This document shows positions 1-64,000 of a DNA stretch of 64,000 nt, in pieces. Made by a program: the position numbers and the translations under genes. The stretch lies in contig OX336345.1 of the NCBI GenBank assembly GCA_946902875.1, forward strand, positions 7,409,395 through 7,473,394, written 5' to 3'. Below the pieces are notes generated by a model. That model did no database searches and was not told the origin of the DNA. It saw only the letters and a list, made by a program, of their open reading frames with translations. This DNA is from Nematopogon swammerdamellus. Lineage: Eukaryota; Arthropoda; Insecta; Lepidoptera; Adelidae. Within the stretch, counting starts at the first letter, position 1, and each line of letters begins with the position of its first letter.

Positions 1-438
1 AACGGCTTTTCCAGTAAGCACTCTGGTGAAATTTGTTTTATAGTACCGCTTAGCTTCTGTGCCTGACTTTTGAATACTTCCTGCGTTTTTAAGCAATCTA
101 ATTTTTTATACCATGCTTGAAAACCGTCCCCTCAGTGGAAATTAAGGGTGCCTATTTCAACATTTATGAGGAATACCCAAGGCAGACAATAATTGAATTT
201 ATATTTAGCTATGGTTAGTAATAAGTAAATCCATAAAAATATTAAATGTCAGAAAATTTACGGGTGTGCTTATACATTTAAGACATTTGCAAAAACAAAA
301 TATTGGGGTTGGGTTGTGAAGGATAAATAATAGAATGCATTGGCATCATTTTGAAATGTTTGTCTGTGTGTTTGTTGCATGCATGCAAAAACCACTGAAC
401 CAATTCTAAGGCAGCGTTCAGAAAATCTTAACACGGTG

Positions 439-530
439 TAACATATAGGCTATATAGCATCACCATTATTTATATAAGCTGAGCAGCGGGGTCGGAAGTG
501 AACGTAGTCGAAGAAACTCATATACTCAAC
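439..530. repeat. Dispersed repeat, copy 1 (pair with 46700-46790)
   Basis: The block with 'ataggctatatagcatcac' followed by 'gagcagcggggt' and 'gaagtgaacg' recurs in diverged form at 46700-46790. It has no open frame and its ends are undefined. I read it as an old dispersed transposon fragment. Confidence 0.5.
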
Positions 531-618
531 CTCACAATTAAGATGTATGTAAAAATATTATAAGTAAAAACTCCTTATTCAATAAACTATTTTTCTTTTC
601 TTTCTTTTTTCTCATACT

Positions 619-824
619 TACCACCGCACTGAACGAACTGAACGAAACGTCGGTCGAAACGGCTATGTAAATAGTTCGTGTTTTCCGTCCAGTTTAGTGT
701 AGCCGACATGAAATGAAGGGAAGCACTGACATGGCACCTAGTTCACCCTGTGTTATGGGCTGACATCACGGATGTTGTAGGTGATGTAGCCAACCGTGTG
801 AGGTTCCATAAAAAAAAAAAAAAA
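619..824 (+). mobile_element. SINE family 1 copy, 5'-truncated, poly-A tail
   Basis: This is a member of the commonest short repeat in the window. Landmarks in order are 'taccaccgcactgaa', 'cggctatgtaaatag', 'gggaagcactgacatggc', 'gttatgggctgacatcac' and 'gatgtagccaaccgtgt', then 'ccat' and an A-run ending at 824. The tRNA-like head seen in the full copy at 20340-20674 is missing. Confidence 0.8.
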
Positions 825-1420
825 CTTGACCTTCGGTAGTCAATATTTTTTCTAAATGTTTTTTTTTATTTTACCATATTACAGAATTCGTTCAGGTTTG
901 AATTAAATTCTGCATAAATTGTGCATGAACTATTTTTGGTTTAGAAATAACAAAATCTTACTGAATGCATTTTCCAAAAGTAATTTTTAATCGTATGAAT
1001 TCGACTACGTCTTTTCAAAATTGAATTCACCCGAACCTTATTTGTAAAATTCCAATAACGTTAAATCACCGAGGAAGCATGAGAAAATGAATTGACTCGA
1101 CTCGGCGGGCATTCGTCACTATCCGTTCGTGCGTTACTTCAAATGGGGCAAATGAATTGAGAAATTTGCCTCGGCGTAAAATATGACTAATAAATTTTGC
1201 GAGTGCGCCGTCGCTTGTCCCCAGCAAATCACGGTACGTGAAGGAAGAAAAATGCCGACGTGTATTTTCACACTACGATAATTTTACCGACTTAAAACTT
1301 CGTAAGTATGGCGACAAATCTTCACTTCTATTATTTTCCATACTGATCCATACCGATCAACTTTACCCATTAGGAATGACTGGTAGAAAATTAGTTTATA
1401 TAATATATATATATATATTT
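825..1420. other. No gene recognised
   Basis: AT-rich sequence without a convincing reading frame. It ends in a short TA-rich run near 1400-1420 that abuts a LINE tail. Confidence 0.5.
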
Positions 1421-1905
1421 TTATTGACAGCGCGACATATGGCGCCGAGCCACCCATAAGGTGTCTAACGACGCCCATGGACATTCGGTCGTATGCGGGG
1501 GTTGCGAATGCCATGCCGGCCTGACAGGTGCCCATTCACGCCCCTCTTGAAGGACCCAAGACTGTACTTGGGGGGAAATATATGGTCAGGGAGAGCGTTC
1601 CAGAGTTTACCTGTTCTGTAGAGGAAAGATCTGCAGAATCGGTTGGTACGCATCCGCGGTAAGTCCAGCGTGTAGGGATGCAATCCCTGCCCAGTGCGCG
1701 TGGTGCGAAGGTGGAAAGGGGACGGCGGGATCGCATTAAACAGCTCCTCCGAGCACTCCCCATGGAATAAGCGATAGAACACACTTAGGGAGCCGACATC
1801 CCTACGGTGTTGCAGTGGTTCTAGATCGCAGGACACTTCGGGGTCACCCACTAGTCGCACGGCTCGACGCTGGATCGCATTAAACAGCTGCTCCGAGCAC
1901 ATTAA
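1421..1905 (-). pseudogene. LINE family A, 3'-terminal fragment
   Basis: The minus strand encodes the C-terminal tail of a non-LTR retrotransposon reverse transcriptase (open frame 1465-1902, 145 codons), with the motifs QRRAVRLVGDPEVSCDLEPL, FYRLFHGECSEELFNAIP and FCRSFLYRTGKLWNALP. The same tail occurs at 8087-8360, 14356-14812, 30790-30893, 36738-36990 and 40441-41559. The catalytic part is absent, as expected of a 5'-truncated retroposed copy. The 3' end lies near 1421 next to a T/TA-rich stretch, which is the tail in this orientation. The phrase encoding 'FNAI' is repeated at both ends of the copy, suggesting a small internal duplication. Confidence 0.8.
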
Positions 1906-2004
1906 GGTATGTTTTCACTTTATCTCTACCTACGAATTAATTATTCTATCGATCTCTACGACAGTATCTGCCATTACATAATTCAGACTTTGTATATTTA
2001 TTGC
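1906..2004. other. Short AT-rich spacer
   Basis: No feature recognised between the LINE fragment and the nested elements. Confidence 0.5.
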
Positions 2005-2239
2005 CTCCAACCACAGATTACTTAATAGTTACTTCGTAACAGATAAATCACTCCATAGAAAATGTTCCTACCTTCGGGCTTTAATAGCCTACTGCTTCAC
2101 ATCGCCAATCGCTGCGTGCGAAAATGTACTTAAACGGTCGAGTGTAAAGTGGTTATTGCTTTGCAGCTGCGCGCAGTTGCGTCGGCGAGCGTCTATGTAT
2201 ACTTCGCGCGGCTGACGAATTCACACTGAAATAGACCGC

Positions 2240-2244
2240 CGGCG
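2240..2244. repeat. 5-bp target duplication CGGCG, left
   Basis: CGGCG lies immediately before the CACAGTG end and again at 5595-5599 after the other end. The empty site in the sister copy near 29963-29975 has the sequence once, in reverse orientation. Transib elements are known for 5-bp, CG-rich (CGNCG-like) target duplications. Confidence 0.9.
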
Positions 2245-2898
2245 CACAGTGGATCGACTCCATACAACCGATCGGACATAGGATTCTAAAAACATGAATT
2301 CATTATTTTTCAAAAACAAATGATGCCAATGTATTCTAATAAATTATTCACGTCGAAAACATTCTTACTCATTTTGCGATTAAACTTAAGTTTTGAAAGA
2401 TATTTGAAGAAAACTGATTTCATTGTATGGAAAAATATTTAAAAAAATTATTTCTCGCGATTTTCGCCTATTTTCAAAATTTCATGACAATTATAATTTT
2501 TAATGAGATATTTTCTAAATATCACCCAAACATACTTACTACGCCAACCAACGCCCTTTGGAGTTACGAGGCAGAATATGGGTTTTCCTTATGTAATGTT
2601 TTATTTTTCGATGTCCCACTGCCACAAAACGTGAACAAACACCACATACTTAGGCAGAATGTGCACCTACAGATACCTCATCACCCCCCCCCCCCCCCCC
2701 CCTCCACCCACGTACCTACAACTTGCGCAAAACGCTGTGGAGTGTGAAGTCTCGCTCTACCCATCGCACGTAACGTACCTACCGCTTCTTAGTCGCGCAG
2801 TGAGCTTTGTCACGCGCGCACGCGCATTTCGTGTTTCCGTTCGGATTGAGTTGTGTTTATTATGGCATTCCGCAGTTTTGTAACTTACTTGGACCTTT

Positions 2899-3120
2899 AT
2901 GTTGCTTTACGCAACCATGGAGATATCCGCGATTACCAACATTTGTGCAGTGTTTGCAAAATCAGATTTGAACTTGAACCTAAGTGAAAGTTTCGAGCAA
3001 CATGAGTTCGAAAAATGGTGTCGTAATTTCTGCTACCGCGTGTGTTCAAAATGGAGAGCTTCGGGTAACAGTGCAGAGAAATTCAAACGGGAGAATTCTT
3101 CGTGGCTAGCTAGAGTCTGA
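2899..3120 (+). pseudogene. 73-codon frame, possible N-terminal transposase remnant
   Basis: The frame encodes a Cys/Trp-containing basic peptide with EFEKWCRNFCYRVCSKW and, near the end, FKRENSSWLARV before a stop. The spacing of K-W, a basic helix and a terminal N-x-x-WL reminds me of the N-terminal region of Transib/RAG1-like transposases, which would suit an element built from the 5' end of an autonomous copy. This is recognition by eye and weak. The same frame exists in the other arm at 4714-4935. No catalytic residues are present, so it cannot be an active enzyme. Confidence 0.3.
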
Positions 3121-3131
3121 AACCACGAAGT

Positions 3132-3290
3132 CACAGATTACTTAATACAGATAAATCACTCCATAGAAAATGTTCCATACCTACGGCTTTAATAGCCTAC
3201 AGTTATACGTCGCCAGTCGCTGCGTGCGAAAAAGTACCTAAACGAAAGAGCGTAAAGTGATTATTGCTTTGCAGTCGCGTTGCCTTGAAG
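3132..3290 (+). repeat. Partial, diverged copy of the 7-bp-duplication element inside the arm
   Basis: 'CACAGATTACTTAATA' and the following 'cagataaatcactccatag' match the start of the element at 2012 but lack about 14 bp. The match fades after about 3270. No GGCCTG end is visible, so this copy has lost its 3' part. A mirrored copy is in the other arm, which dates this insertion before the inverted duplication. Confidence 0.6.
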
Positions 3291-3713
3291 CAAACTCGGT
3301 GACGCTAGGGCTGCTACTTTCGATAAAAATATAAATTCATTACACAATATAATATTATAATAAAGAGGAAATATGTGTGAATGTTTGTTCGTGAGCTACA
3401 GCACATATTTAAAAATGTTTTTTACTGTTAGATAGGTACCTATATTTTTTTTTGGTTTAACATATAGGCTACTTACTAGCTTTTGCCCGCGGCATCGCCC
3501 TCGTTAAAGTATATTAGAGGAAGAAATTAGTTCGGCCCGAAAATGCTTCAGGTAATCCTACCTACTATCCCTATAATGTTATTAAATTTTTATCAGTGAT
3601 AGGAATAGGTAGGGCTTCTAACTTTGAGGAACAGAGGAAAAGATTGGAGACCACCTTACTACGAAATTAAAATATTATTTTCCTTCCTGGGTACGAAAAT
3701 AATATTCATGGTG

Positions 3714-4120
3714 TAACTAAAAAGTTCAAAATGGCGGCCACTTTTTTTATTTTGACATACATACATACATACATAGCGTCACGCCTGTTTCCCGGTGGGG
3801 TAGGCAGAGACAACGGATCTCCACGTGCCACGATCCTGACACACCTCTGCCGCCTCTTCCACTCCCATAATGTTATTATGTCCCATTATTTTGACAACGG
3901 ATTCGTAATCAGAGCCCACACAGACACTCAGATATCGATTTTGAAAACAATCGGCCCGGTAACTAAAAAGATCAAAATTCCGGCCACTTTTTTTAAATTT
4001 TTACAACGGATTGGTATTCAGAGCCCACACAGACACCCAGATATCGATTTTGAAAGCAATCGGTCCAGTAACTAAAAAGTTCAAAATGGCGGCTACTTTT
4101 TTTAAATCGCGCAATTGAAA
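3714..4120. repeat. Spacer of the foldback element with about 105-bp tandem repeats
   Basis: The spacer carries two to three imperfect copies of a unit with 'actaaaaagttcaaaatggc', 'agagcccacacagacac' and 'agatatcgattttgaaa'. The first copy is interrupted at about 3757-3890 by an insertion beginning with a (CATA)n run and containing 'ggtggggtaggcagagac'. That insert is related in reverse orientation to 7390-7500. Confidence 0.65.
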
Positions 4121-5594
4121 CACCATGAATATTATTTTCGTACCCAGGAACGAAAATAATATTTTAATTTCGTCATAAGGAAGTCTCCAATCTTTTACTC
4201 TGTTCCTCGAAGTTAGAAGCCCTACCTATTCCTATCACTGATAAAAATTTAATAACATTATAGGGATAGTAGGTAGGATTACCTGAAGCATTTTCGGGCC
4301 GAACTAATTTCTTCCTCTAATATACTTTAACGAGGGCGATGCCGCGGGCAAAAGCTAGTAAGTAGCCTATATGTTAAACCAAAAAAAAATATAGGTACCT
4401 ATCTAACAGTAAAAAACATTTTTAAATATGTGCTGTAGCTCACGAACAAACATTCACACATATTTCCTCTTTATTATAATATTATATTGTGTAATGAATT
4501 TATATTTTTATCGAAAGTAGCAGCCCTAGCGTCACCGAGTTTGCTTCAAGGCAACGCGACTGCAAAGCAATAATCACTTTACGCTCTTTCGTTTAGGTAC
4601 TTTTTCGCACGCAGCGACTGGCGACGTAAAACTGTAGGCTATTAAAGCCGTAGGTATGGAACATTTTCTATGGAGTGATTTATCTGTATTAAGTAATCTG
4701 TGACTTCGTGGTTTCAGACTCTAGCTAGCCACGAAGAATTCTCCCGTTTGAATTTCTCTGCACTGTTACCCGAAGCTCTCCATTTTGAACACACGCGGTA
4801 GCAGAAATTACGACACCATTTTTCGAACTCATGTTGCTCGAAACTTTCACTTAGGTTCAAGTTCAAATCTGATTTTGCAAACACTGCACAAATGGTGGTA
4901 ATCGCGGATATCTCCATGGTTGCGTAAAGCAACATAAAGGTCCAAGTAAGTTACAAAACTGCGGAATGCCATAATAAACACAACTCAATCCGAACGGAAA
5001 CACGAAATGCGCGTGCGCGCGTGACAAAGCTCACTGCGCGACTAAGAAGCGGTAGGTACGTTACGTGCGATGGGTAGAGCGAGACTTCAACCTTCCACAG
5101 CGTTTTGCGCAAGTTTTAGGTACGTGGGTGGAGGGGAAGGGGGGGGGGGGGGGGGTGATGAGTTATCTGTAGGTGCACATTCTGCCTAAGTATGTGGTGT
5201 TTGTTCACGTTTTGTGGCAGTGCGACATCGAAAAATAAAACATTACATAAGGAAAACCCATATTCTGCCTCGGAACTCCAAAGGGCGTTGGTTGGCGTAG
5301 TAAGTATGTTTGGGTGATATTTAGAAAATATGTCATTAAAAATTATAATTGTCATTAAATTTTGAAAATAGGCGAAAATCGCGAGAAATAATTTTTTTAA
5401 ATATTTTTCCATACAATGAAATCAGTTTTCTTCAAATATCTTTCAAAACTTAAGTTTAATCGCAAAATGAGTAAGAATGTTTTCGACGTGAATAATTTAT
5501 TAGAATACATTGGCATCATTTGTTTTTGAAAAATAATGAATTCATGTTTTTAGAATCCTATGTCCGATCGGTTGTATGGAGTCGATCCACTGTG
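4121..5594 (-). repeat. Right arm of the foldback element
   Basis: Reverse complement of 2245-3713. It carries the mirror frame at 4714-4935, which differs by one residue from the left-arm frame, and a mirror of the partial element copy near 4545-4712. Confidence 0.9.
4714..4935 (-). pseudogene. Mirror copy of the 73-codon remnant frame
   Basis: It encodes the same peptide as 2899-3120 with one visible substitution (T for N at residue 14). Keeping both copies nearly identical fits a recent inverted duplication or gene conversion between arms. Confidence 0.35.
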
Positions 5595-5664
5595 CGGCGG
5601 CCCGCGCCGGGCGGTAGGTAGTTAGCGCGCGCAAGTACATAGAGTGCGTGAGGCCTGCTCCAAC

Positions 5665-7190
5665 CAACTAGATTACCGCTCATAAAGGCGCTGTATAAAA
5701 TTAAAGACGGAAAAAAAAAGACGGAGGAAAGTTAGGTTTAACGGACAGAGGGTTGCACGCTACACACAACTAGTGATAACAGTCAATAAAAATATTATCG
5801 ACTTTTATCGGTTGAATAATGTTTATTGTTAGCGCGAAAATACGAATTAAAAGTGCCGACATTAAGACACTAAAATTGGTTTATTTCTGATATAACTATT
5901 CACACCGCAGATTACTACCTAGTATACACACACACAACACACCCTCACACATGCGCTACATGTGGTACTGTCAATTTAACTATTTTTCTAACTAAATTTA
6001 GCTAAAGATTTTGTCAATCAAATCCAGAAATCACAAACTCGAATGGACTAATTATGTTTACATAAACTATGTTTTATTATGTTTTTCATTATTGTTTCAT
6101 CACACCTAAAAACTACCGAAGTACCGCTGAAGACCGCGCTGGGAGGACTTCACTGCACTGACTGACCTAAAAAGAGATCTTGCAAAAGGAGTAGGTACCT
6201 AGTCAATAATTTAACGTATTCAGAATTAGTTTATGGACTTATGGCTAAATAAAAATGTCAACAATTATGAACATAGCTATGTAGAAAGTCTTAAAAATGC
6301 ATCGAATTTATATAGAACAATAATTAGTACTACTGTTACAAATACACATTTATGTTAATTTCCTGCAGTGCTTTGGTTAGGAAGTACGAGTATTTGTAAA
6401 ATAAACTCAGGAAATTCACAGTAGAGCCGTGTGGACTCGGCTTTGCGTGAAAATTAATCTTCACTAGGATTTTATTGAGCGTAAATTTTCATAATTCGCT
6501 CCCTTAATTCAATTTCAAGCTAGAAAACCATTCTTCAAACAGCGCCCATTAAAAATGCATTGAGTTTTATATAGCTTGCAAACACATAATTTAATTTATT
6601 AAAACAGGCTTTGCTCTTATTTATATTTCAATACATTTTAATAGGTTTTCGTCGTAAAATACTGAAATAAACTCATTTAAACCCCATAAAATAATTGTAT
6701 AAAAAATTTATTATTAAAAATTTACTAATTGTTAATATTGTGTTTAGACATGTTATATATATTCAAGAGCTATTTCACACTGCTAGGCGCGCACGTATTT
6801 TTACCCGACTGCGCGAAGCAAAAAGGGTGGGTAATGTTTTTAAACGCATATTATCGTTTTTAATACTATAAAGTGCTTTTGGATTCATCACAGCCCTACT
6901 TAAAATGTCAAGAACAATAAATTACCAAAACAATATTGTTTCAAATCATATTTGAAACAATATTTTTGTCAATACTCGTAGCAACCTAATCGACGATCAT
7001 GTATGAAGGAATATTATCTTCTTCTTTATGGTTTATTGCACAATAAAGTAAGTGACAAAAGCGGACTTAAAGCCTAAAATCATTATCTACCAGTCATACC
7101 TGGAAACGAGTAGTGAAAAATTAAAAATTATAATTATACAATAATAAAATAATTTTTACACCAATCAATATAATATTCATTATAATATAC
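5665..7190. other. No gene recognised, AT-rich
   Basis: Long AT-rich stretch with only chance-sized frames. Nothing I can name. Confidence 0.5.
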
Positions 7191-7269
7191 ATACATACAG
7201 GTTCATAGGTAAGTTAAATTCGTCGTATGTACCTAACATACATACATAATGAATTTTTCCCAAAATCCA

Positions 7270-7510
7270 TGAAACCCATGGAGACATTATGACCTTGACA
7301 ACATTGTCCCTTCGAACGGGATTTAAAAAATGTTGTGCGAAGCGGAAATGCAGAGAGTGACAGGGAGTTCATTCCAGCCTTTTTTTCCAGGCTCCAACAT
7401 TATGAGAGTGGCAAAGGCGGCAGAGGTGTGTCAGGATCATGGCACGTGAACTTCTACTGTCTGCCTACCCCAGTGGAGAGCAAGCGTAATGCAATGACTT
7501 CCCAACTTTG
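7270..7510 (-). repeat. Dispersed repeat related to the foldback spacer insert
   Basis: On the minus strand this contains 'ctggggtaggcagaca', 'cacgtgccatgatcctgaca' and 'ctctgccgcc', which align with the insert at 3785-3870. A (CATA)n run lies nearby at 7190-7200. The open frame at 7335-7523 is a by-product of this repeat. Confidence 0.55.
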
Positions 7511-7519
7511 TCCTTTTGA

Positions 7520-8080
7520 ATGATTATAAAAGTTGTTGTACCAGCTCATAATTCTTACCCAAAATTACTTCTTTTTTTAAACTCAGCCGTTAAGCTAAGA
7601 CGACCATGAAAGCACCATTTGACTTAAGCGACTCAGATTTATCAAATCCGACTCACAAAAAGAAAGCCGCAACGGCAACGTTCATTCATTTGGCTCTTTT
7701 CAGAACTAACGACTGAAAGGCCGGGCCTTTCAGTCTCGGCCTCGCTGAGTAAACAAAACTGCTGAGTTATACACGAGTCTGCTTCATGGCCTGTGTTTGA
7801 ACTAATTGGAAACGAGGATTATTGGAGATACTGAGAAATTTAATACCTTTGATAGACGTTTTAATTAACATTTACAGGATTGCAGTTCAGTAACTACCTG
7901 CTTAGTACTAAGCGCGTTGAATTTTCAACTTTGACATGTGTACGTGTCCATTACGATTTCTGTTTTGTAAAAGGCGAACTTATTGCAGATCCAATTCTTA
8001 TTCAGTCAATTATTTAGGTACCTACACAATAACAAAGTAGCATTATATGGGGTTTTCATTTATCGTGGTTTATATATATT
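7520..8080. other. No gene recognised
   Basis: Unique-looking AT-rich DNA. Only a short GC-richer patch around 7710-7745 stands out, containing the palindrome 'aaaggccgggccttt'. Confidence 0.45.
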
Positions 8081-8086
8081 TATTTT

Positions 8087-8360
8087 TTTTATACTAAGCG
8101 CGACATGTGGCGCCAAGCCACCCATAAGTGTCTAAGGACACCCATGAACATTCGGTCGCATGCGGAGGTTACAAATGGCATGCCGGCCTGACAGTTGCCC
8201 ATTCACGCCTCTCTTGAAGGACCCGAGACTTGAGGGGAAATATGTGGGCAGGGAGAGCGTTCCAGAATTTACCAGTTCTGTGGAGTAAAGATCTGCAGAA
8301 CCGATTGGTATGCATCCGTGGTAAATCCAGCGTATAGGGATGCAATATCCCTGCCCAGTG
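8087..8360 (-). pseudogene. LINE family A, 3'-terminal fragment
   Basis: It shows the same tail as at 1421-1905: 'gcgacatgtggcgcc' near the 3' end and 'catgccggcctgacag' further in, ending at 8360 before unrelated sequence. The minus-strand peptide near 8269-8350 keeps a trace of YAGFTTDAYQSVLQIF in a shifted frame. A T-rich run at 8080-8093 is the tail. Confidence 0.75.
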
Positions 8361-8519
8361 TTTTTAGAAACATACTATGATTTTTGAAATTTAATATTTT
8401 TTTGCAGTAATCCAAAATATACTTGATGTAAAAATATATCACCTCCTTAAAACATACCAATGATAATTCTATATTTATTAAAAGTACATACTAAGTACAT
8501 AAAATATGCTAAAAGTAGG

Positions 8520-8863
8520 ACTCACGCACCGAGGATTCCGTACCACCACCTAATTGCCCGCTTTTTATTATTTGTTGTTTTACTATAATCGAGATTACAC
8601 TATATCATACCAAGTTTCACCAGCTTGTATGTATATATTACAGTTTTTACGATAAAGCTAAAACAAAAAAAAAACTTGAAAACAATTTTTTTTTCTTTTA
8701 CATACTTTTTACTCTTTATATTATTATTGATAGCATATGCACCATAATAACACATATTCTGTGAAAATTTCAACCGTATATCTATTACGGTTCAAAAGAT
8801 ACAGCCCTTTAAAGGTAGGACAAATGAATAAACGGAGGCGTTGGCTTAGTAATAGGGTACCAC
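8520..8863 (+). repeat. Dispersed repeat family D ('ggttccgtacc' repeat)
   Basis: It contains 'ctcacgcaccgagg', 'ttccgtacca', 'acacatattctgtgaaa' and 'tacggttcaaaagata', shared with 10080-10470 and, reversed, 16540-17085. It is interrupted by the 287-bp element at 8864 and resumes as 'ggtaccacggatactc' at 9151. Confidence 0.6.
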
Positions 8864-9150
8864 CACAGAGCATCGAATACCGCGCGCGCCTCTCCTAGAG
8901 GCGAAAGTAATAATAATATTTGAAACCCAATAATTGCACGCAGTGCTGCTGGCGCTTCGTATGTGTGTGTGTGTTAGTATCGACACTACACACAAAGAGG
9001 AGCAAGTTAGGCACACGCACAAAACAAATGCACACGCACAACACACATATGTAAGTCATAGGCCACGGCCACAGGCTTCAACGGCGTTGTAGGGAAATCG
9101 CGCTCAGGGCGTCTCTAGGAGGGGGCGCGCGCGGTATTCGATGCTCTGTG
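8864..9150. mobile_element. 287-bp terminal-inverted-repeat element, 8-bp target duplication
   Basis: The ends are inverted repeats of about 27 bp perfect and about 42 bp imperfect, starting CACAGAGCATCGAATACC and ending with its complement. The flanks are perfect 8-bp duplications GGTACCAC (8856-8863 and 9151-9158). It has no coding capacity, and the interior holds a GT-rich run near 8957-8973. The CACAG start fits the CANRG rule of P-like elements, and an 8-bp duplication is usual for P and hAT; I cannot decide between them. Confidence 0.85.
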
Positions 9151-9419
9151 GGTACCACGGATACTCTAATAAAAACATCAAAATTACTACAAAGATTTAA
9201 AAATAAACAGGAGCTCTAAGTACTGAAAATCATACACTATGCCCGACGCCATATTTTTACCTTCTTTCAGTGTAGTAAATAAACAAACGGAATTTCCGCT
9301 AGTTTGCGGAATGCCTTGCAGGCCGAATGTTCTTAGAGGTTCTTCAAAGGTCAACGCAAACAAGGCTAAAAGGGAGACAAAGGATAAGAACAAGATGGGC
9401 CAACGGAGCGTGTCATTGG

Positions 9420-9480
9420 AGGAGGGTACGGGAGGTTACGGGAGGGTGCGGGAGGGTACAGGAAGGTACAGCAGGGACGG
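9420..9480 (+). repeat. Short minisatellite, about 11-12-bp unit
   Basis: Imperfect repeats of 'gggagggtacg' give about five units. The overlapping Gly/Arg-rich frames on the plus strand (9239-9559 and 9327-9518) come from this composition and are not convincing genes. Confidence 0.6.
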
Positions 9481-9559
9481 TACGCGGTCCTACCGGGGCA
9501 CTGGCGATGGCCGTTTGACGGTTTCTAGGTCGATCAATTGGATCGGGAGGTCGGAATAG

Positions 9560-10079
9560 TTTTCGGGGGACACTCGTACCGTATCGAGTAGTTTCACCAG
9601 CGACATCTGTGTTTCGTGAACTGCTTTAATGGAGTTTCCGACCGAAGAGACCCAAGTCAAGGGCGGAATTTATGAGATTACATTTTGTTGTATACGGTCA
9701 ATACGCGTATCTACCATCTTCTTGCCTTTGTGATTAAGTTTTTGTTTTATTTCTCTTCAGGACTTCAAGCAATGAGATATTTGGTTTTACCACTTAGGAC
9801 CCAGACTCCTTAATTAAAGGGATAAAGAATATTCAACAAATTAAAATTATAATACATTTTTAATATAGTTTATTTTTAATATTATTCTTCTTTTATTGTA
9901 TACTTCATAAGTTAGTAAAAATAAATACAGAAAAATTATTATTGAACAAATTAGAATTATATTTCTCGCCATTTGGGCTCAGAAACGTTCTACGAATACA
10001 TTACAAAACTCTAAATATCTTGTTTATCAACATTATAACTTTTCACTATTATTCTATTCCTAAAAAACAATAATTACAA
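9560..10079. other. No gene recognised
   Basis: AT-rich sequence without a recognisable element. Confidence 0.45.
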
Positions 10080-10440
10080 ATCGGCCAAGCGCGAGTTTTA
10101 CTCGCGCACGGAGGGTTCCTTAGATCCGCTATACCATACCTGTCAAAAACTATATCCGTATATCTTTTGTCTGCCTGCCATGCAAGCTACCTGTAGCGCC
10201 ATCTAATATGTAGAAGCGTGAATGTGTACAAATTTATTTTTAGCACGTTCGATGTATGGGACGCCTTATTTTTTTTACTTTTTGCGTTTTATTGGTTGGC
10301 ATATCCGTGGCCATAATAACACATGTTCTGTGAAATTTTCAATCGGCTACCTAATACGGTTCAAAATATCCTACAACCGTAGGACTGACGGACAGACGGA
10401 CAGACAAACATACAGACAGACAGACAGACAGACAGACGGT
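10080..10440 (+). repeat. Repeat family D copy ending in a (GACA)n run
   Basis: It begins 'atcggccaagcgcgag', with 'tcgcgcacggagggttcc', continues through 'acacatgttctgtgaaa' and 'tacggttcaaaat', and ends in a GACA/CAGA microsatellite at about 10384-10437. The same order is seen in reverse at 16540-17085. The open frame 10222-10461 is a by-product. Confidence 0.65.
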
Positions 10441-13400
10441 TTTAAAATCACAAATATTTGAATATTTCAGTTCAAAAATAGAAAAGAGGGAAACAATGGC
10501 TATGCACACTCACAGTAAGTATCGGAATTAGGCAGAAGATTTAACATTTCCAGCTGCTACTCTTTCTTCCATTACTATATCTCGTATATTGATAAACGGA
10601 CTCGCCATGTTCGGTAATAAAAATAACACTCATACATGTACGATAATATCTTAAAATATATAACGTAAACGTATACGTTTCGAGCTTGTGACTCAGGAGA
10701 CGAGAAAGGAATCCAACTTTTAGAACTGCGGCACCCGATAAGACCCGTTCCCAATTTTACTGCTGAAATAAAGTGGATTTTCTCAGCATACGGCGTAAGG
10801 TCAGATCGGTTAGAGATTTTGAGTTGTGATCTAATTCTATTTTCTAGCTTACCTATATTTCTTTCGTAAAAGATCTCGTGTTGAATTCTCACTGAAATGG
10901 GGTAAACAAAAACTGAAATCGGAAACGTGAGATCCATAAAAATTAAAAATAAATAAAAGAAGAGAGGTGCCTTGGGACAACCAGTGATGATGTTCTTGTG
11001 AGCGGTAGTATAGGTTAATTATTTGTAAGTAACTATTTATAAGGTACACAAAACATTGTGACTTGTGACGTCTGTTTGTCAGGTTCTTCTTCGCATTGAA
11101 TTAGAATTGGCGGAATTTTCGACGTATCCAAGCGTATTTTACCTACCTATGGATGAAATTATACAATAAACAAAAGTTATAATCACATTCACGGTATTTT
11201 ATGGCAGGATTCTAAAATAACTGCAACTAAGCAGAGACAAAGTAAAACATGTAAAGAGACAAACATGAAAGCAAAAACAAACGAAACGCAAGATGTATAA
11301 GGGGAGTAGTTATAAAACAATTTGCCAACGCCTCACAAACCGCGACGTTGGTAATAAATTATATGACAAATTGAAACTTTCAACTCAGGCGACTACTCAA
11401 GTATGTTGGTGAAGTTATTTCATTACTCTTTCACTCTTTCGCGACAGTAGCGAAGCAAGTCCCACATGGGGCGGGATTTTTAGAAATAAATCTTCGTCTG
11501 CGAACTCCTTCAGTACGTCTGTGTCTGTGTCCCTTGTGAGTTGAGTTAAGAGAACAACGTTTTGATGATTTGATTTTGGAAATGTTTTGTCTGATCATAT
11601 ATTCCTTTTATAAAGAGAAGTTCAAGTCTGTCTGACTGTTTAACTGTCTGAATGTGTTGTGGATCTTTATCGAAATGGTCTCTGATGGTCTCTCTAAATG
11701 GTGCACAGAAATTATATCCATGAAACTAAACAAATGTTATTGCAAAATCTTGCTAAAGGCTAGAGGACAAATTGTCCCTGGCTTTGTGCTATATATTTCA
11801 AGTATAAAATTAATAACCATTTGCATCTAAACCTAAAAAAATATTAAAAAATTATTTAAATATTTACAATAAAAAAATAAAAAACCGCCTAAATGCAGCC
11901 GAGCAGGGATTGCAGCGATGCCAGCAACGCCGTCGGATACGATCAACAACAAATAAAAATGTTCTACTAAAGTACTAGAAACAGAATATTTTAATGTACT
12001 CAAGTAGTATTTTATCGTAATTAACATTAATACAAAGCATGTGGCTGAACGCAAGATCGGTAAAGTATAAATTATTTCTCCGCTTCCCGTCCATCAATAA
12101 ATTAATATAAATTATTCCCGGCAGTAGCTAACCAAGTTAATATAAAAATTTTAACAGTCAAAGTAAAACTCATTAAAATTTTGAAACGCCGTCGAAAGCC
12201 TTCAATACATTGGAGGTAGAGATGAAAACAGTATCCCCGCTTCTTCGCGGCGGCGCGTCGCCAAAGTGCTTTTTATGCAAATCTTATTTATTTATGGAAA
12301 TTAATTTGTATTCGCTACACCGCGCCGCACTGCGCCGCACCGCCCCGCATTGCTCCGCCGCCGCCACCGCGCCGCCACTGAGCCGAGAAATTGAGAATAT
12401 GTAAAAATAATACACCGCCTTGTGCTCTTCGTCTAAAGTGGCGTTCACATTGAAATTTGTGTATCGGCTGACGGTGATTCTGTATTTGATCTATTTATAA
12501 GTTGTAACTTATTTTGCTTGTTGAATTATTTCTGCTTCACTTTTTACTTCCACTTCCTCTTCAACTACTACTCTACTATTAATATTCCTTGGCGATTTCC
12601 ATATGTAACGTCAAAAATTACGCACCACACATACAAACTTTCCTCTCTTATTTCACCATCTTAGGGGAAGCTTTTCCAAAAACGCTGATACCATTGACTT
12701 TTATTTATTAATAGAAGCCTAAACACAAGTTACCATATTCTAACTTAAATAAAAAATGACGAACTTCAATACACATTTTAATCCCCTATTTAACCACCTT
12801 ATGGGATTACTATTTTTCTCAGTGCTCCCTTCAGTTTAGTCTTGTCGATTACTGTAATTGTGCCCAGTTCAATGTGAACTCAAACTACCAATGCCTGGTC
12901 TTCTCCCGGAGCCTCCAGCCCTTTACCGTCGGTGTTGCATTAACGATTACATAAAACTTCATTGTTCTGATCGGAAGGAAATCTGCCGGCTGAGTCTCAG
13001 AGATTGCTGGCCGTTAAACTTTAGCGTTTCCTTGCCATAGTGGCGTTAAAGGTTTTTTTAACACATTGCTTGGGATCGACTCTTCTTGTAAATATGTATG
13101 AAGTATTTTACTTTGACTTGAGCATTATGCTCATATCTATCAAGAATATAAACGGTAAAAATTAAAATTTTACATTACATAAAAATGTTTACTGAAAATC
13201 CTAAATAATGTATGGTACATTTTGACTCATCAACAAATATTTTTAATTAATCATTAAGTTGAATATAAACTGTATTATTTCATCTAGGCGCCAAATCTTT
13301 GTCAGGATGTGTTAATCTAGGTTTCATTAGACTAGAATAATTAATCTTTCTATGTACTATCAAATATAATACGTTTTTCTTTTATTAAATGTATTCTCTA

Positions 13401-14355
13401 GTATTTCGGCGAAATTTCATCATACATTTAATCGCATGAGCAATGATGGCAAACACCAAATTTTGACGATATATACCAAGTATCACACCCCTAAGCACAG
13501 AGATACCAGGGGAGGGTCTTTTCGAGGGAAGTATAAGTATAAGTCTTATAAAAATTACTGTCTTTGCACTAAAATTACCTAAGTTTAAATAAACAAAAAT
13601 CTCTATAAAGTGTGGACATTTATGAACACTACAACATTGTCCAAAACAAAATCAATATGGATACTTACTTCGATGCTGCTGCCTACTTTGCAGCAAAACA
13701 GACCCCTTTCAAAACCCCCATTTGTAGTGTGCCCCATCCAATACCATAAACATAATGCGCACTTCGCTACCTACTTCGGCTCAAGCTTACAAGGCAGTAG
13801 GTAGATTGTTATTTTCAAGTTATATGCTTAACCTAGTTCACTGGAATGGTTCGTATTAAACTAAATTGTTCAAGGAGGATAATAATAACGCACGCCAAGC
13901 TAACGGCGCGAGCTCAAGGGACTAAGGAAATGGCTGGAAGCGCTGGAATTTAAATGCTAATTTCAGCGCTTGCAACGATGCTGTAGCCTTTAGGAGATTG
14001 GAATTAATTTCTAAAACTAAACAACTTAGGAAATAATTTCTAAGGAAAGTTAGCCTGGCACGAATGGTTCAATATGAATTATATTAACATTTAAGATTTA
14101 CAAAATCATCTGTTTTCTCCCTTCCACCTCAAACTTGTTGACTTATTTCGAAGAAGTAAGTAATGAACTGATCGCAGATCGGTCTTCGGCCCCGCTCTCA
14201 CTCACTTGCGATTTTTAAGAAATAAATAATTTAACGGATCACATCACGGCCTTGGTCTTGCACTCGGTGACTTACTTGTGAAAGGATATTGTTTAAATAT
14301 TATATGATGCTAGATCTTCGGCCTTACCTCACGCCAGGCCAAAGGCAGCTAAATC
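10441..14355. other. Long stretch with no gene recognised
   Basis: Mostly AT-rich. Local peculiarities are a CGCCGCAC-rich run at about 12310-12373 and GC-richer patches near 12860-13030. The frames here (up to 120 codons at 10575-10937 minus) have no motif I recognise and no codon-use contrast with their surroundings. I would not call them genes. Confidence 0.45.
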
Positions 14356-14812
14356 GCAGATTAGGTCCTGCTTGGAGTACTGCTCGTACTTGTGGGATGG
14401 CTCAGCTAAATACCAGCTTGCGCCTCTGGATTCGATTCAACATCGATTCCTGCGATTAGTGATTGGCCCGAGGTGTCCTGCGATCTAGAACCACTGCAAC
14501 TTCGTAGGGATATCGGCGCCCTAAGTGTGTTCTATCGCTTATTTATTCCATAGGGAGTACTCGGAGAAGCTGTGTGACACAACCCCGCTGTCCCCCTCGG
14601 CGTCCTCCCCTTTTCACCTCCGCACAACGCGCGCTGGACAGGGATTGCATCCTGAACTTACCTCGGAGGCGTACCAATCGGTTCTGCAGATCTTTCCTCC
14701 ACAGATCTGGTAAACTCTGGAACGCTCACCCTGCCCACACATTTCCCACCAAAAACAGTCTCGGGCCCTTCAAGAGGGACGTGAATAGGCACCTGTCAGG
14801 CCGACATGGCAT
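14356..14812 (+). pseudogene. LINE family A, 3'-terminal fragment
   Basis: It starts 'aggtcctgcttggagtactg', the codons for the R-S-C-L-x-Y-C motif, followed by 'gggatggctcagctaaata' as in the copy at 40441-41559. The C-terminal tail follows in shifted frames. There are indels and stops throughout, so it is dead. It ends near 14812 at 'ggccgacatggcat' without a clear A-tail. Confidence 0.75.
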
Positions 14813-15535
14813 AACTTACCTTCACGCGGCCTTGGATCTAAAACTCAGTTACTTACTTCTTAAACTATTTGAAGAACCTTCGGTCTAACGTTTATTTCAG
14901 TCTACATATGTAGGTAGGCCTTCAGGCTTTCTCTTTCGTCTTTGATTACTCAGTGGCTCCACTCAAGCCGCAGTTCCGGAGGAGAGGCGTGTGCGAGTAG
15001 GTAGCGGGACGTATCCCGCTTGAATGGTCGCGCAAAGTGTTTGCAGGCTTATCGGAGGCAGGCGATATTGTCGATGCCACACCGAACTGCCGCCGAGCTA
15101 CTCCGGAGCACTCCGGACGCCGTGAATGTGGCTAAAAATAGAAGAAAACTGAGCAGTTGAGAAGGCTTAGCTTCGATTTGACTCCAACTATAGCAGGCTA
15201 GTCAACTTATGAATATAACTGTATGACTATATGGGTGATCTATCCGTCACTCCGGTGAATTAGGTACTTACCCCCGCGTATTGTAATGGATGGATGTCTC
15301 GAGAAAAGCAAGCCAATAGGGCGAAACCTGATGCCGAGCGTTTTCAGTAAATTATAGCGAGACGGAAGGCCGAGCGCCGTTTTTAAGATGCTATCGGCTC
15401 GATACAGTTTTTAACAGAAAACAATTTTCTTAGATTCTCTACGTCAAACTATGTCTATATCAATATATGAATTTTTTGCCGATCAAGATAATTATTCTTT
15501 TATTATTGACAACTGTATGTATGTACCGTGTGGGT
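14813..15535. other. No gene recognised
   Basis: Mixed-composition sequence, GC-richer between 14940 and 15130, without a recognisable frame or repeat partner in this window. Confidence 0.45.
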
Positions 15536-15862
15536 TCGGTACTTAAAAAGAATAGCCCCACTGCATCTCTCCCCATGCATGTCGTAAAAGGCGACTAAGG
15601 GATAAGGACAAGATGCCGTGCTAAAGGGCGACAGGCTCGCCATCTCTCACCTTGGCACGGTACTTCCACCGAGTCATGCAGTAGGTGGTTCTTCGTGCCT
15701 TACTTGCTGCTTGATCGATTTAATCTTGTCCGAATATTTTGCGAAACGTGGTGGTCGGTGTTGTGCTGTAATTTACCAGAGTTCTTGCAGCACAACACCG
15801 ATTAATCTGCTTACCCTGTTTGTCGGGAGTCAGCGTGTGTAATATGTATGTATGTATGTTAT
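15536..15862 (+). repeat. Dispersed repeat family E, copy 1
   Basis: It contains 'gccccactgcatctctcc', 'aaaggcgactaagggata' and then 'ggtcggtgttgtgctg' ... 'cagcacaacaccgatta', ending in a (TATG)n run. The block 'cggtgttgtgctg' and its complement form an internal stem. An inverted copy follows at 15883-16070. Other copies lie at 21395-21505 and 22196-22345, and the first part is found reversed at 45948-46035. Confidence 0.7.
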
Positions 15863-15882
15863 AATTGGAGAAACTATATACA

Positions 15883-16070
15883 CACATACATATCACACGC
15901 TGTACCCAGACAATCGGGGTAAGGAGAGTAATCGGTGTTGCGCTGCAAGTAGGCTGGTAAATTAATAAAACTGCACAACACCGACCGCCACGTTACGCAA
16001 AGCATTCGGACAAGATAAAACTATCAAGCAGCAAAGTAAGGCGCGAAGGCCCACCTGCTGCATTACTTGA
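15883..16070 (-). repeat. Repeat family E, inverted copy 2
   Basis: Reverse complement of about 15673-15862 with moderate divergence. The two copies lie head-to-head around a 20-bp spacer, making a roughly 190-bp-arm inverted repeat. Confidence 0.7.
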
Positions 16071-16539
16071 TCGTAGGACCAAGTATTGGAGAAACTAATT
16101 TAAGAAAAATACTGTTTAATTTAATTCGAATTTGTGAACCTTATAAAACGCAAACTTACGAAAACAGAAACTGCACAGACAAACGCGCGTCTCCTCCAAG
16201 TGTATTCGATAAACCTACGAAAAAGGAAGAATCCTTAACTTATTCATGCCTCAGGCGCACGCGCCTAGATAACACCTTCTACCTTCACATAATAATAAAG
16301 GATAGGAAGCCATCTTGTTTGCTGCATATTTTTTCCGCTGACTCCAAACTTAATAATGCAAAGAGATGACTGTGTGCACTTTTACTCCGGGAAAAAATGG
16401 CACATCTGGGAATACTTAGGTTTTTTTTATTTGTTTCTTTGCGTATTTTGCGCTCTCTTCCTTTGGATTTTATTGTTGCCTTCCGCGGGCGGGGTCCAGG
16501 TGATTTTTTAAGTTTTGCGCGTGGGTACGCGACGACGGA

Positions 16540-17085
16540 CGAACACGGTTTTTTTAGGGTTCCGTATCCACTAAGCCTACCTCGTCTATTCGTCTGTCCG
16601 AGTGTTGTATCTTTTGAACCGTAATTGGTAGCCGGTTGAAATTTTCACAAAATGTATTGAAGATTATTCTATCTCACGAAGTCCTTTTGATTATAAATAT
16701 TATCAGTCGTGCACATATGCACATGGTTTTAGTGTGCATAGGCTCGGGAGCGCTCAGTCACGATCGTGAGACGGTCCACGCACACAACACACACACGCGC
16801 GCTTGTCAGTACACGTCACTACTACAACCAGAGCCAAATGGACTTTGTGAAATAGAACATCTGTATTATGGCGGATGTGCCAACAAATAATAAAAAAAAA
16901 TTAAAATTAAGGGAGTTCCGCATACAAAAATGTGCTAAGAATCGAATAATAGATGGCGCCACAGACGTTAATTTTTTGCATTGTAGAAAGACAAAAAGTA
17001 GAAGTGTATGGTTTTTTGACAGGTGGCGGTAGCGGATATACGGAACCCTCCGTGCGCGAGTTAAACTCGTACTTGACCGATTTTT
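16540..17085 (-). repeat. Repeat family D copy, minus orientation
   Basis: Read on the minus strand it starts 'aaaatcggtcaagtacgag', 'tcgcgcacggagggttcc', and runs to 'tacggttcaaaagataca' near 16620. The frames at 16636-16890 and 16822-17100 fall within it and are by-products. Confidence 0.65.
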
Positions 17086-17089
17086 AGGT

Positions 17090-17690
17090 CTGGCTATCAA
17101 CCTGTTTTTATGTACAAGATTGGTAGAAGAATTACATTATGTAGGCAAATTCTTTGAAAGCTCCTGTGATTCGGACCTCCGACCACTCACATGGAGGCGC
17201 CTCCTGCTTGAAATATTTTGAACACAAATATTTTATTGGCGGCTTCCGCGACCGCCTTCCCTCCGCGCGCCTCCGCCGACTCCACCGCCCTCCGCAGCCT
17301 GCGTGAATATAAAGTATATTTTTCTACTTCGTTCTTGAAAGGAAACATGTAAAACTCTTACACAATTCCAAACTCTAATATTCAAAGAGTTCTTTTTTTT
17401 TTCATAAAAGAAGTCGCCATTCTCGCAATACGTACGACGCGAGTTCAAAGGAGCATTTAAGTCGAAGAATTCTCCTCCAAGGGGTAGTGCAGTCGCGGAC
17501 CTGTGTGAAGTAGGTAACAAATTGCATGCGCACACTGGAGCTGAACTGAAATGCAATATTTTCCGCTTGCGTTGTCGACATTGAACGTGCGCGAACGTGG
17601 AGTGGAATCTATCAAAACCTTTTACATTTCCGTTTTGATTTTAATTTTCTTTTTTCGATGGTCGATGAAAGGTCGACAACTGAGGAGGCA
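17090..17690. other. No gene recognised
   Basis: A GC-rich patch at 17240-17300 produces a Gly/Arg-rich frame on the minus strand (17233-17556), which I do not regard as a gene. Confidence 0.4.
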
Positions 17691-18020
17691 GTAATCGAAA
17701 TGACAGTTCAGTCGACCTACATATAACGGTTCGGTCGAAATTACTGTGGAACTGTCGCACCAATAATGACTCTTAACTCTTACGACCTACAAAACTAAAA
17801 ATTACTATCGAGTCGACCAACAAATTAATCTTCAATCGACCTACAGATAAGGTGACCTATAAATGAATGAGTTGACCTACAAATTACTGTCAAGTCGACC
17901 TTTTAGAGACTATTGAGTCACCTATCCTATAAATGACTCAGGTACTCGTAAGTTTATCTATAAATTGTAACGTCCCTGAGTCGACTTGTAAGTGAATATT
18001 GAGTTGATCTATAAGTACAT
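17690..18020 (+). repeat. Highly degenerate tandem repeat built on 'gtcgacctacaaat'
   Basis: About ten units of roughly 30 bp share a core near 'gagtcgacctacaaatta' with variants such as 'gagttgacctacaaatta', 'aatcgacctacagata' and 'gagttgatctataagta'. Units differ by substitutions and small indels. It has no coding potential. Confidence 0.65.
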
Positions 18021-18159
18021 TTTCGATCTTGTGTTATCCTTATCGACAGTTGAAAGCAAGCACCTTCCTCCATAGAGGTACATTGTATAAACTTGGAGAC
18101 TTGTTTGAAAACAGACTAGTTGATGCCGTTTTGAATGATGCAATTTTTTCTAATCCCCA

Positions 18160-18370
18160 ACGCAAAACGAGGGATTATAAACGTGTGTGTGTATATGTGT
18201 GTATGTGTGCATGTAAGGGTGTGTGTATGTGGGTATGGGTGTGTCTGTCTGTGGCATCGTAGCTCCCAAACGGATGGACCGATTTGGATGCGTTTTTTTT
18301 ATTTTTATAAACCTGGTTTAATCGGCATGGTTCTTAGCTATGTTTGTAATCAAGTAATCAAGTAATTAAG
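18160..18370 (+). repeat. Dispersed repeat with (TG)n run, copy 1
   Basis: 'aacgcaaaacgaggga', a TG-rich run at about 18183-18245, then 'caaacggatggaccgattt' and 'ggttcttagctatgtttg'. A sister copy lies at 19725-19900 with the same order. Confidence 0.6.
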
Positions 18371-18456
18371 TAATCAAACATGTATTATCTTTAAAAAAGT
18401 GGACCGATTTGCATGCGGTTTTTTTTAAAGCTTGAAATAAAAGTTAAATACAAATT

Positions 18457-18630
18457 AAAAAACCCCCGACCCTTAAAAAGTCAAAAATAATTTCCGATTG
18501 CTTACATAAAGGAGTCGGATGTAAAATATAAAAACTCAGAGCTGCACGGAAATTTACTTAGCGGTTCCCCGACTCCTTTACGTAAGCGGAAATTATTTTA
18601 GACTTTTTAAATGTCGGGGATTTTTTTTTT
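18457..18630. repeat. Imperfect palindrome, 62-bp arms
   Basis: The arms 18457-18518 and 18569-18630 are inverted copies ('aaaaaacccccgac' at the outer end, 'aaaggagtcgg' at the inner end). This is compatible with a small foldback element or MITE. A related half-arm occurs at about 20090-20140. Confidence 0.6.
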
Positions 18631-18740
18631 CATTTCTTCTTTCAGCCATCGATTTAATTCACTCGCAATACCGATGACTTATTTATTACATAAGACTATT
18701 CTCAAATCAAAACAAACGTGCAGTGCGAATAATAAAGTTG

Positions 18741-18779
18741 TATGGCTTAGTGAAGGGAATCTCCCTTCACTAAGCCATA
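18741..18779. other. Perfect 18-bp hairpin with 3-nt loop
   Basis: 'tatggcttagtgaaggga' at 18741-18758 is followed by 'atc' and its exact complement at 18762-18779. Weaker pairing continues outward into A/T-rich sequence. Function unknown. Confidence 0.7.
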
Positions 18780-19187
18780 AAATTTTGTTGTTGTTATAAT
18801 CAATAATAAATTTGTATCGCTTCATAAGTGTTTGATAATTAATAGACAGATAAAGAAAGAAGAAATAAATACTGTAATACTTTAAATCAAGAAGTAAATT
18901 AACAAGCGCCATAAAAATCCATGTTTCGAGATACTATATAATAAAGAAAGAGATATAGTAAAGAATATTTTCCTTGGGCCCTTAAAACTCAAATCGGCTT
19001 ACAATCTTTATCACCCAGATCGTTAAGCAGCTTATAGTTTATTTTCCATATTCGTTCGTTTTCTTTTTATCTGACTACTACGGCTACTTAAGCTAGAACG
19101 GGAATTATGCAGACTAGACATAGATTTAGGTATTCTATAGAAGTTTAGTTTCATAACATCAGCCTATTATCGCATTGCATTGCATGG

Positions 19188-19591
19188 CGGCGGGTGGCCG
19201 AGTGGTTTGGGCATCGGTTTCTCATGCGAGAGGTCCGCGGTTCGAATCCCGTCGGCGTGTACCAATGAGTTTTTTCTGACGAAAAAATTTAAGTGCATAC
19301 CTATACCTGCTGCTTCACCGTTCGGAACCGGTGTAAAACTGTAGGTCCCTTCCCTTGCCCCTTACTAGGTGGTAGGCTCAAATTGTAGCCGACTGGGTTG
19401 GTACCATCGTACTGGGTGGTAAGATGGCCGCATAGCAGCCTCGGTTGTGTTCTCCTATAGTCCAGTATAGCCAGCAATCCAGGGAAGTCTCCGGTATGGC
19501 ACCTACCTTCTCGGAGGTGATATTGGCTGGTCGGAGCATGCGCTTCGGCCCTCCAACTCAGCCACCCATACCGGATTACATAAAAAAAAAA
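19188..19591 (+). mobile_element. SINE family 2, full copy with tRNA-like head
   Basis: The head has an A box TGGCCGAGTGG (19195-19205) and a B box GGTTCGAATCC (19239-19249), as in tRNA-derived RNA polymerase III promoters with a Ser/Leu-type long variable region. The body contains 'aactgtaggtcccttccctt', 'ttactaggtggtagg' and 'ctgggttggtaccatcgtac', which it shares with SINE family 1. It then has its own 3' part ending 'ggattacataaaaaaaaaa'. Moved by a LINE in trans. Confidence 0.85.
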
Positions 19592-19724
19592 TGATGATGC
19601 GTCGTCTTCATGTTGCACCATGATGAGTAGTTTTAAGAAATGATCTGTTATGTTTTGAAATTATTCACATTTTTCGTAACATTACGCTGTCTCATATAGG
19701 GACTGAGTGGTATCCAGTGCTTTC

Positions 19725-19905
19725 CTTTTTAACCCGACGTAAAATGAGGGGAACAACACCCCCAATTTTGGGGTGTCCGTCTGTCTGTCTGTGTGTCGTC
19801 TGTGGCATTGTAGACGGACGGACGGACCCCAAACGGACGGACCGATTTAGATGCGATTTTATTACAAAGCTAACCGGGACCGTTCTTAGCTATATATTTG
19901 TTATA
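19725..19905 (+). repeat. Dispersed repeat, copy 2 (as 18160-18370)
   Basis: 'cccgacgtaaaatgagggg', a 'gtctgtctgtctgtgt' run, 'caaacggacggaccgattt' and 'cgttcttagctatata' follow the same order as at 18160. Confidence 0.6.
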
Positions 19906-20339
19906 AGTATTTAAGGAAGTAATCAAACAATTAAAAGGTATCTTATAAAACTTGAAATATATGGAACTATTTGAATGCGTTTTTTTAATAGAAAAACGAA
20001 TTTAACCGTGATGATTCTTAGCTATGTTAGTAATCATGTAATGAAAAAAATACCTCTCTCAAAAAGCTTGAAATCAAAGTTAATTACAAATTTTAAAAAT
20101 CGCCGACACCTTCAAAAAAGTCAAAAATAATTTTACTTGTTTTCGTTTATAAGGCAAGTTTGCTTATTCCAAACTCTGGAACCTACACGTAGAAGGCAAA
20201 AGCTAAGTTCTCATGGCCCAGATTCCATCCATTGTGTATGCATTTTGCATCTCGACAGTATTGTTTTATTTTTCGCGCACATTGTATGTGCCATACCATA
20301 GAATTAAAAATTATAGAGGAGTCGTTTTCGAGGCTGCGA

Positions 20340-20674
20340 AAAAAACAATTGTTTTATGGAAACTGACACGAAACTTGGCTACATCACCTACAACAGACGT
20401 GATGTCGGTCCATACCACCGGGTTACTAGATGCCATGTCAGTGCTTCTCTTCATTTCAAGTCGGCTATACTGAACTGGACGGAAAACATGAACTATTTAC
20501 ATAGCCGTTTCGACCGAGACGTTTCGCTCAGTGCGGTGGTATCAACCCGGCCGGGATAAACCCTAACACCCAGTAACGTAAGAAGGGAAGGGACCTGCAG
20601 TTTAACGTGGAATCCGAACCACATTCAGCGTCGAACGGTCAACAACAGTCCCGTACCACTGAGCTACCGGGGCT
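20340..20674 (-). mobile_element. SINE family 1, full copy with tRNA-like head
   Basis: On the minus strand the head reads GCCCCGGTAGCTCAGTGG, with an A box at 20656-20666 and a B-box-like GGTTCGGATTCC at 20609-20620. The body follows ('aactgcaggtcccttccctt', 'gggttgataccaccgcactg', 'cggctatgtaaatag') and the tail 'gtcagtttccat' before an A-rich end. This is the reference copy for the 5'-truncated members elsewhere in the window. Confidence 0.85.
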
Positions 20675-20999
20675 GAATAATTGCAACAAGATGAAATAAC
20701 CAATGTATGTTTGTCTGCATCTGTTGTTTGCTCACGTATCGTCTGTGGTATTTACTTCTATGGCTGACACAGTCGGCTGTTCCATACAGGTCACTAAGGG
20801 CCTTTTCGATACACGATGCGCATGGTTTGTTATTGGGTTCTCATGTAAATGTCTGGTGTTTATAATTACTCCGTGATAGCTTTAGATAGGAATTTGGTAT
20901 TTCATTGTTCTCTTACAAATATTTGACTACACACACAATAAGAATGTTAGACAATATGATTAAATTAAGGAAATGCATAAATTATAACCTTTTTGTTGT

Positions 21000-21130
21000 T
21001 AACATCGGCCTTTGAGGAGCGATCGTTTCTAAAAAATCGTTCCTCCGTCGCACCGCTAGAGTGTGGAATTGTCTACCGTGCGAGTATGTATCCTGATAAG
21101 TACCTTCAAATTGGGTCTACACAAGTCTTC
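21000..21130 (+). pseudogene. Short LINE reverse-transcriptase C-terminal remnant
   Basis: One frame reads S-F-L-R-R-T-A-R-V-W-N-C-L-P, resembling the conserved F-x-x-R-T-A-R-L-W-N-x-L-P tail of LINE proteins (compare 38085-38462 minus). It is too short to assign to a family and no longer open as a whole. Confidence 0.45.
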
Positions 21131-21394
21131 TAACGTGGATAGCGCTTCTATAGTCCCCAAATCTGCTGGTACTGTGCCTGGTGGGGTGGATTCGGATATT
21201 TTGGGCTCTTGTCCCTCGGCACTGGCACCCAAACTAGTTTTAATTTAAAAAAACCTATTAATGACTGCTTACTGAAAGGTAGCAACTAGGTGCTAAATAT
21301 TTTCTGACATTAGGAAGAAGACATAGAAATGGTGGTTACTTGTTGCTTGTTAGCTTGGCCTTACTTGTTGCTTGTTAGCTATCTTGTCCTAATA

Positions 21395-21505
21395 CATTGC
21401 TAAACATGGTGATCGGTGTTGTACTGAAATTTGCAAGAGTACTAGCAGCACAACACCGATTACTCTGCTTACCCCGATTGTCGGGATACAGCGTGTGATA
21501 TGTAT
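21395..21505 (+). repeat. Repeat family E, copy 3
   Basis: 'gatcggtgttgtactg' ... 'cagcacaacaccgattac' ... 'gattgtcgggatacagcg' matches copy 1. Confidence 0.7.
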
Positions 21506-21509
21506 GCAT

Positions 21510-22195
21510 TTACATAGAAATGTTTATAATTATAATATGTGTGTGGTTAATTATAAAATTATAAATATTTTAAAATTTTTATGCGCATTGCATAATATAT
21601 CAAATTAAACAATTTGATCACCGAATCAAGTGTAAGTTATGTAAATAATTCTACTTAATTATCTGAACTAAATGCATTTCAAATGTAACTAAAGTGCGTA
21701 TGGTCATTAAACTGCAAGAAAAGTACAACTTATTTATCCAAGCGTTCACATAGTATAGCCAAAAATATCCAGGAGCCGGCACAAAGCCGAAACCATTTCG
21801 TAAAGTGCGCACACAGTCAAACCATCGCCACTCCGTCAATTCCAAAATACATCTCCTAAATCCAAAAACACACTCGATTTATCTTTCCGTTTCGAGCAAA
21901 TTTATGCCCGCAATAAACCAAAAGCAATGAATCTGGCTCGGATGCACTGCTGTCAAAACATGGAAACTACTTTAATAGATCATTAGCTTTGATATTAAAC
22001 TGCACTAAATATACGCTGCTGACTAAAGAAAGCTAAATACTATAAAAGTAAGTATGTAAATTTTATGCCCTCTAGTCACTAATTTATAACGTTCTAGGAT
22101 CAATATTTTGAAAGCTTCTCCGTATGGAATTACTTTTTCAAAACTATTTATTGCTTGTGCAGCTTTCTTCTCCTTTTGTGGGACACGGTTTCACT
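21510..22195. other. No gene recognised
   Basis: AT-rich DNA between two repeat E copies. Confidence 0.4.
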
Positions 22196-22345
22196 TTCTT
22201 ACTTGCTGCTTTATAGTTGTCTTGTCCAAATACTTTGCTAAACGTTGTGGTCGGTGTTGTGCTGCGATTCGTCATAGGATTTGTAGCACCGATTACTCTG
22301 CTTATCCCGATTGTCGGGATACAGCGTGCGGTATGTAGGTTGACA
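22196..22345 (+). repeat. Repeat family E, copy 4
   Basis: 'ttacttgctgctttatag', 'ggtcggtgttgtgctg' and 'gattgtcgggatacagcg' are in the same order as in copies 1 and 3. Confidence 0.7.
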
Positions 22346-22984
22346 TGGATAATCAATTTAGGAGTTAATCGATTTTAGAATGAGTATTACCTTATAGATC
22401 CGAGTTCCTATCACGGGACCAGTCGGCGCGGCGGCGGCGCCTTCTTGACCAACAATTGACTACAATACAACTTTCAATATTACTTATATTGCATTTTACA
22501 TGCGAATCGTCTCTCTCGTTAATTTGGAGCAGAATTTACCACACTTACAAGTACCTACGATGTTTGGGGAAAAGGAGAAAGGAGGCCAAAAGTACCCTGA
22601 GTTGCTTCGAGAAAAGGATGGTACGGCCGTGTTGCTCGACTTGGCGGGGGCACTGCCGTGCCCCCAGATAATTACATATTATTTCTTATTTATTTTAGAA
22701 CGTATGAATTATGCATTGACTTATAAATATTTTACTTAAGGACATGCCCATACGATAGTAATATCGAAATATGACATGTTATTATTATACCTAGTATGCT
22801 ATATTCAGATTCAAAATAGTTTCTGGTCATTTTAGCCGTTGTAACTATGGTTTGACCACCTATTTAGCGAAATATTTATTGAATTCGCATGGACTACAAT
22901 AAGTTATAAACGTTGGAGGGAGACGGCCACCAATCGATGTTCTGTGCGATCTCAAATCGAACGAAGTTGAGTCCAAAATGTAAT
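22346..22984. other. No gene recognised
   Basis: Mixed sequence with two overlapping plus-strand frames of 71 and 79 codons (22456-22739) that have no recognisable motif. Confidence 0.4.
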
Positions 22985-23200
22985 AAACAATCAATACTTG
23001 GATAATTAGCCTGTCCGGATTGTCCGCACTGAATGAAAGTTCCGTCGAATCGGCTATGTAAATTGTTCTTATTTTCCGTCCAGTTCTCTGTAGCCGGAAC
23101 AACAAAAGGGAAGCACTGACGTGGCACCTAGTTCACCAAGATGTTATGGGCTGACATCACAGGTGAAAGTGATGGAGCCAACCATGTCGAACCTAAAAAT
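22985..23200 (+). mobile_element. SINE family 1 copy, diverged
   Basis: 'ccgcactgaatgaaag', 'cggctatgtaaattg', 'gggaagcactgacgtggc' and 'gttatgggctgacatcac' are in order. The tail is eroded and no clean A-run remains. Confidence 0.75.
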
Positions 23201-24600
23201 TTAAATTATTTTTCAAAAACTATTTCCAAATTGGTTACCTACCATTATTCAAGCTTTAAAGCATGCAAATCCGATCCTCGGCAAAACTTCATCAAAATAA
23301 GATTTCTAACCATCCAGACATTTGAATGCCACCTACATAAAGGGTTTTCCCGTCTGGCGGCTCTCCAGACAGCATCTGCGCATTGTCTGTCAGTCCATCT
23401 GACAGAAGCCTGAAAATCGATTCCAACTTACTCACAGCGAGGTACATAACGAATGGTACTAACTGACGATTGAAAAATCGGCCCCAGTAATCTTAATTCT
23501 ATATCAGGTTGCCCAAGTTTATAAATATTTTAGAGAAGTTTTCATGTACACAAGCAAAGTGTGTGTTAGGGTGCGTGTATATGTGTGTGTGCGATCGCGC
23601 GCGCGTGCGTTCTCTGTGCGTGGGCGTGTGTGCGTGTGTATCTACTGCAAGACTTTGTTTGCCCAGAAGCGTGTAAGTAAACGGTTAATGTAGGCTAGGC
23701 TATACGCACTTATTTTGTCGCATAATTAAAACAATAAAAAAAGTTTACCAAATCAGGTACTATAGTAAAACCCTGTGGTAAGATCTAATAATGTTTAACA
23801 GAACGATAAATGCCTAAAAAGTGTCCAAAGCTCACAGAAATAAATAGGACGAGTGTGTCAGAAGTGAAATTTCATTTGAATTATTTATGTACATAAAACG
23901 CAACAACGCATATCTTGCCATGAAGTGTTCATGCGCTACTTGGAATAGTGCTTCTGTGCCCAAGGTGCCGCGTTCACATCACAATCACATTCACAATGGG
24001 GCAGTTGAAGGGGCTAGGCTTTGCGGCGGCGATGTGTGAAGTGGATTGATTCGGGCCTTATTCAGTGGCAACGATATCATCTGGACTTTTAAAGGCTTTC
24101 GAATTGAAATAAGTAACAGCAATTGCTACCTATGGAAAAACAAAATTTATATTTTAGATTAGGCCGACTGCGAATGTAACATTTCAACACTCGCGCAAGC
24201 GGTTCAATTCACTTTGACTATATATCTGTATGTTCTAATTTAAGACAGATCAACTGATTACGGAGTCCTCTCACTCAAGTACATAACATCTTGTCCGTGC
24301 AGCAGTAGTACCGCTACTCGCTACTGTCTACGCTCCACCATCGTCCACACCAACCAGTTCGGTCGCCGATGTATTAAATATTAGAATTATAATCGTAAAC
24401 GCTGCTCTGATAAATATGTACTATTATAAAACGCAGCGCCAATCTGTCTGTAACTAGAAAAAAACTGACCCGATATAGTTTTCACTAATGGAATCGGGCA
24501 CTTTTGCCCGTGACTGAAATAAGAAAAGAAGGGCTTTTTATTTGAAGTGTAAGGTAATACATAATGTGTGTTGTGTGTATGTCTGTTAATAGGGTACGCA
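23201..24600. other. No gene recognised, contains a TG-rich run
   Basis: A TG/CG-alternating run at about 23570-23645 is the only local feature. The block 'aaacgctgctctgataaa' at 24400 recurs at 25890, indicating another dispersed fragment. Confidence 0.4.
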
Positions 24601-24629
24601 AACAGTATGAGTGACTCAGTCAGATGCTC

Positions 24630-24763
24630 CTACTAGCCAATATCACCTTCAAGAAGGTCCCATGCCGGAGACATCCCTTTGGATTGCTGACTATACTGAA
24701 CTAGAGAACACAGCCGAGGCTGCTATGCGAGTACCTTTCATCCTGTACGGTGGTGGTACCAAC
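24630..24763 (-). mobile_element. SINE family 2 remnant hosting the hAT element
   Basis: 'tagccaatatcacctt', 'tgccggagacatcc' and 'ggtggtaccaac' are the minus-strand order of family 2 (compare 19380-19520 reversed). The copy breaks at 24763 where the hAT element begins and resumes at 25267. Confidence 0.65.
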
Positions 24764-25266
24764 CAGGGTTGTTGCGAACATCAGCATCAGCATCAGCATC
24801 CGCGGAACTCCAGCATCATTTTCAACATATGCATCGCATCAGCATCCGCATTGATCGATGCTGATTATTAATGCTGATATTCGAGTCATGAATATAATTT
24901 ACAAACCTTCTCGGAACAGACTCGAAGCCGAAAAAGCAGCACATACAGTTCCAAATATGTAGTTCCAAAGTTCCATCGAATACTAATAATTTTATTGCTA
25001 AGACAATTACTAACCTGGTAAGTACTGGTATCAGATTGATTGTTTTCATTAAATGTCACAAAATTATTTAAACACAATCTTTTATTTCAATACCAACCAA
25101 AACTTTGGATATAAATTCATAATATTCATATAGTTCAGTATTTTTAAAGAAAATAATTAAAATCAGCATCAGCATCAGCCAGCATACGCTGATGTCAATG
25201 ATAAAATATCACCATCAGCATCAGCATCAGCTGATGTGAACAAAATGTGCATCAGCAACAACCCTG
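24764..25266. mobile_element. hAT-type non-autonomous element (503 bp)
   Basis: The terminal inverted repeats are CAGGGTTGTTGC and GCAACAACCCTG. The flanks are perfect 8-bp duplications GTACCAAC (24756-24763 and 25267-25274). A CAGGG start and 8-bp duplication are standard for hAT. Both subterminal regions are packed with GATGCT/CATCAG hexamers (24779-24855 and 25164-25256) in both orientations, the kind of array that binds hAT transposase. No transposase frame is present. Confidence 0.9.
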
Positions 25267-25299
25267 GTACCAACAAAGATAGTGGTCTATAATTCTAGT

Positions 25300-25374
25300 T
25301 AGTCAGTCAGTCAGCGTGTAAGCGTCCACTGCTGGACATACGCCTCTCCAATTTTCCTCCAGTCCTCCCGGTCT
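25300..25374 (-). mobile_element. Very short RTE-type LINE 3' fragment with 14-bp target duplication
   Basis: On the minus strand it reads 'gggaggactggaggaaaa' ... 'gtatgtccagcagtgg' ... 'gctgactgactgac', the C-terminal codons and 3' end also found at 47190-47480. It is bracketed by exact TCTATAATTCTAGT copies (25286-25299 and 25375-25388), so this 75-bp piece is a genuine, extremely 5'-truncated insertion. Confidence 0.85.
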
Positions 25375-25388
25375 TCTATAATTCTAGT

Positions 25389-26045
25389 AAGTAAGTGAAT
25401 TAATGAAAGGTAAAAATAAAATAAAAAATTTATAATATAAAATTAAGTATAATTATGAACGTAGAAAATGAGTATAATGAATAACAGTTAAAAATTAAAT
25501 GAACTCCTAAACATAGTATCTACTCCTAAACTGTGTAACACTTTTATGTTTTGTATTTTTTATTTTGCTATATTTAGATTTCGGTTAGTTAGTTTTAATC
25601 TTAGATATTCAGTTTTATTCATAATTTGGATTTTTTATTGTATTATTTGTTGTCAAATTAAATGAAAGAAATAAATAATATTATGTATTTAATAAAATAT
25701 TGTAATTGCCTACACATATTTTTTTTCTTTACACAATAAATTAGCTTTTAATCTATCAATAAATAAATATTTAGTTTGATTTTTTTTTTCTTTTCTTGAA
25801 GTTCAGAGACCTTCGCCCAAACCCGCCAATACGGCGAGCGGAGTCGCGGGTACAAGCAGTTATTGAATATTAGACTTATGATCGCAAACGCTGCTCTGAT
25901 AAATTGTTTAGATAAGACACTCTCAATGGGCACACGACCACGCCACGCGAGATGGGCTACCGGATCGAGAGCTCGCGTGATTAATGGTTTGCGCAGCATA
26001 TCCTGGTTTATTGACTCTTCGGAATACATTTAAAAGATTGCGCTT
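25389..26045. other. No gene recognised, AT-rich
   Basis: AT-rich DNA followed by a GC-richer repeat-like stretch near 25800-26010 ('cggcgagcggagtcgcgg', related to 46805). The 93-codon minus frame at 25748-26029 is not recognised. Confidence 0.4.
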
Positions 26046-26155
26046 CATTTGGTTTTTTTTTTTAGGAACCTTTCACGGTTTGTTTCATCACCTACTACAT
26101 CCGTGATATCAGCCCATAACACCTTGGTGAACTAGATGCCATATCAGTGCAATCA
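26046..26155 (-). mobile_element. SINE family 1 partial copy
   Basis: 'atcacctactacatccgtga', 'cagcccataacacc' and 'gccatatcagtgc' are the minus-strand 3' half of family 1. The copy stops abruptly where an inverted repeat of the neighbouring transposase remnant begins. Confidence 0.7.
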
Positions 26156-26158
26156 TAA

Positions 26159-26540
26159 AAATCTAACGGATTTAAATCCGGTGATCTAGATGTCCGGTCT
26201 ATCTGTGGGGATGCAAGTGGCTAGGAGGCCACAAGACGTCCGTGTAGAGACTTTAACGGGCGAATTATCTTGATTTTCTGCAACGCTTCAGAGCCTTTTA
26301 GAAGATGTACCATTGGCCATACGGAGGTGGTTGCAAAATGATGGCTGCCCAGCCCATTACGCTAGAGAAGTGCGTAATTTCGTAGACCAAGCATTATCCC
26401 ACAGATGGATCGGACGTCTAGGTCACCGGATTTAAATCCGTTAGATTTTTATTATTGGGGCTATTTAAAAGAAAAAGTTTACGGGAAACCGGTGGAAAAC
26501 TTGATAGAGCTCAAAGAAAGAATTACGGCAGTAGCTCAGG
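26159..26540 (+). pseudogene. Tc1/mariner-superfamily transposase remnant
   Basis: From 26330 the plus strand encodes QNDGCPAHYAREVRNFVDQA and then HRWIGR. After a frame change it gives SPDLNPLDFYYWGYLKEKVY at about 26426-26485, the C-terminal part of the DDE domain typical of Tc1/mariner-like transposases (the D-G-x-P-A-H and S-P-D-L-N-P motifs). Stops and frame changes make it inactive. A 40-bp piece around the SPDLNP codons is present in reverse at 26157-26197 (two mismatches), so the remnant was partly inverted and duplicated. Confidence 0.75.
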
Positions 26541-26630
26541 TTTTTTTTTATGTAAACTGACATGGTTGGCTATATCACCTACAACATCCGTGATGTCAGC
26601 CCATAACACCGGGTGAAATTGGTGCCACGT

Positions 26631-28753
26631 CAGATTCAGATTCAGATTCAGATTCAGATATTTATTTCGCCATAAAGAACACACAACAATAACAATATTA
26701 CATTGAGACATATGCATATTCAGTATGGTTCGTCATCATTTTTTATGATGTCCCGTTCAGTAGTGCAATCTATAAGGAAGAATCGGGTAAGAAACCTTAC
26801 AGAGCTTTTTTTAAATATAGCTTACATACTAAGTTTTCATTATGTTAAATATAACATACTATATCTAAGCAAAAAATTAAAAATACTAAGTCAAAAATAT
26901 ACTCATTAAAAAAGATAATAAAATACAAAACAAAGAACATAGGGTTCAGTCAAGTTATTAATAAAATTTGTGTTTATGCATATAAACAATTTGAATTATC
27001 AAAGTCAGCAGAATTTTTATTTACAGTATGAAAAAAATTCACTTAACTTATAAAATGGATTGTCTAAGAGAAATATTTTCAGCTGACTCTGGAACACATT
27101 GTCACTATTTATTGATTTTATTGTATCAGGAACATTTTCGTACAATTTGGGTCCAATCACGTCAGGGTCTTTTTCAGCCATCGCCGATTTATGCGCAACA
27201 GATTTTAAACGCTCTGAGTTACGTGTGTTATAATTATGACTTGCGCCATTTGACTCAAAAGAATTCATGTTTTTGCGTACATATACCACTACTTCATATA
27301 TATATAGAGAGCACACCGTTAATATACCAAAGGATTTGAAAAAGTCTCTACAAGATGTTGTTCGCGGTACACTGGCTAATACCCTTATCGCTCGTTTTTG
27401 CAGTATTAGCACTCTTTCAGCATTGGTTGAGTTACCCCACAGGATTACACCATACGACAGTAATGAGTGTACGTACGCATAGTAAGACTGTCTCAAAGCC
27501 TCCGGACTGATCAAGCGGCGTAACTCTCTTAGTGCGTAAATACCTCTAGCCATCTTGTCACATAGTTTGTCTATGTGACTTTTCCAACTTAGAGTTGGGT
27601 CAATATAGAACCCTAAAAATCGTATACATGACTGGGAGCCAATAGAGCCGGATGAATTCGAAATAGAGAGCTCACGGGGACCACAGTTTCGTCCGGAAAA
27701 TACCATATAGTTGGTCTTCGATGTATTTAGTATCAGTCCGTTCGCAGCAAACCATTCCGATATTTTTCCTACTACTATATTTAATTTTATTTCCAGTTCA
27801 TGCATGGTTTCAGCAAAGACTATTATACTAGTGTCATCGGCAAAAAGTATTAAAACACCATCTATTTTAATCAAGGCTAAGTCATTAATAAATACTAAAA
27901 ATAATGTATTACCTAATGCAGAACCCTGTGGAATACCCATTTTAATTTTACCTGGCTCGGAACTTTTTTTGTTTCCTTTTAAAGTGACCTCAGTGACCTG
28001 TCTTCGATCTGTTAAAAATGACTTTAGCAATTCATGTGGTTTATCACTTACACCATATTTTTCCAATTTGTGCAAGAGGAGGTTGTGGTCTACGACATCG
28101 AATGCTTTCGACAAGTCGCAGAATATACCTGCAACCTTGTTCCTCTTGTCTATACCTTTTATTATCTCTCCTACCAGCTTCATGCCAGCTGATTTTGTGG
28201 AGTGATCTTTACGGTATGCGTATTGGTTGGGAGAAAGAAGTTTATTATCCTCAAGATGCTTAATTACAGCGTCAGATATAACAGATTCTATGATTTTAGA
28301 TAGTGCTGGCACTAAACTTATAGGTCTATAGTTATTTGGGTCAGCTCTTTCGCCGGCTCCTTTATAAATGGGACATACACGGGTCTGTTTTAGTACATTA
28401 GGATAGGTACCCTCTTCAAACATTTGGTTAACCAATACTGATATGTATGGCGACAAACTATTTGAACATTTGGCAATCAACTCTCCCGACAACTCAAAAA
28501 TATCAAGACTGGTTTTTTTAGATAATTTGTCACGTATTAATTTTGAAATTTTTTCAGGTGTGACATAGGGTAGGCAAAAGGTTTGGTCGGCATCAAGACT
28601 GGGAATGTCCACCATTAGGGACAATGCTTTGCTTGGAGAAGCTGGATTCAGGGCTGTTAGCTTACTTCCGATATTCAGGAAGTGCATGTTCATACATTCA
28701 GGAATGTTTTCAATAGGAACATCATCTCCATCTGAGGTTATAAGCTTATGAAT
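26631..28753 (-). mobile_element. 5'-truncated LINE (jockey/CR1-like) with hexamer tail
   Basis: The minus-strand element ends 3' in about four repeats of a TCTGAA-type hexamer (26631-26659), the microsatellite tail common in this LINE group. Its 5' end at 28753 cuts into the open frame, so the endonuclease region is gone. It lies inside a SINE family 1 copy; the only possible target duplication is a short TCAG shared by both junctions. Confidence 0.8.
27017..28753 (-). CDS. LINE reverse transcriptase, N-terminally truncated
   Basis: RNA-directed DNA polymerase of a non-LTR retrotransposon, acting by target-primed reverse transcription. Counting from the first Met (28693), the motifs are NYRPISL (121-127), QYAYRKDHST (157-166), FCDLSKAFD (191-199, catalytic Asp), GIPQGSALG (253-261) and FADD (284-287, catalytic pair). 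A thumb and C-terminal region to residue 558 follow. The frame stays open upstream of that Met to the truncation point, so the Met is internal, not a start. Full-length relatives carry an APE-type endonuclease before this domain; none is present. The domain itself shows no stop or frameshift, so the insertion looks fairly recent. It cannot move alone. Clade placement (jockey/CR1 group) is by motif style only. Confidence 0.85.
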   Translation of the reverse strand: MHKLITSDGDDVPIENIPECMNMHFLNIGSKLTALNPASPSKALSLMVDIPSLDADQTFCLPYVTPEKISKLIRDKLSKKTSLDIFELSGELIAKCSNSLSPYISVLVNQMFEEGTYPNVLKQTRVCPIYKGAGERADPNNYRPISLVPALSKIIESVISDAVIKHLEDNKLLSPNQYAYRKDHSTKSAGMKLVGEIIKGIDKRNKVAGIFCDLSKAFDVVDHNLLLHKLEKYGVSDKPHELLKSFLTDRRQVTEVTLKGNKKSSEPGKIKMGIPQGSALGNTLFLVFINDLALIKIDGVLILFADDTSIIVFAETMHELEIKLNIVVGKISEWFAANGLILNTSKTNYMVFSGRNCGPRELSISNSSGSIGSQSCIRFLGFYIDPTLSWKSHIDKLCDKMARGIYALRELRRLISPEALRQSYYAYVHSLLSYGVILWGNSTNAERVLILQKRAIRVLASVPRTTSCRDFFKSFGILTVCSLYIYEVVVYVRKNMNSFESNGASHNYNTRNSERLKSVAHKSAMAEKDPDVIGPKLYENVPDTIKSINSDNVFQSQLKIFLLDNPFYKLSEFFSYCK

Positions 28754-28815
28754 CAGTGCTTCCCATCGGTCGTGCCGACTATAGTCAACTGGACGGAAAA
28801 CACAAACTATTTACA

Positions 28816-29910
28816 TAGCATAGGTGGACGTATCTGCACTTGCATCGAGTACTTGCTCGACGCATCAACCGGGAATTTGTGAGAAGATGTCGAGTTAGCA
28901 TTTGTGCAGGTTGTAAACAATTTGAACATCTACTTTAACAGGTTAATAAAGACCAATTACTTCAAGTGTTTATTTTATTCCAATTCGTAGTTGGTAGAAC
29001 AGTTATCAAATTCCGAGGTCTTTTTGCAGTTAAATAACAATATCTCATAAATTATTGGGCAAATCGGTAAGTGATGTACCATTTTAAAAACTACATTAGA
29101 TGGGCGTATTTTTCTTGCATAATGCCACTTTAGTGTAGTAATTTTTTTTTCACCGCGAAGGGCCAAACTCAAGGGATGAGGCTGAAAAATTTTTAACATG
29201 TGGCTCTTAAGTCGTTTTTCAGCTAAACAGTAATCCTGTTTGATGAACATGAAAAAATAAATTATACCGTGTGAAAGCCTTACTTTTCAGGAATATTTGA
29301 CAAAAACGAGATTTAAGAAAATCTTACATTTGTACTTGTGCCATTTAAAAAAATTAGCTTAGGGAGAAAATTTTGGATTTTTACAAAAATGACAATATCT
29401 CAAAAACTAAGCCATTTTTACTAAACCTAAAACCTAAAATTCTGAGAGGTAATTAGCAGCGCTATCTCCTGTTAAAGGATTATCGTCGGTTTCTGGGACA
29501 CCCTGTATACATATACATTATAACAATGGCATAAAACTAAAGACGATTCACATTAATTTACCATGAATATAAAGTAATTTGACAACATCAGCCCAATACA
29601 ATTCTAACCGGCCACATGAAGCATGATTTAAGATCAATGATAGATAAGTCAAGAAAATTGTCAAAAGTAAAAAGCATTCCAAACATCTCAATACTGAAAA
29701 GATATAAACAAATGTGATGTACGAACGAAGCAATAGCCACCGGCACGGAGCGCAAGCGCATCCTATCAATCTTGCTATATTAAGCCTACAAGCAAGTTGC
29801 AGGAAACACGGCCACCTTCTATTCATTTGCATGAATCGATCGACTCTATCGTTGCAAAGAGCTAGTACTTACGAGTGCACGGCAGTACCTGATGTAGTAT
29901 GATTGCGACA
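28816..29910. other. No gene recognised
   Basis: AT-rich sequence without a recognised repeat partner. The frames at 28975-29250 and 29548-29832 (minus) have no motif I can name. Confidence 0.4.
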
Positions 29911-29917
29911 GTAGAGT

Positions 29918-30207
29918 CAGGCCTCACGCACTTTATGTACTTGCGCGCGCTAACTACCTACCGCCCGAAGGGGCCGCCGGCGGTCTTTTTCAGTAGAAAT
30001 TCGTCAGCCGCGCGAAGTATACATAGACGCTCGCCCACGCAACTGCGCGCAGCTGCAAAGCAATAACCACTTTACACTCGATCGTTAAGGTACATTTTCG
30101 CACGCAGCGATTGGCGATGTGAAACAGTAGGCTATTAAAGCCCGAAGGTAGGAACATTTTCTATGGAGTGATTTATCTGTTACGAAGTAACTATTAAGTA
30201 ATCTGTG
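29918..30207 (-). mobile_element. 290-bp DNA element, uninterrupted, 7-bp target duplication
   Basis: On the minus strand it runs from CACAGATTAC to GAGGCCTG, flanked by perfect GTAGAGT duplications (29911-29917 and 30208-30214). It is the empty-site reference for the split copy at 2012-5657. The interior has no open frame; the first part ('ctccatagaaaatgttcc') is also found inside the foldback arms. Confidence 0.85.
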
Positions 30208-30254
30208 GTAGAGTTCCCTTGTCTCTCACTAGGCGGTAGGCTTAAACAACTATC

Positions 30255-30640
30255 TAAACCGGAGACGCAATTCTGAATTGCTGTGCTGGCTATACTGGAC
30301 TAGAGAATATACTAGGTGGTAGGGTTTAACCCGCCCGGCTTGGTACCACCGCACTGAATGAAAGGTCGGTCGAAACGGCTATGTAAATAGTTTGTGTTTT
30401 CCTTTCAGTTCAGTGTAATTGGCACGACCGAAGGGAAGCACTGACGTGGCACCAAGTTCACCCGGTGTTATGGGCCGACATCACGGATGTTGTATGTGAT
30501 CTAGCCAACCGTGTAGTACGGTGGTACCAACTCCGTCGGCTACAACCTAGTAAGGGGCAAGGGAAGGGACCTACAGTTTTAGATTGATTCCGAACGGCGA
30601 AGGAGCTGCAGATATATGCACGTCAAAACTGCTGACAAGA
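30255..30640 (-). mobile_element. SINE family 2 copy interrupted by SINE family 1
   Basis: Family 2 (minus) is seen at 30255-30310 ('ctggctatactggactagag') and 30514-30640 ('aggggcaagggaagggacc'). The intervening 203 bp is a family 1 copy in plus orientation. Confidence 0.65.
30311..30513 (+). mobile_element. SINE family 1 copy
   Basis: From 'actaggtggtagggtttaac' through 'cggctatgtaaatag' and 'gtgttatgggccgacatcac' to 'ctagccaaccgtgt'. It lies inside a family 2 copy. Confidence 0.75.
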
Positions 30641-30789
30641 AGCTCCTTAGTACTTACCACGGGACGGACAGGATATTATCGTCCTTTAACCCATAAGGAC
30701 TGCTAGACAAAGTGGTCAGTTTAGTGGCCACTTTGTTCTAGCCGTTCTATAAAGGGTGAGAGGCGTGACCTGGCACCTGCCTGCCTGCC

Positions 30790-30893
30790 TGCCGGCCTGA
30801 CATTCGCAACCCCCGCGTACGACCGAATGTCCATGGGCGTCGTTAGACACCTTATGGGTGGGCCGGCGCCACATGTCGCGCTTTTTATAAAAA
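30790..30893 (+). pseudogene. LINE family A, last about 100 bp with A-tail
   Basis: 'gccggcctgacattcgcaac', 'gaatgtccatgggcgtcg' and 'cgccacatgtcgcgctttt' followed by an A-run at about 30888. Only the very 3' end of the LINE is present. Confidence 0.8.
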
Positions 30894-30899
30894 AACGTA

Positions 30900-33200
30900 C
30901 ATTTTTCTGTAGAAAAAAAAATTATTGGCGCAAGCCGATCGGATTCGAACCTCGAACCTATTTTTAGCTTTAGCGAAATTTCACAAAATCTTTTGACATT
31001 CTAGTCGCGCACAGCATTATTCCGACTATACAGAGGCTTCCATATCCACTTCCACGATATCTATTATCTCACGGAGAAGACTTTAATTGAACACGCAGTG
31101 GGCTTGGCCAATGGCGACAGAAACTAATTGATGGGCAAGCATTGTGGGCCCTGCACGCTACCTCGCTTGTTTTTGTTTGAAATATCATCTTCTCTTCTTC
31201 CCTTTTCTACTATAATATTATAACGTCCATCTGTCTGAAACTGGTATTTAAAGTCAATACATAAAAGAGCTTAGCCAATCTATGTAAATGCAATCTATTT
31301 ATTAATTAATAATTAAATAAATAAATAATAATTAAATAATTATAATTTATAGGTAGTTTTAGTTTATTTAATAATTTAAATTTAATTGCTTGTAAATATG
31401 ATAATAAAGGTATTTCAAATAAAAATTCAATTTAATTCATTAAATAAAACTAACATAACATAATATTTTCTTTTCTACTTACAAATTGTACTGGCTGTTT
31501 GTTTGTATGTTATTATCCTAATAAATAACTAGGACTCTGAGCCCTAAGTGAATGTAGGTAGGTGAGTACTATGGGGCTGATATTAACAAATCATTGTTAA
31601 AAGCCCTAAAAATTATAAAAAAATACCAAGTTTCTACGGACGACCGACGGCGACCGGCCGGCCGTGTAACGTATGTCAATATATGAATTTCCTTATAACT
31701 CGAGAACCATTTTATCGATTTACACACGGTTTTCACTGTTACATTCTGTCACTTATCAAGATGACTTAAGCGTTTAAATTATAATATAACGCTACGTCAT
31801 TGGCGGCCAGCGCTGTGATCAAAAAGTCACGCTAAAGCTAGTATAATATATTATGTAAATTATTTAATGAACATATGGTATCACAGTCTTGAATTTGTCA
31901 CAATATATATATACATATATATTTTTTTATAAAATTATTTGCCGTATTTATTTCCTATATACGTACAGAGGACTAAATACGGTGGTGCAATATTATATTC
32001 TATCTAGTGTTTTGTGAAATAAATTTTCCATTTAAACGTGTCCTAATTGCTTTAGACACTTTATGCTTTTATTTAATTTCAACATTTGCATTTTTTTCTC
32101 GGACCACATAAGAACATTTCGAAATAAAATAAATTAAACATTCACAGAGCTCTAATGTGAGAAATTTAAATGCGATCTAGTCAGCGATATCGTAAATTTC
32201 CTCGACATCTCTAAATGTCGCCATTGGAGCCTACAACTTTATTTTCAAACCGTTTCTTTACAGACTTTGGCCGGAACAGGATCTATAAAATTGTATACAA
32301 CCTGACTATGAAAAACTAAAGAAATAACAAAGATAGTTTATCGAAAAATTTGTAGTCGGGGTCGGGGTACCTGCCCATTTGAATCCTTCTAAACGCCTGA
32401 TTTGATGAAACGCCAGCATTTACGATCAAATTTCCTCATTATTTTATTTATTTTTCGCAGTCGAGTTGTCCTTTTAGTTCTAAATAATTATATTAAGTTT
32501 GAAAGAAAGAAAGGAGAACGTTTATTCAGCAAAACTATCAAATAACATAAGTAATCATAATGTAAAATAATCTTTTTTAGCAGAAAGTGAGCAGACACAG
32601 CATGATGCAAAACTTAAAACAAGTAGGTAGGTAGTTGGGGCTGGTTTTAAGTCTTCTCCCTTACATTAAAACACAAACAATCAAATTAGATTTAATAAAA
32701 TAAAAACAAGAAACAAAAACAAAATATAAGGACAAAAATCTTATAAAAAAGTTATGGTAGGTAACAGCAAAAAAGCTAAATACCTACATTACCTTGACAC
32801 CAATAAATAAAAAATTTAATAAAAACTAATTAACAATAACAAAAAAAGTCTAATAAGTGTGGTATTTATATTTATTTATTTATTTATATTTTTAATAGCT
32901 TTTTTAAGTTCTTTTATATTTTCCTTGGTTTTTCGCATTCAAGTAGTCCGTGTAGTATATATTTTTTTTTAAATCGCCTTTTCAAATTATTGATTACGAC
33001 TTTTTAAATATTATTTTTTACGTTACTACTAACATTACAAAATGTTAAAACAATATAAAGAAAGTATCAATACATTCTATATATAAAATGTATATATACA
33101 ATATATAAAATTTTCTGGATAGGCAGACAGGGCACAACTACACAACTCCTGAATTTCTGAGGGTATGCATGCGACGCGACACTATACGTTCCTCGAAATG
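30900..33200. other. No gene recognised, AT-rich
   Basis: A B-box-like 'ggttcgaatcc' (minus, near 30950) occurs without a matching A box. The rest is AT-rich, with TA runs near 31905-31925 and long A/T-rich DNA at 32500-33070. Confidence 0.4.
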
Positions 33201-33212
33201 TAAAATGTATGA

Positions 33213-33221
33213 GTATAAAAG
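33213..33221 (+). promoter_or_regulatory. Possible TATA box
   Basis: 'gtataaaag' is followed within about 60 bp by GC-richer sequence. It may be the core promoter of an unrecognised transcript, or chance in AT-rich DNA. No gene is visible downstream. Confidence 0.15.
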
Positions 33222-33504
33222 CTAGTGTTGGCACAACCAGCAGACCGCAGATCAACCGACGCGCGTGTCGGAAAGCACTCTGGGACTATTGCATTGCCTC
33301 TGGCGCCATTCTTATACTATGCATTTCGGGGAAATGCACTTTAGAGTATTGTCAGTTTGGTGCACTTACTATCATCGTAATCTCGTTGTAGTTGTGACAT
33401 GGAGCTTTATTGCTTGACAATATGACAAATTATCTCCATAAGATTAAATAAAAAGGCGCACAATGTTATGTTCATTAATTTCGTAGTACTTAAATTAAAG
33501 CCTT

Positions 33505-33625
33505 GTTTTTAGGGTACCGCACCTCAAAAGAGGAAAAAAACTCACTCTTGTGTCTGTCTGTCTGTCCGTCTGTCACAGCTTATTTTCTCCGAATCTACGG
33601 GACGGAAAAAGTTTTAATTTGGTTA
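33505..33625 (+). repeat. Repeat family D-like fragment
   Basis: 'agggtaccgcacctcaaaag' and a 'gtctgtctgtctgtccgtc' run, then 'ctacgggacggaaaaag', in the style of family D. Confidence 0.5.
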
Positions 33626-35250
33626 ATTTGGTTGGTTTGATGAACCAATCACGGACCAGTAGTGTAAATGAACGAATTTCGATTTTGGGGGACTCCTAAC
33701 CCAACCAAAGATAAAAATGGAAATATCTTAAAGCATCACAGTAAAAAGTTAAAATATACTCCATTATCGACTTCTGTCGACGCCTTTAAAATCCACAAAA
33801 ATTTCAATATAACAATTCCTAATGAGTCTCAGTGTTCCGACATTTCTGTTAGTTATAAAACTCAGTTATCTGAACATCGAGACTGGATAATCTTAGGATC
33901 TGCACTCCGCGCCGCCGCTGCATCCCACGCGCCATACAGATAAATCTTATGCACTATTATATTAAATACAATAATTGGCAATTTTCTTGGATACGCTACT
34001 AAGATGTATTTTGACATATTTGGTTTTTACTCATTGATTATGCTATTTTTATTATGTTCTATTTATATTTTATATGCCATTTTATATTTGACATTTATTT
34101 TTTTATCAAATTAATTATTTTTATATTTCAGTAAGCCTTTAATAAATATTGTCATGCCTACGGGTCTTATTGCAACAAATAAACCTCTGTATGTACATAA
34201 AACAATCTGTTAAGTTTTACCGTAATTTTTTTTTATTAAAATGCATTTTCAATAAAAAATTAAATGCAGATTTCGTCACAAAATGCAATATAAGTACTGC
34301 GTGTTTACTATTATATAATACAACTCAACTGGTGTCGGTATGTCTGTCTCGTTATTCTTCACTCTTATCTGCCTCGTTCACACCAACTCTGAACCAGACA
34401 TTTTTCACAGGGTTAAGTCACTTACAAACTGATACCCCTCTCTCGGGCCTACAAACATAAGAATTTCACATATAGGATTTTTTCCTTCAGCACATTTAAA
34501 ATATTCAACCAGCATAATTAGACGGACCGGATTATAAATGCCCTTGGTTTCCTAAAACACATTTTAATTTAATCTTTCTAATACACACCTTAAAGTCCTC
34601 ACTAGGTGGATTAATGCATATCGATTTTGAAACAGCTAATATCTCGTTCTTATAAAATGACTTACTTAAATCTTGATACCATATATAAAAGCAAGCCCCG
34701 AGCGTCTCATCCGTATTCCAAACTTGTCGTCAAACGCACGATAGCCCATAAGCAAAGAACTAGAAAGAATAGAAGGAGCATCAAGCTGACAAATCAGATG
34801 AAGTTATTAGAATGGTGTGAACGAAATTTCAAACATGTTGCAAATTGCAAACGAATTTTCAACATAGGTATATGCAGTAGATTATTTTGAGGACGAAATA
34901 AATACATCTATGTAATAAAAATTATCGTAAAGTGTGAAAACTAAAGCTAAAAACACTTTCAAGTCAAGGTCAAAGCCGCCACTGCTTTCAACTCAGATTT
35001 TCGGACGTGTCGCAGCATGAACACCGCGTCCAAGGCGTCCGGAACAGCCCCCGTACCAATAACGCAGGCCTCATTTTTTAATTTCCAGACGGATAATACG
35101 TTGGAAGAACAAATCTATCGATCAAACCTCGATCGGCAGTCACCAGTTTTTTTCGAAAAGCAGCTTGCCCAACACTTTGGCAAACTGCTTTACATCTAGC
35201 GACCACATACCGAGGGTCTCCCTCAATCAAAGAGGCCTGAAATTAATTAT
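33626..35250. other. No gene recognised
   Basis: AT-rich. Frames at 33668-33943 and 34627-34890 (91 and 87 codons) are longer than most here but contain no motif I recognise. The second is Lys/Arg-rich. Confidence 0.4.
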
Positions 35251-35254
35251 GTGC

Positions 35255-35460
35255 AATGTATGTATATGTATATATTCTTTATTGAACACCAATTTATATA
35301 AATTAGGCACAATAGGTGAGCTTAATGCCGTGAGGCATTCTATTCTAACTAACCTTTGGGATATGAGAAAAGTATATGCAGGCGTACAAGAATAGTTTGT
35401 GGCAATGTATTAAGCAGTAAAGCAATATGATGATAAACTACAAACTAATACTACATAAAT
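35255..35460 (-). mobile_element. LINE family B 3' end only
   Basis: On the minus strand it contains 'ttagaatagaatgcctcacg', 'ggcattaagctcacc' and 'ttggtgttcaataaagaat' followed by a TATACA tail, as in the longer copy at 37735-38505. AATAAAG is the likely polyadenylation signal. Confidence 0.75.
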
Positions 35461-36737
35461 ACTGTATGACCATGATAGTCTGTTCTATCCTTTTGAATTG
35501 TTTGCTACAGCCAATTAAAATATATTCCCTTTACAAAACATAGCGCGTGTAGGCCGGTCGGAAGCGTTGCACAACACGAAAATTAAACGCCAAAATTCCC
35601 ATCGCGATGCTATCGGCGTATCAGAGTGCAATTAACGAATGAAAATAAAATAAAGATATCATCTCATATTAATTAAGAGATTGCGGCGTACGGGTGATAT
35701 AAACGTTTGCATATTAACTACCTGTTCTTACACGGTGCCGGGTACAGGTACACTGGCGAGAGAAATTCGGAAACGACGATGCTCACTTCAAATTTTCTCA
35801 CACCTCGTACTCAGTTTCTTGTACTCCGGTCGTCTTGATCTTTGATTATTAATTAAAGAAAAGAACCAACTAAGTACAAATTAAACTAAATTTCCAGAAA
35901 AAATAAGAATTTTGAAGACAATATTGCAACCTGAAACTTCTAGCACCTTCCAGTCAGGAGATCTCACCCAACGGTCAGGCCGAAGACACCAGAGGGCGCG
36001 GTTATTTGCCAGGGGATGGAAGGAGGGAACACATGCACAAGGCATGGAAACAGGAAGGAATGGAACAGGAAATGTACTTAACCGACAAACTCACAGGCCA
36101 GTCTGGGGACAATATTAGAATATTCGGACACAATGAAAAATAAAATACGGTTAGGATTACATTCAGTTAATTCACTATCCTTTACGGATCAACTAAGGTA
36201 CAAGACTGAATAGAGACAGCGCACACGCAACCAATTGTTTTCGAAAGCCGACAAACGCAGCAGCTACTTCTTACGACCGCTGTACACACACGGTGACTTG
36301 TTTAGAGACCAATCGGCTACATTTAAGAGCTTATCTGGCGAGATCTTCGTTTGAAATGTGTCTGTAAGTAGTTATAATTTACCTGCTTATCTCCACACTT
36401 GACTCGGCGATCTTGTTCGAAACGCACGCGCTCGTACGAGCTTCGCAGTGGGCAGAGGACATGCGTTAGCTCTTCCTAAGCGCCTAGAATTCGCGTGGGA
36501 GTCCCATTTGACTACGTTTTATGCTGAAACGGTACTATGAAAAGCAACAAGTTTGAAATTTTTAATAACGATTTAACTGCATTTGAATGGTGTTGTTTTC
36601 TTAGGATAGGTTATTAAGTAGAGTAGGTACTAATTTAGTATTGAACCGGATCGCCTTTTTACAGTCGGACTGGATTTGTATAAAGCTGTGAAGATACGAC
36701 TCATGAAATCCTTAATCGATGAGGATGTATATATTTT
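35461..36737. other. No gene recognised
   Basis: Mixed composition, no repeat partner seen in this window. Confidence 0.4.
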
Positions 36738-36990
36738 TTTTTTGTTTTATGGTAAGCGCGACATGTGGCATCGTTTCAATTACGAGTAAGTAACTTACGA
36801 TGCCCATGGACATTCTTTGATACACGGGGATTGCGAATGCCATGCCGGCCTGACAGGAGCCTTTTCACGCCCCTTTGGAAAAACCCCAGGCTGTACTTGG
36901 AAGGAAATAGATAAGCATGGAAAGCGTTCCACAATTTTCCGGTTCTGTGAATAAAAGACCTACAGAACGGGTTGGCTCGCGCGATCCTCG
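36738..36990 (-). pseudogene. LINE family A, 3'-terminal fragment
   Basis: 'agcgcgacatgtggcatcg' and 'gccatgccggcctgacagg', then codons for FCRSFIHRTGKLWNAF and KYSLGFFQRGVKRLLSGRHG on the minus strand (36776-37012 frame). It is closest by eye to the copy at 40441-41559. Confidence 0.8.
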
Positions 36991-36994
36991 GTAG

Positions 36995-37730
36995 TAATTT
37001 TTTCATTATCATTCATCATCACTATCGTTACAGTTTTATTGCTGACTGATTATTTGCAAAGCACTTTTCAAGCTCTTCGTTACATTATTGTTATGTATGT
37101 AGCTTTATGTTCAGCCTGCCCCGGAGCCTTTTTTTTAATGTGTAACTTTTGTGATAAATGTTATTATTTCTCCTTGGCTTGCTTTTAATTCATAAATATC
37201 TCAGAGCATTTGTTAAATACACATTTCTTCTAATTATATTTCAATGTTTTGGTGAAAAGCCGCCAAAATCGCCTTTGATAGACATATAATTGGGGGATCC
37301 AGTTGCTTCTTTGATGTCCCCTTCACATTTATCGAAGGATTTCAAAGCAATTAAAGATTTACGCTTCGCGATTTTCAAAGATTTTCTCTTTGACTAAAGC
37401 AATATCCTGAATCAGATGGAAAACAAAATGGACTACGAATGATATTTCGGTGACCTTGGAGAATTTTGGCAAAATATCTTATTCGCGCGTCTATTCTTTG
37501 AGCAATGAGTCGCTGGCGAAAGGTGTACTCGGAACACAAACGTGAGAGCGAGATGGTGAGCTTGAGCTTGGGAGTGAAGCAAGAAAGAATGAGATAGAGA
37601 AAAACTTCGCCCGAAATAAACCTCGAGTGAATTCTATAAATCCCGGCACAGCTTTGTCTAAAACAATTTACAAAATGATTTGCACAATACACTTAGAAAA
37701 TTATCTGTATCTACGAATGGTTAGTATAGT
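36995..37730. other. No gene recognised
   Basis: AT-rich; the minus frame at 37375-37692 is not recognised. Confidence 0.4.
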
Positions 37731-37734
37731 AGTT

Positions 37735-38505
37735 TGTATATGTATGTATATATTCTTTATTGAACACCAATTTATAAAAATTAGGTACAACAGGCGAGCT
37801 TAATGCCGCGAGGCATTCTATTCTAACTAACCTTTGGGATGTTGGAGAAGTACATGCAGGCGAACAAGAATAGTTTGTGGCAATGTGTTAAGACTGTAAA
37901 GAAATATGTATTATAAACTACATACGAATACTACATAAATACTTTAATAAACATATATATGTATATAATAAACTTTCATATTATGTAGATCGATCGGTGG
38001 TACCGTTGTGCGACACAACCAACTGAATGACAAGAGAGTAAGAGAAGGGGAGTAAAGATATGTATCTAATATTATACATTGCATTTACTTCGGTAACGAG
38101 AGGAGAAGTTTGTTTAAATTCATCTTAAATACATTCATAGATGTAGAGGAGCGTAAATGCACGGGCAGATTATTCCAGAGGCGAGCTGTTTGTACTGTGA
38201 AAGAGTCCGTGTAGAAAGAGCTTGAGTGAGCCGGTATTGCCAAGAGTAAGTTGTCAGCAGATCTTAAAGCCAGACCGTGAGAAGAAAGAAATTCAAACCG
38301 TTCACTCAAATATTTGGGAGCAGCAGGATCATTAAGTGTGCGGAAGAGAAGAGAGAGGGCGTGAGAGTTCCTGCGACCACGAACATCGAGCCACTGAAGG
38401 CGAGCTCGATATTCAGATATATGGTCATACTTGCGCAATCCGAAAATATAGCGAATGCACAAGTTGAGGATACGGTCGAGTTTGTTAGTTATATGTTACT
38501 TGAAG
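37735..38505 (-). mobile_element. LINE family B, 5'-truncated
   Basis: The minus-strand open frame (38085-38462, reading further upstream as ILNLCIRYIFGLRKYDH) is a LINE C-terminal tail with LWNNLPVHLRSSTSMNVFK. The 3' non-coding part (37735-38084) ends with AATAAAG and a TATACATA tail. The reverse transcriptase core is absent. Confidence 0.75.
38085..38462 (-). pseudogene. LINE family B reverse-transcriptase C-terminal fragment
   Basis: 125 codons resembling the last part of jockey/CR1-type ORF2 proteins: CIRYIFGLRKYDHISEYR, then LQWLDVRGRRNSHALSLLFR, then FTVQTARLWNNLPVHLRSS. It has no catalytic motifs. The frame continues upstream of the Met, so the Met is not a true start. Inactive remnant. 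Confidence 0.75.
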
Positions 38506-38519
38506 TTAATTTATCACAA

Positions 38520-39080
38520 TAGTTGATAATTATTATGTTATTACATTTCCTCATTTCAATAAATGGTTTCACATGATTTTATCTAATGTTTATGTTGAGT
38601 AGTAGTAGGTATAGTCACTAACGAACAACTTTACGGATTTTCTAAACAAAATTCTCGCTTCAAATTTATTATTAGTTTTGATTCAGTATTGAAATTAAAT
38701 ACAAAAAATAATGTAACGGAAAGAAAATTAAAAGCAAACAGGTTGGTTGGAAAGCTGATCGATTATGTGCATAACGTAACAACAGAACTATTCCACGCCC
38801 GAATCAAATCTGATAAACAAATAATATCTATTATCTAATCGGAATCGCTTAACATTTGTCAGACAATCGACATACAAATCGTTGTAACTGCTCGCTTCAA
38901 CGCATCTCGCCTTGACCTGGTGAAATGATTGGATCTGTAACAATGCAATGCTGCTCTCTATATCGGGAATATTACCATAGTTCTGCTTGTCATTATCATT
39001 CATTCACGATAATCGTGATATAATAGTGACAATTTCAAAATTAGCAATAAATTATTTAATTATAAGAATGGATTTCATGT
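38520..39080. other. No gene recognised
   Basis: AT-rich DNA without repeat partners. Confidence 0.4.
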
Positions 39081-39082
39081 TG

Positions 39083-39180
39083 TCATGGCATCCTCTTTCT
39101 CGAAGATGATATAGGCTGATCAGAGCATGTGATTTGGCCCCTCTGACTCAGCAATCCATATAGGATTACATAAAATTTAC
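39083..39180 (+). mobile_element. SINE family 2, 3' end only
   Basis: 'tctcgaagatgatatagg', 'ctgatcagagcatgtg' and 'ataggattacataaaa' match 19500-19585. Confidence 0.65.
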
Positions 39181-39654
39181 AAAAAATGTTGGCTTGGCTG
39201 ACATAATATAACTCTAGAACGGCTAAACTGTCATGAGTAGTGATCATGACTCACGCGAAATCTCATTTCACCACGCAGGAAGAAAGCACCGCGCGTGCGC
39301 ATCGCAGCGCTTAATGCACGATGCAATTCACTCTGGTACAAAATATGTTTACATCAATAATTATTTTCGCACCTGTCACTATAGATCTTTCGTCGAACTA
39401 TCGCGTGAATCCCATCGAAAGGTATTTGGTAGGCGTGCACCTAATGAGACGTTTTCTCCGATCTGATTGATAGGTTCGAATCGGAATTGCTCAAAGATCG
39501 AATTTGCATGATAAGCGACCTCTCCGAGCTCTAAGTGGGTCGACGTGGTTTCCACAATCGTCGCTAAGGCGACATTCCATTCATTCGGCAAGCATTCTAG
39601 TTCTCTTGCGCTACATGGTTGGTGATTAGTAGGAAACAAATCATAATAAAATAC

Positions 39655-39875
39655 AGTTTTTTGACGTGATAACGTCACGTCTTATAAATTGATGAACACC
39701 GGCTGCACGCACGGAAAAGTATCACGTTCCATCTGAGCCTGTGTGTGCAAGCGAGAGCGCGTAACAAGCGATAGAGAGGCACAATCGGCCCAAGCATCGC
39801 CTTGTACACATTTATCTCTCTGGTTCTAAAGTACCAGGGCAGCAGAAATTATGACGTTATCACGTAAACCGACTT
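39655..39875. mobile_element. Small inverted-repeat element (about 220 bp)
   Basis: 'acgtgataacgtca' at 39664-39677 and its exact complement at 39852-39865 bracket a GC-richer interior. The inverted repeat is itself partly palindromic. Flanking similarity is imperfect, so the exact ends and target duplication are not resolved. I read it as a MITE. Confidence 0.55.
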
Positions 39876-40404
39876 TACAGACAAGCAATTTTTTGAGTAT
39901 TTTGCGCTACAGATTTCTTTATTGAAAGCAAATAGTATATTTAAAATGTGAAATTTTTGCACAGTTACCTACAGTCAGCGCGTACGTTCGTGGCCTCTGG
40001 CAGGAAAGCGAGAATGGAATGTATAGTGTTGTGAATCAATCTCTGAAAGTAACGACATTTACGAAACCTCTTTTTTATTTACCTTTTAGTATTTAGTTAG
40101 TTATATCACAAATAGGATCCTATGCGGAAAAGCTGTTCCGCCGTTGTCTTCGATCATATTATCTTCGAATACCTCGAGAACTACTCAATCAATTAATTTG
40201 GAGTTTTCACTGACGTTTTCTGGCACATCTAAGGATGGTTATAGATCAAGGACAGAGTTCTTGAGAAATTTGTAATAATATTGTATCAATAACAATGTAT
40301 ATTACATTGAACTATTTTCTAGCTCCCACATAGATTCCACAGTGATTTCTTTAAAAAAAAAAATAAAACTAACCTTTTTAGGATATGAAAATCATGAAAC
40401 CTTC

Positions 40405-41645
40405 GAAGTTTCTTGCCGGTTCTTCTTCGTGGGTGTAATCACCGACTTCCTACATGGGCGTAGCATTCAGGTCCTCGTGGACGGCTGCTCGTCGGACGCC
40501 ATGTCAGTGAATGCCGGTGTACCACAGGGTTCCATGTTGTCTCCCACGCTGTTTCTTCTGCATATCAATGACATGCTGCCACTCGGCAACATACATTGTT
40601 ATGCAGACGACAGTACGGCACACGGATCCTACACCAGTCACCCTTCAGCCGGACGGAAAGTTGTGGACGAGAAGAGGCTAGCACTTGTGTCTGAACTCGA
40701 GCAAACACTCCAGTCTAATGCCGAATGGGGCCGGAGCAACTTGGTCGTGTTCAACGCATCGAAGACACAAGTGTGTGCGTTCAGTGCGAAGAGAACGGCG
40801 TTCACGCCAGCTCCCTCCTTCCAAAACACGTCGCTGAAATTAAGCGACCACCTCGGGGTCCTCGGTGTCGAACTGTCGCACGACCTGAACTTTCGACGCC
40901 ACATTGAGGGCAAGGCCAAGCTGGCCTCAAAAAAGCTAGGCGTACTAAACAAAGTGCGGCGGTACTTCACGCCGGGACAAAAACTGACGTTGTATAAAAC
41001 ACAGGTTAGGTCCTGCTTGGATTACTGCTCGCACTTGTGGGATGGCTCAGCTAAATAACAGCTTGCGCCGCTAGACTCAATCCAGCGTCGTGCTATGCGA
41101 CTCGTGGGTGACCCTGAGGTGACCCGCGACTTAGAACCACTGCAATCCGTAGGGACGTCGGCTCCCTAAGTGTGTTCTATCGTCTATTTCATGGGGATTG
41201 TTCGGAGGAGCTGTTTAACGCGATTCCGGCGTCCCCATTCCACCTCCGCACTACGCGTACTGGGCAGGGGATGCACCCCTATTCAATCGATCTACCACGG
41301 ATGCGCACCAACCGGTTCTGTAGATCTTTTATTCACAGAACCGGGAAAATGTGGAACGCACTCCCTGCCCATCTATTTCCTCCCAAGTACTAGCTGCCTG
41401 GGGTTCTTCAAAAGGGGCGTGAAAAGGCTCCTGTCAGGCCGGCATGGCATTCGCAATCCCCGTGCATCACAGAATGTCCATGGGCATCGTTAGACACCTA
41501 CTTGAAGGTGAAACGATGCCACATGTCGCGCTATCCATAAAAAATAAAATAAAAAAAAATCGAACCGGATAGAACGTGACAAGTTCGAGTGCAGCCTAAC
41601 TGCCATATGAATGATCAATAAACAATACAATACAACTATGTCATG
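40405..41645 (+). mobile_element. LINE family C 3' end, split by LINE family A
   Basis: The left part (40405-40440) reads 'agtttcttgccggttcttc' and 'gtgggtgtaatc'. The right part (41560-41645) continues 'cgaaccggatagaac' to 'tcaataaacaatacaata'. The joined order is seen uninterrupted in reverse at 44571-44706 and 42995-43150. Confidence 0.8.
40441..41559 (+). pseudogene. LINE family A reverse transcriptase, 5'-truncated and disrupted
   Basis: This is the longest family A copy. It opens at ITDFLHGRSIQVLVDG and contains GVPQGSMLSPTLFLLHINDM and CYADDST (the catalytic Asp pair), then NLVVFNASKTQVCAF and a C-terminal GEGKAKLASKKLG-like stretch. A stop at 41056-41058 follows LWDGSAK. The remaining tail (QRRAMRLVGDPEVTRDLEPL, FCRSFIHRTGKMWNALP) continues in other frames, so it is inactive. 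It ends in an A-rich tail at 41541-41559 and sits in a family C tail. The clade is not assigned. Confidence 0.85.
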
Positions 41646-41649
41646 AAAA

Positions 41650-42990
41650 ATGTAAATTTCTGTAAATATCTACTGTGAAATTATGTTATTGTACTTTGAG
41701 CAATAATAATCTAGCTATATTCGTACGCCATTGGCTGCTAAATGACGAAACGCTAGTACAAAATCTTGTATAATTTGTTGCTCAATAAGTATCTTTTCTC
41801 TTGAGCAGGAACAACCAATGCTCTCATGTTATGGCATGGCCAATAGTCATAGGAGTTATCGATATTGCTCTGTGGGGGTCCACTATTGTTTATAGAGATT
41901 TCGTGCTTGTGTGCATAGTTATTGGTTGCATGAATACTCATTTGTTGCATTATTGCATACAGATAACCTGAAGTACTCAAATCCTTAAGGGCATTCTGTA
42001 CATCTCGGCTGACATACTAACCGAATCGAACGATTGCTTCAAAACTATTTGGCGTAGTGTAAACATTTTACTCTGTATCGACCTTATTACTCAAGACCTC
42101 TGTATCTGCAGGAACAATTTTATCAAAGAAAATTATTAAAATAACATATTAACAGAGACGTTACAATATGGTAATTACTCAAGTACCTTGTGAATGGCTT
42201 AGTGAAATTTTAAAACATTTTCAAAATAATAGTACCTACTTCTTTCCTGTCGGATCTAGTGTCATAGCCATGTTTCTCTTAAATCTTCCCCGCTGTATTG
42301 AATTGGACGTAAAACTCAAATACATTTCTGAGTTTTTTAACTCTACAACCTAAAAGTTTAATATAACAAAAATCCATATTTACATAAATTATTATTATTG
42401 TATCATCCTCTTAGTATGATTAAATGTCGTAATTAAATTGTTTTAAATATGTGTATTGGCCAGTTTGCAATAATTTTTATAATGTTTTATTTTATTTTAT
42501 TTAAAAAATGCAAGCAGACAAGAAGGTACAAATACGAAAATTTTACAGTCAGGATTATCTTTGGGGATTTCTAGAAATGTTGAACGATGAACGAGTCGCC
42601 GCTTTAAACTCCGACGCGACATGGCGCAGCGATAACTGTCGGAAACGATGTTATTGCATATGCGACATGTACGGGGATGGCTATATTAGCTCGACGCTCA
42701 TAGAGACTATAGTTTATATTTTTGTTATTGTAAGTTAGATTACTTAGGCTAGTTTTAGTTTCTAATGTTAATAAAAAATATGGCTTGTTAAATAAATATG
42801 CTAATAATTCATTAGATGTAGTTGATGTAATGTTGTATCACGAATGTTTGAACATGACTCGAAAGTAATATAATATATCGAAAAGATAAAGATATTTTAA
42901 ATAAAAATTCGAGTTATCTACTGACATAATCGGCACGTAAAAAATCGACCACCACGATCACTTACAAATGTGGGATTAAACAAAAAGTCT
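41650..42990. other. No gene recognised
   Basis: AT-rich; frames at 42168-42353 and 42508-42738 have no motif I recognise. Confidence 0.4.
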
Positions 42991-42994
42991 TGTA

Positions 42995-43150
42995 TTACAC
43001 AGTTAATACGATATACACTCAGTGTTCAGGATGAATTGTTTATTGGGCTTTCTTATGGCAGTAAGACTGCACTCAAACTTGTCACTATTTGTTCTATACG
43101 GTTCGATTACACCCACGTAGAAGAACGGCAAGAGACTTCTCTGGCTGTTT
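42995..43150 (-). mobile_element. LINE family C 3' end, diverged copy
   Basis: On the minus strand 'cgtgggtgtaatcgaacc', 'gtgacaagtttgagtgcag' and 'cccaataaacaattca' follow family C order. Confidence 0.7.
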
Positions 43151-43295
43151 CTTTTTTCATTACTTTATCAAAGTATTTTATTGACTATCCACTTAATAAC
43201 ATCGCCTATAGTCTATCGAAAATACAGTTTGAGAGGATTAGTAACCATATTACTCAAGAGTTCTAACTACAAAGGTCAATTTTGTATATTTTTGT

Positions 43296-43487
43296 TTTTT
43301 TTTTTATGGACGGCTACATCACGGTCGGCTACATCACCTACAACATCCGCGATGTCATATCAGCCCATAACACCGGGTGAACCAGGTGCCATGTCAGTGC
43401 TTCCCTTCATTTATTTTCATGTCAACTACACTGAACTGGACGAAAAACACGAACTATTTACATAGCCGTTTTGACCGACGTTTTATA
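43296..43487 (-). mobile_element. SINE family 1 copy
   Basis: It starts with a T-run and 'atgga', and contains 'acatcacctacaacatccg', 'cccataacaccgggtgaacc' and 'tttacatagccgttttgac'. A duplicated 'cggctacatcac' lies near its 3' end. Confidence 0.75.
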
Positions 43488-43982
43488 CGTAATTTGTATC
43501 AACAGTTGTTGCGGTAAGTTGTTGATACGTATTGTTACACAGACGATGAACTGCACAGTCGTTGCGTTACTTGGTCGATGCGTTAGACAGTCGATTCAGT
43601 GCGATGTCGACCACGCATGGTTGACACAAAGGGAGTAATGCTATAAATTTCTACGACTAACGTCTCGACAAGCGAAAGACATTTTCGATTTCAAATACCA
43701 GATGTTTCGTAATCCATCCCGTCTCGAGTATCGTACGTACTCGTACATACTCGATGAGTCGAATAACTCAGCACATTGAGTGTTATTGCTTGCAACACTA
43801 TGCTGTTGGCATTTTTCAAATATGTACTGGTACCTTACTAGTACTATGTTATAACGGTTTTGTGGTTGGAACCTTCTACGTATATCTACGCTGAAGTGAA
43901 AACAAAAAATATAATACCTATATATTTTCAAGGATATTTTACGTAGGTAATACTCATGTTTTCATACTTGGTTACATCGACA

Positions 43983-44156
43983 TGCTATGGCTATGTAAAT
44001 AGTTTGTGTTTTTCGTCCAGTTCAGTGTAGCAGGAACGACCGAAGGGAAGCACTGACATGGCACCTAGTTCACTCGGTGTTATGGGCTGACATCACGGAT
44101 GTTGTAGGTTGGAAGTTGCACATCTCGTCAGTTCCCATAAAAAAAGAAAAAAAAAT
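43983..44156 (+). mobile_element. SINE family 1 copy, 5'-truncated
   Basis: 'ggctatgtaaatagtttgtg', 'gggaagcactgacatggc' and 'gttatgggctgacatcacgg', then an altered 3' end and an A-rich tail. Confidence 0.75.
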
Positions 44157-44570
44157 CCGTTGGCGATACATAAGGTAATATATAAAATAATGGTATTTTA
44201 AAATAAACGTGGGAATACGTTTGTATAGAGAAAACTCGGCGCACCTTTCCTCTTAACATCCGAAACAATTATTTTGACAATCGTACGCCCACTTTTATAA
44301 CAGCAATTAATGGCTCCTCGTCAATTCACGATAAATGTGATGAGATATAAATATAAATCGGCAGCAATTGTCACCACAGAGTCGTGATAAATTGCTAAAT
44401 TGTTCCCATATCTGATCGGCCAAGTGGAAATGACGTTTGGTTAGTGAATACAATTAATAACCGATAGTCATCCGCAGAAGCTGACGCGGGCGTGTCCGAT
44501 ATGAATTGTTATAAAAATGTGAATGGAAATATTGAGGATGGTTCTATATGCGCGTGGCTACTGACTGAGG

Positions 44571-44706
44571 TATTTATTTATTTATGTATATTGTATTGTT
44601 TATTGATCATTCATATGGCAGTTATAATGCACTCGAACTTGTCACAATTTGTTCTATCCGGTTCGATTACACCCACGAACAAGAACCGGCAAGAAACTTC
44701 GCAGGG
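44571..44706 (-). mobile_element. LINE family C 3' end
   Basis: On the minus strand it runs from 'gaagtttcttgccggttctt' through 'atcgaaccggatagaac' to 'tcaataaacaatacaata' and a (TAAA)n tail. It defines the uninterrupted order for the split copy at 40405-41645. Confidence 0.8.
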
Positions 44707-44804
44707 TATTTATGTATATGTATGTCGAATGTATATGTATGTATAGACATAATGTATTATGTTCAAGAAATTATAATGATAAATGCATTATTTTTAAAAC
44801 AAAA

Positions 44805-44885
44805 CAGCTTTACTCACGGTTCTTCCCGAGCTATGTGGCTCGACGTTTCGGGCCAAGCGTATGGCCCATCCTCATAATGTCTAAC
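44805..44885 (-). repeat. Short palindromic repeat F, copy 1
   Basis: It contains 'ctatgtggctcgacgtttcg' and 'ggccaagcgtatggccc'. The second copy is at 48925-49005 in opposite orientation. Confidence 0.65.
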
Positions 44886-44889
44886 AACC

Positions 44890-45550
44890 ACGGTAATTTA
44901 AAAACCCGTATGACAAATTCATGTTCACTAATACTAAATTCATTAAAATGAAATATTAATGTAGGTGCCTACTCAATTCGAAAAATTCGAAATGGGCATT
45001 CTGAATTTCACGCAAACAGAGCAGGTAAATGATTTTAAACATTTTAACTTTCACGTAACATTTTTCAAATCATCATTCACTTAATATATTAAACGATAAA
45101 TTCTCGCATGCATCTATTGTAATGTATTTAATACGAGTAACAACGTTTTCAAAATTTATTTACATTACATAGGTAATTATGAGAAAATTCTAATTATGTA
45201 AATTTTCAATAGCGTAAGAGAAATTTAGTTCCAATTTGAACCGGTTTCGGTAGATGGTCTACATTGGATATTGTTCCTGGTTTATTCAAAGCAAACCTCT
45301 TTGGGAACAGTACGGCCGTTTTGAGAGGCTTGTCATTTCAGACTCCTTCCCTGGGCACCATGCTGGGGCGCGTATTCTAGAGCGCGCGTTTTTGAAAACG
45401 ACTACGATAAATTAATATATTATTTTTTTATTAAGTTTTGAATGTTATTATTTATTACCTACTAATCATAAATTGTATATATTATGTAAGGAACGTGAAT
45501 AGTTCAGAGAAACTTATATCAGTGTATAACAGTGAATCATATAACAGTGT
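44890..45550. other. No gene recognised
   Basis: AT-rich DNA between repeats. Confidence 0.4.
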
Positions 45551-45554
45551 ATCG

Positions 45555-45640
45555 CTGAAGGCCGGGAGGACTGGAGGAAAATTGGAGAGGCGTATGTCCA
45601 GCAGTGGACGCTTACACGCTGACTGACTGACACATGTTCA
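45555..45640 (+). mobile_element. RTE-type LINE 3' fragment
   Basis: 'gggaggactggaggaaaatt', 'gtatgtccagcagtggacg' and 'cgctgactgactgac' match 47360-47440. Severely 5'-truncated. Confidence 0.75.
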
Positions 45641-45700
45641 AAATAATAAACTGAATGACAAGAGAGAGAGAGAGTGAGAGAAGATGCGAGTTAAGGAATT

Positions 45701-45945
45701 TTTTTTATTTTTTTTTTTATTGAAACTGACACGGTTGGCTACGTCACCTACAACATCCGTGATGTCAGCCCATAACACCGGGTGAACTTGGTGCCACGTC
45801 AGTGCTTCCCTTCGTTCGTCCCGGCTACACTGAACTGGACGGAAAACACAAACTATTTACATAGCCGTTTCGACCGACCTGTCATTCAGTGCGGTGGTAC
45901 CAACCCGGGCGAGTTAAACCCTACCACCTAGTAATATAAGAAGGG
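45701..45945 (-). mobile_element. SINE family 1 copy
   Basis: T-run, 'tgaaactgacacggttggct', 'catccgtgatgtcagcccat' and 'ccgttcatt'-type end up to 'gggcgagttaaaccctacc'. Close to the copies at 46470 and 47492. Confidence 0.85.
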
Positions 45946-45947
45946 AG

Positions 45948-46035
45948 TCATATCCCTTAGTCGCCTTTTACACGGGGAGAGATGCAGTGGGGCTATTCTT
46001 TTAAAGTACCGGCCCCACACGGTACATAAATATAC
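45948..46035 (-). repeat. Repeat family E 5' portion, reversed
   Basis: 'atcccttagtcgcctttt', 'gagagatgcagtggggctat' and 'ccccacacggtac' are the reverse of 15525-15600. Confidence 0.7.
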
Positions 46036-46318
46036 ATATATATATAAATATACACATATTTACTTCGAACGATATAGGAATACAGGCCCCAGACCGGTTC
46101 CATGTAATGACGTTAAAGCAAAATAATGCACTCAGCTAAATGAAGGCAACAGAGGACAAAGGGCCCAGTATTAATATTCAGCGGGTCCTCGCAAAGAGGC
46201 GATGTTCAATGGAGCGGCCCGTCTACCTACTCCATTACGGCTTGATTGTTTTGCTAAAGCATATTGTAAAGAATATCCCTACCTACATAATATTATAAGA
46301 GATCCAACGTCTGCCGTC

Positions 46319-46403
46319 TTTATGTATGTACGAGTATGTATGTGTGTGTGCGCGTGCGTTCGTGCGTGCTTGCGTGCGTGCGTGTGTGCGTGCGTGCGTG
46401 CAT
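46319..46403 (+). repeat. TG/CGTG-rich microsatellite
   Basis: Alternating 'gtgtgtgcgcgtgcgt' and 'gtgcgtgcgtgcgtg' runs. The Cys/Val-rich frame 46202-46591 is a by-product. Confidence 0.8.
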
Positions 46404-46469
46404 ACATGTTCGCAAGCATAACTCAAGAACTGTTTAACGTATTCGCTTGCAGTTTTTACCTGTGTAATT

Positions 46470-46690
46470 TTTTTTTATGGAAACTGACACTGTTGGTTAG
46501 ATCACCTACAACATTCGTGATGTCAGCCCATAACACCGGGTTAAGTAGGTGCCATGTCAGTGCTTTCCTTCGATCGTGCCGGCTACACTGAACTGGACGG
46601 AAAAAACAAACTATTTACATAGCCGTTTCGACCGACGTTTCATTCAGTGCGGTGGCACCAACCCGGGCGGGTTGGTACCACGGTTGGTAA
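46470..46690 (-). mobile_element. SINE family 1 copy
   Basis: 'tttatggaaactgacactg', 'acattcgtgatgtcagccc', 'acatagccgtttcgaccg' and 'gtggcaccaacccgggcggg'. Confidence 0.85.
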
Positions 46691-46699
46691 TGAGACATA

Positions 46700-46790
46700 T
46701 ATCCGCTAGGTTACAGGCTATCTATAGCATCACGTCATTATTCATATGAGCCGAGCAATGGGGTGGGAAGTGAACGCAGTCGGAATAATA
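46700..46790. repeat. Dispersed repeat, copy 2 (as 439-530)
   Basis: 'caggctatctatagcatcac', 'gccgagcaatggggtggga' and 'gtgaacgcagtcg' follow the order at 439-530. Confidence 0.5.
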
Positions 46791-47189
46791 TGACTAACTT
46801 ACCGCGAGCGGAGCCGCGGACACAGATTGTTAGATAATAAAATGTTATCTTTACCTTTTCGATTTGCATGAAATTCTATTAACGTCGTGTATCAAAATGG
46901 TAATATTTAATAGTGGCTGGCTGCTTCGCTAGCGTTAAAGTTTGAGCATATTCCTCTATGATATTCCTATTTAAAATTTGATACAACCGTATAAATTTTC
47001 AGGTTAAGAATCACCCCTTGCCACGCAAAGGGATAACGCCGCTAGCGTTCTTGGAACCTTTTGGAGAAATAAATGTGATTTTAATTTAGTTTCAATTGTT
47101 TTATATTTTATAAGCTTGTTATGTTATTTCTTTTGTGAATAATTTTTATGATCCGTAACGATGCAAACTGCCGACGCACCAAATTAGTC

Positions 47190-47480
47190 GATATTGGACA
47201 CCGGGTGGTTAAGCTCAAGTGGCAGTGAGCTGAGCACGTTAGCTGAAGATACGACGACCGTCGTTGGAGTCACCGTGTTCTACACTGGCGACCGTGAACA
47301 GGAAAACGGAGTGTGGGACGACGACATCAAGTACGTCGGCGGAAAGCAGTGGTTCCGTACCGCTGAAGCCTGGGAGGACTGGAGGAAAATTGCAGAGGCG
47401 TATGTCCAGCAGTGGACGAATGCACGCTGACTGACTGTGAAATTGTTTGCAATAAATTGTTTCTATTCTATTCTACATAA
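47190..47480 (+). pseudogene. RTE-type LINE ORF2 C-terminal remnant
   Basis: The tail encodes DDIKYVGGKQWFRTAEAWED and WRKIAEAYVQQWTNAR before the stop at 47428-47430. This matches the R-W-D-D-D-I-x-x-(V/I)-(A/G)-G-x-x-W ending of RTE-like proteins. Upstream, the expected 'vvKLKWQWAeHV' and 'GKRSVGR' are readable only in other frames, so indels have broken it. The 3' part is AATAAA at 47450 and a TTCTA repeat tail. Confidence 0.75.
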
Positions 47481-47491
47481 GATTCATTATC

Positions 47492-47725
47492 GAGTTTTTT
47501 TTATGGAAACTGACACGGTTGGCTACATCACTTACAACATCCGTGATGTCAGCCCATAACACCGGGTGAACTTGGTGCTACGTCAGTGCTTCCCTTCGGT
47601 CGTGCCGGCTACACTGAATTGGACGGAAATTACAAACTATTTACATAGCCGTTTCGGCCGACCTTTCTTTCAGTGCGGTGGTACCAACCCGGGCGGGTTA
47701 AACCCTACCACCTAGTAATTGACTA
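47492..47725 (-). mobile_element. SINE family 1 copy
   Basis: 'tttatggaaactgacacgg', 'aacatccgtgatgtcagccc', 'catagccgtttcggccgacc' and 'gggcgggttaaaccctacc'. It is inserted next to the RTE tail. Confidence 0.85.
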
Positions 47726-48041
47726 AATTTGAAAAAGATTGAAAAAGAGTTATTGACAGTACCTAACTATTTATTAAATTACCTTCTTCGTTTATCACTT
47801 TCCCAGTGGCGGCGCTAGGCGTCGGCGACGTCGGCGAGCGTGGACGGCCTCGCGCCTGAGGGGGTCTCGCAAATATTCGTTTACCCTAGCTAGAGAGAAA
47901 TTCTCATCAAAATATGGTCGCACACTTTGGGCTATTGCTTGTTGGGTTATTTATTTTAATTTGTGATTGTTCATTTAATTTTTGTCAACATATTTTGATC
48001 AGCAATAAAATTCATACTCATACGTCAGTCTCTTTTTTTTT

Positions 48042-48250
48042 ATTCATTTTTTTATGGAAACTGACGCGGTGGATACATCACCTACAACATCCGTGATATC
48101 AGCCCATAACACCGGGTGAATTTGGTGCCACGTCAGCCTTCCCTTGGGTCGTGCCGGCTACACTGAACTGGACGGAAAACACAAACTATTTCCATAGCCG
48201 TTTCGACCGACCTGTCATTCAGTGTGGTGGTACTAACCCGGGCGGGTTAA
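48042..48250 (-). mobile_element. SINE family 1 copy, left member of a head-to-head pair
   Basis: 'tttatggaaactgacgcgg' to 'acccgggcgggttaaa'. With the next copy it forms an inverted pair around about 12-40 bp. Confidence 0.85.
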
Positions 48251-48262
48251 AGGGATATGACT

Positions 48263-48482
48263 CCCTTCTTATATTACTAGGTGGTAGGCTTTAACCCGCC
48301 CGGGTTGGTACCACCGCACTGAATGAAAGGTCCGTCGAAACGGCTATAGCCGGCACGACCGAAGGGAAGCACTGACGTGGCACCAAGTTCATCCGGTGTT
48401 ATGGGCTGACATCACGGATATTGTAGGTGATGTTAAATCGGTTGGCTACAGTAGCCAACCGTGTCAGTTTCCATAAAAAAAA
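48263..48482 (+). mobile_element. SINE family 1 copy, right member of a head-to-head pair
   Basis: From 'actaggtggtaggctttaac' to 'gtcagtttccataaaaaaa'. The piece 'tgtaaatagtttgtgttttc' and its surroundings have been deleted from the middle, and 'ggttggctacagtagccaacc' shows a small inverted duplication near the 3' end. Confidence 0.85.
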
Positions 48483-48924
48483 ATACCCTACCACCTAGTA
48501 ATATATTAATATATCATTCTATTTATCGTTTTCTTTCTGACTGGCCCACGCAAAACCGATGTCGCTGATGTCTACATTTGGTCTAGCACCGCCACTGATT
48601 TCCCTGAATAGAATTGTCAATACTGACATACATTCAACTCAATTCTGTTGCAGGGGAGTATCTGTACACACCTTTCAAATACAAAGCAGCCAGGCTTCTA
48701 AGCGAACTGTCGCCACAATGCACTTTGCACTAACGAGAGCTTCGCCGCAAGCTCGGCGGTGATCTGAATAAAACATTCCAACATTGTCGGTACAGAATCG
48801 TCGGAGAGCTTCACGATTCCTTATTATTTTCCATTATTTCAAAATTATATACATTGCGAGATGTTCACAATTTATCAAGTACTACGGATTTTAATTAATT
48901 TTAATATTCGCTAAAAAGGCAGAG

Positions 48925-49005
48925 TGCTCCATGAAGATGGGCCATACGCTTGGCCCGAAACGTCGAGCCACATAGCTCGGAGTGAAACCGTGAGTAAAGC
49001 TGATT
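48925..49005 (+). repeat. Short palindromic repeat F, copy 2
   Basis: 'gggccatacgcttggccc', 'gaaacgtcgagccacatag' and 'gtgagtaaagctg' are the inverse of 44805-44885. Confidence 0.65.
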
Positions 49006-49009
49006 GATT

Positions 49010-50190
49010 TAAAATAATTCGCAAAAAAAATTTTTTCTCTCATTGTTTTATTAAGACAAGTAGCATTTTGTTGCATCTAATTTGTCCAATATGTTTGTAT
49101 AGAGTCTAGGTAATTAGATCATTTGGGTTTTAGAGATCCAATCAATTCTGGCTATTTATAGATACAGTTGAAATTACAAAAATAAAAATATTATCACGTA
49201 ACCGACGATAATTTGAAATACCTAACTTTATTAAATAAACTATACTATACAAATATTTAAAAAATACAATTTTTTTCACTTATGTATACTCAATAATGTG
49301 CTCACTAAATTGGTGGTCAAAAATAGTGCTTATAAAATTATTCATTCAAAATAGTATCAAATTAACTACAAATACATTTTCTAGTTATTATCATAAGTTA
49401 TTTCTGTTATTTTGAATAAATATATACCACATCATTAATTTGAAAAAATAAAAATAATTGAAATTTAACATAATGTAATTATACGAGTATAATGCGATGA
49501 TACCTAGTATGCGATGATCGGTTTGCAAATTATTTTTTGGTAATTTTATGCGTTCTTCCTATAATTTGATCAACATTTCAAAATATTTTGTTTGCACAAT
49601 TCTTTATTCAAGAAAATATTAAAAAGTAATACAAATAACTAAAGAATTAAAACCTACCTACCAAACATTAAAATAACCACTTTATTGAAAACATTTATTC
49701 AGTTCGTATGGGCAATTGGTCATATCCTTACCTTAGTAATATATAAAACTCAATTACCAAAATGACCGCTTTGAATAAATACCTACCTATTCAACAAAAT
49801 AACTCAATGTGCAATATACTAATTTAAAAGATTTATTCAGTCGTCACAGCGACAAGGCAGCCCCTATAATGCTAGTTAACCAAAAATAAAAGCATTAAGT
49901 AAGTTCAAAGCGTTCAAAACGATAGAATTGGCCTAAACTAATCGTCTAGCTAGAACGTTGATGCAAAGACGAAATAACAAATAATTGGGCGGTATAAGGA
50001 TGTAACATAGACCTTTCATCAGGTCATTCCCTAGGTCATTTGGAACAAAAAATCTAGATATTATTTTTCTCTCAAATTACTTTTTACATATTAATAAAAA
50101 AAATATATATCCATAAGTCATTTTCGTTAAACATGCTGGTGAAAGGTCCAAAGCTTTACAATGTATGACAAAAGCAGTTCCATCCTTTTG
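49010..50190. other. No gene recognised, strongly AT-rich
   Basis: Long AT-rich DNA without open frames or repeat partners. Confidence 0.5.
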
Positions 50191-50204
50191 GATTCTTTGG
50201 TCAA

Positions 50205-50495
50205 GTGTGTTTCCGTCACGATAATCCTTCGGCATCGCCAACTGGATCCGGCCTCAGCCAGGGGTCCGTAAGGGGGCCTTTCATATTGAGATTGCTGATA
50301 AAGAGAGCGCCTAGGGCTAAAAGGATTAGGGAGAGAGGGATGGACTGTATTGTCACACGCCTGCTCGCCGCTTTCAGTCGGAAATTATACTTTGCCGGAG
50401 GCGACAGTTGTTCTGGATCGCTCCCCTCGATTCGGCTAATCATTTGTGCAGTGGACAGTTTTATTCCACGCGGAATAAGCGACAGTCACTGTTGA
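50205..50495. other. GC-richer island open on both strands, unrecognised
   Basis: Plus frame 50205-50495 (96 codons) and minus frame 50216-50443 (75 codons, with a hydrophobic IPLSLILLALGALFI segment) overlap in an island that contrasts with AT-rich flanks. I recognise neither product. It may be an exon, or a fragment of the same retroelement as the next feature. Confidence 0.3.
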
Positions 50496-50799
50496 AATTC
50501 CTTTGCATGTGCAAGTGCCAATTAAGTTTTTTAGCCAAATGTCTTACTTAATTTCCTTGAATTTGAATTTGAATTGATTTGAACTAATATAATTGAATAT
50601 AATATAATACTACTATTTTGTTGAATATAATACTAATACTAGATAGAATCCATAGATAATATCTAGTAATACAAGCATATTAGAAAGGACGCCGGTCTAT
50701 CATATCATGATAGGTATAGGTCTGGGATGCGATAATCTAACGAGCGCCAATGAGTTTTTCGAATGTTCAAAAAATATAAATTAACTTAAAACGTCTAAA

Positions 50800-51290
50800 T
50801 CAACAAAGTGGTTCTTTGCTTCGAAATTCCCTGCTAAACAACATCATAAAAAGGGTTCTGTACTCCGTAAACCTCTTGAACATCTTAGAGCCGATGGCGC
50901 TCAGCAGGGCTGACGCGAAACGTCCAGACAGGATAACCTTGATCCCTTGGTCCAAAGGTCAGGCTCACCTGTGGGGTGCCACCTGGGTGGACACTTGGGC
51001 CCCTTCGCATGTGACTCGCACCGCCCACACCTCTGGTACTGCTGCCGAGACCACCGCGAGCCTTAAACACCCAAAGTACTCGGTAGTGAAGACAGCATCG
51101 CTTCTCTAGGCTCTTAGTGGACGAAGCGAAAACGTTAGTCAGTAGAGTAGAATACCTCCTAAACGATGTCTCCGGTGATCGTCGCTCCAGTGGATGCCTC
51201 AGGCAGCTATGGCTATCCGGCGCGGGAACATACCTGGGGTAATGGAATCAGTAGCCTCTAGGAGGACAGAATGGATGAGGTATTTCTTTT
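50800..51290 (+). pseudogene. Remnant of an invertebrate retroelement-associated nuclease-like ORF
   Basis: The frame 50816-51109 reads NNIIKRVLYSV, then EPMALSRADAKRPDRITLIP followed by W. Further on are WVDTWAPSHVTRT and AETTASLKHPKYS, and in other frames NDVSGDRRS and AIRRGNIPGVMESVA. I recall a very widespread invertebrate ORF with LEP.GL.R.DGKRPDGMTLIPW, (L/V)WD.T..DTLAPS and AGSAAE...LK..KY. Its PD...D pattern looks like a restriction-like nuclease, and it is usually found in mobile elements. Here the key D/G residues are altered (PDR for PDG, WGAT for WDAT) and the frame is broken. Family assignment is tentative. Confidence 0.5.
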
Positions 51291-51299
51291 ATAGGTAGT

Positions 51300-53430
51300 G
51301 TTTTTTTAGGACAACCAACACGCGAGTGCCCAAAAGTTCAAAAGAAGATCAGACACAGCCAGTTACACCACTGCTCGCGTAACCACGCTCAGAGAGGAAC
51401 CATTTGCAGATTTCTGAAATGGTATAATCCAACGCAATACGAAACGCTAAAGTGTACGCATCAGCAGCGGTGAATAACAGTGAACGTTCGCCAACAGATT
51501 TCTTTGGTTAGTTTGAATCTATTGACCGAAATGAAACCGAATTCTCAAAACCTATTAGGAGAATATCAAATTTACTGATTATTAATTTGCCTCAACCATA
51601 ATAGCTGCCTTTGGTCGGAACGAGACGGTTCCCAAGGCTCCGCGCAAATCACAATTGAATGTGGTTCCGCCGAACCGCCGCTGCACTGTGTTCCGTCTTA
51701 ACACAACTAGTCCGACAGTAATTTACGGTACAGCTTTTTTGCACCTCGAACGGGTAATGGTAGAAGTTTTAAGTTCGGAATAAATAATATGGTTTTGCAG
51801 AAATAGTCTAGATGTTAATTTGACATAAACAATGCTCGTTGGTCCTGGTCTTATATAACAGTATATATTTCTAAATTTTTGAACATGAAACACCTAAACG
51901 TTTTTATGAAAATACATTTAGATAAATATACCCTAAGACAACATACCTCAATATTATAATGACCATAATGCCAAGACAGACTTAAACCTCACTTTTGAAT
52001 GACTTAGTAGTATTTATTGCAAATTAGATAGATGCAGTAAATGCAGTATATACATATAAATTTGACAGCAGGCTGCTAATTAACATGTATGGAAATGTTA
52101 GATCTGATGACGCTTGCAATCTTTTTGGAATAGTTTACGGTTATTATGAAAGGCGGACAGTGTCATGAGCACGTTCCCGACAGCGACTGTCATTGACGAG
52201 GTTTTTGGTATCTAGCCACTCCCGACGAGGTGCTCGCGTCGCTCCTGCGGACGTTTCTCGTACTTATCAAATCAAATCAAATCTATTAATTCTGATTCCC
52301 AAGTTATTATTATACTCTATGCCACTTAATGTGTAGTATGGGCAGACTTATTGCCTTAGGAAATTTCTTGCATAAGCATGAAACAGCTGGTCCGCACGTA
52401 ATTACTTTTATTTTTCAAATCAGATAATTTGTCCAAGCTGTTATGTCTGGCTGGATGCAACACAGTGCTCCGCCGCGCCGCCCCGAGATATTTGCTCGAA
52501 CTGAGATAGACGCCCCGTCAAACTTTGCCATCAAACAATTTGTAAGTGCCGCCCGACCACCTACGAAATTATTGAAATGGTCGCAGGAGCTTAGGGTGAA
52601 CTCAAGATGTGTGGATTTGTTGAGAAAATTGTGTTAATATTTAATTCATCGCTGTAGCACTTTGATTGAAATCGCCTTTACCCTACCTAAAATGTGTTCA
52701 ACCGAATATCTAATTAGACCCAGTGATAAAGTAGGAAGTTAAAGTAGGTTATGTACGCCGGGGATAAAGCTGTCCGAATTGCTACCACGACCGACACTGA
52801 GTGGCTAACTTCAGTAGAAACGGCTAGGAAGAAATAATCAGTGAATTATAATTATACCAAAGATTTGCATCTTTGAGTTATACACATCATTGTAGCCGCC
52901 ACGATTAAACAGAAGCACAGGCATGGTACCTAGATTCAACAGGAATAGATTGACGTCACTGGTGAAGCTAGCCATATCATGTTATATAGAAAAATACTAA
53001 TCAATAAATCGTAATAAATTTATTGTTAAATCCATTGTTTAATATTAAATGGCCGATGTCTTGCCCTGTGTACGCGAAGTATGACGATTGGCAACAGGGT
53101 TAATAATACGCGAGGGTAGAGTAGAGAGAGACGGAGGGTTACCGAAGAGGGTTGCGGAACATAAACCTCCTCAGGGCGTAGGACTCAACGTCATTGTTTG
53201 CGCTAGAGGCATGGATTAAGTTGTAATCTTGAAGGAAATATGACAAATTATATGTTGTATTCCCTGCTATTATTTTCTGTCTGTCTGCAACGGGTAAACT
53301 CGAAAACGTTTTGAACGATTTGCACGCCGTTTTTGAGGAATGAGGTAACATACATACATGTGTTGTGTACATATACAGGTTGTTCGGCACATCGACCGAC
53401 AAAATTTGTTTGTAGGTAAGTGGGGTCATT
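51300..53430. other. No gene recognised; one eroded SINE inside
   Basis: Mixed AT-rich DNA. Around 52890-53010, 'gaagcacaggcatggtacc' and 'gattgacgtcac' suggest a heavily eroded SINE family 1 copy. The rest has no partner. Confidence 0.4.
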
Positions 53431-53437
53431 TTCAACG

Positions 53438-55072
53438 TTTTGACCCATGATACCTTTTGTCAGATGTCACGTGGTCACAGAATAGAAAAGAGTACTCCGT
53501 ACAGAAGCTGCTCTGTACAAACACTCACAAAGAAATAGCTACTCTGCGACGACGCGATAAAGTACAAATTGACTCGCACAGAGCTGCATGCCTAAACACG
53601 ATAACTGCCTACATTTCGCTTCTCTTTCTGTCGTGTAACTCTATCTCGAAAGCGCGTCGTTCAGCGCGTCTAAGGGCTGTGTCTTTGTGCTGTCTTATTG
53701 TGAGGAATAAAATGAAGATGATACCTACCAACTTTTATCGTTCTAGCTACCAACGATACGATATTTAGGTACGGCAAATTCATGCGAACAAATTCATGCA
53801 TGCGTTAGCGTCACAATTAGTTTCTCACATCGAAGCGTGCATTGCGTGCAACCTTCCAGTGATAGTTTTGTTTGATCAATAAATTTAATGATCAATGATC
53901 ATCTACAATGTACCTATTATCCTTATACAAATTAGGCCATACATACCACGCTGTTCGGCGTCATCTAACTAATGTTATTGGCAATATGATATTATTTTTA
54001 AATCTATGACCTCCTACTAATATGAATAAATAAATTACTAGAAATAAATCAAAATGCTACTAAACAAAACACTTACCTTTCTTCGTCTCTCGGCAATGAA
54101 AAAAAAGACAAGTTTTCATTTGTCTTTTGACTTTTGCACCCGTCCACTGCACAATAATTACGTGATTTCGACATTTTCTAAATTCGAAAGCGCCACGCGC
54201 CCGGTCTGGCTGGATAGCAGCAGCCCACTGTTAATTGTAGATTAGTCGGTACGCCAAGCGGTAGGCATTTAACTCGCGACCTTGAGCGAGTGACGAAGGC
54301 CTGACGTGGTATCGAGATACAATTTTTTTACTTTATTTTTGAAAATTACCAAAATCACAGCTATAAACCCTTGTAACTTTTTTCTTTATGATTGTATCAG
54401 CACGAAATATTGAATTTTACGATGTATCCTTGTTCTAGAAAAAATATTATTTGATGAAGGCAATACCATGAAAAGGTTTTATGACCTCCCAAAGTCCCGA
54501 GAACGAGTAAAAATGTGACAGAATCTTAATTTCTTAATTCATTAAAAAAAAAAAACTAACAGCAATTGAGTGCTTCATTTTCTTTTAAAAAGTTCACTAA
54601 TTTACGCCCTTTCCAAGGATATAGCACATGTCATACAAATAATTCACTATGTGGTCAAAATTAGGCACAGAGACAGTACAGAACGACAACACGGACGGTA
54701 ATCGGTGGTCGCTTCCCTTAATGAGAGCGTTTGCGGGAGCATTTTCAAATTTAGAACATGTACGGTCGCGCGGGCACTCTTGCAAATTATCCCCAATTTT
54801 GTCGTTCTGTTCTGTCTCTGTGTCTAATTTTGGCCACATAGTCAATTATTTGTATGACATGTGGTATACCGTTGGAAAGGGCGTAAACTAGCTTTTTAAA
54901 ATGAAATAAACCTATAAATTTCTGTCAGTTTTTTTTAAATGTTCTTATAAAATCATAAACAAAAAAGGTACAAGGGTTTAAAGCTGGGATTTTGGTAATT
55001 TTCAAAAATAAAGAAAAAAAATCGTATCTCGATACCACGTGACATCTGACAAAAGGTATCATGGGTCAAGAC
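53438..55072. mobile_element. Long-terminal-inverted-repeat element, interrupted
   Basis: The outer ends are inverted copies of about 36 bp starting TTGACCCATGATACC (53438-53475 and 55036-55072). Past the inserted 828-bp element, pairing resumes ('tatcgagatac', 'gaaaattaccaaaatc', 'tttacgccctttcc', 'acacagagacag') and continues to about 54690 and 54800, leaving about 110 bp unpaired. The left arm has about 170 bp absent from the right. No target duplication is visible, so the superfamily is unknown. The two 80-codon frames at 54597-54891 are mirror by-products of the arms. Confidence 0.65.
53476..54303 (+). mobile_element. 828-bp DNA element with 7-bp target duplication
   Basis: It begins CACAGAATAG and ends GAAGGCCTG, flanked by perfect ACGTGGT duplications (53469-53475 and 54304-54310). 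Removing it plus one duplication restores the inverted repeat of the host element. The ends match those of the 290-bp elements at 2012-5657 and 29918-30207, but the interior is different. It has no transposase frame; the 103-codon plus frame at 53457-53768 crosses the left end and is not recognised. Confidence 0.8.
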
Positions 55073-55079
55073 CACTGGC

Positions 55080-55600
55080 GGCTGGTTCTAAAGTGCGCTC
55101 GTGCGCCGCACTACCATACCACGAGAAGTCTTCACTTCACTCAAAATAAATAATATCTTACAACATACCTCCATTAAAACCATAATGATCGTACTCCAAA
55201 TAAACACGAATGTGAATTAGACCTTATTTTATAGATCACAAGGCACTTTTTAGCGTTTAAACGCGCGCCCCGTGGGGAATCGAGTAACGCACGCGGGTCC
55301 CCATACTGAATGTATGGGGATCGGCAAAACACCGCTGGCGCGTGAGACAAAAGATACTTCATAGAAACAGTATGGGCCGAAATGGAGTCCTGCGTGCGGC
55401 GCACGAGCGCCACACAAGGACGCTATAACGTGAATAGCCGCGCGTGTGACACGTCGCGAGCGATTCATTTTGCATGAGTCCGTCTGCCTAGCTATAGTCA
55501 GCGCGTTGTCATGTTAGCGCGCGAATATTTAAATTGAGATATGTTTAGGTTTTGTGCTTTCTGTCACGTGATACTGGAATTAAGTGGTGCCGATATTTGC
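55080..55600. other. No gene recognised
   Basis: GC-richer than its neighbours, with a CG-rich stretch at 55255-55470. The minus frames there share no motif I know. Confidence 0.4.
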
Positions 55601-55602
55601 CT

Positions 55603-55672
55603 AAGCGTTGGTTAAAGGTAAGTCTTTACAATCAGGTGATCCCGGGTTCAATTCCTACTTTTGAAATGCTTT
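55603..55672 (+). repeat. tRNA-like segment, possible SINE head
   Basis: 'ggttcaattcc' near 55645 is one base from a B box, with 'ttggttaaaggtaag' about 40 bp upstream as a poor A box. The fold is not a convincing tRNA. It may be the head of another SINE. Confidence 0.3.
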
Positions 55673-55964
55673 TATTTTTAAATATTTTTTTAAGTATTTT
55701 TGGGACATTACTGCTGTTTTCTTTTTGAAAGCTGCAGTTAGTGTTGTGGTCTATGGGTGTGTTCATAAAGGTACTAAAAGAGCTTGGAGGAGTGGAGAGA
55801 GGAGTGCAGAGCTTACTGATAGAAGTCGGCGGAGAGGTGATGAAGTAAGCGGGGGCGTGGATTCAGTGCTGAGAACCTAACGAATTTGACAGCTCGAAGT
55901 GCACAGTTAAAAAATTGGGTTATAAGTAGTTGCCGGATTGTTTTAAGATTTCTTGAGCATAATA

Positions 55965-56215
55965 TTTTTTATGTAAGCTGACATAGTTGGCTACATCACC
56001 TTACTACACCAGTGCAGTGATGTCAGCCCATGTGAACTAGGTGCCATATCAGTGCTTTTCATAGGTTGTGTAACACTGAACTAGAACTATTTACATCTAG
56101 CCGCTTCGACCGACCTTTAATTCAGCACTGCATAAAGTAACGTGACGGGACTTAGAGATTTACGTAAAATCCAAAGCACGGTCAGCTTCAACGGTCGAAC
56201 GGTCACCCATCCAAG
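55965..56215 (-). mobile_element. SINE family 1 copy, diverged, with part of the head
   Basis: 'taagctgacatagttggcta', 'gatgtcagcccatgtgaac' and 'gccgcttcgaccgacc', then 'gggacttagagatttacg' and 'ggtcgaacggtcaccc', which parallel the head at 20590-20650. Confidence 0.7.
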
Positions 56216-56271
56216 TGATATATTGTATTCATTGTTCGTGACACTGTCCACAACTGCCTCTACAAGAATAG

Positions 56272-56613
56272 AATAGAATAGAATGGAAATACTTTATTGC
56301 ACACAATTGAAGGAAGAACAGTACCGCCCGGGTTGGTACCACCGAACTTGATGAAACGTCGGTCGAAGTGGCTATGTAAATAGTTTGTGGAAAACACCCA
56401 GTTCAGTGTAGCCGGCACGACCGAAGGGAAGCACTGACCTGGCCTGGCACCATGTTCACCCGGTGTTATGGGCTGACATTACGGATGATGTAGGTGATGT
56501 AGGTAGACAACCGTGTCAGTTTCCTTAAAAAAAACAGTACACGACAAGAAACAAGAAATACAGGTGTGCGCAAAGGCGGACTTATCTCTGCCAGTGATTT
56601 CTTCCAGTGAACC
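56272..56613 (-). mobile_element. LINE 3' end hosting a SINE and the LTR element
   Basis: On the minus strand it reads 'gcagagataagtccgccttt', 'gtgcaataaagtatttcc' and a TTCTA repeat tail. It is interrupted by SINE family 1 (56325-56532) and cut at 56613 by the LTR element; the host resumes at 62511. Confidence 0.65.
56325..56532 (+). mobile_element. SINE family 1 copy with 8-bp target duplication
   Basis: The 208-bp insertion starts 'cgcccgggttggtaccacc' and ends in an A-run. It is flanked by exact AACAGTAC (56317-56324 and 56533-56540). This proves retroposition of a 5'-truncated, A-tailed copy and fixes the 3' end of the family. Confidence 0.9.
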
Positions 56614-56924
56614 TGTGGCGGTGACTCATTGGGCACATTACACATTTCATGACAGTGCAGCAAGGTGGGGCACTTTCCCCCACGCGCCCGCGGACTTACG
56701 TGCCCTACTAGTACCACCACGTCGCCCCAGCTCCTCAGTCTTCGGCTAAGCAACTTAACGTGTATACATGCACTGCGCCTGAGCATCCGGCTCGCGCTTA
56801 CGTTGTACTCGTGGGCAATATAAAGTATTAACCTAAACTGTTGCGTTTACTTTAGCGCCCACACACCGAGACTCAAGTTAAGTGGACACGGTCATATATT
56901 ACTTATATCACTCTAACACTTACA
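56614..56924 (+). repeat. 5' LTR
   Basis: 311 bp, starting TGTGGCGG and ending CTTACA. A TATA-like AATATAAAG lies at 56817-56825, so transcription would begin shortly after. The minus-strand frame crossing it (56466-56786) is incidental and recurs in the 3' LTR. Confidence 0.93.
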
Positions 56925-57009
56925 TTGGTGACCCCGAAAAACAGTGAACACCTAAGGCGGGCGGTTACATTGGTGACCCCGAAAAACAGTGAACACCTAG
57001 GGCGGGCGG
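56920..57009 (+). repeat. Tandem 45-bp duplication carrying the primer-binding site
   Basis: The unit (56920-56964 and 56965-57009, one mismatch) contains the last five LTR bases TTACA, then TTGGTGACCCCGA and 'ggcgggcgg'. TGGTGACCCCGA is complementary to the 3' end of tRNA-Trp over 12 bases. Two primer sites therefore lie in tandem, the first correctly adjacent to the LTR. Confidence 0.85.
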
Positions 57010-57051
57010 ATAATTTTGAACACTCGGACAGTTAAAATCATAAAGTGAACT

Positions 57052-57990
57052 ATGGACGAGTATGGACGCCCACTGCCTCTGCAGTCGCGACCGGCGGCGG
57101 CGAACCCCATATCGCAACCTACAGTGCCCGTGGGGGTGCCCGCGTCTCCCGCCCAGCCAATGGCTCACGTCGACATGGGCGAGCTGGCAGCAATCTCAGT
57201 ATCAAACCGGATACCAGAATTTTGGCACCAAGAGCCAAAATTATGGTTTGTACAACTGGAGGCGGCAACAGCCGCAATGAAACTTTCGGATGAACAAAAA
57301 TGGCAAACGGTAATCGCCAAGCTTCAACTAAAGGACCTTCAACAGGTGAGCGACCTCCTCACGAACCCACCAGAGACGAAGAAATACGACACGTTGAAAG
57401 CCCGACTGATATCGACAAATGCTGACACAGAGCTACGGAGATTCCAGCGCTTGCTCAGTGAGGTCGAGTTGGGGGATCAGAAGCCATCCCAACTTCTGAG
57501 GAAAATGAGGGGATTAGCAGGGAATAAGCTGAGCGCGGAAGCGCTTAAATTCCTGTGGGCGGGCCACTTGCCCGCCACCGTGCGGACCGTGCTCGCGGTA
57601 AGCGACGAGACGGAACTTGAACAGTTGGCAAACCTGGCCGACAAGATTATGGAGAATGCCACCAAGACGGACATCGCGGCGATCGACAGACGCCCAGCAG
57701 CTTCATCAGCGTCGTCAAAACTGGAGGACACCATAGCAGAGATGTCCAGACAACTCGCGCAGCTGACAACCGACATCTGCGAGATAAAGGCCGACCGAAG
57801 CCACGTAGCACGCGAGCGTTCGAGATCGCAGACGGGCCCGAGGACATCACGAAGCGCCAGCCGATCACGCTGGCAAGAGAAGCGCGCAGCAGCTGACCCC
57901 AACTGGCTGTGCACGGCTCACTTCAAGTACAGGGGGAAGGCGCGGTCATGCAAGCAACCGTGCGCGTGGACGAAGCTGTCGGGAAACTAA
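57052..57990 (+). CDS. gag: Gag polyprotein with CHCC zinc knuckle
   Basis: Structural protein that would package the element RNA into particles. It is 312 codons from ATG at 57052, the first in-frame Met after the primer region. The middle part (about residues 45-160) has the helical FWHQEPKLWF...QLEAA style of CsRn1/Kabuki-type capsids, including KWQTVIAKL and LRKMRGLAG. A Ser/Arg-rich stretch (about 250-280) follows. The knuckle is C287-x2-H290-x9-C300-x3-C304, the CHCC variant that marks the CsRn1 clade. The stop TAA at 57988-57990 directly follows a slippery heptamer leading into pol. Undamaged. Confidence 0.9.
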   Translation: MDEYGRPLPLQSRPAAANPISQPTVPVGVPASPAQPMAHVDMGELAAISVSNRIPEFWHQEPKLWFVQLEAATAAMKLSDEQKWQTVIAKLQLKDLQQVSDLLTNPPETKKYDTLKARLISTNADTELRRFQRLLSEVELGDQKPSQLLRKMRGLAGNKLSAEALKFLWAGHLPATVRTVLAVSDETELEQLANLADKIMENATKTDIAAIDRRPAASSASSKLEDTIAEMSRQLAQLTTDICEIKADRSHVARERSRSQTGPRTSRSASRSRWQEKRAAADPNWLCTAHFKYRGKARSCKQPCAWTKLSGN

Positions 57991-60900
57991 ACAACGAGCA
58001 GCGGCCCACGTCGGCAGACCTCTGCTCTCTGCACTGCCCCAACAGCCGACTCAAGGTGCGAGACCGGGAGACAGGGTTGTCTTTCCTCGTGGACACGGGC
58101 GCAGGAGTATCCGTATTACCTGCGACGGGGAAGACACGAGTAGCAGCAGAAGAACGCGTGCTTTATGCGGCGAATGGTACGCCCATAAAGACATACGGTG
58201 ATAGGACACTAGTGTTAAATTTGGGACTTCGGCGACCGTACAGGTGGACATTCATCGTCGCCGATGTAGCAATCCCGATTTTAGGTGCGGACTTTCTTAG
58301 CTACCATAATCTCTTAGTGGACTTGAGGAGAAAAAGACTCGTGGACAACACCACTACGCTCGAAGTGTGTTGTGTGATAGACAGGAGTGAACTTAACACG
58401 TGCGTACAGACACTGAATAGTGCGGAACCACTACACGAACTATTGCGTGAGTACCCTAGGTTAAGTTCTACATCGAATATTGTCAACGAGGTCCCACTAC
58501 ATGACACTGTGCACCACATCGAGACGACTGGTCCCCCAGTGTACGCGAGAGCTAGACCTCTCCCGCCGGACAGGTATAATAAGGTCAAAAAAGATTTTGA
58601 AGACATGCTGGAACAGGGCATATGCCGTCCGTCGAAATCTCCTTGGGCCAGTCCTCTCCAGGTGGTGGTGAAAAGTAATGGAGATTTACGTTTGTGTGGG
58701 GACTACAGACGCTTGAATTTAGTGACTAAGCCAGATCGATACCCCATACCTAGATTACAAGATTTTATGTATTTAGCCTATAATAAAACTGTTTTTACGA
58801 AACTTGACATGAAACGCGCATACTATCAGATTCCGGTCCTAGAGAAAGACATCGAAAAAACTGCTATAATAACGCCATTTGGATTGTTTGAGTTTCCTAG
58901 GATGACTTTTGGCCTACGGAATAGCGGTCAGACGTTCCAGAGGTTCATGCAGATGGTGTTACACGGGCTAGATTTCGCTTTCATTTACCTTGATGATGTT
59001 TTGATAGCCTCCGAGACACAAGCGGAGCACACAGCGCAGGTTAAAATGGTACTAGAGCGACTTAACAGGTACGGAGTGCAGCTGAATGTTCAGAAATGCT
59101 CATTCAACTGTACTTCATTGGCCTACCTTGGGTATGAGGTGTCGAAGGACGGCATCCTACCTTTGCCCGAGAAAATAGAAACGATAACAAGTTACCCCCG
59201 CCCGTCCACGGTTAAGCAGTTGAGGCAGTACTTAGGTCTAATAAACTTTTACCGCGACAGTGTAAAGGACGCGGCGGACCATCAGCGACTTCTAAACGCG
59301 TATCTGGTGGGGTCCAAGAAAAAAAACGACAAAACGGTCATAGAATGGACACCCACGACGATAGAAGCGTTCGAAAGGAGCCGGGAGAGCATAAAGGAAG
59401 CTACTGCCATAGCTTTCCCGTCTCCGGACGGGGAACTATATCTAATGACAGACGCGTCCTCTACATGTGTCGGAGGAGCGCTATGCCAGGATAACAAAGG
59501 TGTAAAACAACCCTTGGGATTTTTCTCAAAGGCGCTCAGTCCAGCGCAAGAGAAATATTCCACATTCGACAGAGAGTTGTTAGGTATTTATTTATCCGTT
59601 AAACACTTCAGACGACTCATAGAAGGTCGAGATCTCACGATCCAGACAGATCACAAGCCACTAATCTATACATACCAAAACGGTGCAAGCGACAACGATA
59701 CTCCGAGACGAATCCGACAGTTGGGATTCATTTCTCAGTATTGCGCGCGTTTAGTGCACATATCGGGTGTAGACAACGCGGCGGCTGACGCAATGAGTAG
59801 AATAAATTCTATTAGCTGTCCGTCACCGCTGGACTGGACAGAACTGGCTGTCAAGCAAATCACTGATAAACAGTTACAGGAGATAGCGGTTAAAGACCCT
59901 TCCCCAGTCACGAGGTTAAACATACCTACTGGCGATTCTCAAGTAACATTGTACTGTAACATCCAAGATGGTAATGTGAGACCGTACATACCTGAGCAAT
60001 TTCGTATGCAAGTATTTAATATTGTGCACGGAATTTCTCACCCAGGGACTCGCGGTACGCGACGTCTGGTAGCACAACGGTATTATTGGCCCAGCATGAA
60101 TAGCGACGTTGGTAAGTGGACAAAATCGTGCATACAATGTCAGAAGTCTAAAGTGACCAGACACACTCATTCACCTTTAGGGACATTTGAGGAGTCTGGA
60201 CGCTTCGAGCATATACATGTAGACTTAGTCGGACCACTACCCATATCAAACGGATGCAGATATATAGTCACGATCATAGATAGGGGTACGTCATGGCCAG
60301 AAGCAGTACCAGTTTCGGACCAGTCCGCCGAAACATCAGCGAGAGTCGTATATGAGAATTGGATCACGCGTTTTGGTTGTCCAATCCGTATCACGACTGA
60401 CCAAGGTCGTAATTTCGAATCAGATCTTTTCTTTTCACTTAGTAAAATAATGGGGATGAAGAAGATACGCACGACGGCGTATAATCCAAAAGCCAATGGC
60501 AAAGTTGAGCGATTCCATAGGGGACTAAAAGCCTCACTGATGGCCCGCTGCAACACCGAAAATTGGGCTGAAGAATTGCCCACAGTACTGATGGGCTTAC
60601 GAGCCGCATTGCGTGAAAATGCGGACGTAAGCGCCGCACAGTTGGTATACGGCACGCAGTTGCGACTCCCAGGAGACTTTTTTAAACACTCAAATCTAAC
60701 AGATGAGGTAGGTGAAAGCTTCGTTGATAGGCTCCGTATGCATACCGAAGGTATAGCACCGGTGCCAGCTCGAGAAGCACGACAAAACTCCACTTTCATA
60801 CATGCGGACCTAAATAAGACTGCACATGTCTTCGTAAGAAACGACCATGTAACGAAACCGTTGATCCCTCCGTACGCGGGTCCATTCAAGGTCATAAAGC

Positions 60901-61175
60901 GATGCGAGAAGTATTTTATTGTTGAGTTACCCCAAGGAGAGAAAGCGGTCAGTATCGATCGACTCAAACCAGCTTTCATACTAAACAATAAGGGTGCACA
61001 AGACGCCACACAGCGACAGGCTGGCGTGATTCGCACTGCGCAGCAAGCGCATTCCCCGCCAGTCCCGGCAGACGGTGTAATCGACACCGACGCCGCAGCT
61101 GATGACATTACTAGATCAGTTCCGATAAGCACTCGCAGCGGCCGAGTCATCAAAACACCGGTCAGATTCTGTTAA
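57897..61175 (+). CDS. pol: Pol polyprotein: protease, reverse transcriptase, RNase H, integrase
   Basis: Expressed presumably as a Gag-Pol fusion by -1 frameshift; the frame opens after TGA at 57894 and no suitable start codon begins it. Residues counted from 57909: aspartic protease DTGA (62-65) and ILGADF (about 122-127); reverse transcriptase with LDMKRAYYQIP and YLDD (360-363); RNase H with Asp515 in TDAS and DREL; integrase zinc finger H707, H711, C741, C744; catalytic Asp772, Asp831 and Glu867 (DD35E); then GPF (991-993) in the C-terminal module. All key residues are present, with no stop or frameshift over 1,088 codons. The length is normal for the clade. There is no chromodomain or envelope. 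Confidence 0.93.
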   Translation, partial: PQLAVHGSLQVQGEGAVMQATVRVDEAVGKLNNEQRPTSADLCSLHCPNSRLKVRDRETGLSFLVDTGAGVSVLPATGKTRVAAEERVLYAANGTPIKTYGDRTLVLNLGLRRPYRWTFIVADVAIPILGADFLSYHNLLVDLRRKRLVDNTTTLEVCCVIDRSELNTCVQTLNSAEPLHELLREYPRLSSTSNIVNEVPLHDTVHHIETTGPPVYARARPLPPDRYNKVKKDFEDMLEQGICRPSKSPWASPLQVVVKSNGDLRLCGDYRRLNLVTKPDRYPIPRLQDFMYLAYNKTVFTKLDMKRAYYQIPVLEKDIEKTAIITPFGLFEFPRMTFGLRNSGQTFQRFMQMVLHGLDFAFIYLDDVLIASETQAEHTAQVKMVLERLNRYGVQLNVQKCSFNCTSLAYLGYEVSKDGILPLPEKIETITSYPRPSTVKQLRQYLGLINFYRDSVKDAADHQRLLNAYLVGSKKKNDKTVIEWTPTTIEAFERSRESIKEATAIAFPSPDGELYLMTDASSTCVGGALCQDNKGVKQPLGFFSKALSPAQEKYSTFDRELLGIYLSVKHFRRLIEGRDLTIQTDHKPLIYTYQNGASDNDTPRRIRQLGFISQYCARLVHISGVDNAAADAMSRINSISCPSPLDWTELAVKQITDKQLQEIAVKDPSPVTRLNIPTGDSQVTLYCNIQDGNVRPYIPEQFRMQVFNIVHGISHPGTRGTRRLVAQRYYWPSMNSDVGKWTKSCIQCQKSKVTRHTHSPLGTFEESGRFEHIHVDLVGPLPISNGCRYIVTIIDRGTSWPEAVPVSDQSAETSARVVYENWITRFGCPIRITTDQGRNFESDLFFSLSKIMGMKKIRTTAYNPKANGKVERFHRGLKASLMARCNTENWAEELPTVLMGLRAALRENADVSAAQLVYGTQLRLPGDFFKHSNLTDEVGESFVDRLRMHTEGIAPVPAREARQNSTFIHADLNKTAHVFVRNDHVTKPLIPPYAGPFKVIKRCEKYFIVELPQGEKAVSIDRLKPAFILNNKGAQDATQRQAGVIRTAQQAHSPPVPADGVIDTDAAADDITRSVPISTRSGRVIKTPVRFC
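57981..57987 (+). promoter_or_regulatory. GGGAAAC slippery site for -1 frameshift
   Basis: The gag codons GGA AAC preceded by G fit X-XXY-YYZ exactly and sit just before the gag stop. Pol is in the -1 frame, closed upstream by TGA at 57894-57896. An inverted repeat GTCGGC/GCCGAC (58010-58015, 58045-58050) downstream could form part of a stimulatory structure, though it lies about 22 nt away. Confidence 0.8.
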
Positions 61176-62183
61176 CTTTTTTAAATTAATGTATTTACTT
61201 CTACTGATAAGAAATTTCAAATAAGGAGTATCGGAACCTGATATTATGCAGAGTAATTTTAACAAGCGTTTGTACAATTTTAATGTTAATATTAGCTGTA
61301 TTGTAAATGTGTAAATTTAAAATGTAAACATAGGTAGTTAAGGCAACTTGTAAAACATACTTTGCTAAACATTTTTACGTAATTCTCAAGACGATTAAGC
61401 TTAATATTCTGTCCCGATTTAGGAAAGGCAGTGCTGTATTTTGTACAAAAATGAAACACATGAGATTAATGTAACAATTGTAACGATAAATTCTGAAATG
61501 TATCTGGTATTTATAAGAAATAGGGCGAGGGCAGGCCACATAACATTGACCAAGTGACATACCAAAAAGGGTATACTCGGTGGCCCCGTTAAAGAAATGT
61601 GTTTCAGTAGGGTATTAACGTATGCAAAATGACATCCTCGGCATGATGTGCAAAAATTTGTAGGTCACCTCAGCTTTGGCCGAGAAACATACAAAAAAGT
61701 GCATACTCTGTGACCCGGTTAAATAAATGTACTCGTAGTTTAGTAAGTTATCAATGCATGCAAAAACAATTCTCGATTTTGTTCGAAATGTTTCGCACCT
61801 GGTCAGCAAAAGTGAAATATAGGTCACCTCGGAATTGGCCGACTGACACGCAAAGAAATTGTATACTAAGTAACACTGTTAAGAAAATTAAATTAGTAGG
61901 TTACTGACGTATGTAAAAATAATTGTAAACATTCTGTGCAATTTGTCATTAAATGCATAAGCGAGTAGGTACATAGCTGCAGGCGAGCGATGCACTCGTT
62001 ACGACGAAATCTGACTCAGCAAGCGTTTCGCGCGCGCATATCAATAAAAGCCACAGTAAACCACAGTAGTGTGTTCGATTGTTAATATCGACTTGACCAT
62101 AGTACATATTTAGTACAGTAAAACACTTCATTGTAATTGAAATTTTTGTTGAAGGAAATTGTATAGTTTTTCTTTAAGTTTTT
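61176..62183 (+). other. Element 3' non-coding region with three degenerate repeats
   Basis: About 1 kb without frames. Three diverged units of 130-160 bp start at about 61532, 61661 and 61824. They share 'ggtcacctc' plus 'ttggccga', then 'tatactc.gtgaccc.gttaa', 'taggttaacgtatgcaaaa'-like segments. Function unknown. Confidence 0.65.
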
Positions 62184-62199
62184 TTTGGGGATGGAGTGA
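62184..62199 (+). other. Polypurine tract
   Basis: 'ggggatggagtga' preceded by a T-run lies directly before TGTGGCGG of the 3' LTR. It is the expected primer for plus-strand synthesis. Confidence 0.8.
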
Positions 62200-62510
62200 T
62201 GTGGCGGTGACTCATTGGGCACATTACACATTTCATGACAGTGCAGCAAGGTGGGGCACTTTCCCCCACGCGCCCGCGGACTTACGTGCCCTACTAGTAC
62301 CACCACGTCGCCCCAGCTCCTCAGTCTTCGGCTAAGCAACTTAACGTGTATACATGCACTGCGCCTGAGCATCCGGCTCGCGCTTACGTTGTACTCGTGG
62401 GCAATATAAAGTATTAACCTAAACTGTTGCGTTTACTTTAGCGCCCACACACCGAGACTCAAGTTAAGTGGACACGGTCATATATTACTTATATCACTCT
62501 AACACTTACA
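62200..62510 (+). repeat. 3' LTR
   Basis: 311 bp, no difference from the 5' LTR found by eye. Followed by AACC, the second copy of the target duplication, and then host LINE sequence 'tttgcaagaaag'. Confidence 0.93.
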
Positions 62511-62599
62511 AACCTTTGCAAGAAAGATTTTTCTAATGCAGAGCCTGTGTTTAAGAATGCATACCTATGTAATAATGAAATATAATAAAATAAAATAAA

Positions 62600-63452
62600 T
62601 AAAATTTTCAACTGCTGACTACTCACTTTTAGTGACCACCGAGGTTCCATATAGAACGGCGAAGGAGAAAAGTGCCTTTAGGTGGGCGAAACATATTGTA
62701 ATGCGTCTTTATCTCCCACTGCGACACCCCACACATTCACGGCGCAATGATAAGGCATGTGATGTATCGGAAACGTCTCGCTCGCGCAACACACAGATAT
62801 GAGAAATTTATTGTACCTTTCACGAATGTGACCGAAATTATTGTCTCGCCTTTGGAAGAATACGTACATGTGAAAGCAGATATTCTGTGGTTTATTGCTG
62901 TAGTTATACGTCAGAGGATAACTTTCTCCATACAAAATCCTCTTTCGGCATTTATGTTTTTACCCCCCGAACCCTTATCCGATTTTTACAATTCTTTTTT
63001 TTTTTTACTCAATATAGCTTAACGAACTCCATGACATCAAAAAAATAAAAAATTCAAATTTTTTCGATCGAAATACAAATTTTTAGCTCCGGTGTTGTAG
63101 GTATATTTCATCTAAACCAAAAAATTACAGGAACGTAGATTGAACTGTCCTCAAGATATGAAGAAAAAACTATTGTACAAATCAGATAAGGTAAGGGGAA
63201 GATAAGGGGGCAAGAAAATCTAAATGCCAAAAGACGATTTTGTATGGAGAAAGTTAACTTCTGTCTCGTCTTAAGGATTTCTAGTCTTATCTGGTGGTTA
63301 AGGCTGTATAGAATGTAAAATTCAGCTCAAGAGATGTATTCTGACATAATTCATAAATTAATATACCTATGTAAAACTTAATATAATTATGTAAAACTTT
63401 ATCTTCTATCATGGCAGATCGGTAGCTTTTTGAAAACACGATTTCATTAACT
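62600..63452. other. No gene recognised
   Basis: AT-rich DNA. Overlapping frames at 62678-62935 (minus) and 62747-63022 (plus) have no motif I know. Confidence 0.4.
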
Positions 63453-63454
63453 TT

Positions 63455-63765
63455 AACACCAAGCCGAGTGGTTTAGGCATCGGATTCTTATGCGAGAGGT
63501 CCGAGGTTCGTATCCAGTCGCGTGTACCAATTAGTTTTTTCTGACGAAAAAATGTACGTGCATACCTTTCAGAACCGGTGTAAAACTGTGGGTCGCTTCC
63601 CTTGCCCATTACTAGGTGGTAGACTCAAATTGTAGCCAACTGGGTTGGTACCACCGTACTGGATGTAAGATGGTCGCATAACAGCATCGGTTGCGTTCTC
63701 CTCTAGTCCAGTATAGACAGCAAACCAGGGAAATCTCCGGTATGGCACGTATCTTCTACTACTAC
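63455..63765 (+). mobile_element. SINE family 2 copy, 3'-truncated
   Basis: The tRNA-like head ('aagccgagtggtttaggcat', B box GGTTCGTATCC near 63505), the shared core ('ttactaggtggtagac', 'ctgggttggtaccaccg') and 'atctccggtatggcac' are in order. It stops near 63760 without the usual tail. Confidence 0.8.
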
Positions 63766-64000
63766 GTATCTCTACTTTGGATTATTTAGAAAAAAACTTG
63801 GTATTGGATGTATTTTATTCGTTGCTTACATTTCTGTGTTGGTAACTGTATACGGTTTGTATATGGTTTGGTCCAATCATAGTGTTGCATTAAAAACAAT
63901 AAAAATCTAATTTTTGTGTTTGTGTATCTGCGTATGTTCGCGGCTGCGAATTCTTGATTTGCCGTAGCTATTGGTATCATCCTAAACGTGGTGATCGCAT
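63766..64000. other. No gene recognised
   Basis: AT-rich sequence to the window end. Confidence 0.4.

Follow-up and report, generated by a model that had tools for sequence, protein, structure and literature searches.

A palindromic element at positions 2245 to 5594 of the DNA that we analyzed, a 64,000-nucleotide stretch of contig OX336345.1 from Nematopogon swammerdamellus (Lepidoptera, Adelidae; hereafter the window), is almost certainly a non-autonomous foldback transposon of the cut-and-paste superfamily Transib. It consists of two long inverted arms, is flanked by target-site duplications, has an empty counterpart in the same window, has been copied as a whole unit, and has ends in common with transposase-bearing elements of its genome. 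The assignment is based on the 5-bp duplication, the CGNCG target, the CAC heptamer-like terminal inverted repeat (TIR), and ends that resemble those of the transposase-bearing loci L066, L068, L065, and L071. The initial annotation had proposed a non-autonomous Transib from the window sequence alone; the 5-bp CGNCG flanks, the transposase-bearing relatives, and coding fragments in the arms now support this identification.

Structure of the element and its target site

The arms make up 2,945 of 3,350 bp, the structure of a foldback element, and the total length exceeds the ~800 bp up to which MITEs are defined in the available text of a Helicoverpa survey (PMC9033116). The element and its target comprise the following parts:

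2245..5594 (no strand): whole foldback element, assigned to Transib, 3350 bp
2245..3714 (+): left arm, 1470 bp
4120..5594 (-): right arm, 1475 bp
3715..4119 (no strand): loop, 405 bp, including a tandem pair of 109-bp units at 3888-3996 and 3997-4105
2245..2251 (+): terminal heptamer CACAGTG, left end
5588..5594 (-): terminal heptamer CACAGTG, right end
2274..2282 (+): second terminal block GGACATAGG, left end, also in L065, L068, L069, and L070
5557..5565 (-): second terminal block GGACATAGG, right end
2240..2244 (no strand): left target-site duplication CGGCG
5595..5599 (no strand): right target-site duplication CGGCG
2010..2244 (+): left portion of the target repeat, 96.2% alike to 29975-30209
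5595..5660 (+): right portion of the target repeat, 92.5% alike to 29914-29979
29914..30209 (-): sister copy of the target repeat without insertion (empty site, single CGGCG)

The arms are 98.5% identical by BLAST, and their global alignment of 1476 columns contains 15 mismatched and 7 gapped columns. The exact inverted ends reported in the initial annotation are real: the outermost 238 bp, starting CACAGTGG, are identical between both arms, and CACAGTGGATCGACTCC forms the terminus at both 2245 and 5594. The perfect CGGCG that it noted on both sides lies at 2240-2244 and 5595-5599, and its sister locus without the insertion was recovered as well, the joined flanks of the element matching 29914-30209 at 95.3% over 297 bp. 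This locus, with its single CGGCG, is an empty site, and the window element is therefore an insertion with a 5-bp duplication. A LINE frame is located at 27017-28810 of the window; among the 120 database matches listed for it out of 1,155, the highest-ranking named protein comes from the moth Phthorimaea operculella, and proteins of a termite, a butterfly, Plutella, and beetles rank lower.

We also searched the window for paired 14-bp CAC ends with no more than 3 mismatches at separations of 80-6000 bp, and the sole pair with a 5-bp direct repeat was the element at 2245-5594. Perfect 14-bp end pairs were found with direct repeats of 4 bp (n = 2), 5 bp (n = 1), 6 bp (n = 1), and 8 bp (n = 1); five first-order Markov randomizations of the window gave no perfect 14-bp end pairs with direct repeats. 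The two pairs with 4-bp repeats sit within the arms of the element, and the pair with the 8-bp repeat is a neighbor at 8864-9150, whose ends agree with those of the foldback at 11 of their first 13 bases.

The element does not encode an intact RAG1 core-related DDE transposase; the coding remnants in its two arms are frame-shifted N-terminal fragments only, and it can therefore be at most a non-autonomous Transib member. A Pfam search on four frames of the element gave nothing above the cut-off, an Rfam search of the window gave 0 matches, and the arm frame at 2418-2744 had no match as a protein and none in viral contigs. With C-terminal transposase pieces as queries, the best tblastn match in the window had an E value of 0.079.

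The foldback family and its transposition

The host genome, a 699-Mb assembly of 39 contigs, was searched with the first 201 bp of the element. Forty of 72 candidate matches were scored; all were 99-100% identical and all began at base 1. Two of these are the window element itself, and the remaining 38 fall in 26 retrieved regions, among which 23 have both ends, 842-7,858 bp apart. The 5-bp flanks are equal in 21 of these 23 two-ended copies, the exceptions being L016 and L021. Four copies (L021-L024) have flanks that are 99.6-100% alike over 250 bp on each side and were therefore counted as a single insertion, so that the number of independent sites is 21, window element included.

Equal 5-bp flanks were found at 20 of these 21 sites (the exception being L016) and equal 6-bp flanks at none (0/21), in line with the CG-rich 5-bp duplications that the initial annotation named as typical of Transib. 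The left flanks are CGCCG (10 sites), CGGCG (7), CGACG (2), CCTCG (1), and CACCG (1), such that CGNCG is the left flank at 19/21 sites. The flanks are also equal at 2 bp in 20/21 sites, because CGNCG has CG at both of its ends, and at 8 bp in 3/21; the empty site settles the duplication length as 5 bp.

Terminal arms are present in all 24 copies examined (the window element and 23 others), with lengths of 349-1,812 bp and identities of 95.5-99.7% between the two arms. The copy at L032 is nearly a full palindrome (arms of 1,812 and 1,807 bp in 3,701 bp), and the arms are well below half of the element in some others (e.g., L015, L020, and L025). The 1.47-kb arms that had been described as unusual for this superfamily are thus correct in length (1470/1475 bp) but are no single oddity, as they belong to a family in which 24/24 copies are foldbacks. 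A 1,122-aa frame in L015 encodes a reverse transcriptase (RVT_1) and not a transposase; in our view, it belongs to a retroelement that was nested or captured there. C-terminal transposase pieces found no tblastn match in the family copies at an E value of 1e-3, and the end pattern had 0 matches each in IMG/VR and GTDB contigs.

Arm distances were calculated for 10 of the 24 copies from the first 1,000 bp of each arm (991 alignment columns). Within elements, the two arms are 1.1-4.2% apart (mean 1.74%), and the mean distance between arms of different elements is 1.97%. Compared crosswise, the left arm of the window element and the right arm of L022 are 0.40% apart, and the opposite pairing of window right arm and L022 left arm gives 0.30%, whereas each of the two copies shows 1.1-1.2% between its own arms (1.21% in the window element). 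This crosswise likeness, below the own-arm distance, indicates that the palindrome was inherited and that the foldback moves as a unit. The paired arms of L011, L012, and L018 are likewise 0-0.4% apart (with L012 turned round), and their flanks do not match one another, which places them at different sites. The arm divergence in both groups predates the last transposition. The family was apparently mobile until recently.

Transib transposase elements, arm content, and ends

Elements encoding Transib transposases, which the initial annotation suggested looking for in the host genome, are present there and have similar ends. With the C-terminal piece of HzTransib (PDB 6pqn) as the query, 150 of 977 candidates were scored, and 65 of these 150 have a 751-codon open frame (counted by eye). 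Five loci with such a frame (L058 and L061-L064) are 98.6-99.5% identical to the L065 element over 2.6-3.1 kb; L060 is the same locus as L065 and was left out as a separate copy. Among the ten loci examined at length (L065-L074), nine have paired CAC ends with CGNCG on both sides, and none were found in L072. Equal 5-bp flanks served as a search or ranking criterion at these loci, so the duplication length there is not independent evidence; the CGNCG composition was no criterion.

Open transposase frames of 697-751 codons occur in L065, L066, L067, and L070, and the frames of the relics L068 and L074 are broken or short. The proteins of L066 (720 aa) and L065 (751 aa) match HzTransib (6pqn) with E values of 5e-155 and 2e-168, respectively. 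The three catalytic acids described for HzTransib (PMC6941560, available text) align with D, D, and E in L066 by our own mapping of the numbering. A search with the whole L066 protein gave 62 scored of 2604 candidates, which include three of L066 type at 98-100% (L066 itself among them), two at 62%, and 57 at 49-50%; none of these 62 is a transposase-bearing element with an identical end or a near-identical leader. The C-terminal pieces of HzTransib found no confirmed relative in viral and bacterial contigs; searched as proteins, they gave 95 relatives among 121 candidates, without usable DNA context.

The L066 element and the window foldback interrupt copies of one repeat at the identical base, with flanks 94.6% alike over 242 bp on the left and 95.4% over 65 bp on the right. 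This coincidence suggests a strong choice of target. CGNCG is also the preferred Transib site among insertions of moth DNA in baculovirus populations, according to the available sections of that study (PMC4735498).

The arms contain the following segments related to these transposases and to the target repeat:

2853..2945 (+): Transib transposase N-terminus fragment, 71% over 31 aa to L066
2959..3108 (+): next part of the transposase N-terminus, in a different frame, 42% to L066 over 50 aa
4889..4981 (-): right-arm copy of the transposase N-terminus fragment
4726..4875 (-): right-arm copy of the continuation
2245..2600 (+): arm part alignable (DNA) to L068 ends, 61.6% over 367 columns
2245..2566 (+): arm part alignable (DNA) to L071 ends, 61.8% over 330 columns
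3138..3274 (+): 137-bp fragment of the target repeat family, 86-87%
4555..4696 (-): right-arm copy of the target-repeat fragment, 86%

Residues 2-32 (71%) and 37-85 (42%) of L066 match both arms in two frames, with E values of about 2e-15, which places a frameshift between the two blocks; each arm thus contains frame-shifted codons for ~80 residues of a Transib transposase N-terminus. These fragments, missed by the initial annotation, were recognized only after L066 had been obtained. Among the 24 copies, the transposase block is found in both arms of 19 and in one arm of two, is reduced to 78 bp in two, and is absent in one; seven of the 19 both-arm copies have one side of the block shortened by >20 bp. 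At the DNA level, the arm tip aligns with L068 (arm positions 1-356, 62%), with L071 (1-322, 62%), and weakly with L066 (1-198, 60%), and DNA deeper in the arm is 65-66% alike to the L066 and L071 sequences that encode the transposase N-terminus. The outer arm thus corresponds to a Transib 5′ end of the type seen in L066, L071, and L068.

In gapped comparisons of the 40 terminal positions, the window end matches the two ends of L068 at 35 and 33 positions, L071 at 31 and 30, L066 at 30 and 29, and L065 at 30 and 30. Counts are also high in L074 (27) and at one end of L067 (26), so these raw identity counts are inflated. Compared with 1,000 shuffles each, the scores of both ends of L065, L066, and L068 exceed all shuffles, one L069 end was never equaled and the other equaled twice, and the L067 ends score no better than their own shuffles. 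By alignment score alone, the L071 ends are similar to those of L066. In addition, GGACATAGG occurs 20-22 bp inward of the heptamer in the window element, L065, L068, L069, and L070, and variants of it occur in some other elements.

In our reading, each arm of the foldback begins as the 5′ end of a transposase-bearing Transib (terminal repeat, leader, and ~80 N-terminal transposase codons with a frameshift) and continues into other repeat DNA, and the two arms face each other head to head across a short loop. The ends would be bound in trans by a Transib transposase, probably through CACAGTG and the inward GGACATAGG, and the whole palindrome would be excised and inserted into CGNCG, leaving a 5-bp duplication. 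The mover may be a transposase of the L066/L071/L068 clade or of the abundant L065 type. For the HzTransib transposase, it is established that cutting leaves the flanking DNA with a hairpin and the element with a blunt end (reviewed in PMC6941560, available text).

The differing arm lengths (349-1,812 bp) and loops among copies would fit a palindrome that formed at the window locus itself by template switching; with the crosswise arms of the window element and L022 at 0.3-0.4% and their own arms at 1.1-1.2%, we regard it as very improbable that this copy did not arrive ready-made. Long palindromes are also a known sequencing artifact, and chimeric reads could give a false inverted copy. However, the arms here differ at 15 positions plus gaps, the insertion has a target duplication and an empty site, and the foldback structure recurs in 24/24 copies examined, leaving this explanation with next to no probability. 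Furthermore, CAC ends are found in several transposon superfamilies, and convergence on Transib ends might have occurred in a CACTA/CMC, Chapaev, or hAT/P element, the last perhaps exemplified by the neighbor at 8864-9150, which has 11/13 end bases in common with the foldback yet an 8-bp direct repeat. Such an origin is contradicted by the Transib N-terminus in the arms, as well as by the 5-bp CGNCG duplications and the DNA likeness to Transib ends, and is extremely unlikely. A non-autonomous Transib foldback is the reading that we adopt below.

Relation to known elements, possible silencing, and V(D)J signals

Hztransib of Helicoverpa zea is described as 3518 bp long, with a 5-bp duplication and long TIRs (PMC1852546, available text). 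The foldback resembles it in the duplication and the long TIRs, and the transposases of this genome are HzTransib homologs. However, Hztransib encodes a transposase, whereas the foldback is mostly palindrome with frame-shifted N-terminal fragments only, and its duplication is GCTCG, compared with mostly CGNCG in the foldback family. Insect Transib MITEs, as far as the available parts of two surveys describe them, are likewise non-autonomous with 5-bp duplications but short, namely, 75-564 bp with TIRs of 13-57 bp in two Helicoverpa species (PMC9033116) and ~482 bp on average in 98 insects (PMC5199201), in contrast to 842-7,858 bp with arms of 349-1,812 bp in the foldback copies. The Helicoverpa survey had a maximum of 800 bp, so longer elements could not appear in it (PMC9033116). 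Transib is among the least represented superfamilies in both surveys (PMC9033116; PMC5199201).

Among other foldback elements of the same general shape, we compared FB and Tetris of Drosophila with the present family. FB has very long inverted repeats, internal tandem repeats, and a short loop. To our knowledge, neither FB nor Tetris is Transib-derived. Tetris is described as a foldback element (PMC9659126, available text). FB/Tetris and the present family are alike in their very long inverted repeats, internal tandem repeats, and short loop, whereas the present family has Transib ends, a Transib target, and Transib coding fragments in its arms. In the literature searched, with subscription papers and Repbase outside its scope, no title or abstract opening among the entries listed mentioned a Transib foldback. 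We consider the N-terminal transposase codons in both arms of a mobile Transib foldback, a design like that of Mu killer, to be new.

In Mu killer of maize, each half contains TIRA and a 1.298-kb part of mudrA (PMC3440606, available text). The foldback is like it in being an inverted duplication of a terminal repeat and the 5′ part of a transposase gene; it is unlike it in that MuDR is silenced by Mu killer as a single locus, whereas the foldbacks form a mobile animal family with putative silencing. In principle, a foldback could yield hairpin RNA against its relatives. As an added role compatible with a Transib foldback, the family might act as a mobile Mu killer-like silencer, in which a read-through transcript would include the transposon leader and the N-terminal transposase sequence in sense and antisense, and small RNAs derived from it would repress Transibs able to mobilize the foldback. 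This is consistent with the inverted arrangement of terminal repeat, leader, and N-terminal codons in both arms (with the block in both arms of 19/24 copies) and with the equal design of Mu killer. However, the longest exact match between the arms and the five elements compared (L065-L069) is 15 nt, in L066, which is too short for perfect siRNA targeting; no close parent was found among the 62 scored of 2604 candidates; and the Mu killer paper, in its available part, favors internal antisense transcripts over a large hairpin (PMC3440606). We consider a silencing role unlikely. It is likewise improbable that the family is a mobile hairpin repressor that spreads by Transib transposition and makes dsRNA against its own mobilizing transposase. 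If true, the hairpin repressor would be a self-limiting Mu killer-like regulator within the RAG-related superfamily.

RAG1 is held to derive from a Transib transposase (PMC4411706, available text). This one genome combines dozens of full-length-frame Transib genes with a recently mobile foldback family of matching ends and targets, and it offers a natural test bed for the end features (heptamer, GGACATAGG, and CGNCG flank) that a RAG-like transposase might require and for a possible regulation of such a transposase by transposon-derived inverted repeats.

The initial annotation equated the foldback heptamer with the V(D)J recombination signal (RSS) consensus, and its CACAGTG is indeed the consensus heptamer (PMC8289069, available text). 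The exact heptamer is common to L065, L068, one end of L069, and one end of L073, and others have CACACTG, CACGGTG, or CACATTG. Unlike V(D)J signals, the foldback ends are symmetric and have no nonamer; at the 12/23 spacing, the window element has 4/9 and 2/9 matches to the RSS nonamer. The likeness to V(D)J signals is confined to the heptamer. One L065 end contains GCAAAAACC, with 8/9 nonamer bases after a 10-bp spacer, a single case that may be due to chance.

Transposase-bearing Transib elements in the host genome

Among the host-genome loci, we found Transib elements with open transposase frames:
L065:285-4948 (contig C1, G000), example of a very abundant type, 751-codon open frame
L066:1499-5341, 720-codon open frame

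The L065 type has the heptamer CACAGTG and looks recently active. Its 751-codon frame was open in 65 of the 150 matches listed (scored rows among 977 candidates for the HzTransib C-terminal piece; counted by eye), and five other loci resemble L065, with 98.6-99.5% likeness. L066 and the foldback element (window 2245) share an insertion point, both lying in one repeat family at an identical base.

Variation among foldback copies

One 7.9-kb copy of the foldback family (L015) retains matching CGGCG flanks despite an internal reverse transcriptase frame of 1,122 aa (L015:691-4056). Four further copies (L021-L024), located on four contigs, have nearly identical flanks and differ in length (842-2,176 bp); these probably represent a single insertion that was amplified within a larger repeat and altered in length afterwards. 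Within the foldback element itself, only three of the 15 mismatches between the arms (2245-3714 and 4120-5594) are transitions, and seven are grouped in 3625-3683, adjoining the loop.

Other mobile elements in the window

The following elements were also found:
8864-9150, element of 287 bp whose 27-bp ends are perfect (CACAGAGCATCGAATACC...), direct repeat of 8 bp (GGTACCAC)
27017-28810, minus strand, LINE reverse transcriptase frame, 597 aa
56614-62499, LTR retroelement, 1,092-aa frame between two identical 300-bp stretches

Over the first 13 bases, the ends of the 287-bp element agree with the Transib-like end at 11 positions; despite this likeness, its direct repeat is 8 bp, and the element may be of hAT or P type. 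The LTR retroelement looks recent; no base differs between 56614-56913 and 62200-62499, and its frame contains reverse transcriptase, RNase H, and integrase domains.
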